DNA of 64,000 nucleotides from Candidatus Pelagibacter communis (GTDB lineage Bacteria > Pseudomonadota > Alphaproteobacteria > Pelagibacterales > Pelagibacteraceae): positions 1 through 64,000 of the forward strand of contig NZ_CVSQ01000060.1 of NCBI RefSeq assembly GCF_001180165.1, read 5' to 3'. Below, one piece after another: positions 1 to 64,000 of this stretch (its first letter is position 1; each line of letters opens with the position of its first letter). The translations under genes and the position numbers were made by a program. The notes beneath the pieces are model-generated. The model was not told where the DNA came from. It did not search any database and worked only from the letters and a program-made list of their open reading frames with translations.

Positions 1-58
1 ACAAATATTTTTAATAAGTCTGATCTGATCATCTGAATCAATAATAGTAAAATTGGAA
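1..58. other. Inverted duplicate of uvrD fragment, probable chimeric contig end
   Basis: Bases 1-58 are the exact reverse complement of bases 2733-2790, which lie inside uvrD. The uvrD copy fits its protein (the [14 protein letters not shown] stretch typical of UvrD), so it is the genuine locus. Here the segment is fused to fumC and puts an in-frame TGA (34-36) just before the fumarase homology begins at base 49. Bases 49-58 satisfy both sequences, so the junction carries up to about 10 bp of microhomology. I infer an amplification or assembly chimera rather than biology. Confidence 0.85.
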
Positions 59-894
59 GAACTCATTTACAAGATGCTACTCCATTATCTCTTGGACAAG
101 AATTTTCAGGATATCATTTTCAAGTTAAAAAAAGCATTGAAAGAATAGAGTATGCTTTAAAGGAAATACTATTTCTTGCGCAAGGAGGCACAGCTGTTGG
201 CACAGGAATAAATTCAAAAAAAAATTTTGATAAAAAAATTGTAAAAGAAATTGCTAAATTTACAAAAATTAAATTTAAACCAGCTCCAAATAAATTTGCA
301 GAACTTGCAGCACATGATGCAATTGTAAATTTTTCAGGTGCTTTAAATACATGTGCGGTAGCTTTAATGAAAATATCTAATGATATAAGATTTTTAGGTT
401 CAGGCCCTAGAGCAGGTTATGGAGAATTAATTTTACCAGAAAACGAGCCAGGTTCATCAATAATGCCAGGTAAAGTAAATCCAACACAATGTGAGGCTGT
501 AACTATGGTTTGCGTTAAAGTTATTGGAAACCATAACGGAATAACAATGGCAGGTTCACATGGACATTTTGAGCTAAATGTTTTTAAACCTTTAATTGCT
601 CATAACATCTTGCAGTCAATAGACTTAATTGCTGACAGCACAAAGAATTTTGCTCTTTATTGTGTTAAAGGAATAAAAGCTAACAAAAAGAAAATACAGG
701 AGCATCTTGATAATTCATTAATGCTTGTTACCGCACTAGCCCCACATATTGGATATGATAATGCTGCAAAAATTGCAAAAACTGCACTTAAAAATAATAC
801 AACTTTAAAGCATGAAACCTTAAAGACAGGACTAATAACCGAAAAAGACTACAATAAAATTGTTGATCCTAATAAGATGATTTACCCAGCATAG
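49..894 (+). CDS. fumC: Fumarate hydratase class II, C-terminal part (5' end missing)
   Basis: Class II fumarase interconverts fumarate and L-malate in the TCA cycle; the family is a cytosolic homotetramer. About 280 C-terminal residues are visible. The frame is open from base 37 and carries [16 protein letters not shown], whose His belongs to the active site, then the family signature [11 protein letters not shown] at 451-483, whose flexible serine loop is catalytic. Expected helices follow up to TAG at 894. The N-terminal 40% is absent because the left edge is an inverted uvrD fragment, so the first in-frame ATG (367) is not the true start. The last 13 nt overlap the convergent AsmA-like gene. 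The alternative, argininosuccinate lyase or aspartase of the same superfamily, fits the flanking residues less well. Confidence 0.9.
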
Positions 895-2372
895 CTCTTA
901 ATTGCTTGGTTTAATAAGTTTTTAAAATAAATTTTATTTTGTAAATCATCTTTTTTTAAAATTACATTACTTAGAATTTTATTAACATTATCATTAATTT
1001 TGTTGTCAATTTTAATATCTTTTAACTCGGCTATTTTTTGGTCAAAATTATAAGTAAAATTTAAATCAATTTGATTAACTTGATTTCTATAATTTTTTGG
1101 TGTTAAGAGGAATTTATATAAATTATTATAATCTCTAATTTTTATCTTTAACTTTCCATCCAAAACCAACTCTCCATTTCTAACAAAAATCAAACTATCG
1201 AGTAATTCAAAATCTGCTATGTCTTTCCATTGAAATTTTGTCTTGTCTGTATCTATTAAACCTTCTTGAATTTTTAAATTTAAACTAACATTTTTAAAGT
1301 TCGAATTTTTATAAACACTTTCTGCATTTATATTTAATTTAAAATCAATATTTTTATTATTTAATATTTCTGTTTTTAAAAATTGAGCCAAAACAGCATT
1401 AGAACCAAATAGATAATTTAAATTTATTTGATCTGAATTACCTTCTAAATTTGCAAAAAAAGGTTTGAAATTAAATTTGCCTTTATAGCTAACATCTGGT
1501 TGATCAATTTTATCAAATATATGAAAATCAAATAAATTTTTTTCAATTTTATAATCTACAAGTCTTTTTATTTTATTTAAATTAAGCTTTGATTTACCAA
1601 TTTTTATATTATTCTCAAAGATCAATTCATTTTCAATATTGAGCTTCATTAAATCAAGATTAATTGTAGATAAATTTTTCTTGTTATCTTCACTAAAAAA
1701 AGATTCTACTGAAAAAGGAATATTAAATATTTCATTTTCTGAATAGAAAATATTTTTTAATTCTTTTGATTCAAAATAATATTTCATCTTAAAAATTTTA
1801 GCTATAAACAAAACTTCATCGTCTATATGTTTAAAAAAAACATTGCTATTATTAATTGTTATATTTCCACTTTGGAAATCTCTATTTAATAACTTTATAA
1901 AAAAATTATAGTTTTTTGTATTAAGATTAAAATTTGCGTTTTCTAAAATCATATCTCTTATTTTAATATCCTTTATTGAAAAAAGATTATCAAATGATAT
2001 GAAAATTTTTAATTTACTAATTTCAGCAATTTCTTTTTTATTATCAAGAATTTTAGAGTCGGTAGTTATGAAATGAGGTCTAGGAAAAAAGTTATATTTT
2101 ATATTTTGAGAAAATTTAAAATTTAAATCATATTTGACTTGCAACTCATTTTTTAACTTTTTTGAAATATCAGTTTGATTGAAAAAAGTAGGTAATAATA
2201 AATAAGATACAGAAATAACAAAAAGTGCGACAAAAGTTAAAATTATTTTATTATTTTTAAATAAATAACTTAAATTTTTAGAATTTAACTTGTTTAAATT
2301 TTTTTCTAAAAGATTATTAATAAATTTATTAATGTTTTTTAAATGTTTTACAAAAGAATTTGTTTTACTCAT
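882..2372 (-). CDS. AsmA-family envelope protein
   Basis: About 496 residues. A basic N-terminus is followed by one hydrophobic segment around residues 42-64 that should anchor the protein in the inner membrane, with the rest periplasmic. The region after it ([11 protein letters not shown], then a block like [15 protein letters not shown]) matches the start of AsmA proteins. That family is implicated in outer-membrane lipid and assembly homeostasis, and larger members are thought to move phospholipid between membranes. A TTG start nine bases upstream is possible, but the ATG at 2372 is preferred. The gene is divergent from uvrD with only 34 nt between them and overlaps fumC at its 3' end. The AsmA assignment is by pattern; the substrate is unknown. 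Confidence 0.7.
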
Positions 2373-2406
2373 AGCAATCAAGAAATCTTATAAAGGATTA
2401 TTTTAA

Positions 2407-4443
2407 ATGATAAACAAAGATTATTTAGAAAATTTAAATGATGCCCAAAAAGAAGCTGTTCTTCATCTAGATGGCCCACTTTTGATTGTGGCTGGAGCCG
2501 GATCTGGAAAAACAAAAGTTTTAACTTCTAGAATTGCTAATATTATTAAAGAAAAAAAGGCATTTCCAAATCAAATCTTGGCAGTAACATTTACAAATAA
2601 AGCTGCTAAAGAAATGCAAAATAGAGTCAGCAAAATACTCGGCTCTACCGCAGTCGGACTTTCATGGCTAGGCACATTTCATTCTATTTGTGCGAAATTA
2701 TTGCGAAAACATGCATCTGCTGCGAATCTTAATTCCAATTTTACTATTATTGATTCAGATGATCAGATCAGACTTATTAAAAATATTTGTAAGGCTGAAA
2801 ATATTGATATTAAACAATTATCTCCAAGGTTTATATTAGCAATAATTGATCGTTGGAAAAATAAAGGATTTTATCCTAATGAAGTAGTAATAAATAAAAA
2901 AGATCTTTATGAAAAAACAATTCTTCCACTTTATAAAACTTATCAACAAAAATTAACAGACCTTAACTCTTGTGACTTTGGAGATCTTATTTTGCATGCT
3001 GTTAAAATTTTAGAATTTAATACAGATATTAGAGAAATATATTCAAAAAATTTTAAATATATTCTTGTTGATGAATATCAAGATACAAATTTTATTCAAA
3101 GTAAATGGCTTAATCTCCTTTCAGAAAAAAATAAAAATATTTGCTGTGTAGGGGATGATGATCAATCGATTTATAGTTGGAGAGGTGCGGAAATAAAAAA
3201 TTTTTTAGAATTTGATCAAGTTTATAAAAATACAAAAGTAATAAGATTAGAGCAAAATTATAGGTCTTCTCAGAATATTTTATCTGTGGCTTCAGACATT
3301 ATTTCTAATAATCAAAATAGAGTTGGGAAAACATTGATTACTACAATGGAAGAAGGTGATCCAGTGCAATTAAACTGTTTTAAAAATGGTAAAGATGAAG
3401 CAGTTGGGATTTCTGATGAAATTGAAAAAAAAATAAAAAAAAAGTTTTCGTATAATAATATTGCAATTTTAGTTAGGGCCATTTTTCAAACACGTGAATT
3501 TGAGGAAAGATTTCTTAAAATTGGTATGCCTTACAGAATATTGGGTGGTACAAAATTTTACGAAAGAGCTGAAATTAAAGATTGTGTTGCATATTTAAGA
3601 TTAATTCATCAGGAAAAAGATGACTTGGCTTTTGAAAGAATAGTGAATAACCCTAAGAGATCAATAGGTGACAGTACTTTAAAAAATATTCATGAGTTTT
3701 CTAAGGAAAATAATTTAAATTTAGAAAGAGCATCAATAAAAATGCTTGAACAAAATTTAATCAAACCAAAAGCTAAAATTGGTCTTAGTTTATTTATCAA
3801 TTCTTTGACGAAGTGGAGAAATGATTTATTTGAGAAAAAATCAAGTCATGTAAAATTATTACAAATTGTTTTGGATGAATCAGGATATTCAGCAATGCTA
3901 AAAAATAAAAAAGACTTGGATAATGAAAATAGATTAGAAAATATTAAAGAGTTATTAAGTGCAATGAAAGAATTTGACAATCTAGAAAGTTTTTTAGAAC
4001 ATGTTTCTTTAGCAACGTCTGTAGATCAGGAATGGGATGGTGAAAAAATTAACATGATGACTATGCACGCAGCAAAAGGTTTAGAGTTTGATGTTGTATT
4101 TTTACCTGGATGGGAGGAAGGGTTATTTCCACACCAAAAATCTATCGAAGAAAAAGGTCAAAATGGCCTAGAGGAAGAAAGACGGTTAGCATATGTAGGA
4201 ATTACAAGAGCAAAGAAAAAAGCTATAATTTCCTTTTCAATGAATAGATTTTATCAAGGAGATTGGATTGATAGTATGGCTTCAAGATTTGTTGATGAAC
4301 TTCCAGAAAAACATTTAGAAAAAAACTCCTTCTTTGACGAGGAAATTAATAATGATGATGATTTTGATTTTAATCAAGATTTTGAAATTGAGGAAGGTAC
4401 AAGAAGTCCTGGTTGGATAAGATATCAAAAGAGAATTAAATGA
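2407..4443 (+). CDS. uvrD: UvrD/PcrA-type superfamily 1 DNA helicase
   Basis: ATP-dependent 3'-5' DNA helicase of nucleotide excision and mismatch repair. The 678 residues, close to family length, show the Q motif LNDAQKEAV, Walker A AGAGSGKT near residue 30, TFTNKAAKEM, motif II VDEYQDT near 221, GDDDQSIYSWRGA, QNYRSS, and the late motifs MTMHAAKGLEFDVVFLPG and EERRLAYVGITRA. UvrB and UvrC, which act before it in excision repair, are encoded about 40 kb away in this window. Its last 4 nt overlap the next gene (ATGA), indicating translational coupling. An inverted copy of bases 2733-2790 sits at the window's left edge. PcrA versus UvrD naming cannot be decided by eye. Confidence 0.95.
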   Translation: MINKDYLENLNDAQKEAVLHLDGPLLIVAGAGSGKTKVLTSRIANIIKEKKAFPNQILAVTFTNKAAKEMQNRVSKILGSTAVGLSWLGTFHSICAKLLRKHASAANLNSNFTIIDSDDQIRLIKNICKAENIDIKQLSPRFILAIIDRWKNKGFYPNEVVINKKDLYEKTILPLYKTYQQKLTDLNSCDFGDLILHAVKILEFNTDIREIYSKNFKYILVDEYQDTNFIQSKWLNLLSEKNKNICCVGDDDQSIYSWRGAEIKNFLEFDQVYKNTKVIRLEQNYRSSQNILSVASDIISNNQNRVGKTLITTMEEGDPVQLNCFKNGKDEAVGISDEIEKKIKKKFSYNNIAILVRAIFQTREFEERFLKIGMPYRILGGTKFYERAEIKDCVAYLRLIHQEKDDLAFERIVNNPKRSIGDSTLKNIHEFSKENNLNLERASIKMLEQNLIKPKAKIGLSLFINSLTKWRNDLFEKKSSHVKLLQIVLDESGYSAMLKNKKDLDNENRLENIKELLSAMKEFDNLESFLEHVSLATSVDQEWDGEKINMMTMHAAKGLEFDVVFLPGWEEGLFPHQKSIEEKGQNGLEEERRLAYVGITRAKKKAIISFSMNRFYQGDWIDSMASRFVDELPEKHLEKNSFFDEEINNDDDFDFNQDFEIEEGTRSPGWIRYQKRIK

Positions 4444-6134
4444 AAAATTATTTAAAAGAATTAAGAAATAAATTTAAGAAATATGAAATTGATGGCTATG
4501 TGATTCCAAAAAATGACGATTATTTTACAGAATATTCAAAATTAAATCGATTAGAGGTAATCTCAAACTTTAGTGGATCTGCTGGCTTAGCCATAATTCT
4601 TAAAAATAAAAATTATTTGTTTACTGATGGAAGATATACAATTCAAAGTAAAATTGAGAGTGGAAAAAATTTTAAAATTTATGGATTTGAAAAATTAATA
4701 AATTGTAGTTTGTTTAAAAACCTTACACTTGGCATAGATCCAAAGTTATTTACCAATACTCAAATTAAAAATTATTTTTTAAAACATAATAAAATAAAAT
4801 ATATTGAAAAAAATCTAATTGATGAAATTAAAAAACAAAAAGAACATGCTTCAATCCCATTTTTTTCTTTAGATAAAAATATTGTTGGTGAAAGTATTAA
4901 TTCTAAATTAAATAAAATAACTAAATATTTAAAGAAAAATAAATGCGATTATATTTTTATTAGTGCGCCAGAAAATGTTGCGTGGACTTTAAATGTGAGA
5001 GGTGGAGATGGCCCCAACAGTCCAATTCCCAATTCAAGATTGATAGTAAGTAAATCAAAAAAAATACTACTTATAAGTAATCTTAAAAAGTGTAAGCAAT
5101 TATTAAAAAATAAAATTATAAAGAAAGATGAATTTTTAGATGTAAATACTTTACCAAGTAAAATACTGTATCTTAAGGGGGGGAGCTTTATTATAGATGA
5201 TAAATCTTGTTCAATATTTTATGAAAATTTAATTAAGTCTAAATTTAAGATCTTAAAAAGAGAAGATCCAATTTATCTCTTTAAAGCAATCAAAAACAAA
5301 ACAGAGATTAGGAATATGATTAATGCTCATATCTTAGATGGAGTAGCATTAACAAAATTTTTATTTTGGATAAAAAAAATTAATAAAAAAAAAATTACAG
5401 AAGTAGAAGCAGCTAAGAAATTAGAAAATTTTAGAAAATTAAATAAAAACTTTCTATATCCTAGTTTTGATACAATAGCGGGCTCAGGAAAAAATGGTGC
5501 TATTGTACATTACCGTGCAAAAAAGGAAAACTGCAGAACTATTAATAGAAATGATATTTTACTATGTGACTCAGGTGGGCAATATAAGTATGGGACAACT
5601 GATGTCACAAGAACAATATGTTTTGCTAAACAGAAACATAGTATCAAAAATATTTTCACAAAAGTATTAAAAGGTCATATTGCTGTTGCCACGACTGATA
5701 TTAATAAAGATAACACAGGTAAAAAAATTGACAAAAGAGCGAGAAAATTTTTAAATAAAAGTAACCTAGATTATGCGCATGGTACAGGACACGGTGTTGG
5801 TTTTTTTCTTAATGTTCATGAAGGACCTCAATCTATTACGAAAATAAATACAGTAAAAATAAGAGAGGGTATGATTTTAAGTAATGAACCTGGGTATTAT
5901 AAAACCAATGAATATGGAATTAGGATTGAAAATTTAGTTTATGTTAAAAAAATAAAAAAAAATTTGTCATTTCAAAATTTAACAATGGCACCTATAGAGA
6001 AAGATTTAATAAATTTTGATTTATTAACAATTGATGAGAAAAATTATCTGTTTAAATATCATTTAGAAGTTTATTCAAGGATATCAAAATATTTAAATCC
6101 AAAAGAGAAAAGCTGGTTAGCTACTTTTATTTAG
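4440..6134 (+). CDS. pepP: Xaa-Pro aminopeptidase (aminopeptidase P, M24B)
   Basis: Metallopeptidase removing the N-terminal residue from peptides with proline in second position; probably cytosolic, since no signal peptide is visible. The 564 residues match the long aminopeptidase P type with two creatinase-like N-terminal domains and a C-terminal pita-bread domain. Metal ligands are recognisable: Asp in LLCDSGG, Asp in TTDVTRT, His in HGTGHGVGFF near residue 446, Glu in SNEPGYY and Glu in RIENLV. It starts with ATGA overlap on uvrD and ends overlapping the convergent ligA by 18 nt. The family is clear; substrate preference is by homology only. Confidence 0.88.
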   Translation: MKNYLKELRNKFKKYEIDGYVIPKNDDYFTEYSKLNRLEVISNFSGSAGLAIILKNKNYLFTDGRYTIQSKIESGKNFKIYGFEKLINCSLFKNLTLGIDPKLFTNTQIKNYFLKHNKIKYIEKNLIDEIKKQKEHASIPFFSLDKNIVGESINSKLNKITKYLKKNKCDYIFISAPENVAWTLNVRGGDGPNSPIPNSRLIVSKSKKILLISNLKKCKQLLKNKIIKKDEFLDVNTLPSKILYLKGGSFIIDDKSCSIFYENLIKSKFKILKREDPIYLFKAIKNKTEIRNMINAHILDGVALTKFLFWIKKINKKKITEVEAAKKLENFRKLNKNFLYPSFDTIAGSGKNGAIVHYRAKKENCRTINRNDILLCDSGGQYKYGTTDVTRTICFAKQKHSIKNIFTKVLKGHIAVATTDINKDNTGKKIDKRARKFLNKSNLDYAHGTGHGVGFFLNVHEGPQSITKINTVKIREGMILSNEPGYYKTNEYGIRIENLVYVKKIKKNLSFQNLTMAPIEKDLINFDLLTIDEKNYLFKYHLEVYSRISKYLNPKEKSWLATFI

Positions 6135-8147
6135 CATTTTCAAAAATTCAGTTTGGTCAATTACTTTTATTTTTAACTGTTTGGCATAATCTACTTTTTT
6201 TTTAGTTGGTTTTTCACCAATAATTAAGAAATTTAGTTTTTTTGATACACTACTAATTGTTTTTCCAGAATTTTCCTCAATCAGAGATTTAACTTCTGCT
6301 CTACTAATCCCATTTAATTTTCCAGTAACTAAAAAAGTTTTATTTTTAAATAAACCATTATCTGAATTTTGGACAGCATTATTAATTATTAAAATTTTTT
6401 CTAATTCATTCAAAACTCTTATATTCGATTTATTTGAAAAAAAACTTTTTATAGAATTTACTTGTGTTTCACCGATACCATCGATGTTTAACAAATCTTC
6501 ATAATCACTTTGAATAGATAAATTTTTAAATTTTGAAAATGATATGAAATGTTTTGATAACAGTTTTGCGTTCTCTAATCCTATGTGTCTAATTCCTAAC
6601 GAGTAAATAAATCTTTCTAGTGAAATATTTTTTTTTTGATTAATTGAATATATTAAATTTTTAACAGATAATTGACCCCAACCATCTAGTTTCTCAATTT
6701 TTGAATAGTCTAGTTTAAATATATCTTGAGGAAATTTTATAAATTTTAATTTCCAAAAATTTTCAACAATTTTTTTACCAAACCCATCTATATTAAAAGC
6801 CTCTTTTGATACAAAATGTTTTAATTTTTCAATTGAAATTTTATCACAATAATAACCTTCACTAGTACATCTTCTTACAGCATCATTTTTTTTTGTTACT
6901 GAATTATATTCTTTTATTGCTTGTGATCCACATGATGGACACTTTTCTGGAAATACAAATTTAACACTTTCTTTTGGTCTTTTATTTTTATCAACTGAAA
7001 GAATATGGGGTATTACATCTCCTGCTCTCTCGATAGTTACTGTGTCTCCAACTCTAATATCTTTTCTATTTATTTCGTCTTCATTATGTAATGTTGCATT
7101 TGACACCACGACACCTCCTATATTTATAGGTTTAATTTTTGCCACTGGCGTTAAAGCCCCTGTTCTTCCTATTTGTATTTCAATTGACTGAATTTTAGAA
7201 ATAGCTTTACTAGAGGAAAACTTATGGGCTATTGCCCATCTTGGGGCGTTTGCAACATTTCCTAATCTTTTTTGTAATTCAAAATCATCAATTTTGTAAA
7301 CTATGCCATCTATATCGAAATCTAAATTTGCTCTCTGTTGTTCGACCTCATTATAATTTTCAATCAAATTTTTAATCCCAGTAATAATCCTATTTAGAGG
7401 ATTGATTTTAAAACCCCAGTTACTAAGTTTTTTCAAATAATCAGATTGTTTTTTAAGTTTTAAACCTTTTTCAAAACCAAACGCATAAGCAATAAATTTT
7501 AAAGGTATTTTTTTTGTATCTTGAGGATTTTTTTGTCTCAAAGACCCAGATGCTGCATTTCTTGGGTTTGCAAACTTTTCTTTTAAGTTTTCAAAATCAC
7601 TATTTTGAATAAAAACTTCACCCCTGATATCAATATCCTCAGGAAAATCTTTAGATAAAATTTTCTTTGGAATATCTTTTATGGTTGCAAGATTATTGGT
7701 TATGTCTTCACCTTCTTTACCGTCACCTCTAGATAATCCTGTTTTAAATTCACCATTTTTATAATTTAAAGATGCTGAAATTCCGTCAATTTTTGGTTCC
7801 GCACTGTAAAATAGCTTAAAATCTTTTTCCTTAGAAATAAAATTCAATATTTTTTTTTCAAAGTTAATTAGGTCATTTTCTGAAAATGCATTAGAAAGTG
7901 AAAGCATTGATACTCTATGCAATATTTTTTTAAAATTTTTTGAAGGCCTGTACCCAACTATTTTTGAAGGAGAATCTTTAGAGTCTAAAAAATTATATTT
8001 TCTCTCTAGTTCTAATACCTCTTTTTTAATATCATCATATTCTTTATCTGTGACCTTAGGTTTATTTTTTTCATAATAAAATTTATTTAGTTTATTTATA
8101 AATTTTATTTTTTTTATATAATTTCTTTGAATTTCTATTTTATTCAT
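6117..8147 (-). CDS. ligA: NAD-dependent DNA ligase LigA
   Basis: Seals nicks in DNA using NAD+. At 676 residues it has full family length. Visible are the N-terminal Ia-type region, the adenylation motif AEPKIDG with nucleophile Lys119, the OB region with IGRTGALTPVAKI, a four-cysteine zinc finger beginning CPSCGSQ and ending RRCTSEGYYC, helix-hairpin-helix repeats (IDGFGKKI, LDGWGQLS, IDGIGETQ), and a C-terminal BRCT domain from about residue 595. Its start overlaps the end of bamD by 8 nt and its 3' end overlaps pepP by 18 nt, so it is the last gene of the long minus-strand envelope block. Confidence 0.97.
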   Translation of the reverse strand: MNKIEIQRNYIKKIKFINKLNKFYYEKNKPKVTDKEYDDIKKEVLELERKYNFLDSKDSPSKIVGYRPSKNFKKILHRVSMLSLSNAFSENDLINFEKKILNFISKEKDFKLFYSAEPKIDGISASLNYKNGEFKTGLSRGDGKEGEDITNNLATIKDIPKKILSKDFPEDIDIRGEVFIQNSDFENLKEKFANPRNAASGSLRQKNPQDTKKIPLKFIAYAFGFEKGLKLKKQSDYLKKLSNWGFKINPLNRIITGIKNLIENYNEVEQQRANLDFDIDGIVYKIDDFELQKRLGNVANAPRWAIAHKFSSSKAISKIQSIEIQIGRTGALTPVAKIKPINIGGVVVSNATLHNEDEINRKDIRVGDTVTIERAGDVIPHILSVDKNKRPKESVKFVFPEKCPSCGSQAIKEYNSVTKKNDAVRRCTSEGYYCDKISIEKLKHFVSKEAFNIDGFGKKIVENFWKLKFIKFPQDIFKLDYSKIEKLDGWGQLSVKNLIYSINQKKNISLERFIYSLGIRHIGLENAKLLSKHFISFSKFKNLSIQSDYEDLLNIDGIGETQVNSIKSFFSNKSNIRVLNELEKILIINNAVQNSDNGLFKNKTFLVTGKLNGISRAEVKSLIEENSGKTISSVSKKLNFLIIGEKPTKKKVDYAKQLKIKVIDQTEFLKMLNKSS

Positions 8148-8997
8148 TTTGACTTAAAATAGATTTAAATTTTTTCAAGATTGAATAATTTTTTTTTTTA
8201 TCTTTTTTTAATTTTTTTTTATTCTTTTCATACATCTTATCAAAAACACTATATGATCTTTCGTACCATTTCGAGGATTGATAATTATAACCAAGAAGCT
8301 TAGCATATTTTTTTGCTTCATCCTTTAAACCAATGGTATAATAAACCTCAACTAATCTATGTAGAGCTTCTTCTGTGTAGATTGTAGTTTCATACTCATC
8401 GATAACTGCTCTGAATCTATTTATTGCTGGTATCCATTTTTTTTTTTTAAAATAATATCTTCCTATATACATTTCTTTTGATGCCAATGTATCATTGATA
8501 ATATCTATTTTAAATTCTGCATCTAATGAATATTCAGTTTCAGGATAATTTTTAATTAAAAAAATAAATTTTTCTTTTGCTTTTATTATTGTTTGTAAAT
8601 CTTTTTTTTCGTCAATTATTTGTTCATACCAACACAAACCTAACAAATAATAGGCATAATCTAAATCTTTATAAAAAGGATAAACTTTAACGAACCTTTG
8701 CAACTCAAGAATTGCATCTTCATAATAGTCTTGAGAATAGTAGGAATATGCTGCCATCAACGCAGATTTTGGTGCCCACTCAGATTGTGGAAATAACACT
8801 TCAGCTTCATTAAACTTTTTTGCGGCAAATAAAACATCGCCTCTTTTTAAAGAATTTAATCCTTCCTCATAAGCTTCCAAAACTTGCAATTCTAAATTTT
8901 TTTCTTGGATTACTGATTTAACTTGTTTTTCTTTTGCACAAGAAATTAATAGTAAAGTTGAAATTAATATTAAAAAAATAAACCTGACTATTTGCAT
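8140..8997 (-). CDS. bamD: Outer-membrane assembly lipoprotein BamD
   Basis: Essential lipoprotein of the BAM complex, which with BamA inserts beta-barrels into the outer membrane. The 285-residue protein starts with a lipoprotein signal peptide ending in the lipobox LISC, giving Cys20 as the lipidation site. Tetratricopeptide-like repeats follow (for example NSLKRGDVLFAAKKFNEAE and APKSALMAAYSYYSQDYYED), the normal BamD architecture. The C-terminus is very lysine-rich. It lies 48 nt downstream of lpxC and overlaps ligA by 8 nt. The order ftsA-lpxC-bamD-ligA continues the division cluster in other alphaproteobacteria as I recall it. Confidence 0.93.
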   Translation of the reverse strand: MQIVRFIFLILISTLLLISCAKEKQVKSVIQEKNLELQVLEAYEEGLNSLKRGDVLFAAKKFNEAEVLFPQSEWAPKSALMAAYSYYSQDYYEDAILELQRFVKVYPFYKDLDYAYYLLGLCWYEQIIDEKKDLQTIIKAKEKFIFLIKNYPETEYSLDAEFKIDIINDTLASKEMYIGRYYFKKKKWIPAINRFRAVIDEYETTIYTEEALHRLVEVYYTIGLKDEAKKYAKLLGYNYQSSKWYERSYSVFDKMYEKNKKKLKKDKKKNYSILKKFKSILSQNE

Positions 8998-9045
8998 AAT
9001 AATTTTATAATTAATTAATTGATAATTTTAAAGTTATCTTTTTAA

Positions 9046-9966
9046 CTAGGCAATATGTCTTAATAACTGTTTATTTATTAATGTGTGAGGAAGATTTTTT
9101 TCTTTTATCTCTAAAATTGAAAAATTATCTCTATTTTTGAATAATTTTCTGAGAAGTTGATTAGTCAGATAATGTCCTCCTTGAGAACATTTTATACTGG
9201 CTACTATTCGATATCCAGATGTATAAAGATCTCCAATGCAGTCAAGAATTTTGTGATTTACAAATTCTTTGTCATTTCTTAATCCTTCAGGGTTTAAAAC
9301 TTCGTTATCCTTTACAACTATCGCATTCTCTAAACTTCCGCCTTTTGCAAGTCCATTTTTTTTAATTAACTCGATATCCTCAAATAAACAAAAAGTTCTT
9401 GAATTATAAACGTCTGCCAAATCATCCTCATAAACTTTAACTTTGTTTCTTTGATTTCCTATAATTTGATTTTTGTATTTTAGCTCGAAATCTATTTCCA
9501 AGCTTAAAGTTGAAGGTTTGATTGAAATAAACCTTTCACCATCTGAATATTGAATTTCTTTATTTATTTTAATTATTTTAATTGGTTGTTCGCTTACCTC
9601 TATCCCTGCTAATATAATTTTTTCAATAAAAATTTTTGCTGAGCCATCTAAAATTGGCACTTCTTCATTATCTATTTCAATCAAAGCATTATCTATTCCT
9701 AATCCAAATAATGCGCCCATTAAATGTTCTATAGTTGATACTTTTACTCCAAATTCGTTTTCTACTGTCGTATTTAATGAGGTATTAGATACATTCATAA
9801 AATTAGGATAAACAAAGTTATTTGATTTTAAATCTACTCGTTTGAATACAATCCCAAAATTAGGATTTGCTGGTTTAATACAAATATTTACATCAACACC
9901 ATTATGAAGAGCTACACCACTGAATGATACATTTTTTTTAATAGTTTTTTGAGTTAAATAAGACAC
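9046..9966 (-). CDS. lpxC: UDP-3-O-acyl-N-acetylglucosamine deacetylase LpxC
   Basis: Zinc deacetylase that commits precursor to lipid A synthesis. Zinc ligands and catalytic motifs are intact: STIEHLMGALFG, NHKILDCIGDLY and GGHYLTNQ. LpxC proteins normally begin within about ten residues of the TQKTIKKNVSFSGVALHNG block. The frame is open to an ATG at 10059, which would add some 30 residues and overlap ftsA. I prefer the GTG at 9966 (VSYLTQKTI), giving about 306 residues and leaving a 64-nt gap after ftsA. A second GTG lies seven codons upstream. No clear Shine-Dalgarno settles it. Function is certain, the start is not. Confidence 0.93.
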   Translation of the reverse strand: MSYLTQKTIKKNVSFSGVALHNGVDVNICIKPANPNFGIVFKRVDLKSNNFVYPNFMNVSNTSLNTTVENEFGVKVSTIEHLMGALFGLGIDNALIEIDNEEVPILDGSAKIFIEKIILAGIEVSEQPIKIIKINKEIQYSDGERFISIKPSTLSLEIDFELKYKNQIIGNQRNKVKVYEDDLADVYNSRTFCLFEDIELIKKNGLAKGGSLENAIVVKDNEVLNPEGLRNDKEFVNHKILDCIGDLYTSGYRIVASIKCSQGGHYLTNQLLRKLFKNRDNFSILEIKEKNLPHTLINKQLLRHIA

Positions 9967-10030
9967 AAGAATTTTATAATTTGAAAGCACTTGAATTGAA
10001 AAACAACTAATATTACCAGAAAAAACAGTT

Positions 10031-10735
10031 TTAACTGAAAAGTTGAAAAAATTTCTCAAAAAAACCGTAATTTTTGGTTCTTTTTGGTACTAAAGTAACT
10101 TCATTATGATTATGACCGGACTTTATTTTAAAGGCCATTTGAATGAGACTTAGATCATCACCTTTTAAAAAAGTCTCAATATAATTTTTGTCCAAACACT
10201 TTATTATTTTGACCTGGTATTTTTCTAAAATATTATTGACTTTAGATATAAACTTATTTTTTATTGATTTGAACTGTACCTCTATACAAATATCATCAGC
10301 ATTTAAATCGTTTACATAACTTAAATGATAAGTGCCATCAACTAAAATTCCTTTTATTAATATATGCATAATTTGTTGATCCTGATAATTTTCAACAAAT
10401 AAATCTTTAATTTCTTTAATCGTATTTTCGAGATTTTTTTTATTTAAACTTTTATCGTAATTTTTTTTCTTCAAACTTATGTTGATATTATTAATTTTAC
10501 TACTATCAATTATCAAAAAAATATTTTTTACAAACTGGTTAATTAATTTTTCGATGATAAATATATGTTTATCTAAAAATTTATTTAAATTACTTAAATC
10601 AGGATTGACACCATCACTATATATTTTTTGCTCTTGATTATATAAATATTTTAGATTTTTTGTATCAATTAGATAAATTCCAAATTTATTTGGAGTAATT
10701 ACTAAATAAGTTTCAAAATCTAACTGATCACTCAT
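10031..10735 (-). CDS. ftsA: Truncated FtsA-like cell division protein
   Basis: This 234-residue protein sits exactly where ftsA belongs, after ftsQ and before lpxC, but FtsA is normally about 410-430 residues. An N-terminal strand region (FETYLVITPNKFGIYLID) replaces the phosphate-binding loop without its glycines. Residues about 100-195 follow the SHS2-like subdomain 1C (IMHILIKGILVDGTYHLS, then a strand and a helix ending KYQVKIIKCL). The second ATP-binding half is missing. The last 14 residues, KNYGFFEKFFQLFS, resemble FtsA's amphipathic membrane-targeting helix. It overlaps ftsQ by 8 nt. I infer a non-ATPase membrane-bound division factor; no frameshift remnant of domain 2 is seen. Confidence 0.62.
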   Translation of the reverse strand: MSDQLDFETYLVITPNKFGIYLIDTKNLKYLYNQEQKIYSDGVNPDLSNLNKFLDKHIFIIEKLINQFVKNIFLIIDSSKINNINISLKKKNYDKSLNKKNLENTIKEIKDLFVENYQDQQIMHILIKGILVDGTYHLSYVNDLNADDICIEVQFKSIKNKFISKVNNILEKYQVKIIKCLDKNYIETFLKGDDLSLIQMAFKIKSGHNHNEVTLVPKRTKNYGFFEKFFQLFS

Positions 10736-11399
10736 TTATTATAATTTGATTTTTTATTCTTGCATCGATTACTGTAATATTTTGCGAATTATTAACTTTG
10801 ATAAATTGATATACACTTTCAATTGAATCAGTAATATTTTCATTTGGAAGTTTTATTATAATATTATTTTTAAGTTCTATATCCCATCTTTTTGATGGAA
10901 AAAAAAATAAATTTTTTATTTGGTCATATGTAAAATTAGATTGATCTATGTTTTTTTTAATTTTTAAAAATTCTTTTATATCTGGTTTGCCAAAAATAAA
11001 AGGTAGCTCTCTAATATGATCATTCTTAATTAGTTTACCATTTGAACCAATTATAAATATTTTACCATCGTAATTAATCTTTGCTAAAAACCTAGTTTTT
11101 TTTATTTTTATATCCAATGTTTCAGGATATTTTTTGGAAATTTTATAATTTTCAACCAAAGAATTTTTTTCAATTAAATTTTTAATTTCATTACTTCTAA
11201 GAAAAAAAATATTATCTAAACTTAAAGATTCTATATTTTTTAAAAGGTTATCACTTTCTCTATTCTCTAAACCATAAATATTAATGTTTTTAATTTTTGG
11301 AAAATTTAATTCATTTATTGAAATATTATTAATCGAACCAAACATAAAAAGTAAAAAAATATATATTAAAATTTTTTTACTTTTTCTTTGATGCATCAT
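10728..11399 (-). CDS. ftsQ: Cell division protein FtsQ
   Basis: Bitopic inner-membrane divisome protein that links FtsL/FtsB to the septal machinery. The 223 residues start with a basic stretch, then one membrane segment at about residues 9-26 (ILIYIFLLFMFGS). A periplasmic POTRA domain follows (IKNINIYGLENRESDNLLK ... ISKKYPETLDIKIKKTRFLA, the typical K-YP-TL-I-I-E/K-R signature). The C-terminal beta domain is somewhat shorter than in E. coli FtsQ (276 aa). It overlaps ddl by 23 nt upstream and ftsA by 8 nt downstream, consistent with coupled translation in the dcw operon. Confidence 0.88.
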   Translation of the reverse strand: MMHQRKSKKILIYIFLLFMFGSINNISINELNFPKIKNINIYGLENRESDNLLKNIESLSLDNIFFLRSNEIKNLIEKNSLVENYKISKKYPETLDIKIKKTRFLAKINYDGKIFIIGSNGKLIKNDHIRELPFIFGKPDIKEFLKIKKNIDQSNFTYDQIKNLFFFPSKRWDIELKNNIIIKLPNENITDSIESVYQFIKVNNSQNITVIDARIKNQIIINE

Positions 11400-12291
11400 T
11401 TAAAATCCATTCAATTAATTTTAGAAAACTCATTCCTTGATATGCTGCAATTTCAGGTACAAGTGAAAGTTTGGTCATACCTGGTTGAGTATTTATTTCT
11501 AAAAGATAAAATTTATCATTAAAAAATTTAAAGTCAGATCTTGTAACGCCCCGACAACCAATCACTTTATGAGCCCTATATGCCATATTCATAACCATAT
11601 CCATTTTACCTTTGGGTAAATTGATTGGAATTATATGTTCAGTTTTTGCATTAGAATTATATTTTGCTTGATAATCATAAAATTTTCTTTTTGGCTTAAG
11701 TTCTATTGCACCTAGTTTTTTATTTCCCATTATTGCAACTTGTATTTCTCTTCCACCAATAAATTGTTCGATCATAACTTTTTTGTATTGTTTGATTGAA
11801 TTAAGAATTTTAATTATATTTTTTTCATTACAAATATACACGTTAACACTTGAACCCTCATTTAAAGGCTTTACCACTACTGGAAATCTTAATTTTTTTT
11901 TTATTTTATTTATTAATCCTTCATTTTTAGTATCGTAAGAATGAGTAAAAAATTTTGGTGTATTTATTTTATTTTTAATAAATAATTTTTTTGAAATTTC
12001 TTTGTCCATTGCAATAGACGATGCAATTACACCTGAATGTGTATATGGAATTTTAAACCTCTCTAGAATAGTTTGAATATAACCATCCTCACCAAATTGA
12101 CCATGTAATGCATTAAAAATTACATTTGGTTTAAAAAATTTAATATTTTTTTCTAAATTATGATTCGGTTCTGTGATTTTGACTCTATATCCATTTTTTT
12201 TAAGCTCATTAGCAACCTGTTGCCCTGTATCAAGACTAATCAATCTTTCTTTAGAAATGCCTCCAGACAATATGAGTATTTTTTTTTTCAA
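11377..12291 (-). CDS. ddl: D-alanine--D-alanine ligase
   Basis: Joins two D-alanines using ATP to make the dipeptide added by MurF. The 304 residues have an N-terminal GGISKERLISLDTG block, ALHGQFGEDG, the ATP-grasp lysine region (FPVVVKPLNEGSSVNV) and the C-terminal catalytic segment YLLEINTQPGMT, all characteristic of Ddl. It starts one base after the murB stop and overlaps ftsQ by 23 nt. The gene order murB-ddl-ftsQ is the classic alphaproteobacterial order and supports DdlB-type assignment. Confidence 0.95.
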   Translation of the reverse strand: MKKKILILSGGISKERLISLDTGQQVANELKKNGYRVKITEPNHNLEKNIKFFKPNVIFNALHGQFGEDGYIQTILERFKIPYTHSGVIASSIAMDKEISKKLFIKNKINTPKFFTHSYDTKNEGLINKIKKKLRFPVVVKPLNEGSSVNVYICNEKNIIKILNSIKQYKKVMIEQFIGGREIQVAIMGNKKLGAIELKPKRKFYDYQAKYNSNAKTEHIIPINLPKGKMDMVMNMAYRAHKVIGCRGVTRSDFKFFNDKFYLLEINTQPGMTKLSLVPEIAAYQGMSFLKLIEWILNDASKKK

Positions 12292-12292
12292 T

Positions 12293-13198
12293 TTATTCTA
12301 AAATTTTAATTTCTGTTTCTAATTTTATACCTGTTTTCTTAAACACGCTTGCAGACACAAAATTTATTAATTTTTTCATGTCTTCAAATTTAGCATTACC
12401 TTTATTTACAAAAAAATTACAGTGTTTTTCAGAAATTGATGCATCTCCAAAAGATTTTTCTAATGGCACAGACTCTTTTATTAGTTGCCAAACTTTTTTA
12501 TCAGATTGATCTACAGGGTTTTTAAATGTACTACCACTTGTTTTAATTTTTGTTGGTTGAGCTTGCTCTTTTTTTTCTTTAAGTAGCCTTATCTCATTCT
12601 TAATTATATTCTTATCTTTTTTAAAACCTTTAAATGATGCACTTAAAAAAATAAGATCTTCAGACAATCCGCTATCTCTATATTTAAAATTAATATCTTT
12701 TGCTGGTATAGTTATTACCTGACCTGATTTATTTACTGCCTGAATAGAAACAAGAATATCTTTAAATTCTCTTTGAAAACAACCTGCGTTCATTTTAATA
12801 CCACCACCTATTGTTCCAGGTATACAAGAGAGAAACTCAAAACCACCTAAACTATTTTCCATTGCAAATTCAGATAAAGATTTATCTGTCACAGCACTAC
12901 CGGCGACTATGATTTCTTCAGAATGTAAAGAAATATTATTAAAATTTTGAGTAAGTTTTATTACAACTCCGTCAAATTTAGAATCAGTTATAAGTGTATT
13001 GGAACCAGCCCCTAATATAAATATTTTTTCTTTATCTTGAATTTTTTTAAGAAACTTAATTAATTCTCTTAAATCATTAGCTTTATAGAAAGCTTTAGCT
13101 TTACCTCCTATGTTAAACCAATTTTTTTTTTTTAGATCATAATCTAACTTTAAATTATTACTAAATTCAGGAATCAGCTCTTTTAAATTAATTTTCAT
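12293..13198 (-). CDS. murB: UDP-N-acetylenolpyruvoylglucosamine reductase MurB
   Basis: FAD/NADPH enzyme converting UDP-GlcNAc-enolpyruvate to UDP-MurNAc. It has the FAD-binding segments NWFNIGGKAKAF, FILGAGSNTLITD and IPGTIGGGIKMNAG, plus SGSTFKNP, which holds the catalytic serine. An upstream in-frame start at 13228 would overlap murC by 34 nt. The ATG at 13198 instead gives an ATGA junction with the murC stop and a normal N-terminus (MKINLKELIPE), so 301 residues is preferred. Confidence 0.95.
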   Translation of the reverse strand: MKINLKELIPEFSNNLKLDYDLKKKNWFNIGGKAKAFYKANDLRELIKFLKKIQDKEKIFILGAGSNTLITDSKFDGVVIKLTQNFNNISLHSEEIIVAGSAVTDKSLSEFAMENSLGGFEFLSCIPGTIGGGIKMNAGCFQREFKDILVSIQAVNKSGQVITIPAKDINFKYRDSGLSEDLIFLSASFKGFKKDKNIIKNEIRLLKEKKEQAQPTKIKTSGSTFKNPVDQSDKKVWQLIKESVPLEKSFGDASISEKHCNFFVNKGNAKFEDMKKLINFVSASVFKKTGIKLETEIKILE

Positions 13199-14592
13199 GA
13201 TAAAAATTTTGGTAATTCTCGCATCCAACTCGAAATAGTTCCCGCACCCATTCCTATAACAATTTTTTTTCCATGTATATTTGCTTTTATGAATTTCGCT
13301 AATTGAAATTTGTTGTCTACTAAAAATAATTGAACTTTTGAATTTTTAATTATTTCTTTTGCAAAATTTATATAACTAAATCCAAGCTTTAATTTTTCTC
13401 CAGCAGTATAAATTGGAAATAAAATAACTTTTTCTGCATCTTTAAAAGCAAAGGTAAATTCTTTTTTTAAATCTTTTAATCTTGATATTCTATGTGGTTG
13501 GAAAATACATATTTTTTCATAATCTTTATAAACATTTTTTACACCATCCAGCACTTCTTTGATTTCTGTAGGGTGATGGGCATAATCATCATAAAAATCT
13601 ACATTATTAAAATTGAAAATTTTATTAAATCTTCTTTGAACTCCTTTAAAATTTTTAAGTCCTTTTTTTATATTATTTATTGGCAGACCCACAGTTAACG
13701 CTAATGCAGCTGCAGCTACAGAATTTTTAATATTATGAGTTCCTAATAAAGGAATTTTGAATTTTTTAATTATTTGATTTTTCTTATTAGGTAATTTTAT
13801 ATTTAAGTCAAACTCAGAGTACTCTTTTAATTGTTTTATATTTTTAATACAAAAATTAGATTTGTTATCCATACCATATGTATAGAAGTTTTTATTTTTG
13901 ATATTTTTAATTAAATTTTTATTATTTTTGTCATCTAAACAAATAAATGATTTTCCAAAAGAAGGGACCTTATTTACAAAATTTTCAAAATATTTATTTA
14001 ATTTATCCATAGTTCCATAATAATCCATGTGCTCTCGATCTATATTGGTGATGATTGAATATGTTGGAGGTATAAATATAAAACTTCCATCAGACTCGTC
14101 TGCCTCTAATATAGACCAATCACTTTTACCAAGCTTTGCAGAATTATTAATTGAATTTATTACTCCACCATTGATTATTGTAGGATCAATTTTTGTTTCT
14201 TGAAATATAGATGCTATCAAAGATGTTGTTGTGGTTTTACCGTGTGATCCAACAACCACAATATTTTTTGTTAAAGAAACAATGTTGGCCAGCATTTCTC
14301 CTCTTTTATAAATTGGTAATTGTTTTTTTTTGGCAGCAACAAACTCTGGATTATTTTTTTTAATAGCTGAGGATATAACTAGGATAGTTCCCTTATTTAT
14401 ATTTTTTTTCTTATGTCCAATAAAAACTTTTATTTTTTCTTTTCTTAATCTTTCAATATTTTTATTATTTGAAATATCACTTCCTTGGACTTTAAAACCT
14501 TTTCCTTTCATTATTAATGCTAGGCCACTCATACCTATTCCACCTATTCCAACAAAATGTATCAGTTCAGATTTTGCTAATTTAATTTTCAT
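13195..14592 (-). CDS. murC: UDP-N-acetylmuramate--L-alanine ligase MurC
   Basis: ATP-dependent cytosolic ligase adding L-alanine to UDP-MurNAc, the first of four Mur ligases, all encoded in this cluster. The 465 residues include the N-terminal HFVGIGGIGMSGLA loop, the ATP-binding GSHGKTTTT with Lys119, EADESDGSF, the TNIDREHMDYYG motif and FDDYAHHPTEI in the C-terminal domain. All catalytic blocks of MurC are present. It overlaps murG by 11 nt and murB by 4 nt. Confidence 0.97.
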   Translation of the reverse strand: MKIKLAKSELIHFVGIGGIGMSGLALIMKGKGFKVQGSDISNNKNIERLRKEKIKVFIGHKKKNINKGTILVISSAIKKNNPEFVAAKKKQLPIYKRGEMLANIVSLTKNIVVVGSHGKTTTTSLIASIFQETKIDPTIINGGVINSINNSAKLGKSDWSILEADESDGSFIFIPPTYSIITNIDREHMDYYGTMDKLNKYFENFVNKVPSFGKSFICLDDKNNKNLIKNIKNKNFYTYGMDNKSNFCIKNIKQLKEYSEFDLNIKLPNKKNQIIKKFKIPLLGTHNIKNSVAAAALALTVGLPINNIKKGLKNFKGVQRRFNKIFNFNNVDFYDDYAHHPTEIKEVLDGVKNVYKDYEKICIFQPHRISRLKDLKKEFTFAFKDAEKVILFPIYTAGEKLKLGFSYINFAKEIIKNSKVQLFLVDNKFQLAKFIKANIHGKKIVIGMGAGTISSWMRELPKFLS

Positions 14593-15646
14593 TAATAATT
14601 TTTAGTATTTTTTGATTAACATTATTCCATGTATTTTGATAATTTAATTTCTGTAAATTATTTTTTTTTGTCATGTAATCCTGACTTTTATTTGTCAATT
14701 CTAATAAAAATTTCTCAAATTTTTGGTCGTCAAAATTTTTTTGATCAATTATCCAACAACAATCCTGTTCCTTGTAATATTTTGCATTTTCATACTGGTG
14801 ATTATCTTTTGATGACGGAAGTGGTATTGCTATAAATGGAATATTTAAAAAAGATAATTCAGCTAAACTTGAGGCGCCTGCTCTCGTTATGCATAAATCT
14901 CCCTGCTTTAAAACTTCATTAAGATTGTGATCAAAACTGAAAACTCTACTTTCAATATTATTTTGTAAATAAAAATCTTTTAAAAAATTTATATTTTTTT
15001 TGCTTGTTTGATGAATAATTTTTATAGATATCTTTTTTGCTATACTCGCAAAGCATTTATATAAAAGCTTATCAAAGATTTTTGCACCCTGGCTACCTCC
15101 TATTATTATAATTGTGAATAAGTTATCATGTTTTTGATACGTATTGGTTTTGTAATATTCTTTTCGTATCAAAGGTTTAATGGTATTTAATTTATGATTA
15201 ATTCCAGATGGTAAATTAATTAAATTCTTTGAATAGCATATTAATTTTCTTGAAAAATTTAAAAAAAATTTATTTGCTCTTCCAAGAACCATATTTGGTT
15301 CAATTAAAAAAATATTAATTCCCAACATTTTCGCTGCTAAACATAGTGGTAAAGACATATAGCCACCTGTAGAAATTAAAATTGAAATATTATTTTTTTT
15401 TAAAATAAAAAAAGATTTAACAGTTAGAAAAAGTATTTTTAAAAATAAAAAAGGAAGTAGAAAGTAATTATTTAATTTTGGGGTGTTGATTACAAATACT
15501 TTGTAATCCTGGTCTAAATACGCAAGGCCTCTTATATCAGTAGAAATATAGGTTTCATGTGTATGCTTTAAATGATTATAAATTGTAATTGCTGGTATCA
15601 CATGACCTCCGGATCCACCTGTGGAAATTAAAACTTTTTTTGTCAT
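14582..15646 (-). CDS. murG: Lipid II synthase MurG (GT28)
   Basis: Peripheral inner-membrane glycosyltransferase that transfers GlcNAc from UDP-GlcNAc to lipid I. The 354 residues show the N-terminal glycine loop TGGSGGHVIPA at residues 9-19, the second loop IIGGSQGAKIFD, and the donor-binding segment TRAGASSLAELSFLNIPFIAIPLP followed by DNHQYENAKY. This is a complete GT-B fold protein. Only 3 nt separate it from ftsW upstream, and it overlaps murC by 11 nt downstream. Confidence 0.96.
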   Translation of the reverse strand: MTKKVLISTGGSGGHVIPAITIYNHLKHTHETYISTDIRGLAYLDQDYKVFVINTPKLNNYFLLPFLFLKILFLTVKSFFILKKNNISILISTGGYMSLPLCLAAKMLGINIFLIEPNMVLGRANKFFLNFSRKLICYSKNLINLPSGINHKLNTIKPLIRKEYYKTNTYQKHDNLFTIIIIGGSQGAKIFDKLLYKCFASIAKKISIKIIHQTSKKNINFLKDFYLQNNIESRVFSFDHNLNEVLKQGDLCITRAGASSLAELSFLNIPFIAIPLPSSKDNHQYENAKYYKEQDCCWIIDQKNFDDQKFEKFLLELTNKSQDYMTKKNNLQKLNYQNTWNNVNQKILKIINEN

Positions 15647-15649
15647 TTA

Positions 15650-16771
15650 TTAAGTTATTTTTCTTTTTGTTAAGTTTAAAATTATTCCAGCTAATATTGA
15701 TGTACTTATTATCGATGAACCACCATAACTTAGAAAAGGTAATGTCATTCCAGTAGTTGGAAATAATCTTATATTAACGCCCACATGAATTGTGGCCTGC
15801 ATTAATATTAAACTAATTGATCCTATTAAAATGAGTTTAACTTTATCATTTGTCTCAAAACTTATTTTTTTAAAAACCATATAAATTAAGATCAAAAACA
15901 ATAATAATATTAACATTATGGCAACAACACCAAACTCTTCAGAAATTACTGAAATAATGTAGTCAGTATGAGCTTCGGGAACTCTATTTTTAAGAACTCC
16001 TTCACCTATACCTTTTCCAAAAAAGCCTCCACTTGTAATTGACTCTATTGCTTTATCAGATTGGAAGTTATGAGTACCTGTTTCTCTATTAAAAAATGAA
16101 AAAATACGTCCTTCAATATAATCAAACCTTGGAACATAAATAATAAGATAAGTAAGCAAAGACGCACCAGCAAAAAATATTGCTAAAAGAATATATATAT
16201 TAATTCCTGATGTGAAGATTAGAACTGCCCAACAAAATATCACTAATAAAGTTTGGCCGATATCTGGTTGAGCTATTAACAGTAAAGAAATGAGAGATAT
16301 CAAAAAAATAGATACTAAATACTTAAATAAAATATTTGATTTAATATCACATAAAATAGTTGCTAAAATTATTACCAAAAATGGTTTTAGAACCTCAATT
16401 GGCTGAAACCTTGGTAAGAATAATAAGTCTATCCATCTTTTAGACCCTTTAACTTCAACTCCAACGAATGGTACCAAAAATAAAGAAATAAGCGAAATAA
16501 AAAAAAGAAAAATAGAGTATTTATATAATTGATTTGAATTTAAAGAGGAAAATATAAAAATAAGAGATATTCCAATTAACACATAAATCAAATGTTTAAA
16601 AAAGAAAAAATAACTGTTGGTATCTAACTTATCAGAGGCTATTAGAGAAGTTGAAACTAAAGAAAAAAATAATCCAATAACAAATAATAGACTTATTAAT
16701 AAAAAAATAGATTTGTCTATGTTTTTCCACCATTGATAATAAAATTTGTAAACAATACTATCGCTTTGCAT
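15650..16771 (-). CDS. ftsW: SEDS glycosyltransferase FtsW
   Basis: Polytopic SEDS-family peptidoglycan polymerase of the septum, working with the FtsI transpeptidase. The 373 residues contain about ten hydrophobic segments. The conserved periplasmic loop motifs AEAHTDYI-like (PEAHTDYIISVISEEFG) and the C-terminal TTGMTLPFLSYGGSS signature are clear. Its position between murD and murG in the dcw cluster indicates FtsW rather than the paralogue RodA. It overlaps murD by 14 nt. Confidence 0.94.
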   Translation of the reverse strand: MQSDSIVYKFYYQWWKNIDKSIFLLISLLFVIGLFFSLVSTSLIASDKLDTNSYFFFFKHLIYVLIGISLIFIFSSLNSNQLYKYSIFLFFISLISLFLVPFVGVEVKGSKRWIDLLFLPRFQPIEVLKPFLVIILATILCDIKSNILFKYLVSIFLISLISLLLIAQPDIGQTLLVIFCWAVLIFTSGINIYILLAIFFAGASLLTYLIIYVPRFDYIEGRIFSFFNRETGTHNFQSDKAIESITSGGFFGKGIGEGVLKNRVPEAHTDYIISVISEEFGVVAIMLILLLFLILIYMVFKKISFETNDKVKLILIGSISLILMQATIHVGVNIRLFPTTGMTLPFLSYGGSSIISTSILAGIILNLTKRKIT

Positions 16772-18056
16772 TTATATACTTTTTAATTATTTGATTAAAA
16801 TAATACCCTCTATCTTCAAAATTTTTGAAACTATCAAATGAAGCTCCAGCTGGACTAAAAAAAATAATATTTTTTTTAGATTGTTGAATATTAATTTCTG
16901 AAAAAATAACTTTAAGAGTTTCTTTTAAATTTTTAAAATTTTTAATTTTTAATCTATTTTTTAAAATTTTCATAAATTTTCTATGATGTGATCCAAAAAT
17001 ATAGGCTTTGATATTTTCGCACTTTATTTTTGATAGTTTAAATCTATCTCCTTTTTTAGGAATTCCTCCTAAGATCCAATATGCATGATTTAAATTTTTT
17101 AATATATTTTCCGAGGAAGCAAAACTTGTAGATTTAGAGTCGTTAATAATTGTGAGATTTTTTTTATTAAATATAATTTGTTGTCTGAAATCTAGGCCTT
17201 TAAATTTATTAATAGTTTTAATTAATTTTTTGTAATTAAGTTTTAATCTTGGAGCAATTTTTAATATAAATGATAAATTTTCTTTATTGCCATCAGATAA
17301 AAAATATTTATTAGTAATTTTATTAAACTTTTTATCTATACTTGAGGTCTGTACCCTATAAATTTTTGAGCTATATTTATTTTTATTTAATTTTTTAGTT
17401 ATTATTTTATCCTCTTTTTTTACGTATGCAAAAGATCCTCTTATTTGAGATTTTAATAATTTAAATTTTGCATTCACATAATTCTTTAAACTTTTATGTC
17501 TTTCAATATGGTCTTCAGTTATGTTTAAAATTACTGCATATTTTGATTTAAATACGCTACTGTATTCTAACTGATAAGAAGAAGCCTCTATTACAAAGAT
17601 TGTTTTTTTTGTAATATTTTTTTCTGATAATGCTGGATTACCAATATTCCCAATAAGTCTTGAGTCTCTTTTTTGATCGATTAAAGCATCATGTAAAATT
17701 TTAGCAGTTGTAGATTTACCGTTAGTTCCGGTAATTGTAATACTTTCATTGTTATAAAATGAAAACAAAACATCAAGGTCAGTATGAATTTTTTTTAAAT
17801 TTTTCTTTAAAAATTTTGATAATTTACAATTTGAGATATCAATTCCAGGACTAATAATAATTCTATCAAAATTTATTTTTTGAATTTGCTCTAGTTGAAT
17901 AATTTTTTTTTTAATTTTTAATTTAATTTTTTGATTGTCATCAAACAAATATACATCAGACTTGTTTTTTAAAAAATTATAAGATGAAATGCCGCTCTTT
18001 CCTAAACCGTAAATTAATATTTTTTTTCTTAAAAAAATATTATTAAATATTTTCAT
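16758..18056 (-). CDS. murD: UDP-N-acetylmuramoylalanine--D-glutamate ligase MurD
   Basis: Adds D-glutamate to UDP-MurNAc-Ala using ATP. The N-terminal ILIYGLGKSGISS loop, ITGTNGKSTTAKIL near residue 110, NITEDHIERH, INDSKSTS and FSPAGASFDSFKNFEDRG are the normal MurD landmarks. The open frame extends to an upstream ATG (18113), but that adds an unrelated 19-residue tail overlapping mraY by 58 nt. The ATG at 18056 forms a TAATG junction with the mraY stop and yields 432 residues, the expected size. Confidence 0.95.
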   Translation of the reverse strand: MKIFNNIFLRKKILIYGLGKSGISSYNFLKNKSDVYLFDDNQKIKLKIKKKIIQLEQIQKINFDRIIISPGIDISNCKLSKFLKKNLKKIHTDLDVLFSFYNNESITITGTNGKSTTAKILHDALIDQKRDSRLIGNIGNPALSEKNITKKTIFVIEASSYQLEYSSVFKSKYAVILNITEDHIERHKSLKNYVNAKFKLLKSQIRGSFAYVKKEDKIITKKLNKNKYSSKIYRVQTSSIDKKFNKITNKYFLSDGNKENLSFILKIAPRLKLNYKKLIKTINKFKGLDFRQQIIFNKKNLTIINDSKSTSFASSENILKNLNHAYWILGGIPKKGDRFKLSKIKCENIKAYIFGSHHRKFMKILKNRLKIKNFKNLKETLKVIFSEINIQQSKKNIIFFSPAGASFDSFKNFEDRGYYFNQIIKKYINAKR

Positions 18057-19141
18057 TATCTTAATTTTAAGGTAGCTAAACCAATCATTGCTAGGATGAT
18101 AGAGATAATCCAAAACCTAATTACAACTGTAGACTCTGGCCATCCCTTTTTCTCAAAATGATGATGAATAGGCGCCATTCTAAAAATTCTTTTTCCAGTA
18201 AGTTTAAATGAAATCACTTGAACCATTACTGAAATTGCCTCTAGTACAAAAAGTCCACCAGTAATAGCTAAAACTATTTCATGCTTTGTGATAATTCCTA
18301 CTGCACCTAAAGATCCTCCAAGAGATAATGAACCTGTATCACCCATAAAAATTTTAGCAGGTGGAGCATTGAACCACAAGAAACCTAGACAAGAGCCAAT
18401 AATTGCCCCACAAAAAATTGCTATTTCACCTGTTCCTTCTATGTAGGGTATTTGTAAATAATTTGAAAATACGATGTTTCCAGTAACATAACTTATAAAT
18501 GCAAAACATGCTGCAACTAATATTACGGGTACTGTTGCTAGACCATCTAATCCATCCGTAAGGTTAACAGCATTAGACGAACCAATAATCACAAATATTG
18601 CAAATGGTATAAAAAACCATCCAAGGTTTATGATTAAATTTTTAAAAAATGGAAAATATAAATTATTTAAATCTTGATAATCGTTTAAATAAACAAAAAA
18701 GCTTACACCAATAATTGCTAATATTATTTGTGAAGTTATTTTAAACTTTGAAGAAATACCTGATGAGTTGCTATGTTTAATTTTCTTAAAGTCATCATAT
18801 GCCCCTAATAAACCAAAAGTAATTGCTATGTAGATACAGAATAAAATATTAATATTTGATAAATCTGCCCAAAATATTACTGATACCAATAAGCCGAATA
18901 AAATTATTAAACCTCCCATTGTTGGTGTACCAATTTTTTTAACTATATGATCTTCGGGTCCATCGTCCCGGATTGGATTTAAAATTTTTTGTTTTGAAAA
19001 AAATTGAATAAAAGGACCTCCAATAATCAGCACAATAACCAATGAAGTAAAAAAAGATAAACCAGTTCTAAAAGTTAAATATTTAAATACATTTAAAAAA
19101 CTAAAGGTATCAACAAAATTTAATAAAAATTGATAAAGCAT
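18056..19141 (-). CDS. mraY: Phospho-MurNAc-pentapeptide translocase MraY
   Basis: Integral membrane enzyme that transfers phospho-MurNAc-pentapeptide to undecaprenyl phosphate, making lipid I. The 361 residues have about ten transmembrane segments. Family motifs are TPTMGGLIILFG, LGAYDDFKKI (catalytic Asp pair), AVNLTDGLDGLA, KIFMGDTGSLSLGG and the HHH cluster MAPIHHHFEKKGW. It begins directly after the MurE/MurF gene and shares one base with murD, consistent with one transcript. Confidence 0.97.
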   Translation of the reverse strand: MLYQFLLNFVDTFSFLNVFKYLTFRTGLSFFTSLVIVLIIGGPFIQFFSKQKILNPIRDDGPEDHIVKKIGTPTMGGLIILFGLLVSVIFWADLSNINILFCIYIAITFGLLGAYDDFKKIKHSNSSGISSKFKITSQIILAIIGVSFFVYLNDYQDLNNLYFPFFKNLIINLGWFFIPFAIFVIIGSSNAVNLTDGLDGLATVPVILVAACFAFISYVTGNIVFSNYLQIPYIEGTGEIAIFCGAIIGSCLGFLWFNAPPAKIFMGDTGSLSLGGSLGAVGIITKHEIVLAITGGLFVLEAISVMVQVISFKLTGKRIFRMAPIHHHFEKKGWPESTVVIRFWIISIILAMIGLATLKLR

Positions 19142-21985
19142 TTAATGTAATCCTTTCAAATCTTTTACTATGTCGTTGAATCCTGTCGCAAGTGAGGCTT
19201 TAATCATTAAATAATCATTATTATTTAAATCTTTTCTAATCAATTCAATAATTTGAGATTTGTTTAATAAAATCCTACCTTTTTTAGCTTTTGAGATATT
19301 TTCAAATATTATTGAAGCCAATTTTCCTTTTACAAATACCTTATCTATCTTGGTTTGATTTATTATTGGGGCAATAGATTGATGAAGTTTTTTAGAATGA
19401 CTACCAAGCTCTAACATGTCACCAATTAATAAATATTTTTTTGATTTTTTGGAATTTATTTTATCAAAATTTTTTATTGCTGATTTTAATGATAGAGGAT
19501 TTGAATTATAGCTTTGATCAATTAAATTAATTTTTTTATTATCAATTTTTAATACAGAATGGTCTCCTCTTCCTCCAGGAATTTTGAAATTGAGAAAAAT
19601 ATTTTCATTAAGTTTAAATACGTTTTTATAAATACTAATAACTGCTAAAGCAGAAAGTGTATTGTATGTATTGTTTTGAAAATCGTTAGATACTGTGAAA
19701 TACTTTTTTTGATTGTTTAATCTAATATTAATTCTAAATTTTTTTCCAAAGGACTTTATATTAATTAATTTAATGTCCGATTTCTGACTTTTAATACCAA
19801 AAGAAACTACTTTAATTTTATTTTCTTTGGCAATTTTTTTATGTAATTGAAAAAAACCATCATCTGCATTTAATACAACATAACCATAAGGTTTTATGTT
19901 GTTAATAATTTCAGATTTTGCCAAAGCAATTTGTTTAATATTTTTAAAATTTTTAGCATGTGCATAATTTATATTTGTTATAACACCAACATCTGGTTTT
20001 ATTATTTTTGACAAATAATCAATTTCACCTTTTTTATCCATTCCTACTTCTAAAATTCCAAATTCATCATTTTGTTTTAAATTAAAAAGACTTAAAGGAA
20101 CTCCAAATTTATTATTATAAGATTTTGGGGAAATGCTTACTTTTGAAATTTTACTTAATACATTGCCCAATAATTCTTTAAGTGTAGTTTTGCCACAACT
20201 ACCAGTGATAGCTATAATATTTGTATCAATACTTTTTCTAAAAGTTTTTGAAATATCTGTTAAAAATTTTAAAGTATTTTTTACTTTAATCTGTCGACTT
20301 TTATTTAATTTATTTTGAATTTTATTTACTACAGCTAGCGATGCTTTTCTATTGAATGATTGTGCAACATATTTATTACCATCGTTTTTTTTTCCTTTAA
20401 TAGCAAAAAAAATATCATTTCTGTTAACTTCTTGAGAATTAATTCTTGCTGTTTTTAAAGATATGGAAGCAGACAATTTTTTAATTTTCGCTGCCTCTTT
20501 AACCACATTTAATTTTAAATTATCTGATAAATTATTATTTTTATGCTTAATAGCATTTAGAATGACCTTTCTATCTGAAAAGAAAATTTTCTTATTTCCA
20601 ATATCTTGCGTTTTCTCATGGCCTTTCCCGGCAACCAACAAAATATCACCTGAATTCAAATTATAAACAGCTTGTGTTATTGCTATAGCTCTATTGGGTA
20701 TTTCAATAATTCTCTTTTTTTTAATTCCCTTTTTTATATCTCTTCTTATTTTTTGAGGATTTTCAAATCTAGGATTATCATTAGTTAAAATAATGTTATC
20801 TGCAAAATTACTAGCTATTTTACCCATTTTTGATCTTTTGTTTTGATCTCTATTTCCCCCACAACCAAATAGAACTGTGATTTTTTTATTAGGAAATTGT
20901 TCTCTAAGATTTAAAAGACACGTTTTTAAAGCATCAGGCGTATGAGCATAATCAAGAATTACTTTAGATTGATTTTTAATTTTACCAATTTTTTCAAATC
21001 TACCCTCAACTGGTTTTAATTTTGGAATTGTATTTAAAACTTTATCTAAACTAATACCGCTATATTTTGCTGCAATTATTGCCATCAAAACATTTTTTAA
21101 TTGTATTTTTCCAATTAAATTTAAATTTATGTCCCTTATTGAGCTATTTAATTTAATTCTAAGAAATTGAGCCTCTCCTTTAAAATTATGAGATAAAAGC
21201 TCTAGATTATTTTTCTCATCATTAAGTGTATGCAATTTTAATTTTTTATTAATTGTAATTTTTTTTATGTTTTTAAACTCGGGTATTATTTGATCTGTAA
21301 TTACATTTCCTCTTTTTTTAATTAGATTTTGAAATAAATAAAGTTTTGCTTTTAAATAATTTTTTAAATTTTTATGATAATCAAGATGATCCTGAGATAA
21401 ATTGGTGAATATACCAGAATTAAACTTTAAACCATCTAATCTATTTTGTTTTAAACCATGGCTTGATGCTTCCATAATTACATTTTCTATTTTTTTATTT
21501 TTTAACTTGCCTAATATTTTAGCCAATTTGATTGGATCTATTGTGGTATTAGATAAATTCAAATTAATACTTTTTGATTTAACACCTAATGTGCCAATTG
21601 AAGCACCTTTTTTTTTATTTAATTTTAATATTTGATAATAAAAATCTGCAACTGATGACTTTCCGTTTGTACCAGTAACTGCAATTAAATTTTTTGGTTT
21701 TTTATTAAAAATTTTAAAAGCAGTTTCAGATAATAATTTTCTTACATTATTTGTATGGATATACAAAATTCCGTTTTGGAATGGATTTGTTTTTCTTTCA
21801 GTTACAATAATTTTAGATCCTTTTTTAATTGCTTTAGGAATAAATTTATTACCATCAATATTATTTCCTTTGATTGCAAAAAAAATATAATTTTTTTTAA
21901 TACTCTTCGTATCAAATGAAATTCCTGAAAAAGAAAAATTTTTATAATTTTTATTTATGTTATGAAAGTAGTTTCCTAGAAGCAT
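19142..21985 (-). CDS. murE/murF: Fused MurE-MurF ligase
   Basis: One uninterrupted 947-residue frame covers two consecutive Mur ligases. Residues 1 to about 478 are MurE: GTNGKSS at 105-110, TNLSQDHLDYH, and the TNDNPRFENP block near residue 400, whose DNPR motif marks meso-diaminopimelate as substrate. The LVAGKGHEKTQ end of MurE is followed by a short link. From about residue 495 MurF follows: an NDIFFAIKGKKNDGNKY substrate domain, ITGSCGKTT near 593, TNINYAHAKNF and LIDQSYNSNP. Each half has near-normal length, so both should be active, adding m-DAP and then D-Ala-D-Ala. murE and murF are normally separate adjacent genes. Confidence 0.93.
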   Translation of the reverse strand: MLLGNYFHNINKNYKNFSFSGISFDTKSIKKNYIFFAIKGNNIDGNKFIPKAIKKGSKIIVTERKTNPFQNGILYIHTNNVRKLLSETAFKIFNKKPKNLIAVTGTNGKSSVADFYYQILKLNKKKGASIGTLGVKSKSINLNLSNTTIDPIKLAKILGKLKNKKIENVIMEASSHGLKQNRLDGLKFNSGIFTNLSQDHLDYHKNLKNYLKAKLYLFQNLIKKRGNVITDQIIPEFKNIKKITINKKLKLHTLNDEKNNLELLSHNFKGEAQFLRIKLNSSIRDINLNLIGKIQLKNVLMAIIAAKYSGISLDKVLNTIPKLKPVEGRFEKIGKIKNQSKVILDYAHTPDALKTCLLNLREQFPNKKITVLFGCGGNRDQNKRSKMGKIASNFADNIILTNDNPRFENPQKIRRDIKKGIKKKRIIEIPNRAIAITQAVYNLNSGDILLVAGKGHEKTQDIGNKKIFFSDRKVILNAIKHKNNNLSDNLKLNVVKEAAKIKKLSASISLKTARINSQEVNRNDIFFAIKGKKNDGNKYVAQSFNRKASLAVVNKIQNKLNKSRQIKVKNTLKFLTDISKTFRKSIDTNIIAITGSCGKTTLKELLGNVLSKISKVSISPKSYNNKFGVPLSLFNLKQNDEFGILEVGMDKKGEIDYLSKIIKPDVGVITNINYAHAKNFKNIKQIALAKSEIINNIKPYGYVVLNADDGFFQLHKKIAKENKIKVVSFGIKSQKSDIKLINIKSFGKKFRINIRLNNQKKYFTVSNDFQNNTYNTLSALAVISIYKNVFKLNENIFLNFKIPGGRGDHSVLKIDNKKINLIDQSYNSNPLSLKSAIKNFDKINSKKSKKYLLIGDMLELGSHSKKLHQSIAPIINQTKIDKVFVKGKLASIIFENISKAKKGRILLNKSQIIELIRKDLNNNDYLMIKASLATGFNDIVKDLKGLH

Positions 21986-21987
21986 AT

Positions 21988-23679
21988 TTAATTAACCTCT
22001 ATATATTTTGTGGCTAAAATAGGCCCAATATTATCTATGACCTTTCCGGCCACCTCAACTGATGTCCATCCAGCACTATTTTTGTAAGTTCCTTTCCATC
22101 CACCATCTCTATGTCTATATTTATAGTAATAATCTTTCGATTTTTTTGGATCATCTAACATTACAACAAAAACAAATTTAGGTTTTGAAGTTGGAAAAAT
22201 TGAAGCAAAAGTATTTACCTTTCCTTTTGAATATACCCCATCTAGAACTTTATCTGCTGTTCCTGTTTTTCCTCCAATTTCATAATTAGGAACATTTGCA
22301 AATTTTGCTGTCCCCTCTTCAGTGTTTACTATTTTTCTTAAAGCGGTAACTACTTGCTCTGAAACACCTTTGTTTAGCAACCTATTTCTCTTTGTATTTT
22401 TTTCTGTATTTCTAATAATAAGAGTTGGATTAATTTGAAAGCCCCCATTAGACAAAATTGCGTATCCTTTAGCTAATTGAAGAATAGTAGTTGCTATTCC
22501 ATGTCCATAAGATGCTGTTGCTAATTTACATTTACCAAACTCATAATTTTTTTGAGGAGCAACTTCTTCTATATCAAATGTTACCTCGCTAAGAATCCCT
22601 ACTTTTTCTAAAAATGATTTAAACTTTTCAGGACCAATTTTTTGTGCGATTCTAACTGATCCAACATTTCCTGACCTAATTAATATTTGCTCTGCAGTCA
22701 GATCTGATGGAATTTTATTGTCATACTCTCTTATTGGAAAACCATAACAACTTAATGATTTTGGTAAATTTAAAAATTCTGTTTCAGGTTTTATTAATTT
22801 TTCATTAAGAGCATTTGCATATGTAAAGGCTTTAAATACAGAGCCGAGTTCATATGTTCCTTTGGTTACCCTGTTAATATAATTCACATCTGTAATATTT
22901 TGTCTTTCATTTGGATTAAAATCTGGCAAAGAAACTAATGATAAAATATTGCCATTATTAACATCCATTAAAATGGCTGCACTACCTTTGCTTTGAAAAA
23001 TTTCCTGATATTTGATTAATTCTCTTCTAATTAAAAATTGAATATCTTTATCTAATGTAAGTTTAATAGGTTTTTTTGATTGTCTAAGTTCATCGTTCAA
23101 TGATTTTTCTAATCCCGAAATACCATTATTATCATCATCTATCTGACCTAAAACATGACTAAAAAGATTTTTTTGTGGATACATTCTTAATACTCTTTCT
23201 TCTGGAACTAAAGATTTGTCTCCTAATTTCATTATTTTTTCATAATTTTCCTCTGAAATTTTCTTCTCTAAATAAAAAAATTTCTTAGTTTTTATTTTTT
23301 TTTTAATTTCATCAAAATTTTTATCAGGAAAAATAATATTTAAACTTAGAAGTAATTTTCTTTCATTGATTATATCTGAAGTTTTTAAACCAATATCAAT
23401 CGATTTAACTGTCTTAGCTAAATAATTTCCATTAATATCTATGATATCTGCTCGATAAAGCTGATTTTTAGATCCAGGAAGATTATTGATGTTTTCTAAT
23501 TTACTTTTTCGTGAACCTAAGTGAATTAGATGTATCGTGTATACTAAATATATAATAAAAAAAACAAAGAAAATAAAAGCTACACGATTAAATTGAATAT
23601 TTAATCCATTTTCTTTTTTCTTAAATGTAAAATCACTTTTATAATCCTCTATAATTAATTTCGATTTATTATCAGCCAT
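21988..23679 (-). CDS. ftsI: Septal penicillin-binding protein FtsI (PBP3)
   Basis: Class B penicillin-binding protein, the septal transpeptidase partnered by FtsW. The 563-residue protein has a cytoplasmic tail, a transmembrane anchor at about residues 33-52 (AFIFFVFFIIYLVYTIHLI), the periplasmic pedestal domain, and a transpeptidase domain. That domain has SVFK (nucleophile Ser280), SGN and KTGT motifs in the right order. No transglycosylase domain is present. It shares its first base region with the end of the ftsL-like gene and is 2 nt upstream of murE/murF. Confidence 0.95.
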   Translation of the reverse strand: MADNKSKLIIEDYKSDFTFKKKENGLNIQFNRVAFIFFVFFIIYLVYTIHLIHLGSRKSKLENINNLPGSKNQLYRADIIDINGNYLAKTVKSIDIGLKTSDIINERKLLLSLNIIFPDKNFDEIKKKIKTKKFFYLEKKISEENYEKIMKLGDKSLVPEERVLRMYPQKNLFSHVLGQIDDDNNGISGLEKSLNDELRQSKKPIKLTLDKDIQFLIRRELIKYQEIFQSKGSAAILMDVNNGNILSLVSLPDFNPNERQNITDVNYINRVTKGTYELGSVFKAFTYANALNEKLIKPETEFLNLPKSLSCYGFPIREYDNKIPSDLTAEQILIRSGNVGSVRIAQKIGPEKFKSFLEKVGILSEVTFDIEEVAPQKNYEFGKCKLATASYGHGIATTILQLAKGYAILSNGGFQINPTLIIRNTEKNTKRNRLLNKGVSEQVVTALRKIVNTEEGTAKFANVPNYEIGGKTGTADKVLDGVYSKGKVNTFASIFPTSKPKFVFVVMLDDPKKSKDYYYKYRHRDGGWKGTYKNSAGWTSVEVAGKVIDNIGPILATKYIEVN

Positions 23680-23984
23680 TACTCTTTAATAATTTTAAAA
23701 TTTTGAATTTTATTTATATCATCTGAAATATTATAGATTTTTATATCGTTTATATTTATTTGAATTAACTCATCCTCAAAATACTGAGACTGATATTCAA
23801 TTAACCTTTCTGAGGAACTTAAATAATCATACTCCAAGGATACATTTTCAAATTCAGACTTTAAAACTCTAATATTCTCTTTTGCTGTAAATATTTCATC
23901 TTCAATTTGTTTAGTCGTATTTTTTATTATTGCAGTTGATAGGACTAATAAAAAAATCACTAGAGCCAAAGCAAACTTTTTCAC
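23679..23984 (-). CDS. ftsL: FtsL-like divisome protein
   Basis: A 101-residue bitopic protein: a single N-terminal membrane segment ([17 protein letters not shown], residues 4-20), then a heptad-like coiled coil ([23 protein letters not shown]) and a short periplasmic tail. Size, topology and position between rsmH and ftsI are diagnostic for FtsL, which forms the FtsQLB complex. Sequence conservation in this family is too low for motif proof. It overlaps rsmH by 4 nt and ftsI by one base. Confidence 0.8.
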
Positions 23985-24991
23985 AGTTTGTCTCCATAAT
24001 TTTCAATTTCTATATAATTTCTGAATTGCTCCTCTATATCGGTTTCAAAATCATAAAAATCAGTTTTTTTTATTGCATATCTAAATTTAGCAGATCTAGA
24101 TGGTGGATTTTCGCTTACTTCTTCTTCTGAAGGAGTTATTGGTTTTTTGTGAATTAAATTAAATAATGTATCTGCTTGTTTTACAACAGGGCTATATCGT
24201 GAAATACTTTTATTTTCAGAGAGACTTTTAAAAAAATATTTTACTATTTTATCCTCTAAAGAATGAAATGTAACTACTCCTAAAATCCCTCCTTTTTTTA
24301 AAACTTTAGCGGCATTAATAAGTCCAAAAATTAGCTCACTTATTTCTTTATTTACAAATATTCTAAGAGCCTGAAATACCTTGGTTGCATTATGAACTTT
24401 AAAATTTTTTCTTTTTTTTGATTTATCAATAATTTCAACTAAAATTTTTGTATCAATTTTATTTTTTAATCTCTCTTTTATAATATTTCGTGCAATGTAT
24501 TTTGCTTCTTTTTCATCTCCAAAAAATTTGAAAATCTTTTCTAACTCTTTTTCATCAAGTTTATTAATTACATCTTCTGCTGAATAATTATTTAAACCCA
24601 GCTGCATATTTAATTTGCCATCCGATACAAATGATAATCCTTTTTGTGGGTCTTTAATTTGAGTATAAGAATAACCAAGATCAAAAATTATTCCTCTTAT
24701 GTTTTCATTTTTAAGCTTTAAATTATTTAATTGACTAAATTTAATATTTTTAAAAATAAATCTATCTTCAAAGTTTTTTTTTAATTGATTGGCAATTTTT
24801 TCACTCTCTATATCTCTATCTAGAGCTATTACTTTTGTATTTTTAAAATCTAAAATTTTTTTGGAATAACCACCTTGACCTAAAGTACAATCGATAAATG
24901 TGCCACCATGTTGAGGGGAAATAACGCTAATAATTTCTTTTAGCAGTACCGGATAATGCTTTTGCATTTTCGGTACTATGGTGGCGTCCAT
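23981..24991 (-). CDS. rsmH: 16S rRNA (cytosine1402-N4)-methyltransferase RsmH
   Basis: S-adenosylmethionine-dependent methyltransferase that modifies C1402 in the ribosomal P site; formerly MraW. The 336 residues begin [13 protein letters not shown] and show [17 protein letters not shown] (SAM loop), [21 protein letters not shown] and [12 protein letters not shown], all RsmH signatures. ftsZ lies immediately upstream (18 nt) instead of mraZ, which is the usual neighbour. Confidence 0.96.
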
Positions 24992-25009
24992 TTATCTCTT
25001 GGAAGACCA

Positions 25010-26491
25010 TTAATTTTTTTGTCTTCTTAAGAATGCTGGTATCTCAAGATCATCTTCATCCTCTTCATCTGAATTCAATAAATCTTCAGGGCTTGAATTA
25101 TTAGATTCTGAACTAAATAAATCTGGTGCATCTGAGTCAACTCCGAATTCTTTTAAATCATTAGAGGTTTCTTCTTCGTTGTTTATATCTTGATGATCTT
25201 CATGGTTAGTTTCCATAGCTTCTTGAGCAAAAGATTTCTCCATTTCATTAACTGAACTATCCTGAACTATACTCTCGCTTTCCATGCTAGTATTTTGAAC
25301 AACTTCTTCACTCATCATCTGATTATGAGAACTTTCGTTTTGTTGCTCTTGTATAATCTCATTTTCAAGCTTTAAAGCATTCGCACCATGTGTAATTGGA
25401 TTTGATGCTGTTGTATTTGAAAAATTAAATGATTGAGATGATCCCATGTTTGAAAAATCAGAGTAACCTGGATTACGGTTTTGAATTCTATGAACCATAT
25501 TTACAACAGATTTTGATTCTGGCTGTTGCCCATCTAAAGAGGTAGCAACAATTGAAACTCTCATTTTTCCATCTAGCTCCGTATCAGTGATTGCACCAAT
25601 AATTAACTCTGCTTCAGGATCAACTTCAGCTCTTACTTTATTTACAGCTTCATCAACTTCAAAAAGTTTAAGATCTTTACCACCAGTAATATTTACCAAT
25701 AAACCTTTTGCACCTTTTAAAGTATAATCATCTATTAATGGATTGCTGATTGCCATCTCTGCAGCTTTTAGAGCTCTACCTTCTCCTTCAGCTTCTCCAG
25801 TCCCCATCATAGCTTTACCCATTGCCGCCATCACAGTTTCAACATCAGCAAAATCTAAGTTGATTAAACCGGGTCTAACCATCAAATCAGTTATACTTTG
25901 AACACCATGCATCAAAACATTATTTGAAAGGTTAAAGGATTCTTCAAAAGTAGTCTGTTCATTAGCTATTTTAAATAAGTTTTGGTTAGGTATAACAATT
26001 ATTGTATCAACGTGTTTTCTTAGCTCTTCCAAACCTTGTTGTGCTCTTCTCATTCTAGAGGGGCCTTCATATAAAAATGGAAGAGTCACAACACCTACAG
26101 TTAAGATATTTAATTCTTTAGCAGCTCTTGCGATGACATGAGCAGCACCAGTGCCCGTTCCACCACCCATACCAGCTGCAATAAAAACCATGTTTGCACC
26201 TTGAAGTGTGTTTACAATTTCATTTAAAGACTCATCAGCAGCTGCTTGACCGATATCAAGTTTTGCTCCTGCTCCTAAACCTTTTGTTAAATTCAAACCA
26301 ATTTGAATTCTTGTTTTGGCCTTACTAAGCTTCAAATCTTGAGCATCAGTATTTACTGCAATAAATTCTACACCTTGTAGATTATTTTCTATCATTTCGT
26401 TAATTGCATTTCCGCCAGCTCCACCAACTCCTAAAACTAGTAGTCGTGGCTGTAGCTCTTTTATCTCTGGTGCTTTAAAGTTAATTGTCAT
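25010..26491 (-). CDS. ftsZ: Cell division GTPase FtsZ
   Basis: Tubulin-like GTPase forming the Z ring at mid-cell. The 493 residues have [15 protein letters not shown] at the N-terminus, the tubulin signature GGGTGTGAA near residue 114, and NLDFADV. A long acidic, glutamine/serine-rich linker (about residues 330-470) leads to the conserved C-terminal peptide [14 protein letters not shown], which binds FtsA and other tethers. A strong Shine-Dalgarno (AGGGG) precedes the ATG. Its place between mraZ and rsmH is unusual, since ftsZ normally follows ftsA at the far end of the cluster. Here it should be transcribed close to the MraZ-controlled promoter. Confidence 0.98.
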
Positions 26492-26501
26492 CTTTTATCC
26501 C

Positions 26502-26960
26502 CTATTGTTTGTTATGTTGAAGCTCCCATTTAAGATTACCACGATTAATATTTGCTTTTTTCCTCGCTGTTATCTTAAATTTTTCAAATGCTGTTGGTTC
26601 CCATATTTGAAATGTTTGGCCTTGACCAACAAACAACATGCTATTTTTTATTTTTGCATGTTTTAATAATTTTGATGAAAGTGAAATTCTTCCTTCACTG
26701 TCGAATTGTAAATTTATACTTTCTGCTAATATTGATGTTGCAAAGTAATCTCTTTTTTCCTCAAAAGGATTTAAAGAGTCAATTGCTGAAGAAATTTTTT
26801 CAATTCTATCTTGAGAGCACGCTTCTATAGAGGAATTATTAAATGATGGATAACAAATAACACCATTGTAACCTAGATTGGATAAATGTGACCTAAAACT
26901 AGCAGGCACAGATACTCTCCCTTTTTTGTCTAATTTGTTTTCGTATGTTGATAAAAACAT
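26502..26960 (-). CDS. mraZ: Transcriptional regulator MraZ
   Basis: DNA-binding regulator at the head of the dcw cluster. The 152 residues contain two AbrB-like halves, each with its DxxxR signature: LDKKGRVSVPASFR near the N-terminus and FDSEGRISLSSKLLKHA in the second half. MraZ rings bind direct repeats upstream of their own gene, and such repeats are present 30 bases upstream here. The gene ends 10 nt before ftsZ. Autorepression of mraZ and hence of ftsZ and the following division genes is the likely circuit. Confidence 0.94.
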   Translation of the reverse strand: MFLSTYENKLDKKGRVSVPASFRSHLSNLGYNGVICYPSFNNSSIEACSQDRIEKISSAIDSLNPFEEKRDYFATSILAESINLQFDSEGRISLSSKLLKHAKIKNSMLFVGQGQTFQIWEPTAFEKFKITARKKANINRGNLKWELQHNKQ

Positions 26961-26989
26961 AAAACATAAATCCCTTTATTCCCATAAAA

Positions 26990-27014
26990 TGGGAATTTAT
27001 GGGATAATATGGGT
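26990..27014 (-). promoter_or_regulatory. MraZ operator: three TGGGN direct repeats
   Basis: On the plus strand TGGGA occurs at 26990 and 27000 and TGGGT at 27010, exactly 10 nt apart, i.e. TGGGN-N5-TGGGN-N5-TGGGN. This is the known spacing of MraZ boxes. The repeats overlap the -10 element of the mraZ promoter, so MraZ binding should block RNA polymerase. Confidence 0.85.
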
Positions 27015-27032
27015 TTTATAACTGAAGGTCAA
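27004..27032 (-). promoter_or_regulatory. Sigma70-type promoter for the mraZ-ftsZ dcw operon
   Basis: Reading the minus strand, TTGACC (27032-27027) is followed after exactly 17 nt by TATTAT (27009-27004). Transcription would begin near 26997, leaving a leader of about 35 nt before the mraZ ATG. The -10 lies within the MraZ boxes. Confidence 0.75.
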
Positions 27033-27140
27033 TACCTATTATTTAGGCGCTATTATTGTTTTAGTGATAATAAAAATAGACACTAGTAGTTAAAAAATGA
27101 GAACAAACAAAGAAACCTATTGTGATATTTTGATTTGAAA

Positions 27141-27498
27141 TGCCAGACAAACTATAAGCCGGGTTCTGTCATTTAAACCTATCATTTGTCTAGGCTTAAG
27201 ATCACTCTTAAGCTCAAGCAACTAACCCTGATGACTAGCCAAGGACGGCTTTTAGTTTTTCAACAATGTCATCTCTACTTAGTCTTGCTCCCAGTGGGGT
27301 TTTCCAGCGTTCATTGTTACCAATAGAACCGGTGTGCTCTTACCACACCTTTTCACCCTTGCCATGTTATGGCGGTTTATTTTCTGTGGCACTGTCCCTA
27401 GGGTTTCCCCCGCCAGGTATTACCTGGCACTGTGTCCTTGTAGAGCCCGGACTTTCCTCTTTAAACAAACTTAAAGCGATAAGTCATTTATCTGGCAT
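27141..27498 (-). ncRNA. rnpB: RNase P RNA (type A)
   Basis: Catalytic RNA that matures tRNA 5' ends. On the minus strand the 5' end pairs with the 3' end (TGCCAGA with TCTGGCA, stem P1). The universally conserved GAGGAAAGTCCGGGCTC block lies shortly after the 5' end, with GGGTGAAAAGGTG and GGTAAGAGCGC-like (GGTAAGAGCACACCGG) segments in the middle and ACAGAACCCGGCTTATAG near the 3' end. The 358-nt length fits a bacterial type A RNA. It sits between the dcw promoter and an amidase gene, in the same orientation. Confidence 0.96.
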
Positions 27499-27514
27499 TA
27501 TCAATTTATTACTA

Positions 27515-27535
27515 AACTTAAAATTTTCAAGTTTA
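27515..27535. repeat. Near-palindrome between amidase gene and rnpB
   Basis: AAACTT and AAGTTT flank an AAAATTTT-like core in the 38 bases between the amidase stop and the rnpB 5' end. It could form a weak hairpin ending the amidase transcript or be part of the rnpB promoter region. There is no U-tract on the expected side, so a terminator call is weak. Confidence 0.3.
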
Positions 27536-27536
27536 A

Positions 27537-28286
27537 TTATTTTAGATTTTTAGTGATATTTTTACTTATCAATAAACATTCTTCATCAATTATCCCGTTT
27601 ACCAAATATTGTCTAAATCTTCTTTGGAAAGCGCTTGTAAGCAATTTGATATTTTTATTTCTGTTTTTATTTAAAACTTTTGAATACCCAATTTTATATA
27701 AATTTTTAATAAAATTAATTTTTTCATAATCACCAACTTTTTTTTCTCTTTTTTTAAGGAGTTTTTTTTCATTTAAATGATGCCACAAACCAACTTTTTT
27801 TTTTGATAAATATTTCCAAGGAAATTTTTCACCAGGATCTTTTTTTCTAAAAGGTGCAATATCAGAATGTCCTAAAATAAATTTATTTTTAATTTTATAT
27901 TTCTTAATTAAATATTTTGTTAATTTTAGAATAGAATGAATTTGTTTTTTTGAAAATTTTTTATAATTAAAATTGTGACCAGGATTGCTTATTTCTATAC
28001 CTATTGAGTGTTTATTAAGTGATTTGTAATTTTGCCATGACGAAATTCCTGCATGCCAACTAACATAAAGTTCAGGCACTAAAGTTATTATCTTTCCATT
28101 TTCTCTTATTAAGAAATGACTACTCACCTTTGATTTACTGTTGGTAAGTCGTCTAATTGCAACTTTGTCATTTTTCATTCCAGTGTAGTGAAAAATAATA
28201 AATTTAATTTGTTTAAATGTTCTTTTTTTTTTATCAAAATTAGGGGAGTAATTCAGAGTTGTATTTATACTCATTTTGGGTATCAA
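27537..28286 (-). CDS. N-acetylmuramoyl-L-alanine amidase (amidase_2, AmpD/AmiD-like)
   Basis: Zinc amidase that cleaves the bond between MurNAc and the stem peptide. Motifs: FIIFHYTGM (first zinc His), SSHFLIRENGKI, ELYVSWHAGISSWQ, NKHSIGIEISNPG, and FILGHSDIAPFRKKDPGEKFPW (second zinc His and catalytic region). The last 80 residues form a small helical region that may be a peptidoglycan-binding domain, as in AmiD-like proteins. There is no signal peptide or lipobox, so a cytosolic cell-wall recycling role like AmpD is more likely than a periplasmic one. A second start, MSINTT, lies four codons in. ampD versus amiD naming is left open. Confidence 0.87.
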   Translation of the reverse strand: MIPKMSINTTLNYSPNFDKKKRTFKQIKFIIFHYTGMKNDKVAIRRLTNSKSKVSSHFLIRENGKIITLVPELYVSWHAGISSWQNYKSLNKHSIGIEISNPGHNFNYKKFSKKQIHSILKLTKYLIKKYKIKNKFILGHSDIAPFRKKDPGEKFPWKYLSKKKVGLWHHLNEKKLLKKREKKVGDYEKINFIKNLYKIGYSKVLNKNRNKNIKLLTSAFQRRFRQYLVNGIIDEECLLISKNITKNLK

Positions 28287-28373
28287 ATTTAGCTACTTTA
28301 TAGACATTTTATTGTCATTTTTATAAAATAATTCTTAATTTACATTAAAAAAATATATATTATATAAGTATCG

Positions 28374-29162
28374 ATGTTTAGAAAATTGGTCATATTGGGA
28401 ATTATATTTTTGTTTTCAGCATTAAATGCAAATGCTGGATCTGATGGTGAATTAATTCTAAAAAAAAATCAACCTAGTGAAGTTAAGGACTGTTTTGAAA
28501 ATTTAAATAGAGCTACTTTTGCTTTTAACCAAACACTAGATGGAATATTATTTCAACCTGTTGCCAGTGCATACAAAGTACTTCCTTCTCCAATTAAGAC
28601 TGGAGTAAGCAACTCTCTGGAAAATCTATCTACACTTGTAACAATTCCAAATAATATTTTGCAAGGAGAATTAAAAAAAGCTGGAGTTAACTCTGGTAGA
28701 TTTGTTATTAATACAACAGTTGGTATTTTAGGTTTTATTGATGTGGCTCAACATTTAGGATTTCCTGAATATGAGAAAGAAGATTATGGTCAATCTTTAG
28801 CAACAATGGGTGTTGGCCCTGGTTGCTATTTAGTTTTACCGGTTCTAGGACCAAGTACAGTTAGAGATGCTACTGCATCTGTAGCGAGTATTGTTGGTGG
28901 AGACGCTTGGTATAATGTTGCGGTTGCAAACGATACACAACATTTCAGTGATTTTGATTATTATGCATCAAGAGTTACAAGCGGCATAGATTTTAGAGCA
29001 AAAAACTATGATGCAATAGAAAATTTAGAAAAAAATTCAATAGATTTTTATGCTTCAGTAAAAAGTTTGTATTTACAAGATAGACAACAAAAAATTTCAA
29101 ATACAAATAAAATCATTGAAACCCAAGATGATAGTGATTGGGAAGAGATAGAAACTCAGTAA
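28374..29162 (+). CDS. mlaA: MlaA/VacJ-family outer-membrane lipid asymmetry protein
   Basis: MlaA removes misplaced phospholipids from the outer leaflet of the outer membrane. The 262 residues contain the VacJ landmarks FENLNRATFAFNQTLDG, AYKVLPSPIKTGVSN, FVINTTVGILGFIDVA, DYGQSLATMGVGPGCYLVLP and GPSTVRDA. The signal peptide ends near ALNANAG and lacks the lipobox cysteine, so it is predicted to be secreted but not lipidated, unlike E. coli MlaA. mlaC follows 14 nt downstream. Components mlaD/E/F are not in this window. Confidence 0.9.
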   Translation: MFRKLVILGIIFLFSALNANAGSDGELILKKNQPSEVKDCFENLNRATFAFNQTLDGILFQPVASAYKVLPSPIKTGVSNSLENLSTLVTIPNNILQGELKKAGVNSGRFVINTTVGILGFIDVAQHLGFPEYEKEDYGQSLATMGVGPGCYLVLPVLGPSTVRDATASVASIVGGDAWYNVAVANDTQHFSDFDYYASRVTSGIDFRAKNYDAIENLEKNSIDFYASVKSLYLQDRQQKISNTNKIIETQDDSDWEEIETQ

Positions 29163-29176
29163 TTTAAACTAAATTG

Positions 29177-29767
29177 ATGAAATTAAGAAAATTTTTATTA
29201 GTTTTATTTCTTTACTCATCGGTTTTTTCAAATTCTTATTCCATAGAACCAGATGTGTTTGTCCAATCTACAGTCAATAGAGCGTCTAATATTTTATCTA
29301 AAAATATATCTAAAGAAGATAAAATAAACGAATTAAAAGCAATAGCTAAAGAGACTGTAGACATTACAGGTGTTGGTTTTTATTCACTTGGGTCAGCAAG
29401 AAAAAATTTAGATGAGAATCAAAAAATTAAGTACTCTGAATTATTTGAGTCTTACTTTTTAAAAAGTTTTTCAAGTAGACTAGCTGAATACACTAATCCA
29501 GAAATTGAAGTACAAGGCAAAGAAGTGCTGAATAAAAACTATACAATTGTAAATAGCTTGCTAATTGGAACTTCTGATAGACCTGAGGTGAAAATTGATT
29601 GGAGGATATATACTAAAAATCCAGACAATCCATTAATTAGAGATTTGATAATTGAAGGTTTAAGTTTAGCAAGAACTCAAAAAGAGGAGTTTTCATCAAT
29701 TTTAAATACAAATGATGGAGACATTAATGCTCTATTTAAAATCTTAAAAGAATTCTCAAACAATTAA
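29177..29767 (+). CDS. mlaC: MlaC-type periplasmic phospholipid carrier
   Basis: MlaC-family proteins (Ttg2D/Tol-type) shuttle phospholipid between the MlaA complex and the inner-membrane Mla transporter. The protein has a signal peptide (FLLVLFLYSSVFSNSYS), then the family pattern: FVQSTVNRASNILSKN, IAKETVDITGVGFYSLG, YSELFESYFLKSFSSRL, VKIDWRIY and IRDLIIEGLSLARTQKEEF. A TTG three bases upstream is open, but the ATG at 29177 is taken as the start. It is the last gene before the tRNA-bounded insertion. Confidence 0.88.
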   Translation: MKLRKFLLVLFLYSSVFSNSYSIEPDVFVQSTVNRASNILSKNISKEDKINELKAIAKETVDITGVGFYSLGSARKNLDENQKIKYSELFESYFLKSFSSRLAEYTNPEIEVQGKEVLNKNYTIVNSLLIGTSDRPEVKIDWRIYTKNPDNPLIRDLIIEGLSLARTQKEEFSSILNTNDGDINALFKILKEFSNN

Positions 29768-29776
29768 ATAAATATT

Positions 29777-29823
29777 TTTGGTGGGCCCGCCAGGACTCGA
29801 ACCTGGGACCAATACATTATGAG
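29777..29823 (+). repeat. Left att-like copy of tRNA 3' half (47 bp)
   Basis: Perfect 47-bp match to 31800-31846, the 3' half of the CAU-anticodon tRNA from the anticodon loop to the CCA end. Only the 3' half is here, with no 5' half following, so it is a displaced attachment-site copy and not a functional tRNA. It lies 10 nt after mlaC, where the tRNA 3' end would have sat before insertion. Confidence 0.9.
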
Positions 29824-29886
29824 AGTCCTGAAGTAACTTAAATTAGTATTGAAGTTGTTAGCTTATTACTAAACGTTAAATTGATT

Positions 29887-29906
29887 TACACAATTTGGTA
29901 TACAAT
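29887..29906 (+). repeat. Island inner repeat, left copy
   Basis: A 20-base sequence (TACACAATTT then GGTATACAAT) matching 31709-31728 at 18 of 20 positions in the same orientation. It contains two TATACAA-like units 11 nt apart and lies 64 bases inside the left att copy. The arrangement resembles arm-type recombinase or excisionase sites, but AT-rich DNA makes chance similarity possible. Confidence 0.5.
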
Positions 29907-29933
29907 TGATGTGCTAAATTTTTATACAAAACC

Positions 29934-30626
29934 CTATAATACTTTTTCATAAATATCTCCTAAAGTATTTCCATCATTATTAATTATTGCCTCTTCTCCA
30001 AATCTATTAATGATTAGTTCGATAAACTCACACTCGTCAATTAGCTTATCATCAATCTTTACTATTAGATTTCTATAGTCGTTTGGCATATTAAATACAT
30101 AGTAATATTTATCATTTATTTTTGAATAAATAATTGAATGAGTTTCAAATTCTTTAGCTTTAAATTCTTTAAGTGTTTCTGCGACTTTGACTATATAAAA
30201 TGATTTAAAATTAGAACTAATAGTTTCTAAAAAAGTACCTTCATTTTTATGACTTTCTAGTGCTTTTTCATATTCTTTATATTCTTTTTTGTACTTATCT
30301 TTTATCTCTATGACGTTATTTTCTGAGTGATACTCATAAGGGTGGAAAAACCATTCAAGTTTTTGGAATTTATTTAAATTTTCACCTTCAGGAAATCCAT
30401 CAATGTCATTGATATTTGGGTCTAAATTTTTTTCATTACTGCAGCTTTCTATTGCACATTTTTCAATATTAAAATTTTCTACATTTGGATCTGCAGACGG
30501 ATTTAAAAACCACTCGGCAAAGCTCTTTTTTTCTAAAAGATTTACAAATTTTTTAAGATCAAGATTTTTTTTTATATAATCAATATTATATAGTATCGTT
30601 TCATCTTTTTTATTAACTATTGTCAT
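29934..30626 (-). CDS. Island protein of unknown function with EWF repeat (230 aa)
   Basis: I do not recognise this family. It is a soluble, acidic protein without signal peptide or membrane segment. Two similar blocks, AEWFLNPSADP (Glu38-Trp39-Phe40) and LEWFFHPYEYH (Glu91-Trp92-Phe93), suggest an internal duplication of a short EWF-x-x-P module. Two closely spaced cysteines (CAIESC) lie between them. The C-terminal half (YIVKVAETLKEFKAKEFE onward) looks like a mixed alpha/beta domain. Its ATG shares one base with the stop of the 58-residue gene upstream (TAATG), so it is the third gene of the island operon. Confidence 0.7.
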   Translation of the reverse strand: MTIVNKKDETILYNIDYIKKNLDLKKFVNLLEKKSFAEWFLNPSADPNVENFNIEKCAIESCSNEKNLDPNINDIDGFPEGENLNKFQKLEWFFHPYEYHSENNVIEIKDKYKKEYKEYEKALESHKNEGTFLETISSNFKSFYIVKVAETLKEFKAKEFETHSIIYSKINDKYYYVFNMPNDYRNLIVKIDDKLIDECEFIELIINRFGEEAIINNDGNTLGDIYEKVL

Positions 30627-30802
30627 TAGTTTAAAACCTTATCAAATATCGTTATTTTTACTCTAAAATGAGATTCTGAAAGATCTTCATAAATAACTTT
30701 AAATTTATTATTAGGATCAATATTTTTAAGAACTAAACTTATATATTCATCAACTTTATAAAGGGAATGGTTGTAACTAAAATATCTTTGTAATGTTCTC
30801 AT
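30626..30802 (-). CDS. Small island protein, unknown function (58 aa)
   Basis: A short frame read from the sequence: it begins MRTLQRYFSYNHSLYKVDEY, continues with ISLVLKNIDPNNKFKVIYED and ends in KITIFDKVLN. It starts by ATGA overlap with the stop of the membrane-protein gene and stops in a TAATG overlap with the 230-residue gene. Two coupling junctions in a row strongly support that it is translated. The predicted layout is a helix followed by two or three strands. The family is unknown. Its size suggests a regulatory or antitoxin-like partner, but that is conjecture. Confidence 0.65.
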   Translation of the reverse strand: MRTLQRYFSYNHSLYKVDEYISLVLKNIDPNNKFKVIYEDLSESHFRVKITIFDKVLN

Positions 30803-31650
30803 TGATATTTATCTATAAAACTTTTAATTTTATTAAAAATAGCACTTAAAAATATGAAAATATAACATAAGGCTGCAATACCTCCAAAAATTATAAATAG
30901 ATTGCTAAAAAATGAAATTTCTCCTGATGGAAAAAAACTTTTTTCTAAAATAGAAATCAAATACAAAATTAAAGAACAAGTTAAAACAAAAATTAGTATT
31001 TTCCATTTTTTTTCAAATTCATTTTCAATGAGTAAAATTTTATCGATATAATTCATTATTATTGAGCCAAAATAAGATAAAATAATAGCTGAAATCACTA
31101 AAACAATTACAAGAATTATTAAAGTAACAATTATGTAACCTAATGATATAGAGGTATCTAATAAAGAGGAGCCTATTTCATATAAAGATTGTGTAAAAGT
31201 TCTAGTGGCATAATAATCATTTAAAAAATTGTTTAACAAGTAAAGTACAGCAATAAATAATATTAATGCAGGTATTAAAGAAATAATACCAGTAAATTTA
31301 TCAAAGAATCTCTCTTGTTTTTTTGTTAACTTTAATTTTGTTTTAATATTTAAACTTCCTAAAAATTCATAAAAATTAAAAGTTGAAGAAATAAGAATTA
31401 AAATTACCCAAAATCCAGAAATATCAAATTTCATTGCTAAATAGTAAGCTAAATAACAAAGACTTAAACTTATGTGTAAACCAGAAAATTTTATATAATT
31501 TTTATTTTTTTCTTCAATACCAGTTAGAATACCAAAAATTATAAAGAGAAAAATTAAAGTTAACCAACCACAACTTGAATTTAAAATTCCAATTGAAATA
31601 CATTTATTGAAAGATTGAATAAACCACCCTAAAATTGGAATATTTTCCAT
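30799..31650 (-). CDS. Island multi-spanning membrane protein, unknown function (283 aa)
   Basis: I do not recognise the family. About seven hydrophobic segments are visible, near residues 27-44, 57-75, 78-95, 119-141, 168-195, 217-232 and 243-272. A lysine-rich loop around residues 103-117 (KTKLKLTKKQERFFDK) is probably cytoplasmic. No transporter, kinase or nuclease motif was found. It is the first gene of the island operon and overlaps the 58-residue gene by 4 nt. The region upstream holds the right inner repeat, where its promoter should lie. Confidence 0.75.
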   Translation of the reverse strand: MENIPILGWFIQSFNKCISIGILNSSCGWLTLIFLFIIFGILTGIEEKNKNYIKFSGLHISLSLCYLAYYLAMKFDISGFWVILILISSTFNFYEFLGSLNIKTKLKLTKKQERFFDKFTGIISLIPALILFIAVLYLLNNFLNDYYATRTFTQSLYEIGSSLLDTSISLGYIIVTLIILVIVLVISAIILSYFGSIIMNYIDKILLIENEFEKKWKILIFVLTCSLILYLISILEKSFFPSGEISFFSNLFIIFGGIAALCYIFIFLSAIFNKIKSFIDKYQ

Positions 31651-31708
31651 TATAGAAAATATATCACTGGTTATATATGGAGACTAGTACATTCCAATAA
31701 GCTTTTGT

Positions 31709-31728
31709 TATACAATTTCGTATACAAT
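31709..31728 (+). repeat. Island inner repeat, right copy
   Basis: TATACAATTT then CGTATACAAT, matching 29887-29906 with two mismatches. It contains TATACAA twice, 11 nt apart, and lies 71 bases inside the right att copy and about 60 bases upstream of the membrane-protein start. It may be a recombinase site or an operator of the island operon. Confidence 0.5.
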
Positions 31729-31799
31729 GAAGAGCTACTTTTGATCTTTTTTAAGAAAAGTTTGAAGAATAAAAATTTTTAAACGTTGATTTTGCTAGA

Positions 31800-31846
31800 T
31801 TTGGTGGGCCCGCCAGGACTCGAACCTGGGACCAATACATTATGAG
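31800..31846 (-). repeat. Right att-like copy within intact tRNA gene
   Basis: Same 47 bp as 29777-29823, here forming the anticodon loop, variable loop, T arm, acceptor 3' strand and CCA of an intact tRNA. The site of recombination is expected somewhere in these 47 bases. Confidence 0.9.
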
Positions 31847-31878
31847 TGTACTGCTCTAACCAACTGAGCTACAGGCCC
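31802..31878 (-). tRNA. tRNA with CAU anticodon (probably Ile2, else elongator Met)
   Basis: A complete 77-nt cloverleaf including encoded CCA. Acceptor GGGCCTG pairs with CGGGCCC (one G-T). D arm is GCTC-AGTTGGTTA-GAGC, anticodon arm GTACA-CTCATAA-TGTAT (one G-T), variable TGGTC, and T arm CCAGG-TTCGAGT-CCTGG. The anticodon is CAT. The C4-G69 and C5-G68 pairs and the Ile-like acceptor favour the lysidine-modified isoleucine tRNA reading AUA, but elongator methionine is not excluded. Its 3' half is the integration target of the adjacent element. Confidence 0.92.
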
Positions 31879-31937
31879 TGAATACATGATTAGTTATATC
31901 ATTTTTTTAGAGTTATCAATTAAAGATAATCAAATAA

Positions 31938-32012
31938 TGGTGGGCCGTGTTGGTTACGCTCCAACTACCCCTGCAATGTCAATGCAGTACTCTACTATTG
32001 AGCTAACGGCCC
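31938..32012 (-). tRNA. tRNA-Val(GAC) with non-canonical D and T loops
   Basis: 75 nt with encoded CCA. Acceptor GGGCCGT/ACGGCCC, anticodon stem CTGCA/TGCAG with loop TTGACAT (anticodon GAC) and T stem GTTGG/CCAAC are all fully paired. The D loop AATAGTA lacks the G18-G19 pair, and the T loop AGCGTAA lacks T54-T55 and A58, keeping only C56-G57. Paired helices and CCA argue for a real, expressed tRNA despite the odd loops. It lies between the CAU tRNA and rpoD. Confidence 0.85.
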
Positions 32013-32016
32013 TAAA

Positions 32017-33840
32017 TTAACTTTCCAAAAAACTTTTTAATTGTTTCGATCTACTTGGATGTTTTAGTTTTCTAAGAGCTTTAGCTTCTATCTGTCTAAT
32101 TCTTTCTCTAGTAACAGAAAATTGTAGACCGACTTCTTCCAACGTGTGATCTGTATTCATTCCAACACCAAATCTCATTCTAAGAACTCTTTCCTCTCTT
32201 GGAGTAAGTGTTGATAGAATTTTAGTTGTTGCTTCACCTAAATTTGATTTTATAGCCTGCTCCAATGGAGCTAAAGCTTTGGTATCTTCAATAAAATCTC
32301 CGAGACTGCTGTCTTCTTCATCTCCAACTGGTTTTTCAAGTGACACAGGCTCTTTTGAAATTTTTAATACTTTTCTAACTTTATCAAGTGGCATCCTTAG
32401 TTTTTTGGCCAATTCTTCTGGCGTCGCCTCTCTACCAAATTCACTTAATATCAGTCTTTGAGTTCTAACAATTTTGTTGATTGTTTCGATCATATGAACA
32501 GGTATACGAATTGTTCTTGCTTGATCAGCTATAGATCTCGTGATTGCTTGTCTTATCCACCATGTTGCATAAGTAGAAAATTTATAACCTCTTCTGTATT
32601 CAAATTTATCAACTGCTTTCATTAATCCGATGTTTCCTTCTTGAATTAAATCTAAAAACTGAAGACCTCTATTTGTATATTTTTTAGCAATAGAAATAAC
32701 CAATCTTAAATTAGCTTCAACCATTTCTTTTTTTGCAATTCTTGACTCTTTTTCTCCTTTTTGAATTCTACTTACAAGTTTTTTAAAATCTGTTACTGAA
32801 ATTCCAAGTTTGTGACTAATTTCAATTAATCTTTCTCTAATATTTTTAAATTCTTCTTTATTCTTAGTAAAAAATTGTTTCCAAACAGAGTTTGTGTCTA
32901 AAAATTTTTTTAAATTAGGATTAATTTCATTACCAATGTAAAATTTAATAAATTCATTTCTAGGTATTTGGTGATCCATTGCTAGTCTTAGAAGATTGCC
33001 CTCTAAAGAAATAATTTTTTTATTTTCTACATAATGTTTTTGCACAAGTTCTTCTAAAACAGATGGGGATAGTTGAAGAGATTTAATATTTTCTAGTATA
33101 TCATTAACAATTTTTTCATACCCCTTTTCTTTTGCAGGTGAAAAATTTTGGGATGCTAAAATACAATCCAATTTTTCTTTTTGATACTTTATTAGCTTGG
33201 TATATTCTTTTGTTAATGTATTAACCGTTTTTAAAACTTTTGGTTTAATTTCAGTTTCCATTGCTGCAAGCGTTGGGTTAAAATCATCTTCTTCGTCAGA
33301 AGAACTGTCATCTTTTTCTGTATCACCAGAATTTTTTTGTTTTGCACTTGGCCCAGTTGACTCATCTTCCATATAATTTGTATCAATATCTATAATCTCT
33401 CTAACTAAAATTTCATCTTTTTGCAGTTGTTCATTCCATTCGAAAAACTGCTGAGCAGTAATTGGACTCTGAGAAAGTGCAATTAACATTACATCTTTAC
33501 CTGCTTCTATTCTTTTAGCGATTGCAATTTCACCTTCTCTGGACAAAAGCTCAACCCCACCCATTTCACGTAAATACATTCTTATAGGGTCATCACTTTT
33601 TTCAATTGTCTTACCTTCTTCTTTATTTGAATTTTCTTTTTTTCTTAGAACTTTAAAATCAGATTTTTTTTCAACTAATGTAATATTTTCATCTAAAATA
33701 TGAATAAAAGCTTGAGATAGATTTTCATCAGATAAATTTCTTTTACCAAGAGATTTACTTAACTCTTCATAGGTAATAAAACCTCTATGGGTTCCTCGAC
33801 CCATAAGTCTAGCAAATGATTTTGTAATAATTCTTTCCAC
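32017..33840 (-). CDS. rpoD: Primary sigma factor RpoD (sigma70)
   Basis: Housekeeping sigma subunit of RNA polymerase. The 607 residues contain [11 protein letters not shown] (region 1.2), an acidic non-conserved insert with [10 protein letters not shown], region 2 with [24 protein letters not shown] and the -10-recognising [17 protein letters not shown], region 3, and region 4 with [10 protein letters not shown] and [20 protein letters not shown]. It closes the yqeY-dnaG-rpoD macromolecular-synthesis group, 67 nt after dnaG, and is followed within 5 nt by tRNA-Val. Confidence 0.98.
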
Positions 33841-33907
33841 GATAATTTGAGTTTAGAGGTCTTATATAATGTCAATTATATAAAAATCTATTAATAATTT
33901 TGTCAGT

Positions 33908-35683
33908 TTAATTGATATTCTGCTTTTTTTTGAGCTCTTTTAACTCATTAAATGTGGACTCGCTCATATCCACAGAAAACTTCGATTCTAATTCCTGAAT
34001 TCTGAACTCAAGATCGTAATTCATCAAATCTCTAGAGATGTCCTCTAATAATTCGATTATTTTTTGATCATCATCAGATTGATTTTTTAGGATATGTTTG
34101 ATTGGAGCAAATTTGTTTATTTTTTCTATTAATTGAACATCTAGGTCAAGATCTTGAGTTGTTATTTGTGATCCAGATTTCAATTTTTCAATAATCATTT
34201 CAAATATTTTTTTATTAAACTCAGTAAATAATTTAATATTTTCAATTAAATGAATATTTGATTGCAACAAATCCAAGTTATTTATTAATAAATATAATAA
34301 AGAAAATTCTTTTAATTCTACTCTAGACAGAGACTGGCTTTCTTTAAAATATTTTTTTGTACTTTCTAAAGATTTTGTATTTTTTTTATAAAATCTTTTA
34401 TTATTTTGGTTAGAGTGAGGAGTTAACTCAGCAATTTTTTCTAAAAAGTATTCTAAAACATATTTTTTTATAAAATCATCTTTAATTGTATTTGCTATTC
34501 CTCTAAGTTTTTTTTCAAAAATAGCCATTGATGAAGGATTATTGTTAGTTTGTTTTTTATAATGACTGAAAATAAATTGATGAATTGATAATTTGCTATG
34601 CTTTGTAAAATCTACAAAATTAGCCTTACCATTTTTATTTACGTAGCTATCTGGGTCTTCTTTATCTGGCAGAAATAAAAAAAAAATTTGTTTTTCTGGT
34701 TTTAGTTCTTTGATTGAATTTTCAGCAGCCCTAACAGCAGCTTTATATCCACTTTCGTCACCATCAAAACATATTATTATATCATCAAAAAATTGATTCA
34801 AAGTTAAAATCTGTTTGTCAGTTAAAGAAGTTCCGAGATTTGCCACAACATTATCAATTCCATTTTTGCTAAGGCCCACAACATCCATGTATCCTTCTAC
34901 TAAATAAATGTGATCAATTTTATTAGAGAGTTTTCTTGCTAAATCTAAATTATATAAGTTTGATCCTTTTTTAAAAAAATTTGTTTCAGGTGAATTTATA
35001 TATTTGGCTAGATAATCTAAATTTTCAATTATTCTTCCACCTAAAGCTATTGGTTGCCCTGAAATATTATTGATGGGAAATATTAATCGACTTCTAAATC
35101 TTTCGACATATATTTTTTTTTTCTCATCTAAATAAAATAAACCAGTTTCTACCAAAGTTTTTTCACTATAGTCTTTATTTAATTTTTCGAAAAAATTTGG
35201 ATTTTTTTCTATGTATCCTATTTTAAATTTTTTTACTTCTTCTTTGCCTAACGATCTATTTTTTAAATAATCTCTAGCGTTTGAATAGTTTTCATTTTTT
35301 AAAAGTTCATTATGATAAAATTCAACATAATTACTAAAAATAGATTTATACTCATCCCACTTTTTTTCTCTTTCTTCATCTTGTTTTGAGAACATATAAG
35401 GTTGCATCCCTGCTAATTGAGCCAAGTATTTAACTGCTTCTCCAAACTTTAAATTTTGAGTTTTCATCACAAAATCAAAAATATTTCCATGTTCAGAAGT
35501 TGCAAAACAATGATAAAATTCTTTTTCATCATTTACTGTAAATGAGGGTGTTTTTTCATTTTTGAAAGGTGATAAACCTACATATTCTTTGCCTCTTTTT
35601 TTTAATGAAACACTCTTTGATACTACCGTTGAAACTTTCAACCTATTTTTAATTTCATCAAGATACTCTTTTGGGTATTTCAT
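33908..35683 (-). CDS. dnaG: DNA primase DnaG with altered zinc ribbon
   Basis: Makes RNA primers for replication. The 591 residues have an N-terminal CHC2-like domain, the TOPRIM core (VEGYMDVVGLSKNGIDNVVA, then FDGDESGYKAA) and a helicase-binding C-terminus. In the ribbon, GLSPFKNEKTPSFTV ... FYHCFATSEHG aligns with the usual CPFH ... CFGC, so ligands Cys, His, Cys, Cys become Ser38, Lys41, Cys59, Thr62. Three of four zinc ligands are gone although the fold residues remain. I recall similar losses in other alphaproteobacterial primases. It shares one base with yqeY upstream. Confidence 0.96.
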   Translation of the reverse strand: MKYPKEYLDEIKNRLKVSTVVSKSVSLKKRGKEYVGLSPFKNEKTPSFTVNDEKEFYHCFATSEHGNIFDFVMKTQNLKFGEAVKYLAQLAGMQPYMFSKQDEEREKKWDEYKSIFSNYVEFYHNELLKNENYSNARDYLKNRSLGKEEVKKFKIGYIEKNPNFFEKLNKDYSEKTLVETGLFYLDEKKKIYVERFRSRLIFPINNISGQPIALGGRIIENLDYLAKYINSPETNFFKKGSNLYNLDLARKLSNKIDHIYLVEGYMDVVGLSKNGIDNVVANLGTSLTDKQILTLNQFFDDIIICFDGDESGYKAAVRAAENSIKELKPEKQIFFLFLPDKEDPDSYVNKNGKANFVDFTKHSKLSIHQFIFSHYKKQTNNNPSSMAIFEKKLRGIANTIKDDFIKKYVLEYFLEKIAELTPHSNQNNKRFYKKNTKSLESTKKYFKESQSLSRVELKEFSLLYLLINNLDLLQSNIHLIENIKLFTEFNKKIFEMIIEKLKSGSQITTQDLDLDVQLIEKINKFAPIKHILKNQSDDDQKIIELLEDISRDLMNYDLEFRIQELESKFSVDMSESTFNELKELKKKQNIN

Positions 35684-36144
35684 TATTTGTTCAACAATTC
35701 TTTTATCAAGGATCCTGCTTTTGAAAAATCAATTTCATCTGCATGAGTTTTTTTAAGTTCGCCCATAACTTTTCCCATATCTTTTAATGAATTTGCTCCA
35801 ATTCTCGAAATAACATCTGCACAAATTTTTTTAGTTTCCTCTTCACTAAGCTGCTTTGGTAGGAAACTTGTTAAAATATCATATTCATTTTGCTCAACCT
35901 CTAAAAGATCTGTTCTATTATTTTTTTTATAAATATCGATTGATTCGGCTCGTTGCTTAACCATTTTTTTTAAAAGTTTCTTAATGTCCTCGTCATCAGT
36001 TTCCTTTTTGTTAGGGCCTGATCTGTTAACAATGTCCAAATCCTTAATAGAAGATAATATTAACCTATAGGTTGATATTTTATTTTTATCTTTAGATTTT
36101 AATGCGTTTTTATATTCGTTTTCGATGGTCTGTTTTAATGACAT
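35683..36144 (-). CDS. GatB/YqeY domain protein
   Basis: 153-residue helical protein of the YqeY family, related to the tRNA-binding tail domain of GatB. Characteristic segments are YRLILSSIKDLDI, LKKMVKQRAESIDIYKKNNR and LEVEQNEYDILTSFLPKQLSEEE, then VMGELKKTHADEIDFSKAG. Its biochemical role is not established; members often sit next to dnaG and rpoD, as here. It shares one base with dnaG. Confidence 0.88.
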   Translation of the reverse strand: MSLKQTIENEYKNALKSKDKNKISTYRLILSSIKDLDIVNRSGPNKKETDDEDIKKLLKKMVKQRAESIDIYKKNNRTDLLEVEQNEYDILTSFLPKQLSEEETKKICADVISRIGANSLKDMGKVMGELKKTHADEIDFSKAGSLIKELLNK

Positions 36145-36219
36145 AATTTTTAATCTACTTTAAAGAAAAAATTCTTCAAAAGAAAAATTGTTTTTTTACA
36201 ATTTTATATTACATCTCTG

Positions 36220-36248
36220 TTGCGATAATAAAGCAATTATTGTATTAA
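36220..36248 (+). promoter_or_regulatory. Candidate promoter for carAB
   Basis: TTGCGA at 36220-36225 and TATTAA at 36243-36248 are separated by 17 nt. Transcription would start about 15 nt before the carA TTG codon. This is a consensus match only. A short AAAATTG/CAATTTT hairpin lies upstream at 36184-36205 in the divergent yqeY-carA gap. Confidence 0.35.
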
Positions 36249-36269
36249 CCTTTAACTCATGAGTTGTAA

Positions 36270-37466
36270 TTGAACAAAAAATCAAAAAAAACTAACTCAA
36301 AAATAAAATCTCAAATCAATACAGGCGTTTTAGTTCTCGAAAATAAAAAGGTATTCAAAGGAATTGGAATTGGTTACCAGGGAGAAGCCACAGGCGAAGT
36401 TTGCTTTAATACATCATTAACAGGCTATCAAGAAATCATCTCTGACCCATCATATGCAGGTCAAATTATTAACTTTACCTTCCCCCATATTGGAAATGTT
36501 GGAACCAATAAAGAAGATCATGAATCTGATAAAATATGGGCAAGAGGAGTTATAATTAATTCTGAAATAACTTCACCCTCAAATTACAGATCATTTATAC
36601 ATTTAGATACTTGGCTAAAGAAAAATAAAATTGTTGGAATTACTGGCTTAGACACCAGAAGTCTAACAAACTTTATAAGGGATAAAGGCGCTCCAAAAGG
36701 TACGATTAGTTATTCAAAAAAAGGAAAATTTAATATTAACAAATTGACCAACTCTACAATAAAATGGAGTGGATTAAAAAATCTTGATCTTGCAGAAGTA
36801 GTTTCAACTCAGAAAAATTATATTTGGAAAGGTCTTAAAACATGGAAAAAAGAACTTGGATATAAAAAAAATAATAAGAACTCATTTCACGTTGTTGCAA
36901 TTGATTATGGAATAAAAAAAAATATCTTAAGATATTTCTCTGACTTTAATTGTAAAGTTACTGTCGTTTCTTGTAAAACTAATGCCCAAAAAATTTTAGC
37001 TTTAAAACCAAATGGAATATTTTTATCAAATGGTCCTGGTGATCCAGCTGCAACAGGTAAATATGCTATAGAAATTATTAAAGATTTAATTAAAAAAAAT
37101 TTGCCAATATTTGGTATTTGTTTGGGTCATCAAATTTTAGCATTAGCATTAGGTGGTAAAACAAAGAAAATGAAACTTGGTCATAGAGGGGCAAATCACC
37201 CTGTTAAAAATTTAATTCATGATAATGTTGAAATAACGAGTCAAAACCACGGATTTGAAGTAGTTAAAGAAACATTACCAAAAAATATTGAAGTCACACA
37301 TAAATCTTTATTTGATAATAGTATTGAGGGTATCAAACTAAAAAATAAACCTGTCTTCTCAGTTCAATATCATCCCGAGTCTAATCCGGGACCTCAAGAT
37401 AGTGTTTATTTGTTTCAAGAATTTATTAACAACATGAAAAAAAATGCCAAAAAGAAAAGATATTAA
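36270..37466 (+). CDS. carA: Carbamoyl-phosphate synthase small subunit CarA
   Basis: Glutamine amidotransferase subunit that feeds ammonia to CarB for arginine and pyrimidine synthesis. The 398 residues carry [38 protein letters not shown], and the class I amidotransferase triad: Cys in FGICLGHQ and His/Glu in [11 protein letters not shown]. The start is a TTG at 36270; no suitable ATG is available before the conserved region, and the added N-terminal tail is short and lysine-rich. Its 3' end overlaps carB by 23 nt. Confidence 0.95.
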
Positions 37467-40400
37467 AAAAATACTAGTTGTGGGAGCTGGTCCAATAATT
37501 ATAGGACAAGCATGTGAATTTGATTATTCAGGGACACAAGCATGTAAAGCTCTTAAAGATGAGGGTTATAAAGTAGTCTTAATAAATTCAAATCCTGCAA
37601 CAATTATGACTGATCCAGATGTTGCGGATAAAACTTATATTGAACCAATTACATTAGATGTATTAGAAAAAATTCTAAAGAAAGAAAAACCCGATGCAAT
37701 TCTTCCAACAATGGGAGGGCAAACTGCGCTTAACCTTGCAATGGAAGCAGAAAAAAAAGGAATTCTAAAAAAATACAAAATTGAGTTGATAGGAGCAAAT
37801 TCTAAAGCAATTTCTAATGCCGAGGATAGAAAAAAATTTAGAAAAAATATGATAGATATTGGTTTAGATTTACCAAAATCAGAAATTGTAAATAATAATA
37901 ATCAAGCATCAAAAGTACTAAAAAAAATTGGTTTACCTGCAATTATAAGACCTGCTTTTACACTTGGTGGACTTGGTGGAGGAATAGCTAAAAATAAAAA
38001 AGATTATTTTAAGATTGTTAAAAATGGACTGCATGAATCTCCTGTAAGCCAGGTTCTTGTTGAGGAATGTTTGGAAGGTTGGAAAGAATTTGAAATGGAA
38101 GTTGTAAGAGATAAGAAAGATAACTGTATCATTATTTGCTCAATTGAAAATCTAGATCCAATGGGTATTCATACGGGTGACTCAGTAACAATTGCACCTG
38201 CTCTTACTCTAACAGATAAAGAATACCAGGTAATGAGAAATGCATCTATTGCATGTTTGAGAAAAATTGGAGTTGAAACTGGAGGATCAAATGTTCAGTT
38301 TGCTATCAATCCTAAAAATGGTCGAATGGTTGTCATTGAAATGAATCCACGTGTATCAAGATCATCAGCACTTGCATCAAAAGCAACTGGATTTCCAATT
38401 GCAAAAGTGGCTGCAAAATTAGCGATTGGTTATACTCTGGATGAATTAAAAAATGAAATAACCAAAGTTACCCCTGCATCATTTGAACCAAGCATAGATT
38501 ATGTGGTGACTAAAATTCCAAGATTTACATTTGAAAAATTTTCTACTTCTCCCGCAACTTTAGGGACATCAATGAAATCAGTAGGAGAAGCAATGGCTAT
38601 TGGAAGAAACTTTAAAGAATCTTTACAAAAGGCGCTAGTATCTCTTGAAACTGGTTTTTCGGGTTTAGACAGAATTTTTAATTTAAATAAAAAACAAATT
38701 GAAAAGAAGCTTAAAGAAACTATTCCAAATAAGATATTACTAGTTGCTGAAGCAATTAGAAAAAAAATAAACTTAAAGAAAATATATAATTTATCCAAAA
38801 TTGATCCTTGGTTTTTAGAACAAATTAAAGAAATAGTAGATTACGAAACTCAGATCAAAAACAAGGGACTTCCTAAAAATTTTGTAGAATTTAATAAAAT
38901 AAAATCAATAGGGTTTTCAGATAAAAAACTTTCTGAATTAACTAAAACTTCTGAAGACGTTGTTAGAAGAAAAAGATCAGCACTTAAAATACTTCCAGTT
39001 TATAAAAAAGTAGATACTTGTGCAGCTGAATTCAAATCTTTTACTCCTTACATGTACTCAACCTATCAAAGAAACTTTTCTATAAACTCAGAATGTGAGG
39101 CTGATCCATCCAATAAGAAAAAAATAATTATTCTTGGAGGAGGACCAAATAGAATTGGTCAAGGAATTGAGTTTGATTATTGTTGTTGCCAGGCAAGTTT
39201 TTCATTAAAAGACGCAGGTTTTGAGACTATAATGGTTAATTGTAATCCTGAAACAGTATCAACGGACTATGATACGAGTGATAGATTATACTTTGAACCT
39301 TTAAAAGAAGAATACGTTTTTAACATAATTAAAAAAGAACAAGAAAAAGGAAACCTAATTGGCGTGATAGCTCAGTTTGGTGGCCAAACTCCAATTAAAC
39401 TTGCTAAATTTTTATATGACAACAAACTTCCAATTTTAGGAACACAATATACTTCTATCGATTTAGCGGAGGATAGAGACCGATTTAGAGATTTATTAAA
39501 TAAATTAAAACTAAAACAAGCAGAAAGTGGAATTGCAAAAACATTTAATCAAGCAATAAAAATTGCTGATAAAATTGGATTACCATTAATGGTGAGGCCA
39601 TCTTATGTTTTAGGTGGAAGAGCAATGGAAATTGTTCATGAAAAAAATCAGCTTAAAAAATTTGTTGAAGAGGCGTTTAAAGCTGCAGAAGATAATCCAA
39701 TTTTGATTGATAAATTTATTGATCATGCAATGGAAGTAGATGTAGATGCTATATCAGATGGAAAACAAGTTCACGTTGCAGGTATTATGCAACATATCGA
39801 AGAAGCTGGAATCCATTCAGGAGACTCAGCCTGTAGTTTACCCCCTGTATCAATTAAACCTTATCTTCTTAAAGAAATAGAAAATCAAACTAAAAAACTT
39901 GCTATAGCTTTAAATGTAAAAGGTTTCATGAATATACAGTTTGCAATTAAAAAAGATGAAATATATGTGATTGAAGTGAATCCTAGAGCAAGCCGAACAG
40001 TACCTTTTGTATCAAAAGCAAAAGGATTGCCCCTAGCTAAAATTGCATCAAGAGTAATGGCTGGTGAAAAGTTATCTAAGTTTAGTTTAAAAGATAAATC
40101 TAAAGGTATGTACGCAGTTAAAGAAGCTGTATTTCCATTTAATAAATTTCCCAACAGTGACTTATTGTTAGGGCCTGAGATGAAGTCGACAGGAGAAGTC
40201 ATGGGATTTGATAAAAATTTTGGAATGGCTTTTGCAAAAAGTCAAATCGCAGCAGCTAACTCATTACCAAAACAAGGATTAGCTTTTATATCTCTCAAAG
40301 ATAGTCACAAAGATGAAGGAATAGATTTAGCTAAAGAACTTCTTAAACTTAAGTTTACATTATGTGCAACTAGAGGAACTGCAGAATATATTCGAAAGCA

Positions 40401-40668
40401 TGGGATGAAATGTAAAATTATAAATAAAGTAAGCACTGGTTCGCCTCACATAGTAGATGTTTTAGACTCTAAAAAAATTGGATTAGTGATAAATACTGGA
40501 GGTGGAAATAGTGAACACAGATTAAGCGATGCAATAGCCTTAAGAAGGGCTACGCTCAAGAATAAAGTTCCTTATTGTACTAATATGTCTACTGCTCAAG
40601 CATGTTTAGAGGCGATTAGATCGCTAAAAACAAAAAAATTAGAAGTGACTTCTCTTCAGGACGTTTAA
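37444..40668 (+). CDS. carB: Carbamoyl-phosphate synthase large subunit CarB
   Basis: Makes carbamoyl phosphate from bicarbonate, ammonia and two ATP. The 1,074 residues have the full duplicated ATP-grasp layout. The first half starts [21 protein letters not shown], and the second starts [19 protein letters not shown] near residue 560. The C-terminal allosteric MGS-like domain holds [13 protein letters not shown] and INTGGG. All three regions look complete. The last 4 nt overlap the convergent oxygenase gene. Confidence 0.98.
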
Positions 40669-41330
40669 GAATTTACTTTCCAATCAGTTTCAAAAGTAAC
40701 ATAATTTACTTGAATACATCGTCTTTCTTTAACGATTTTTTTCTTCTCCATGCCATGCCATGTGTTTGGTCCGCTGGTAAAAAGATAACCATAATTATGT
40801 TTGTAAGGAAGTGTCTTAACCTTCTCTAATTTTTCATTGTAAAAATCAGTTCCTAAATCTTCAGACTCATTTGTTTTATTAACAAATATTAAGCCTGACA
40901 TAAGTTTTTCTTTTATATCGCAATGAGGTTTTAACCAAAAACCCTCTCGGTCACATATAACCTCAACCCTAACATAGGAATTTGATAAATCTTTATTTAT
41001 CATTTTAGAAATTGTTTCATATGTTTCTTTAGACTGAAGTTCATTTATAAATTTTACTAAATTTGGAAATTGAGATGAGTTATCTTTATTAATAAAACAT
41101 CTAAACTTTATTGCTTGTCCGCCTGAAGCTATACCTTTTCTAAATTCTGCGGCTCCACCATCTATTGCTCTTGTTCCATCATAATTAAGATTATGCTTAC
41201 TGACATCAGGAATATCGGCTTTAACTATTTCATCAATTGCTCCTTCTGACAAAGCATCACTATACTCCCAGTGATTAAAAGGGAAACTATGTTCTTTTGA
41301 ATTATTTTTAATTGAATTTAAAAATGACAT
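40665..41330 (-). CDS. 2-oxoglutarate/Fe(II)-dependent oxygenase-like protein
   Basis: 221 residues, probably cytosolic. The metal triad is visible as His136 and Asp138 in [10 protein letters not shown] and His192 in NTWHGM. Arg203 or Arg204 in [10 protein letters not shown] is placed to bind 2-oxoglutarate. [20 protein letters not shown] between them fits the double-stranded beta-helix fold of prolyl-4-hydroxylase-like enzymes. The substrate is unknown. It shares one base with the ELM1-like gene upstream, so the two are likely co-translated and functionally linked. Confidence 0.7.
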
Positions 41331-42274
41331 TATGATTGTATTTTTTCTTTAATAATTTTTGCTACTCTATTCGTTTCATCTAATTTTTGATAGTTCCAAT
41401 TTTCAATTTCTTCACCTAAGTTTCTAGTAATATTTAATTCTCTAAATAAATTTCTAAAATTCTGAAATCTGACGTCTTTCCTTTTTGGTAAAATATTAGC
41501 AACATAAATTGGTTTTCCAGTCAAAGCAGCTTCCGATATCATTGAGCTAGAGTCGCATGTTACGACTATATTTTCTGAAATAGCTAAAGCTGAAAGATAA
41601 GCTTTTTTATCAACATTCATAATCACAGTGTGATTTTCTCCAAAAAACTCTTTTGCATAATGTATAGTATTTAACGGTGTTCTCATTGAAGGTATGACCA
41701 CAAGTTGAAAATCATGTTTTTTCAATAATTTGTAGAAAATTGAAAAGATATGCTTCATATTTTTTGTTGAGTAATCGTAATATTTTGTAGGACCACCCAT
41801 TATCAAACACCAAACTTTTCTATTATCCTGTTTGATATATGAATTTAAATAACTTCTATTTTCTTCAATTTCATTTTCCGTTAAATAGTGAATTGCACCT
41901 TTTGTTTTAATTACGTTTTTACCGCTTATCCCATCATGTTCGGGAGCAACAATAAAATCAAAATGATTAAAATCCACCTTTGGATCTTGAATATGAATGT
42001 TTAAAACTTTTTTTTTTGAAATACTTTTTAAGTGGATTGAGGGAATCACACTTTTTCTTCCACATGAAATAATTACATCAAAATCAGACTCGTTTATTTT
42101 TTTATAAACGTTTTGTGATACTGGTGTTAATTTTGGTGGAATAATTTTCCAAAAATTATTTAGTTCAACCTTATGGTGTGTAAAATCAATTTCTAAGGCT
42201 TTTGCTAAACCTTCTACCTGGCTTATCATGCCATGCATTCCTTGAGTTAATAATAAACCTTTTAATTTAGACAT
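41330..42274 (-). CDS. ELM1/DUF1022-family GT-B-like protein
   Basis: 314 residues matching the mitochondrial fission ELM1-like family (DUF1022), seen in many alphaproteobacteria and plants. Landmarks: GMISQVEGLAKAL near the N-terminus, DVIISCGRKSVIPSIHLK, VLNIHIQDPKVDFNHFD, IVAPEHDG, VWCLIMGGPTKYYDY, and TCDSSSMISEAALTGKPIYV, which resembles a nucleotide-sugar site of GT-B glycosyltransferases. The bacterial function is not established. It is divergent from trxB with 21 nt between starts. Confidence 0.8.
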   Translation of the reverse strand: MSKLKGLLLTQGMHGMISQVEGLAKALEIDFTHHKVELNNFWKIIPPKLTPVSQNVYKKINESDFDVIISCGRKSVIPSIHLKSISKKKVLNIHIQDPKVDFNHFDFIVAPEHDGISGKNVIKTKGAIHYLTENEIEENRSYLNSYIKQDNRKVWCLIMGGPTKYYDYSTKNMKHIFSIFYKLLKKHDFQLVVIPSMRTPLNTIHYAKEFFGENHTVIMNVDKKAYLSALAISENIVVTCDSSSMISEAALTGKPIYVANILPKRKDVRFQNFRNLFRELNITRNLGEEIENWNYQKLDETNRVAKIIKEKIQS

Positions 42275-42295
42275 TAATCACTATATAGCTTTCAT

Positions 42296-43240
42296 ATGAG
42301 TCAAAATCCAACTAAACACACAAAAGTGTTAATAATTGGATCTGGTCCTGCCGGATACACAGCTGCAGTTTATGCGGCTCGAGCAATGTTAAATCCAATT
42401 TTAGTTTATGGTTCTGAACCTGGTGGTCAATTAACAACAACTACTGATGTTGAAAATTTTCCAGGATTTGCTGAAGTTATTCAAGGTCCGTGGTTGATGG
42501 ATCAAATGAAAGAGCAAGCAAAAGCAGTTGGAACTGAAATGATTGAAGATCATATTGGATCGGTAAATTTAAAATCTACTCCGTTTGAAGCTATAGGAGA
42601 TAGTGGGCAAAAATATACTGCTGATAGCATAATTATTTCTACAGGGGCTCAGGCCAGATGGTTAAATCTGAAATCTGAACAAGAATTTAGAGGATTTGGT
42701 GTTTCTGCGTGCGCTACGTGTGATGGTTTTTTCTTTAAAGATAAAGAGGTAGCAGTTGTCGGAGGAGGTAATGCAGCTGTTGAAGAAGCGATGTTCCTCA
42801 CAAAGTTTGCATCCAAAGTTAAATTAATTCATAGAAGAGATAGTTTGAGAGCTGAAAAAATGCTTCAAAAAAAATTAATGGAAAATAAAAAAATAGAAAT
42901 TATTTGGGACTCTGTTGTTGAAGACGTATTGGGAGATCAAAAGCCTAAAAATGTTAAAGGTATTAAAATTAAAAATTTAAAAACAGATAAAACTGAAGAA
43001 TTAAAACTAGATGGACTATTTATCGCCATTGGTCACGATCCAGCAACTTCATTATTCAAAGATCAACTTAAGATGGATAATGAGGGCTATTTAATTACTA
43101 AACCAGATTCTACTGAAACAAATATTCCTGGAGTTTATGCTGCTGGAGATGTTAAAGACAAAACTTTTAGACAAGCCGTTACAGCTGCAGGAATGGGTTG
43201 TATGGCAGCATTAGAGGCTGAAAAATTCCTATCTCACTAA
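42296..43240 (+). CDS. trxB: Thioredoxin reductase
   Basis: FAD/NADPH enzyme that reduces thioredoxin. The 314 residues have FAD-binding IIGSGPAGYTAAVYAARA, the redox-active CATC (Cys139 and Cys142), NADPH-binding VVGGGNAAVEEA and the C-terminal VYAAGDVKDKTFRQAVTAAG. This is the low-molecular-weight bacterial type with normal length. Its 3' end overlaps the convergent NAD(P)-binding gene by 12 nt. Confidence 0.97.
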   Translation: MSQNPTKHTKVLIIGSGPAGYTAAVYAARAMLNPILVYGSEPGGQLTTTTDVENFPGFAEVIQGPWLMDQMKEQAKAVGTEMIEDHIGSVNLKSTPFEAIGDSGQKYTADSIIISTGAQARWLNLKSEQEFRGFGVSACATCDGFFFKDKEVAVVGGGNAAVEEAMFLTKFASKVKLIHRRDSLRAEKMLQKKLMENKKIEIIWDSVVEDVLGDQKPKNVKGIKIKNLKTDKTEELKLDGLFIAIGHDPATSLFKDQLKMDNEGYLITKPDSTETNIPGVYAAGDVKDKTFRQAVTAAGMGCMAALEAEKFLSH

Positions 43241-43881
43241 TTCAACAATCTCATTTGATTCAAATATACTTTGATTAATATTTTCATTTGCCAACTTTAC
43301 CATTGCTTTGGCGACTATTTCTGCCTCAATTGGTCTCATTTTTCTTAAAGGCCCAACTAATATTGGAGTTAACAATTTAAATAATATTATACCAAATTTT
43401 TCACCTATTCTTTTTTCTTTTCTATTTCCCAATAAAAAAGATGGTCTCATGATCCCAATTTTATCAAAATTTTGATTTTTAATTTCTTGTTCAACTAATC
43501 CTTTGAATTTTAAATAATCACCTGAACTTTTTGGATCTGCATAACCAGATGAAACGAAAAAAAACGATTTAATTGAATTTGATTTAGCGATTTGGGCAAT
43601 TTGTCTAGGAATATTGAGTTCAACTCTTTCATATTCATTTTTATTAGGTGAATTTTTTCTTGTTGTACCAATACAAAAAAAACAGTCTTCACCTTTAATA
43701 TCATTTCTATACTTTTCTAAATCATTAAAATCTGTTTCAATAATTTCAATTTTTGGATTAATATGTTCTATTTTTGAACGAACAAAAATCTTTATTTTTG
43801 AATAATTTGAATTCAGGATAAGTTGATTAACAAGATGCTCACCAACTAAACCTGATGAACCAAACACTAGGGCTGTTTTCA

Positions 43882-43882
<1 letters not shown>
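43229..43882 (-). CDS. NAD(P)-binding Rossmann protein (atypical SDR, TIP30-like)
   Basis: 217 residues with an N-terminal dinucleotide loop ALVFGSSGLVGEHLVNQL and conserved segments CFFCIGTTRKNSPNKNEYERVELNIP, FFFVSSGYADPKSSGDYLKFKG and IMRPSFLLGNRKE. This pattern belongs to the HTATIP2/YwnB-like atypical short-chain dehydrogenases. The catalytic Tyr-x3-Lys is recognisable as YLKFK. The reaction is not known. It touches the aspartate aminotransferase stop by one base and overlaps trxB at its own 3' end. Confidence 0.8.
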
Positions 43883-47273
<3,391 letters not shown>

Positions 47274-47292
<19 letters not shown>

Positions 47293-48026
47293 TAATTACT
47301 GGTGGCGCTACTCGAATGGGAGCAGCAATTGCCAGAAAATTATCTGGTCCAAATAAAGAAATCTTAATCCATTATAATAAATCAAAATTAAAAGCAGAAA
47401 AATTAAAAAAAGAATTATCTAACCAAGGTACAAAAGTATACTTAGTCAAAGGTGATTTAAGTAAAGAAACTGATATAAAAAAAATAATTAAATTTGCAAA
47501 ATCTAAATTAAAGTTTTTTGATTGTCTTGTTAACAACGCCTCTTTATTTGAAAATGATAAATTAGAAAATTTTTCATTGGACAGTTGGAGTAAGCATTTA
47601 AGAACCAATTTAAGAGCGCCCGCACTATTAACGAAAGAATTTGCTAAAAATGTTAAAGGTAAAAATAATAATATTATAAATATTATTGATCAAAGAGTTT
47701 TCAAATTAACCCCTTACTTTTTTTCCTACACTCTTAGTAAAACTGGTTTGTATACTTTAACAAAAACTAGCGCTATGAGTTTGGCTCCAAATATAAGAGT
47801 AAACGCAATTGCACCTGGACCCACTATAAAAAATCAAAGACAATCTGAAAAACATTTCAAAAAGCAATATTTAGCAACACCCTTGAAAAGACAAGTTGAT
47901 GTGGAGCAAATATGTAATGCTGTTGACTTTTTTATTAAAAATATATCTATTACTGGTCAGGTTTTGGCTATTGATAGTGGTCAAAATCTTAACTGGCAAA
48001 CACCAGATGTAATGGGCAAAGAATGA
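47274..48026 (+). CDS. Short-chain dehydrogenase, pteridine reductase-like (FolM-like)
   Basis: 250 residues with the NADP-binding [15 protein letters not shown] loop, [13 protein letters not shown] and the catalytic Tyr/Lys in YTLSKTGLY. The Arg-containing glycine loop and the IINIIDQRV...TPYFFSY block resemble pteridine reductase PTR1 and FolM dihydromonapterin reductase. Downstream folB (overlap 4 nt) makes dihydropterin metabolism likely. The function is inferred from this neighbour and the loop. It overlaps uvrB by 19 nt. Confidence 0.78.
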
Positions 48027-48448
48027 AAAAAAATAATTTAAAAATCGTCAAAATAGACAAAAATAAAAGCCTATTTAATTATGAGAAAAAAATCTTAATT
48101 AATGAATTAATCTTAGATTTAAAACTTGGTTATTACGATTTTGAAAAAGAAAAACCACAGAAAGTTAAATTTAGTCTTGAAATAGACTATGAAGACAAAA
48201 AACCTTCAAGCGATAAAGACATAAAATCCATTGTTAATTATGGAACTATAGTAAAATTAATTACAAAACTTGTAAAAAAGAAACATTACAATTTCTTAGA
48301 AACTTTAGCAGAAGCTGTTTTTGACGAACTATTTAAAGACAAAAGGATTGCTAAAATAATGTTGAAAATTGAAAAATTAGAAATCTTAAAACAGTGTTCA
48401 TCTGTTGGTATTCAAATTACCAAAAAGAGAAGCCATGATAAGCTCTGA
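48023..48448 (+). CDS. folB: Dihydroneopterin aldolase FolB
   Basis: Converts 7,8-dihydroneopterin to 6-hydroxymethyl-dihydropterin and glycolaldehyde in folate synthesis. The 141 residues have [23 protein letters not shown] near the start, [26 protein letters not shown] and the C-terminal strand, the usual FolB layout, with a somewhat longer N-terminus. It follows the pteridine-reductase-like gene with a 4-nt overlap, and its end overlaps the uvrC start region. Confidence 0.87.
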
Positions 48449-50270
48449 AATAGGAAAAGAAGTAATTAAAAAAGAGCTACCTCTAGTACCAAAACTTCCA
48501 GGCGTATACAGGATGCTTAATCAAAAAAATGAAATTCTTTATGTAGGTAAAGCCAAAAATTTACCAAATAGATTAAAGAGCTATGTTGCAGAAAAAAACC
48601 ACATAATTAGAACTGAACGAATGTTATCTCAAACAAGAAAATTAGAGATAACAACAACATCTAATGAAAGTGAAGCTTTACTACTAGAAGCAAATTTAAT
48701 TAAAAAACATAAACCAAAATTTAATATCCTTTTACGTGATGATAAGTCATTTCCATTTATATTTATTGGTAATAAAGATAAATGGCCTCAAATAAAAAGA
48801 CATAGAGGGAAAAAAACAAAAGAAGGTTTTTACTTTGGACCTTTTGCCTCTGCTGGTTCAGCTAATTGGACAATCAAAATGATCCAAAAAATTTTTCATT
48901 TAAGAGTTTGTGATGACACCGTTTTCAAAAACAGAGAAAGACCTTGCATTTTATATCAAATAAAAAGATGTTCTGGACCTTGTGTAGGATATGTAAAAAA
49001 AGAGGAATACAATCAAACAGTAGAAGATGCTATTGAATTTGTTTCAGGCAAATCTAGGAAAATTCAAAAAAATCTTTCTAACCAAATGGAAAAGGCAAGT
49101 GAGGATCTTGATTTTGAAAAAGCTGTAATTTTAAGAGATAGAATTAAAGCATTAAACATCATTCAATCTTCACAGAGAATTAATGAAGCAAACTTAGTTG
49201 AGGCAGATGTTATTGCTGGATATAAAGAATCTGGAAAAACTTGTATTCAAGTATTTTTTTATAGATCAAAACAAAATTGGGGCAATCAAGCTTTTTTTCC
49301 AAAACACGATCCAGATGAAAAGTTTGGTGAAATCCTTAATTCATTTGTTTCTCAATTTTATGAAAATAAAAGTGTTCCTTCATCGGTTATCCTTTCAGAA
49401 GAAATAAAGGAAAAAGCACTAATTGAAAAAACACTGACACAAAAAGAAGGTAAACAAATAAATATTTCAGTTGCGAAAAAAGGATCAAAACTAAAAGTAA
49501 TTAATCAAGCAATTAAAAACGCAAAGGATAGTCTAAATAGAAAACTTTATGAAAGTCAGAATAATAAAGAATTGTTCGATGCAGTAGCTAAAAAATTTAA
49601 TTTAGAAACCAATATAAATTTAATCGAGGTTTATGATAATAGTCATATTCAAGGCACAAATAGTGTTGGCGCTTTAATAGCCTACGGCGATGAAGGATTT
49701 ATCAAAAAAAGATATAGAAAATTTAATATTAAGCATAAAAAAAATGAGCAAGACGACTATGGAATGATGAGAGAGGTATTAAATAGAAGGTTCAAAAGAG
49801 CAGTTCAAGAAAAAGATAATTACCTTGCATTTCCTGATTTGGTTCTAGTAGATGGGGGAAAAGGTCAATATTCAGTCGCTAGAGAGAGCCTTAATGAATT
49901 AGGACTTCACGACATTCCAATTATTGCAATAGCAAAAGGTAAATTTAGAAATAGTGGAAATGAAACTTTTTTTCATAATGGCAAAGAATATAAATTTACT
50001 AGAAATGACCCTACTCTATTTTTTCTTCAAAGAATAAGAGATGAATCACATAGATTTGCTATAAGTGCTCACAGAGCAAAGAGAAAAAAAGGTATAAGCA
50101 AATCTCTGTTAGATCAAATAGAGGGGATTGGGGCTATAAGAAAAAGAGCTTTGTTGAACCATTTTGGATCTGCAAGATCTGTTGAGTCTGCTAGCTTAGA
50201 TGAAATAAAATCTGTAGAAGGTGTTGAAGAAAAAGTAGCAAAAAAGATATATAACTTTTTTCACGAATAA
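48435..50270 (+). CDS. uvrC: Excinuclease ABC subunit UvrC
   Basis: Dual-incision nuclease of nucleotide excision repair. It has an N-terminal GIY-YIG domain (LPGVYRMLN ... [13 protein letters not shown]), the cysteine segment [18 protein letters not shown], a UVR domain ([20 protein letters not shown]), an RNase H-like C-terminal nuclease ([11 protein letters not shown]) and a terminal helix-hairpin-helix ([19 protein letters not shown]). A TTG at 48405 is open, but the ATG at 48435 is the likelier start, giving 611 residues. It ends 2 nt before pgsA, a neighbour often seen in proteobacteria. Confidence 0.96.
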
Positions 50271-50272
50271 TT

Positions 50273-50857
50273 ATGCTAAAAAAAATTCCAAACATATTAA
50301 CGATAGGGCGAATAATAATTGTTCCTTTTTTTGTTTTAGCTTTTTATCTTCCAGGGTTTTATGGTGATCTTACTGCTTTAATATTATTTATTATTGCATC
50401 ATTTACAGACTTTTTGGATGGTATGTTGGCTAGAATGTTTGGAGTAGAGTCAAAACTGGGTGAATTATTAGATCCTATAGCTGATAAAATCATTGTTGCT
50501 ACAGCATTAATACTTCTGGTTATGGATGGAACAATTAGAAATTATGAAGTGATTGCAGCAATCATAATTCTGACAAGAGAAATTTTAATTTCTGGTTTGA
50601 GAGAATTTTTAGCAAAGGGAAAAATAAAACTTCCTGTTTCAAACCTTGCTAAACTTAAAACAGTATTACAAATGGTATCAATTGCTCTTTTATTGTCTGG
50701 AGATACAGGAAATAAAATAATTAATTTCCAAGATTATAATGCTCAAACAATAGGTATAATTCTTTTGTGGTTATCCGCTGCTTTAACACTTTTTACTGCA
50801 TATGATTATATGCGAAAAGGTATTGATCACGCTATGTCTGAGGATGGTAAAGACTAG
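50273..50857 (+). CDS. pgsA: Phosphatidylglycerophosphate synthase PgsA
   Basis: Membrane CDP-alcohol phosphatidyltransferase that makes phosphatidylglycerophosphate. The 194 residues start LKKIPNILTIGRIIIVP. The catalytic motif TDFLDGMLARMFGVESK with GELLDPIADK gives the D-G-x2-A-R-x8-G-x3-D-x3-D pattern. Four or more membrane segments are seen. The last 4 nt overlap convergent ilvE. Confidence 0.95.
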   Translation: MLKKIPNILTIGRIIIVPFFVLAFYLPGFYGDLTALILFIIASFTDFLDGMLARMFGVESKLGELLDPIADKIIVATALILLVMDGTIRNYEVIAAIIILTREILISGLREFLAKGKIKLPVSNLAKLKTVLQMVSIALLLSGDTGNKIINFQDYNAQTIGIILLWLSAALTLFTAYDYMRKGIDHAMSEDGKD

Positions 50858-51735
50858 GCAGCTTTTTTCTTCCTAACTAATGTCTGATAACTTTCATTCA
50901 AATCAATAATAGTATCACAAACTTTAAATTGATTTTCAGCAATACAAGATACTGGTGTTACCTCTGCTGCTGTTCCTGTTAAAAAACATCCAACAAAATT
51001 AGGCAATTCAGTAGGACTAATTTTTCTTTCATGTACTTTTATATTTTTTGATTTTGCAATTCCAATTACAGTTCGTCTTGTAATACCATCTAAAAAAGAA
51101 TCTGGTATTGGAGTATGAATTTCTCCATTTTTATCTTTGAAAAAAATATTTGCACCAGTTGCTTCAGCAATATTTCCTTCATGATCAAGCATTAAAGAAT
51201 CAGTATATCCTTGCTTTTCTGCCTCATGTTTTGAGAGTGTACAAATCATATAAAGACCTGATGCCTTCGTATCCCATGGGATTGTATTAGGTGCTGGTCT
51301 TCTCCAATTTGAAATATTTAATCTTATTCCTTCTACTTTAAGTTTAGGATCAAAATATGATCCCCATTCCCATGTTGCAATCGCAACATGTATTTTTGTT
51401 TGTTGCGCAGAAATAGCCATCATCTCACTACCTCTCCAAGCAACAGGTCTTACATAACCATTTTCCACTTTTTGAGTTGCGATAATTTTATTTGATGCAT
51501 TATTAATTTCTTCTTCTGTATATGGAATTTCAAAACCCATTCTTGTGGCAGAATGAAAAAATCTAGCTGTGTGCTCTTCTAGTTTGAAAATCGAACCATC
51601 ATAAACTCTCTCACCTTCAAATACACAGCTAGCATAATGCATACCATGGCTTAAAACATGAAGTTTAACGTCAGCCCAATCAACTAATTCGTTGTTGTAC
51701 CATATTTTTCCAGATCTCTTGTCGTAAGGTATCAT
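50854..51735 (-). CDS. ilvE: Branched-chain amino acid aminotransferase
   Basis: PLP-dependent fold type IV aminotransferase for Leu, Ile and Val. The 293 residues have YDKRSGKIWYNNELVDW, VFEGERVYDG, the PLP lysine in WDTKASGLYM, LMLDHEGNIAEATGANIF and FLTGTAAEVTPV. The IlvE-type substrate motifs (FEGERVY) separate it from D-amino-acid transaminases. It is divergent from the MarR gene with a short shared promoter region. Confidence 0.94.
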   Translation of the reverse strand: MIPYDKRSGKIWYNNELVDWADVKLHVLSHGMHYASCVFEGERVYDGSIFKLEEHTARFFHSATRMGFEIPYTEEEINNASNKIIATQKVENGYVRPVAWRGSEMMAISAQQTKIHVAIATWEWGSYFDPKLKVEGIRLNISNWRRPAPNTIPWDTKASGLYMICTLSKHEAEKQGYTDSLMLDHEGNIAEATGANIFFKDKNGEIHTPIPDSFLDGITRRTVIGIAKSKNIKVHERKISPTELPNFVGCFLTGTAAEVTPVSCIAENQFKVCDTIIDLNESYQTLVRKKKAA

Positions 51736-51807
51736 GTGTGAAAATTTTTTAATTTATAAATGAAAAATATCTTTGTATCTTTAATATGTCAATATAACTT
51801 ACCTATT

Positions 51808-52245
51808 ATGAAAGAACTTTTATATTTAAAAGACGATCAGCTTAAAGATCTAATTGAAAAACTATTCGTAAGCTACAGAGAAACCTTTTCTGACTCTAAA
51901 AAAATATTAGATAGATATTCAATTGGTTTAGCTCACCATAAAGTTATTCATTTATTGTCAATGTATGAAGGCATCTCCATTTCTGAGCTGCTTAAGCGAC
52001 TAAAAGTCACAAAACAAAGCTTAAATCGTGTTCTTAAAGATTTAATAAAACTTGAAATCATCATTTTTAAAAAAGATGATCAAGACACAAGAGTAAAGCA
52101 TGTTTTTCTTAACGATAAAGGTAAAAAAATTTTTAATGAAATTTTCAATTTACAAAAAAAGAGAATTTATAATGCTTTGCTAAATTCAAGTTCTGAAGAA
52201 GTAATAAATTTTGATAATGTAATAAGTAAGATAATTAATGGATAA
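51808..52245 (+). CDS. MarR-family regulator (PetP-like)
   Basis: A winged-helix regulator of about 145 residues: helices before the wing (YRETFSDSKKILDRY), HTH region ISISELLKRLKVTKQSLNRVLKDLIKLEII and a wing KKDDQDTRVKHVFLNDKGKKIF. The frame opens at 51760, but MKELLYLKDDQ at 51808 fits better and leaves room for divergent promoters with ilvE. It overlaps the response-regulator gene by 8 nt. MarR followed by an OmpR-type regulator matches petP-petR of Rhodobacter, known from the control region of petABC, and petABC is found 8 kb further on. Confidence 0.82.
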   Translation: MKELLYLKDDQLKDLIEKLFVSYRETFSDSKKILDRYSIGLAHHKVIHLLSMYEGISISELLKRLKVTKQSLNRVLKDLIKLEIIIFKKDDQDTRVKHVFLNDKGKKIFNEIFNLQKKRIYNALLNSSSEEVINFDNVISKIING

Positions 52246-52915
52246 TTTTATTGCACATATACTAGTGGTTGATGATGATGATGGAATTAGATCTCTTGTA
52301 AAAAAGTATTTAAATGAAAATAAATTCTTAGTCACAACTGCAGAAAATGCAGAAAATGCTTTAGAGAAAATAAAAATAATTAAGTTTGATTTGATAGTTT
52401 TGGATATCATGATGCCGGGTAAAAGTGGTCTTGAATTTTTAAGAGAAAATAAAAAAAAATTAGATACACCAGTTATACTTCTAACAGCTAAAGGTGAAGC
52501 AAATGAAAGGGTCGAAGGGTTAGAGATTGGTGCTGATGATTATTTACCGAAACCATTTGAACCAAAAGAATTAATTCTAAGAATACAGAACATATTAAAT
52601 AAAACTATCAAAACAGATCAGAAAAGAGTTATAGAATTTGCAAATGTGAAAATTGATTTGAATAAACTTTTAATATTTAAAAGTGATAAAGAATTTAAGA
52701 TTAATGCAACGGAAAAAACGATTTTAGAAAAAATGATTAATAATCCAGGTAAAACATTTTCAAGGGAAGATATTGGTCAATTAATCAATTTAGATAAGGA
52801 GAGATCAATAGATGTTATTATTACTCGGCTTAGAAAAAAAATTGAAATTGATCCAAAAAATCCAAAATTTTTGCAAACAATAAGAGGTGCAGGATATGTT
52901 CTCTGGATTGAGTGA
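52238..52915 (+). CDS. OmpR-family response regulator
   Basis: 225 residues with a receiver domain and a winged-helix DNA-binding domain. The receiver has the acidic cluster VVDDDDG, phosphoacceptor Asp56 in LIVLDIMMPG, TAKGEANERVEGLEIGADDYLPKPF with the conserved Lys, and an OmpR-type C-terminus (INATEKTILEKMINNPGKTF ... SIDVIITRLRKKIE ... RGAGYVLW). It is translated by overlap after the MarR gene and before its cognate kinase. OmpR- and PetR-type names are both reasonable. Confidence 0.93.
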   Translation: MDNFIAHILVVDDDDGIRSLVKKYLNENKFLVTTAENAENALEKIKIIKFDLIVLDIMMPGKSGLEFLRENKKKLDTPVILLTAKGEANERVEGLEIGADDYLPKPFEPKELILRIQNILNKTIKTDQKRVIEFANVKIDLNKLLIFKSDKEFKINATEKTILEKMINNPGKTFSREDIGQLINLDKERSIDVIITRLRKKIEIDPKNPKFLQTIRGAGYVLWIE

Positions 52916-54215
52916 TTACTTAAAAAAAATATTACCAAAAAGATTATTTTATCGAGCACTTCTTATAGTTGCTATTCCAGTTTTGGTTTTGCAACTAGTA
53001 ATTACAATTGTTTTTTTTGATAGCCTTTGGATCAAAACAAACAAAGGTATGACAAGAACTTTGGTAAATGAAATTAGTACATTTATTGAAGCCTATGGAA
53101 GTGAGCAAGAAAATAAACAAGAGTTACTAGATCTTTTTTACATATTTTTAGATTTAAATATTGAGTTCACCAATAACGAAAAATTACAAAATACAGATAC
53201 TGAAAGATGGTTTAGTCCTATAGATAGAACTTTGAGAAGAGAACTAAAATCTAAATTTGGACTAAATGAATACTGGTTTGATACAACAAGTTATAAAGAA
53301 TTAATTGATTTAAGAATAAAATATGAAGATGGTTATTTTAAATTTTTAGTACCTAAAGATAGAGTTACAAGCTCCTCAGCAAGAATCTTTGCACTTTGGA
53401 TCACAGTACCTGCAATTATAATGGTAATCATTTCTCTAATATTTTTAAAAAATCAAACTAGACCAATCACAAATCTAGCTCGTGCGGCTGAAAGGTTTGG
53501 TAAAGGAGAAAATATTGAAGAGTTCAAACCCTCTGGAGCCCTCGAAATAAGACAAGCAGGACATGAATTTGATAAAATGAGAAAGAGAATTGAAAGACAC
53601 TTAAACCAAAGAACAGAAATGTTATCTGGAATAAGTCATGATTTAAGGACACCCTTAACAAGGATGAAACTACAATTAGCTTTTATAAAAGATAAAGAAA
53701 CTGTTAATAAATTGACCGAAGACATCAATGAAATGGAGAAAATGCTTAATGAATATTTGCAATTCACCAGTTCATCATATGTTGAAAAAGATGAAATGTT
53801 TAATCTATCTGAATTAATTTCAGAAGTTATTGAAAAATATAACAACGAAAATATTTCACAAAACTTAACACCAAGAATTTACTTTAATGGCAGGAAAAAT
53901 TTAATTAATAGGTGTCTTAATAATCTAATTGATAATTCACTGAAATATGCAAATAAAGTTGAAATAAGCTTACGTAAAAAAAATACAAACTTATTCGTTA
54001 TTATTGATGATGATGGTCCTGGAATACCAAAAGATGAGTATGAAAATGTATTTAAACCTTTCTATAAAATAGATAAAGGTCGAGCAGACTCTAAATCAAG
54101 TGTTGGTCTTGGCTTATCAATTTCATCAGACATTATCAAATCTCATGGAGGAAATATAATGTTAGAAAAATCAAAAATGGATGGTTTAAGAGTTAAGGTT
54201 TTCTTGCCTGTTTAA
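52896..54215 (+). CDS. EnvZ-like sensor histidine kinase
   Basis: About 439 residues. A transmembrane segment near residues 18-40, a periplasmic sensor of about 110 residues and a second membrane segment near 160-180 lead into a HAMP linker (TRPITNLARAAERFGKGENI). The dimerisation box GISHDLRTPLTRMK carries His248, and the ATPase domain has NLIDNSLKYA, DDDGPGIP and GLGLSI boxes. The GTG at 52887 is open, but the ATG at 52896 is preferred. Overlap with the regulator gene indicates a cognate pair. Its 3' end overlaps ubiK. Confidence 0.93.
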   Translation: MFSGLSDYLKKILPKRLFYRALLIVAIPVLVLQLVITIVFFDSLWIKTNKGMTRTLVNEISTFIEAYGSEQENKQELLDLFYIFLDLNIEFTNNEKLQNTDTERWFSPIDRTLRRELKSKFGLNEYWFDTTSYKELIDLRIKYEDGYFKFLVPKDRVTSSSARIFALWITVPAIIMVIISLIFLKNQTRPITNLARAAERFGKGENIEEFKPSGALEIRQAGHEFDKMRKRIERHLNQRTEMLSGISHDLRTPLTRMKLQLAFIKDKETVNKLTEDINEMEKMLNEYLQFTSSSYVEKDEMFNLSELISEVIEKYNNENISQNLTPRIYFNGRKNLINRCLNNLIDNSLKYANKVEISLRKKNTNLFVIIDDDGPGIPKDEYENVFKPFYKIDKGRADSKSSVGLGLSISSDIIKSHGGNIMLEKSKMDGLRVKVFLPV

Positions 54216-54444
54216 CTTTTTTTAATTTTTTTTTATCAAGTTTATTTATTTTATTTTCGAGATTCTCAACACGTTTTGAGAGTACTTCAAACTCATCTTT
54301 ACTGGTAAGTTTCATTTTAAAAACAAACTCATCTCTTTTGGATTTTAGGATATTAAATAATTCAGTAGTTAAGTCTTTTGAAGATACTAGTCCCTGCTCT
54401 ATTAATTTAGCAAACTTATCAATTATAAATTTAGAATTTTTCAT
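54193..54444 (-). CDS. ubiK: UbiK-like accessory factor (BMFP/YqiC family)
   Basis: 83 residues: an N-terminal amphipathic helix (KFIIDKFAKLIEQGL), a region SSKDLTTELFNILKSKRDEFVFKMKL and a C-terminal coiled coil (FEVLSKRVENLENKINKL) with a basic end. This is the layout of YqiC/UbiK, which binds membranes and assists aerobic ubiquinone synthesis in enterobacteria. The ATG at 54444 is favoured over an upstream start at 54459. It overlaps the kinase gene by 23 nt. Confidence 0.8.
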   Translation of the reverse strand: MKNSKFIIDKFAKLIEQGLVSSKDLTTELFNILKSKRDEFVFKMKLTSKDEFEVLSKRVENLENKINKLDKKKLKKVKQARKP

Positions 54445-54476
54445 ATTTAAGATATACATTATAAGTATTATTATAA

Positions 54477-55247
54477 ATGTTCATTAATAATTTTGACCCA
54501 GTAGCCTTAGAAATATTTTCTTTAGAAATCAGATGGTATTCTTTAGCTTATATATTTGGAATTATATTAGGCTGGATTCTCGCAAAAAAATTATTTATTC
54601 AAGATATAGAGGTTAAAAATAAATTTGATGATTATTTAACTTATTTAATTATAGGTATAATTTTAGGAGGAAGACTTGGTTATATTATTATTTATAATTT
54701 AAGTTTTTATATAAATAATCCATTAGATATATTTAAAATTTGGCAAGGAGGAATGTCTTTCCATGGTGGTTTAATTGGAGTTATTTTCGCATCCATATCT
54801 TTCGCTAAAAAAAATAATCTAAACCCATTCTTATATTTAGATATTGTCGCTTTAGTAGCTCCAGTTGGATTATTTTTTGGACGAATAGCAAACTTTATAA
54901 ATTCAGAGTTGTATGGAACTATAACTAATGTGCCCTGGGCAGTAACATTTGTTCAGGTAGATAATTTTCCTCGGCATCCCTCGCAATTATATGAAGCACT
55001 ATTAGAAGGTTTATTTTTATTTTTATTATTAATTTATTTTAAAAATAAATTTTCAAACAAGCCTGGTGTGATTTCGGGATTATTTTTAATTATTTACTCA
55101 ATCTTTAGATTTATTATTGAATTTTATAGAGCACCAGATGAACAGCTTGGTTATATACTTTTAAACTTAACAATGGGGCAAGTAGTAAGTTTAATATTTA
55201 TAATATCAGGAGTAATCTTATTTTATTTAAAATATGAAACTCGCTAA
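54477..55247 (+). CDS. lgt: Prolipoprotein diacylglyceryl transferase Lgt
   Basis: Inner-membrane enzyme adding diacylglycerol to the lipobox cysteine of prolipoproteins such as BamD here. The 256 residues contain seven membrane segments and the motifs RWYSLAYIFGIILGW, WQGGMSFHGGLIGV, GLFFGRIANFINSELYG and FPRHPSQLYEALLEG. Catalytic His and the Lgt signature are intact. It overlaps the methyltransferase gene by 14 nt. Confidence 0.96.
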   Translation: MFINNFDPVALEIFSLEIRWYSLAYIFGIILGWILAKKLFIQDIEVKNKFDDYLTYLIIGIILGGRLGYIIIYNLSFYINNPLDIFKIWQGGMSFHGGLIGVIFASISFAKKNNLNPFLYLDIVALVAPVGLFFGRIANFINSELYGTITNVPWAVTFVQVDNFPRHPSQLYEALLEGLFLFLLLIYFKNKFSNKPGVISGLFLIIYSIFRFIIEFYRAPDEQLGYILLNLTMGQVVSLIFIISGVILFYLKYETR

Positions 55248-56286
55248 AACAAATAATTTACCATTAGATCAATTTATAAATTTTGCTCTTTACGATAAGG
55301 ACAAAGGTTTTTATATGAAAAAAAATCCTTTTGGTGAAGATGGAGACTTTATTACCGCTCCTAATATCACAAGATTATTTTCAGAAATTATCGCAATTTG
55401 GACGATTACTTTTTGGAAAAGCATTGGCTCTCCTAAAAAATTTAATTTGCTAGAATTGGGAGCTGGAAATGGTGAAATGATGAAAGTCATAGATGAAACA
55501 CTTATAAATTTTCCAGATTGTTACAATGCCTGCAATTTTGTAATTCATGAAAAAAGTGATTTTTTATTAAATGAACAAAAAAAAAATTTAAATTCTAAAA
55601 GATTTTCATGGTTAAAAAAAATTGAAAAAATAAACTCAAACCCAACAATTTTTTTAGCTAATGAATTTTTTGACGCCATACCGATCAAACAATTTTTTAA
55701 AAAAAAAGATGGTTGGTTTGAAAGATTTGTGAATTTGAGTGATCCAAACAAAGCTGAATTTAAAGAAGAAAAAATTGATATAGAAACAATTGAAAAACAT
55801 CTTAATTTCAAAATATCAAAAAATCAGAATATTATAGAATATTCGCCAGATACATTTAAATATTTAAGAACAATTTGTGACTTAATACAAAAAAATGATG
55901 GAGGAATGTTAGTCATTGATTATGGTTATGCAGATAGCAAAATGCATGAAACTCTTCAGGCAATAAATAATCACAAATATTCAAACGTTTTAGAAAATAT
56001 TGGAGACTCTGATATTACCTACAATATAAACTTTCATTCCTTTGAAAAATTTATAAATCAGTTTAAAGAAGTTAATTCAATTTTTACGAATCAAAAAAAA
56101 TTTTTAACAAATATGGGTATTCTTCAAAGAGCAGAAATAATCAGCAAAAATATAGCATTTTCTAAAAAAGCAGATTTATTTTATAGAGTAAGACGTTTAA
56201 TAGATAAAAATCAAATGGGTGAATTGTTCAAAGTCATGCTTGTAAAAAATAAGAGAAACAATTTTAAGACAGGTTTTCAAAATTGA
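55234..56286 (+). CDS. SAM-dependent methyltransferase, MidA/NDUFAF7 family
   Basis: 350 residues of the DUF185/MidA family. It has the N-terminal block PLDQFINFALYDKDKGFYM, DGDFITAPNITRLFSEIIAIW, the SAM loop LLELGAGNGEMM, FLANEFFDAIPIKQF and VIDYGYADS. In mitochondria the homologue methylates a complex I arginine, and in bacteria the substrate is uncertain. It lies between lgt and pgeF with overlapping ends, a neighbourhood I recall from other alphaproteobacteria. Confidence 0.87.
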   Translation: MKLAKTNNLPLDQFINFALYDKDKGFYMKKNPFGEDGDFITAPNITRLFSEIIAIWTITFWKSIGSPKKFNLLELGAGNGEMMKVIDETLINFPDCYNACNFVIHEKSDFLLNEQKKNLNSKRFSWLKKIEKINSNPTIFLANEFFDAIPIKQFFKKKDGWFERFVNLSDPNKAEFKEEKIDIETIEKHLNFKISKNQNIIEYSPDTFKYLRTICDLIQKNDGGMLVIDYGYADSKMHETLQAINNHKYSNVLENIGDSDITYNINFHSFEKFINQFKEVNSIFTNQKKFLTNMGILQRAEIISKNIAFSKKADLFYRVRRLIDKNQMGELFKVMLVKNKRNNFKTGFQN

Positions 56287-57041
56287 TAAAATCAAAAAAA
56301 CTTTCAAAAATAAAAATAATTAAACATGGTTTTTTTAATAAAACTGGTGGTAAATCAAAAAAAATTTATAAAAGTTTAAACTGTGGTCCTGGTTCTAAAG
56401 ATAATCCCTCAGATGTAAAAAAAAATTTACAAATAGTTAAAAAAAAAATAAAAAGCTCTGCTAAAAGTATTTTTTTACTTCATCAAATACATAGTAATAA
56501 GTTTGTTTATATTAATAAAAAAAATAAATTTAGATCAAAACCAAAAGCAGACGCAGTAATTACAAATCAAAAAAACATACCAATTGGTGTTTTAACTGCT
56601 GACTGTGTGCCAATTTTAATCTGTGATGAAAGATCAAAATTAGTTGCTGCAATTCATGCAGGGTGGAAAGGTGCATACAAAGATATAATTAGCAAAGTAA
56701 TCCAATTTATGATCAAAAAAGGATCTAATCCTAAAAATATTACTGCAGCTATCGGGCCTGCTATCTCAGCTAAAAATTATGAAGTCAAACAAGATTTTAA
56801 AAGAAAATTTATAAAAAAGGATAAAAAAAATAATAAATTTTTTAAAATTAAGTACAAAAAGCTTTATTTTGATTTACCTAAATATGTAAAATCATGTCTT
56901 TTAAAGAATAAAATAAAAAATATTGAGTCTTTAAATATTGATACATTTGATATTAATAATAATTTTTTTAGTGCAAGAAGAGCGTTAAGGCTAAATCATG
57001 ATGATTATGGTAGAAATATTTCAATAATTATGCTTTATTAG
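56283..57041 (+). CDS. pgeF: PgeF/YfiH-family multicopper-like protein
   Basis: 252 residues of the DUF152 (YfiH, laccase-domain) family. It shows HQIHSNKFVYI, GVLTADCVPILICDE and AAIHAGWKGAYKDII, the metal-binding Cys/His motifs. Members act as purine nucleoside phosphorylases and as peptidoglycan-editing factors that prevent misincorporation of serine in the stem peptide. It overlaps the methyltransferase gene by 4 nt and ends 9 nt before prs. Confidence 0.9.
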   Translation: MIKSKKLSKIKIIKHGFFNKTGGKSKKIYKSLNCGPGSKDNPSDVKKNLQIVKKKIKSSAKSIFLLHQIHSNKFVYINKKNKFRSKPKADAVITNQKNIPIGVLTADCVPILICDERSKLVAAIHAGWKGAYKDIISKVIQFMIKKGSNPKNITAAIGPAISAKNYEVKQDFKRKFIKKDKKNNKFFKIKYKKLYFDLPKYVKSCLLKNKIKNIESLNIDTFDINNNFFSARRALRLNHDDYGRNISIIMLY

Positions 57042-57050
57042 GCTTTTTTA

Positions 57051-57983
57051 ATGAAATTATTATCCGGAAATAGCAACAAACCATTAAGCAAGAATATTGC
57101 TAAATATCTAAAATCTAAATTAGTAAACTCTAGTATTAGAAATTTTTCTGATGGAGAAATTTATGTTGAAATAAATGAGAATATCAGAGGAAACAGTATT
57201 TTTATTATTCAATCTGTATCTTCACCTGCTAATGATAATTTGATGGAGCTTTTGTTGTGTATTGATGCACTAAAAAGATCTTCTGCAAAAAATATTACTG
57301 CCGTAATTCCATATTTTGGTTATGCTAGACAAGACAGAAAGGTAGTACCTAGAACTTCAATTTCTGCAAAATTAGTATCAAACTTAATTACAAAAGCGGG
57401 TGCTGACAGAGTAGTTACTGTTGATTTACATGCAGGTCAAATTCAGGGTTTCTTTGATATTCCAGTCGACAACTTGTTTGCAACACCTATTTTTGCAAGA
57501 CATGCAAAAAAAAAGATAAAAAGTAAAAACCTTATTTGCGTTGCTCCAGATGTGGGTGGAACTGAGCGAGCAAGAGCACTAGGTAAACTATTAAATGTTG
57601 GCTTAGCAATTGTAGATAAAAGACGACCAAAACCAGGTCAATCTCAAGTCATGAATGTCATAGGAGATGTAAAAGGTAAAACTTGTATAATTGTAGATGA
57701 TATAATTGATTCTGGTGGAACAATAGTAAATGCAGCTAAAGCTCTTAAAGATAGAGGGGCTAAAGAAGTTTATGTCTACATAACTCATGGTGTACTAAGC
57801 GGTGAAGCTGTAAAAAAAATTAAAAATTCAGTAATTAAGAATTTAGTAATTACTGATACAATCGATAATATGAGCAGAACTAAAGGTGTTAAAAACATTG
57901 AGGTTCTGTCAATTTCAGGGCTTATGGGAGAAGCAATTAAAAGAATATCTAATTCAACCTCAGTATCAGATTTATTCAAATAA
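57051..57983 (+). CDS. prs: Ribose-phosphate pyrophosphokinase
   Basis: Makes PRPP from ribose 5-phosphate and ATP for nucleotide, His and Trp synthesis. The 310 residues have [52 protein letters not shown] and the PRPP-binding loop [18 protein letters not shown]. Class I PRPP synthetase signature regions are complete. rplY follows after 45 nt. Confidence 0.97.
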
Positions 57984-58028
57984 ATACCTTGAGTTATTAA
58001 GGAACTTGAGCTAAAAACCCTTGTTTTT

Positions 58029-58742
58029 ATGAATTCATTAGACGCTAACATCAGAAATACCAAAACTAAAGGTGAATTACATTCATTAAGAGATAATGGT
58101 AATGTGCCTGCTATAATTTATGGTGGAGAGGCTCAAAACGAGAAAATTTCAGTATCAAAAAAAATACTTAAGTCGCTAATTGAAAAAGAAAACTTTTTAT
58201 CAAGCATCATAACTTTAAATGTTGATGGTAAACCTCAAAAAGTTCTACCAAGAGAAATAAAGTATGACATTATTTCAGATGAACCAATTCATGTAGACTT
58301 TCTAAGAATAGTTTCAGGTATAAAAGTTAGAATTGAAGTTCCAGTAAAATTTTTAAACCATGAAAAATCTCCTGGTTTGAAAAGAGGTGGGGTTTTAAAT
58401 ATTGTACGAAGAAAAGTTGAGCTAAAATGCCCAAGCGAAAAAATTCCTGAAAATCTTGTGATAGATCTTGATGGAGTTGATATTGGAGAGAGTTTTAAGA
58501 TCTCTTCTATAAATCTTGACAGTGACGTTACTCCTACAATTCAAGGAAGAGATTTCGTAATTGCAACTCTAGCAGCTCCAACTGTTATGAAAGAACCTGA
58601 AAAACCTGCAGAAGCTGAGGCGGCTGAGGGAGAAGGTGCTGAGGGAGCAGAAGCGGCAGCAGCTGAAGGTGGAGATAAGCCAGCAGCTGAAGGTGATAAA
58701 AAAGAAGGTGAAGATAAAAAACCTGCTGAAGAAAAAAAATAA
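58029..58742 (+). CDS. rplY: 50S ribosomal protein L25 (CTC type)
   Basis: 5S-rRNA-binding protein of the large subunit, long CTC form with an N-terminal L25 domain (RNTKTKGELHSLRDNGNVPAIIYGG) and a C-terminal TL5-like beta domain (KVRIEVPVKFLNHEKSPGLK). The final 50 or so residues are a low-complexity Ala/Glu/Gly/Lys tail (EAEAAEGEGAEGAEAAAAEG and onward), with locally higher GC than the surroundings. The order prs-rplY-pth-ychF is the usual proteobacterial one. Confidence 0.95.
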   Translation: MNSLDANIRNTKTKGELHSLRDNGNVPAIIYGGEAQNEKISVSKKILKSLIEKENFLSSIITLNVDGKPQKVLPREIKYDIISDEPIHVDFLRIVSGIKVRIEVPVKFLNHEKSPGLKRGGVLNIVRRKVELKCPSEKIPENLVIDLDGVDIGESFKISSINLDSDVTPTIQGRDFVIATLAAPTVMKEPEKPAEAEAAEGEGAEGAEAAAAEGGDKPAAEGDKKEGEDKKPAEEKK

Positions 58743-58783
58743 GTTAATTAAAATTGAATTTTATCCTCCAATATTAATATTTT

Positions 58784-59344
58784 ATGCTACTACTTGTAGG
58801 ATTAGGCAATCCAACCCCAGACAGTGAAAACAATAGACACAATATTGGTTTCAAGATTATAGATGCAATAAATAAAAAATTTGGACTTTCAAAACAAAAA
58901 CCAAAATTCAAAGGACTTCTTACAACTGGTAATGTGGGAGAACAAAAAGTTTATGCAATTAAACCTTTAACATTTATGAATAATTCTGGAATTTGTATTA
59001 GAGAATTAATTGAATATTTCAAAATAGATGCTAAGGATGTTATCGTTTTTCATGACGATCTAGATGTAGAATTTGGAAAAATAAAAGCAAAATTTGGTGG
59101 CTCTGATGCAGGACATAACGGAATTGCATCAATAGACAAATTTATTGGTAAAGATTATTCAAGAGTGCGAATAGGAATTGGTAAACCAAAAGATAAAATG
59201 GAAGTTAGTGATTTTGTTCTTCAAAATTTTGATGAGGATGAAATGCTTGGATTGGAAAAAATTACAAATAATATAACAGATTCTATATCAATACTTATCG
59301 ACAAAAAATTAGATTTATTCTCTAGCACTGTAAATAATAAATAA
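58784..59344 (+). CDS. pth: Peptidyl-tRNA hydrolase
   Basis: Recycles stalled peptidyl-tRNA. The 186 residues start LLLVGLGNPTPDSENNRHNIGF, with catalytic His20 in RHNIGF, then KPLTFMNNSG, FHDDLDVEFGKIKAKFGGSDAGHNGI and a conserved C-terminal region. All active-site residues (Asn, His, Asp) are seen. Its stop overlaps the ychF start by one base. Confidence 0.97.
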   Translation: MLLLVGLGNPTPDSENNRHNIGFKIIDAINKKFGLSKQKPKFKGLLTTGNVGEQKVYAIKPLTFMNNSGICIRELIEYFKIDAKDVIVFHDDLDVEFGKIKAKFGGSDAGHNGIASIDKFIGKDYSRVRIGIGKPKDKMEVSDFVLQNFDEDEMLGLEKITNNITDSISILIDKKLDLFSSTVNNK

Positions 59345-60417
59345 TGAGTTTTAAATGTGGAATTGTTGGTTTGCCTAATGTGGGTAAATCTACACTCTTC
59401 AACGCACTTACAAACTCAAGCAAAGCTCAAGCTGCAAACTTTCCATTTTGTACGATAGATCCTAATGTGGGAGTAGTCCCTGTTCCAGATAAAAGATTGA
59501 ACAAATTATCAGAAGTTTCAAAATCAAAAAAAACAATAAATACAACTATTTCATTTGTAGATATAGCTGGTCTTGTGAAAGGCGCATCTAAAGGTGAAGG
59601 ATTAGGCAATAAATTTCTGTCCCACATAAGAGAAGTTGATGCAGTTATTCATATGATTAGATGCTTTGACTCGAACGATATTCAAAATGTTAATCCTAAT
59701 GTTGACCCAATAAGAGATCTTGAGATCATTGAAACTGAAATGATGTTGGCTGACCTAGAATCTATCCAAAAAAGACTTGAAAAAAATAATAAGAAAAATG
59801 TAGACGAAGATCAGGTTAAAATTTTAGAGATTGCATTAGACTGTATTAATAATGATAAAGATATATCAACATTAAATTCTCAATTTGATACAAAACAACT
59901 TAATCAAAGTGGTCTTTTATCAATAAAACCAAAGATTTTTGTTTGCAATGTGGATGAGCAAAGCGTACAGGATGGAAATCAATATACTAAAAACTTTATT
60001 GAAAAATTTGGAAAAGATAACACTCTGATTGTTTCTGCAGACATAGAAAACCAAATAAATGAATTAGCAGATGAAGAAAAAAAAAATTATATGGATATGA
60101 TTGGTTTAAAAGACACAGGTCTGAGTATGTTAATTCAAAAGGGCTATAAAATATTAGAACTTGATACGTATTTTACCTCTGGACCTGAAGAAACAAGAGC
60201 GTGGACAATACAAAAAAATTGTACTGCACCTAAAGCTGCAGGAGAAATTCATACAGATTTTGAAAAAGGTTTCATTAGGGCTGAAACTATATCTTATGAG
60301 GATTTTGTAGCCAATGATGGATGGGTAAATTCCAAGGCTAACGGAAAAATGAGATTAGAGGGTAAAGACTATATCGTTAAAGATGGAGATGTATTAAACT
60401 TCAGATTCAACACGTGA
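59344..60417 (+). CDS. ychF: Redox-regulated ATPase YchF
   Basis: OBG-family P-loop ATPase, associated with the ribosome and proteasome-like stress functions. The 357 residues show G1 GLPNVGKSTLFNAL, FCTIDPNVG, DIAGLVKGASKGEGLGNKFL and the TGS domain with FTSGPEETRAWTI and YIVKDGDVLNFRFN at the end. The NxxE G4 motif characteristic of ATP preference is NVDE. The last 24 nt overlap convergent petC. Confidence 0.96.
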   Translation: MSFKCGIVGLPNVGKSTLFNALTNSSKAQAANFPFCTIDPNVGVVPVPDKRLNKLSEVSKSKKTINTTISFVDIAGLVKGASKGEGLGNKFLSHIREVDAVIHMIRCFDSNDIQNVNPNVDPIRDLEIIETEMMLADLESIQKRLEKNNKKNVDEDQVKILEIALDCINNDKDISTLNSQFDTKQLNQSGLLSIKPKIFVCNVDEQSVQDGNQYTKNFIEKFGKDNTLIVSADIENQINELADEEKKNYMDMIGLKDTGLSMLIQKGYKILELDTYFTSGPEETRAWTIQKNCTAPKAAGEIHTDFEKGFIRAETISYEDFVANDGWVNSKANGKMRLEGKDYIVKDGDVLNFRFNT

Positions 60418-61173
60418 CCAGATTCTTTTCATACTAAAATAAACTAAAACAGTTAAAATAATTAAATAAACAATCGCTTTAAAGCCCATCTGATGTCGAG
60501 ATTCTAAATGAGGTTCAGCTGACCACATTAAGAAGGTCGTTACATCTTTTGACATCTGTTCTACTGTTGCATTTGTTCCGTCACCATACTCTACTAATCC
60601 ATCTGATAATGGAGCAGCCATTCTAATTTTATTACCATACATGTATTTGTTATAGTAAACTCCGTCATCTAAAGATACGTTGCTAGGAGCTTCTTCATAT
60701 CCTTGTAATAAGGAATAGATATAATCAACTCCACCTCCTCTAGCTTTAACCAAAACAGACATGTCTGGAGGGTATGCACCACCATTTGCCGCTTGTGCAG
60801 CTTTTACATTTTCATATGGCATTACAAATTTATCAGATAATTTTCCTGGTCTTGTAAACATTTCACCATCTGAATTTGGACCATCAGTTACTTCAAATGA
60901 AGCTGCTATAGCTTTAGCTTGAGCTTCAGAGAATTCTGGCCCTCCTGGCTCTGCTAAATTTCTATAACTTAAATACTTCATCGAATGACATGAGGCACAT
61001 ACTTCAGTATAAACTTGATAACCTCTTTGAAGAGAAGCTCTATCAAATTTTCCAAATAATCCCTTAAAACTCCAGTCAGTTTTTAGATATTCTACTTTTT
61101 CAGCAGCAAAAGAATTTGAATTTGAAGTAATAATTAAGATTATTATAGAAAATAATTTAAATAAATTTTTCAC
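60394..61173 (-). CDS. petC: Cytochrome c1 of the bc1 complex
   Basis: Electron carrier of ubiquinol:cytochrome c reductase. The 259 residues have a signal peptide (LFSIIILIITSNSNSFA), the haem motif CASCH near residue 37, the axial methionine region (IRMAAPLSDGLVEY) and a C-terminal membrane anchor (AIVYLIILTVLVYFSM). It is the third gene of petABC, 1 nt after petB, and overlaps ychF by 24 nt at its 3' end. Confidence 0.97.
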   Translation of the reverse strand: MKNLFKLFSIIILIITSNSNSFAAEKVEYLKTDWSFKGLFGKFDRASLQRGYQVYTEVCASCHSMKYLSYRNLAEPGGPEFSEAQAKAIAASFEVTDGPNSDGEMFTRPGKLSDKFVMPYENVKAAQAANGGAYPPDMSVLVKARGGGVDYIYSLLQGYEEAPSNVSLDDGVYYNKYMYGNKIRMAAPLSDGLVEYGDGTNATVEQMSKDVTTFLMWSAEPHLESRHQMGFKAIVYLIILTVLVYFSMKRIWSRVESEV

Positions 61174-61174
61174 C

Positions 61175-62437
61175 TTATTCTATTTTACTTTCTTTATTTC
61201 TGGCGGCAGCTAGATTTGGTGAACCACCTAGAACAGGTTCGGTAATACTTAGAGGCACTGGTAAAGTTTTTTCTTTAAAGCCTAGAACAGGAAGAATAAC
61301 TAAAAAATGCAAAAAGTAATACGCTGTTGCAACTCGTGCTATCAACAAGTAAAGTCCCTCAGCTGGCATCGCACCCACATAACCAAGTATCAAAACATCA
61401 GCAACTAGTATCCAGTAAAATTGTTTATATAAAGGTCTGAATACCGCAGATCTTATTTTTGAAGTATCTAACCAAGGTAAAACTGCTAAGATTAATATTG
61501 CAGATAACATAGCCACAACTCCTAACAATTTATCAGGAACTGATCTTAATATTGCATAAAAAGGTAAGAGATACCATTCAGGAACAATGTGTGCGGGTGT
61601 TACCATTGGGTTTGCCTCGATATAATTATCTGCGTGACCTAAAATATTTGGTGCGTAAAATACAAAAAAAGCAAACACAATCATGAACATTAATAAAGCA
61701 AAACCATCTTTAATTACTATGTAAGGATGGAAAGGTACAGTATCTTTAGAAGGTTTTTTTATATCTATTCCAACTGGATTGTTATTACCAGGAACATGTA
61801 AAGCCCATATATGTAAAACAACTAATCCTAAAATTAAAAATGGAATTAAATAATGCAAAGTAAAAAATCTAGTTAACGTAGGGTTGTCGACTGAATAACC
61901 TCCCCACAACCAAGTGACAATACCCTCTCCAACTAATGGAATAGCACTAAATAAATTTGTGATTACAGTTGCTCCCCAAAAGCTCATTTGTCCCCACGGC
62001 AATACATAGCCCATAAATGCAGCCGCCATCATTAGCAAATAAATAATTATTCCAATTATCCAAATTATTTCTCTTGGTGCTTTGTAAGAACCATAAAATA
62101 ATGACCTGAAAATATGAATGTAGACTGCTAAGAAAAACATAGATGCACCATTTGCATGAATGTATCTAATTAACCAACCATAGTTAACATCACGCATGAT
62201 GTGCTCAACACTTTCAAAAGCCATATCTGCGTGAGCAATGTAATGCATTGCAAGAGTTAATCCTGTAACAATTTGAGTGATTAAGCAAAAAGTTAAAATT
62301 CCACCAAATGTCCACCAATAATTTAGATTTTTAGGAGTCGGATAATCTGTTAAATGATTTGCAAGAGTTAATAGTGGCAATCGATCATTAAACCATTGTC
62401 CTACCTTCGATTTTGGTCTGTAATCATGGTCACTCAT
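61175..62437 (-). CDS. petB: Cytochrome b of the bc1 complex
   Basis: Membrane subunit holding haems bL and bH and both quinone sites. The 420 residues contain eight membrane helices. Landmarks are [20 protein letters not shown], the bis-His helices ([29 protein letters not shown]), [20 protein letters not shown] and the Qo motif [14 protein letters not shown]. It is separated from petA by 6 nt. Confidence 0.98.
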
Positions 62438-62443
62438 TTTTCT

Positions 62444-62953
62444 TTATCCAATTTTAATTGTGTTTGCATTAACGAATTCATATTTAGGCACTTCCATATT
62501 CCAAGGTGCCGGTCCTTTTCTAATTCTTCCTGAAGTATCATAATGAGATCCATGACATGGACAGAACCAGCCATTGTAATCACCTTTATCATTTAAAGGT
62601 ACACATCCAAGGTGGGTGCATACACCTAACATAACAAGCCACTCAGGGTTTTTTGCTCTATCTTCATCTTTTTCTGGATGAATTAAATCTTCCATCTTAA
62701 CTTTTCTTGCCTCATCAATTTCTTCTTGAGTTCTTCTTCTTATAAATACTGGTTTACCTCTCCATAAAACAGTCAATGTATTTCCAGGTGTTAATGAACT
62801 TACATCAACCTCTGTACTAGCTAATGCTTTAACAGAAGCATCTGGATTCATTTGATCTATCATTGGCCACACCACTGCAGCGGCACCAACAGCTCCTACC
62901 GCTGTGGTAGCTGTAAATAAAAAATCTCTTCTTTTTGTTTTTTTTTCAGACAC
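62444..62953 (-). CDS. petA: Rieske iron-sulfur subunit of the bc1 complex
   Basis: The 169 residues begin with a twin-arginine-type leader ([20 protein letters not shown]), then a membrane anchor and the Rieske domain with CTHLGCVP and CPCHGSHYD, which bind the 2Fe-2S cluster. It is first of the petABC operon and lies divergent from trmL, with the promoter region in the 92-nt gap between them. Confidence 0.97.
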
Positions 62954-63045
62954 TATTAGTAGCTTTTATTATTATCTCTTTTTGATTTAAAATAGTTAAT
63001 ATACGAATTCATATAATATAAAATAATTATTTTACTACTGAAAGA

Positions 63046-63519
63046 ATGACACAGAATTCAACAATTTTAGGACCTAAAATAGCTTTGTATGAGCCTGATA
63101 TACCTCAGAATACTGCTGCAATCATAAGAACCTGTGCTTGTTTGGGTGCTAAATTAGAAATAATTGAACCATGTGGCTTTCTATTATCAGACAAACGTTT
63201 TAAAAGAGTGGTTATGGACTATATGGACTATAGTCAAATAGAGTTTTATCAAAGTTCAGATAAATTTTTTGAGGCAAAGAAAAAACAGAGAATCGTATTG
63301 ATGACAACTAAGGGTTCAATAAATTATACTAAATTTAAATTTAAGACTGATGATACTATTTTGTTTGGCAGAGAAAGTGCTGGAGTACCCGAAAAGGTTC
63401 ATAAAATTATTAAAAATCGTTTAAAAATACCAATGAATAATCAAGTAAGATCTCTTAATATTGCATCCTCTGTTGCCATTGTTTTGGCAGAAAGTTTGCG
63501 TCAAATTAAATTAATATAA
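63046..63519 (+). CDS. trmL: tRNA (cytidine(34)-2'-O)-methyltransferase TrmL
   Basis: SPOUT-class methyltransferase that modifies the wobble base of tRNA-Leu. The 157 residues show ALYEPDIPQNTAAIIRTCACLGA, MDYMDY, ILFGRESAGVPEKVH and IPMNNQVRSLNIASSVAIVLAE, the trefoil-knot SAM site. Divergent from petA. Confidence 0.95.
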   Translation: MTQNSTILGPKIALYEPDIPQNTAAIIRTCACLGAKLEIIEPCGFLLSDKRFKRVVMDYMDYSQIEFYQSSDKFFEAKKKQRIVLMTTKGSINYTKFKFKTDDTILFGRESAGVPEKVHKIIKNRLKIPMNNQVRSLNIASSVAIVLAESLRQIKLI

Positions 63520-63520
63520 A

Positions 63521-64000
63521 ATGGATATTTCAATTAAAAAAGACTTAGCAAGTAATTGGTTTAAGCTGTTACAAAATGCAATATGTGACGACATTTTAAA
63601 AATTGAAAAAAACAAAGTAAATTTTCAATCAACTTCTTGGAAAAGAAGCAATAAAAAAGATGAGGGTGGTGGTGAATATAGAATTCTTAAAAATGGAAAA
63701 ATTTTTGAAAAAGTAGGAGTAAATTTTTCAAAAGTTTACGGAAAATTTCCTAAGCAATTTCAAAAGAATATACCGGGCGCAAGTAAAGATCCTAGATTTT
63801 GGGCATCAGGAATATCGATAGTAATGCACATGCAAAATCCCCATATTCCTGCAATGCATTTTAATACCAGATTTATTTGTACAACAAAGAATTGGTTTGG
63901 TGGAGGTATGGATGTAACCCCGGCAATAAAAGATGAAAAAGAGAAGAAAAACTTTCATAAAATATTAAAGGCAATGTGCAATAGACATAATAAAAATTAT
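63521..64000 (+). CDS. hemF: Coproporphyrinogen III oxidase HemF, N-terminal part (runs off window)
   Basis: Aerobic, oxygen-dependent oxidase of haem synthesis, converting coproporphyrinogen III to protoporphyrinogen IX. The first 160 codons are here, starting at ATG 63521, one base after the trmL stop. Recognisable blocks are DEGGGGEYR-like (KKDEGGGEYRILKNGKIFEK), VGVNFSKVYGK, FWASGISIVMHMQNPHIPAM and WFGGGMDVTP. The frame is open to base 64000, so the C-terminal half lies outside. Confidence 0.94.
   Translation, partial: MDISIKKDLASNWFKLLQNAICDDILKIEKNKVNFQSTSWKRSNKKDEGGGEYRILKNGKIFEKVGVNFSKVYGKFPKQFQKNIPGASKDPRFWASGISIVMHMQNPHIPAMHFNTRFICTTKNWFGGGMDVTPAIKDEKEKKNFHKILKAMCNRHNKNY

Follow-up and report, generated by a model that had tools for sequence, protein, structure and literature searches.

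Phage satellites, including PICIs, PICMIs and others, carry their own integrase and are linked to a helper phage. The other systems that come close to the locus described here are summarized from the available portions of their sources. CIMEs of Streptococcus are described as elements without integration and transfer genes, in which both attL and attR are kept (PMC5704250). In Dehalococcoides, 15 islands at ssrA are devoid of an integration module, are flanked by repeats and have been proposed to be cis-mobilizable (PMC3146451). The tycheposons of Prochlorococcus span 4-200 kb (PMC10872708); they are cited as islands of flexible cargo at tRNA genes, including tRNA-Met, and those of Methylophilaceae as containing a tyrosine recombinase (PMC10872708, PMC11389934). 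MITEs and CALINs are presented as non-autonomous DNA, which keeps its cis-acting sites and borrows the enzyme (PMC11389934).

Here, we analysed a 64-kb stretch of DNA from Candidatus Pelagibacter communis (contig NZ_CVSQ01000060.1, positions 1 to 64,000; hereafter the window), in which a first-pass annotation had pointed to an island without an integrase in the 3′ half of a tRNA gene. SAR11 bacteria are among the most abundant bacteria of the sea, and their streamlined genomes contain little mobile DNA. Our main conclusion, to which we assign a probability of about 0.8, is that this island belongs to a family of non-autonomous integrative cassettes, similar to CIMEs and MITEs, which would be moved by the integrase of another element.

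Results

The unit in the window is bounded by the 3′ part of an intact tRNA-Met gene

The perfect 47-bp direct repeat reported by the first-pass annotation is present in two copies on the + strand of the window, at 29777-29823 and 31800-31846, and the 2,023 bp given there corresponds to their start-to-start distance. Forty-five bases of the repeat represent the 3′ part of tRNA-Met, including the anticodon, and 2 bases lie outside the gene. The target gene itself, tRNA-Met (CAT), located at 31802..31878 on the − strand, with 45 nt of the right repeat inside it, was recognized as intact by ARAGORN and matched the Rfam tRNA model, which agrees with the earlier view that it stays intact. The gene order is MlaA, MlaC, the unit, tRNA-Met, tRNA-Val, RpoD and DnaG, with mlaC at 29174..29767 (+ strand, Pfam), tRNA-Val at 31938..32012 (− strand) and rpoD next to it at 32017-33840 (Pfam).

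The unit contains three open reading frames on the − strand, which encode proteins of 230 aa (29934..30626), 58 aa (30626..30802) and 283 aa (30799..31650). None of the three had a Pfam match above the cut-off or a convincing PHROG match (best E value 0.04), and the unit thus has no recognizable recombinase, as had been proposed. The 230-aa protein matched a PADLOC model of Cas10d with an E value of 5e-4, which is too weak for this identity to be trusted. The only other match of the 283-aa protein in 300 genomes of the genus was a 29%-identical fragment with stops. AlphaFold models made from single sequences had mean pLDDT values of 36.5 for the 230-aa protein and 57.3 for the 283-aa protein; the latter, perhaps a membrane protein, was all-helical in this low-confidence model.

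The same tRNA-Met site is empty or differently occupied in related genomes

MlaC was searched for in these 300 genomes, which are a sample of a larger genus and for the most part incomplete assemblies, and was matched in 222 of them. The 97 intervals downstream of mlaC that were analysed, the window's included, were chosen by MlaC similarity and the room left on the contig, with a few near-complete genomes added, and their content was not a criterion. The site was empty in 39 of the 97 intervals, where mlaC is followed after 5-48 bases by tRNA-Met, after a further ~50-75 bases by tRNA-Val, and then by rpoD. Nine intervals contained a unit bounded by the 3′ part of the tRNA, seven an element bounded by its 5′ part (hereafter type-2 element), and one a degenerate 3′ tRNA copy at the contig end. 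Insertions that lack a tRNA repeat, in classes that overlap, were found between mlaC and tRNA-Met (13 intervals), between the two tRNAs (20) and before rpoD (9), and tRNA-Val was not seen in nine of the 97.

The nearest relative of the window in the panel, G223 (MlaC 89%), has an empty site, while the unit present in L237 (MlaC 91%) differs from that of the window in gene content. Hence, both observations that the first-pass annotation had named as support, empty sites with a single repeat copy and different cassettes in the same tRNA-Met, were made in other genomes of the genus. The opposite case, the same three genes fixed across SAR11, was not seen, as the window's reading frames gave 0 tblastn matches in the other 96 intervals.

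The units share conserved ends with paired arm-type repeats

Beyond the 97-interval panel, further units were located via their conserved ends, which brought the family to 24 complete units, all distinct and 1,298-2,623 bp long. The ends can be aligned across the family. Compared with the window unit, the mean identity over the 23 others was 63% for the left end (90 bp) and 68% for the right end (122 bp), and 40% for random internal windows. In 22 of the 24 units each end contains two 8-bp repeats with a 12-bp period, in which 14-19 of 19 bases match ACTCAATTTGGTATACAAT. Their placement is constant too: counted from the start of the left repeat, the left arm begins at position 109 or 110, and 73 or 74 nt separate the end of the right arm from the tRNA (22 of 24 units). 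The left arm-type site of the window, TACACAAT-TTGG-TATACAAT (repeat family D16), is found in this common position at 29887..29906 (+ strand). The right one, TATACAAT-TTCG-TATACAAT, is at 31709..31728 (+ strand), within the conserved right end of ~120 bp (31683..31799) that is common to the other units. L037 and L089 have different repeats at the arm positions (negative matrix scores), and a variant arm is present in L221/L224. The right border consists of a 77/77 tRNA in 22 of 24 units, and the remaining two abut a second element.

The 15-mer CAATTTGGTATACAA had 13 matches in 11 of the 300 genomes, the window's included, and all 13 were at this tRNA-Met. When 84,980 species were searched, the 19-mer AYWCAATTTGGTATACAAT had 36 matches, of which 21 were in Pelagibacteraceae, every one of them beside this tRNA-Met; the other 15 were elsewhere, and no near-identical copy of tRNA-Met lay at the corresponding distance from them. 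Paired arm repeats around a tRNA core are the layout of the arm sites of lambda- and Tn916-type integrases. The putative sites at both ends of the units, a tRNA core with paired arm repeats, show this tyrosine-integrase layout, from which we infer that the ends would be bound by an integrase. A search with PF00589 in all 24 genomes with a complete unit (12+12) gave no match inside any unit. A custom integrase HMM, run against all element ORFs, recovered only its own training sequence and is given no weight here.

IntB, an integrase that larger elements carry beside this tRNA, is a candidate helper

A 322-aa integrase, here called intB, was found beside the same part of tRNA-Met. In G258 it starts ~90 bases past the right core of a unit that has no integrase, so that the two elements stand in tandem, and in G010 a 92% identical intB lies directly beside the same tRNA-Met 3′ part. 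Both contigs stop before another tRNA copy, and a single end of the intB elements is therefore known. The element of G258 also encodes a helicase matching Mokosh MkoA, and that of G010 a C5-methyltransferase-like protein. IntB-like proteins (E<=0.001) were present in 16 of the 300 genomes, and of these 16 only G258 and G010 had a near-identical copy of this tRNA-Met part within 1.5 kb.

The left arm of the intB elements, ACTCACTCTCGTACTCAAA/T, is at position 109, as in the units. With a matrix made from 22 units, intB excluded, the intB arms scored 9.4 and 15.2 bits. When both strands of loci L035-L216, some of them viral, were scanned, 51 of 3,402,032 positions reached 9.4 bits, and all but ~8 of them were unit or intB arms. 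Compared by eye, the intB arm agrees with the common arm in 13 of 18 bases and with the variant arm of L221/L224 in 16 of 18. Additionally, G120 contains a tandem of two small integrase-less units of 2,008 and 2,328 bp, and the right end of the second one, which is outside the set of 24, contains on the reverse strand a pair of GTACTCAC, the octamer of the intB arm. The shared tRNA half, the tandem in G258, the position and resemblance of the arms, and the octamers in G120 make an intB-type integrase of larger elements the best candidate for the helper, even though its match to the commonest arm is partial. We infer that intB or a close relative would move the units.

Cargo genes and a second class of elements

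Clustering of the unit genes showed that few genes are held in common, and that left and right genes combine freely. The cargo was scanned in part, with 11 unit proteins (three from the window and eight others) in Pfam and seven (5+2) in PADLOC. A NucS-like PD-(D/E)XK protein of L036 matched the PADLOC candidate PDC-S02 (E 7e-44), and T5orf172/MUG113 proteins of L076 and L180 matched PDC-S57 (E 3e-68 and 3e-16, respectively). L179 encodes a Peptidase_S9-like hydrolase, and L035 a YdjM-like membrane protein, the latter below the cut-off; among others, the 175-aa protein of L035 and the 191-aa protein of L037 had no match above a cut-off. As judged from these candidate anti-phage genes, some units may be called defence cassettes, and their cargo may protect against phages, while a defence role of the window's own cargo is a guess.

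The type-2 elements are located on the other side of tRNA-Met and are bounded by its 5′ part and by GTTGGTAA pairs. Their size in the panel ranges from 1.6 to 12.6 kb. The type-2 arm had 12 matches in 11 of the 300 genomes; 11 of the 12 were at most ~110 bases from the 5′ end of tRNA-Met, and the twelfth was 3.4 kb further in (G107). In L221 and L248 elements of both classes flank one tRNA, and small genes are common to the two classes. A type-2 methyltransferase of L045 is 83% identical to one on the intB element of G010, and the type-2 cargo of L185 matched PADLOC helicase and MzaC models. In seven type-2 genomes PF00589 found no integrase on the element, and the intB-like search (E<=0.001) found no such protein in G107, G094 and G144. 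Judging from the overlap of the repeats, the crossover point of both classes appears to lie in the anticodon arm.

Searches of viral sequences

The helper could, instead of intB, be the integrase of an unseen pelagiphage or satellite. Pelagiphages with integrases are known, and none of the integrases found in the searched cellular genomes had an arm identical to that of the window; both facts would fit such a helper. Against it, the 25-bp core had 0 matches in viral contigs, and the unit arm had a single match (L177), which lies inside a 2,342-aa ORF of a phage contig. The 17 viral-contig matches of the type-2 arm were accompanied neither by a near-identical tRNA core nor by an intB-like integrase, and the 230-aa and 283-aa proteins, two of the three of the window, had no relative in viral contigs. 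A helper borne by a phage or satellite is in our view unlikely. A viral origin of the cargo, the core or the arms was also considered and set aside, as the viral-contig searches, made for the cargo with these two proteins, gave nothing supportive.

Searched against phage records, tRNA-Met matched 3,647 of them, and the 20 listed were large phages; because 18 of these 20 matches are annotated as tRNA, they do not constitute a test of attP. IntB matched 102 phage records, all with less than 60% identity, and the 20 listed were Pseudomonas phages.

Some units are more similar than the hosts that carry them

Several pairs of units contain blocks much more similar than the adjoining mlaC DNA. Blocks of 720 and 662 bp are 96% and 98% identical between the units of L035 and L076, with mlaC DNA at 74%; the units of L076 and L181 share blocks of 666 and 675 bp (97% and 88%; mlaC 65%), and those of L035 and L181 blocks with 95% and 89% identity (mlaC 64%). 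In a border test the identities of the left end, the right end, mlaC, the 55 bases after the tRNA and rpoD were compared. They were, in this order, 98, 98, 76, 69 and 83% for L035/L076, 91, 88, 71, 55 and 82% for L076/L181, 89, 89, 68, 76 and 84% for L035/L181, and 97, 54, 86, 96 and 96% for L037/L089. Hence, the drop at the border is clearest for L035/L076, modest with respect to rpoD in the pairs with L181, and absent from L037/L089. One near-identical unit end also exceeded the adjoining mlaC in L085/L221 (98% versus 80%), L180/L224 (95% versus 69%), L218/L237 (95% versus 76%) and, at the right end, L065/L245 (99% versus 77%). Windows of rpoD at 43-51%, in pairs with other adjoining inserts, are non-homologous and were excluded, as were the mlaC windows of L225, where other DNA of 1.1 kb separates mlaC from the repeat, and of L239 (120 bases only). 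The fall of identity at the att borders supports site-specific lateral transfer, and suggests that some units were transferred laterally between diverged hosts.

A different explanation is that homologous recombination in the conserved flanks (mlaC, the tRNAs and rpoD) swaps the cassettes, and that a site-specific enzyme is no longer involved. The reassortment of modules is in line with this, as L225/L245 are 99% identical at the left end and 60% at the right, while L065/L245 are 50% identical at the left end and 99% at the right; the frequency of repeat-less insertions in the 97 intervals also fits. The drop of identity at the att borders, the conservation of arms and spacing, and the tandem insertions, in which the core is present a third time, all speak against it, and we consider it improbable for the family, even though the reassortment of cargo could be explained by ordinary homologous recombination as well.

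The first-pass annotation had left two possibilities, a remnant or an element mobilised in trans. As remnants, the units would be stumps of integrase islands which lost the integrase and are now fixed, that is, CIMEs formed by decay. The units do lack an integrase, and integrase-bearing elements are present at the same tRNA. On the other hand, neither tblastn with intB nor PF00589 recognized an integrase fragment in the units, their ends keep a fixed spacing in 22 of 24 cases, and diverged hosts have blocks that are nearly identical. Moreover, of the 300 genomes 11 are marked by the 15-mer, while only two have intB at the site. Therefore, the remnant half of the earlier proposal is rather improbable, and the trans-mobilised half is favoured.

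Integrases of carrier and comparison genomes

The PF00589 search covered 34 genomes (20 + 14), incomplete ones included, in which a unit or a type-2 element is present. In the first 20, 16 had one integrase, usually a Xer-like frame of 325 aa, and G294 and G105 had none; in the 14 further carriers, nine had the 325-aa protein alone and five had none. More than one integrase gene was found only in G258 and G120 of the 34, and in G120 the additional frame, of 556 aa, is located on a different contig. In the window's genome (804,609 bases, 66% complete) the sole Phage_integrase match is a Xer-like protein, on a contig other than that of the window. Twenty genomes, of which 15 have an empty site, were searched for comparison. 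A frame of 320-326 aa was present in 15 of the 20; G235 and G280 had 307-aa frames, G161 only an intB-like frame, G268 and G131 none, and G082, G253 and G122 additional integrases. The Xer-like protein was missed in 2 of the first 20 genomes, in 5 of the 14 and in at least 3 of the 20 comparison genomes, most of these being incomplete, and the idea that it is universally present in SAR11 was not retained. Its nearest NCBIfam model is XerD, far below the cut-off, and Pfam recognized only the SAM-like N-domain. As it is similarly common in empty-site genomes, it looks like a housekeeping protein. That the units are moved by this widespread recombinase of ~325 aa, in the way that Xer moves IMEX elements, is very unlikely despite its being the sole tyrosine recombinase in most carriers and in the near-complete genomes G012, G155 and G298, because it is equally common where the site is empty, has only the SAM-like N-domain in Pfam, leaves the conserved arms unexplained, and would act here on a tRNA gene, whereas the sites of IMEX elements are dif sites.

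Discussion

The reading that we prefer, a family of cassettes moved by the integrase of another element, can be put as a mechanism. Each unit would consist of an attP core, which is the 3′ part of tRNA-Met, paired arm-type repeats at both ends, and a cargo of one to few genes. A tyrosine integrase encoded by another element would act on it in trans, or in cis when both stand in tandem at the same tRNA, and would recombine the core of the unit with tRNA-Met. The incoming core would then restore the tRNA, and the displaced 3′ part would stay beside mlaC as the repeat. Overall, the data suggest that 1-3-kb cassettes in the tRNA-Met of SAR11 spread among distant strains on a borrowed enzyme.

A more far-reaching version describes a MITE-like lifestyle, in which recombinase-free, attP-bounded cassettes of one to few genes form a self-standing family which would have spread throughout SAR11. 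They would live as parasites of rarer integrase elements, exchange genes with a candidate anti-phage role, and have tRNA-Met in common with opposite-facing, integrase-less defence islands. We give this version an even chance of being correct. For SAR11, a mobile cassette reduced to its attachment sites would be an inexpensive means of exchanging defence genes one by one, and a single tRNA-Met would offer a precise site for following gene flow in ocean populations. An integrase-less island need not be a fossil.

Among the papers listed on tycheposons, SAR11 or Pelagibacter islands, integrases at tRNA genes, CIMEs and non-autonomous islands, in a set mostly without subscription papers, no title or abstract opening describes such a family. 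The units differ from phage satellites, as they have no integrase, two proteins of the window have no viral relative, and the core is absent from the viral contigs. The ssrA islands of Dehalococcoides, as far as the available text describes them, differ in using a serine recombinase and in targeting a tmRNA. With tycheposons, as portrayed in the accessible parts of the sources, the units share a streamlined aquatic host, an island at a tRNA gene, including tRNA-Met, and flexible cargo. However, at 1,298-2,623 bp they are much smaller than the 4-200 kb reported, and they have no tyrosine recombinase.

The likeness to CIMEs, in the form given in the available portion of the source, is closer. 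The window unit and its family appear to keep both attL and attR, and no integrase (24/24 genomes) or transfer gene (11 proteins, Pfam) was recognized in the units; one unit, in G258 and not in the window, stands in tandem with an integrase-bearing element. CIMEs, however, are described as decayed ICEs or IMEs, whereas here a family of 1.3-2.6 kb has conserved ends and turnover of cargo. As to such an origin, the left end of the units resembles that of the intB elements, and no integrase fragment was recognized in the units. All 24 of 24 units lack the integrase, and units mark 11 of the 300 genomes versus two with intB at the site. In comparison with MITEs and CALINs, as these are characterized in the source, the units too keep cis-acting sites and would borrow the enzyme; they differ in having a tRNA core, arm-type repeats and protein-coding cargo in place of transposase ends or a cassette array.

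Type-2 elements at the tRNA-Met gene

At the 5′ part of the same tRNA-Met that type-1 units use, elements of a second class (type 2), which face the opposite way, were found at nine loci (L040, L041, L045, L047, L049, L050, L104, L185 and L088/L183). The putative arms of these nine elements are pairs of GTTGGTAA; the right arm precedes the 5′ copy's end by 115–116 nt in eight of nine and by 135 nt in L041. No integrase was recognised in any of the nine, and restriction- or defence-like genes are part of their cargo. In L088, a left-type GTTGGTAA arm occurs twice, at about 865 and 4271 (G107:C2:12664 and 16070). The pair, spaced by 3.4 kb, perhaps represents a tandem of type-2 elements.

In L221 (5407–5605) and L248 (tRNA at 333–409), a single tRNA-Met is flanked by both classes, lying between an integrase-less type-1 unit and a type-2 arm.

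Cargo, other integrases and the mlaC–rpoD interval

Cargo proteins of L035, L036, L179, L239 and L248 carry a very similar signal peptide (MKKLLGIVVLGLL...) on differing mature parts, while a looser form occurs in cargo of L065, L225, L244 and L245. Short DNA repeats lie at roughly the signal-peptide position in some units (e.g., L035, L036 and L179), and this region of the cargo genes is possibly a recombination point.

Relatives of the candidate helper integrase intB in L200 and L201 (56% and 52% identity, respectively) have paired repeats upstream and adjoin what appears, by eye, to be a broken tRNA-Gly 5′ part. Elsewhere in a carrier genome, a 556-aa frame matches an integrase (L145; G120:C2:96138–96692).

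Genes judged by eye to be of sugar or surface type are also inserted between mlaC and rpoD, with no tRNA repeats, in L044, L045, L050, L038 and L042. The interval is a general hotspot.
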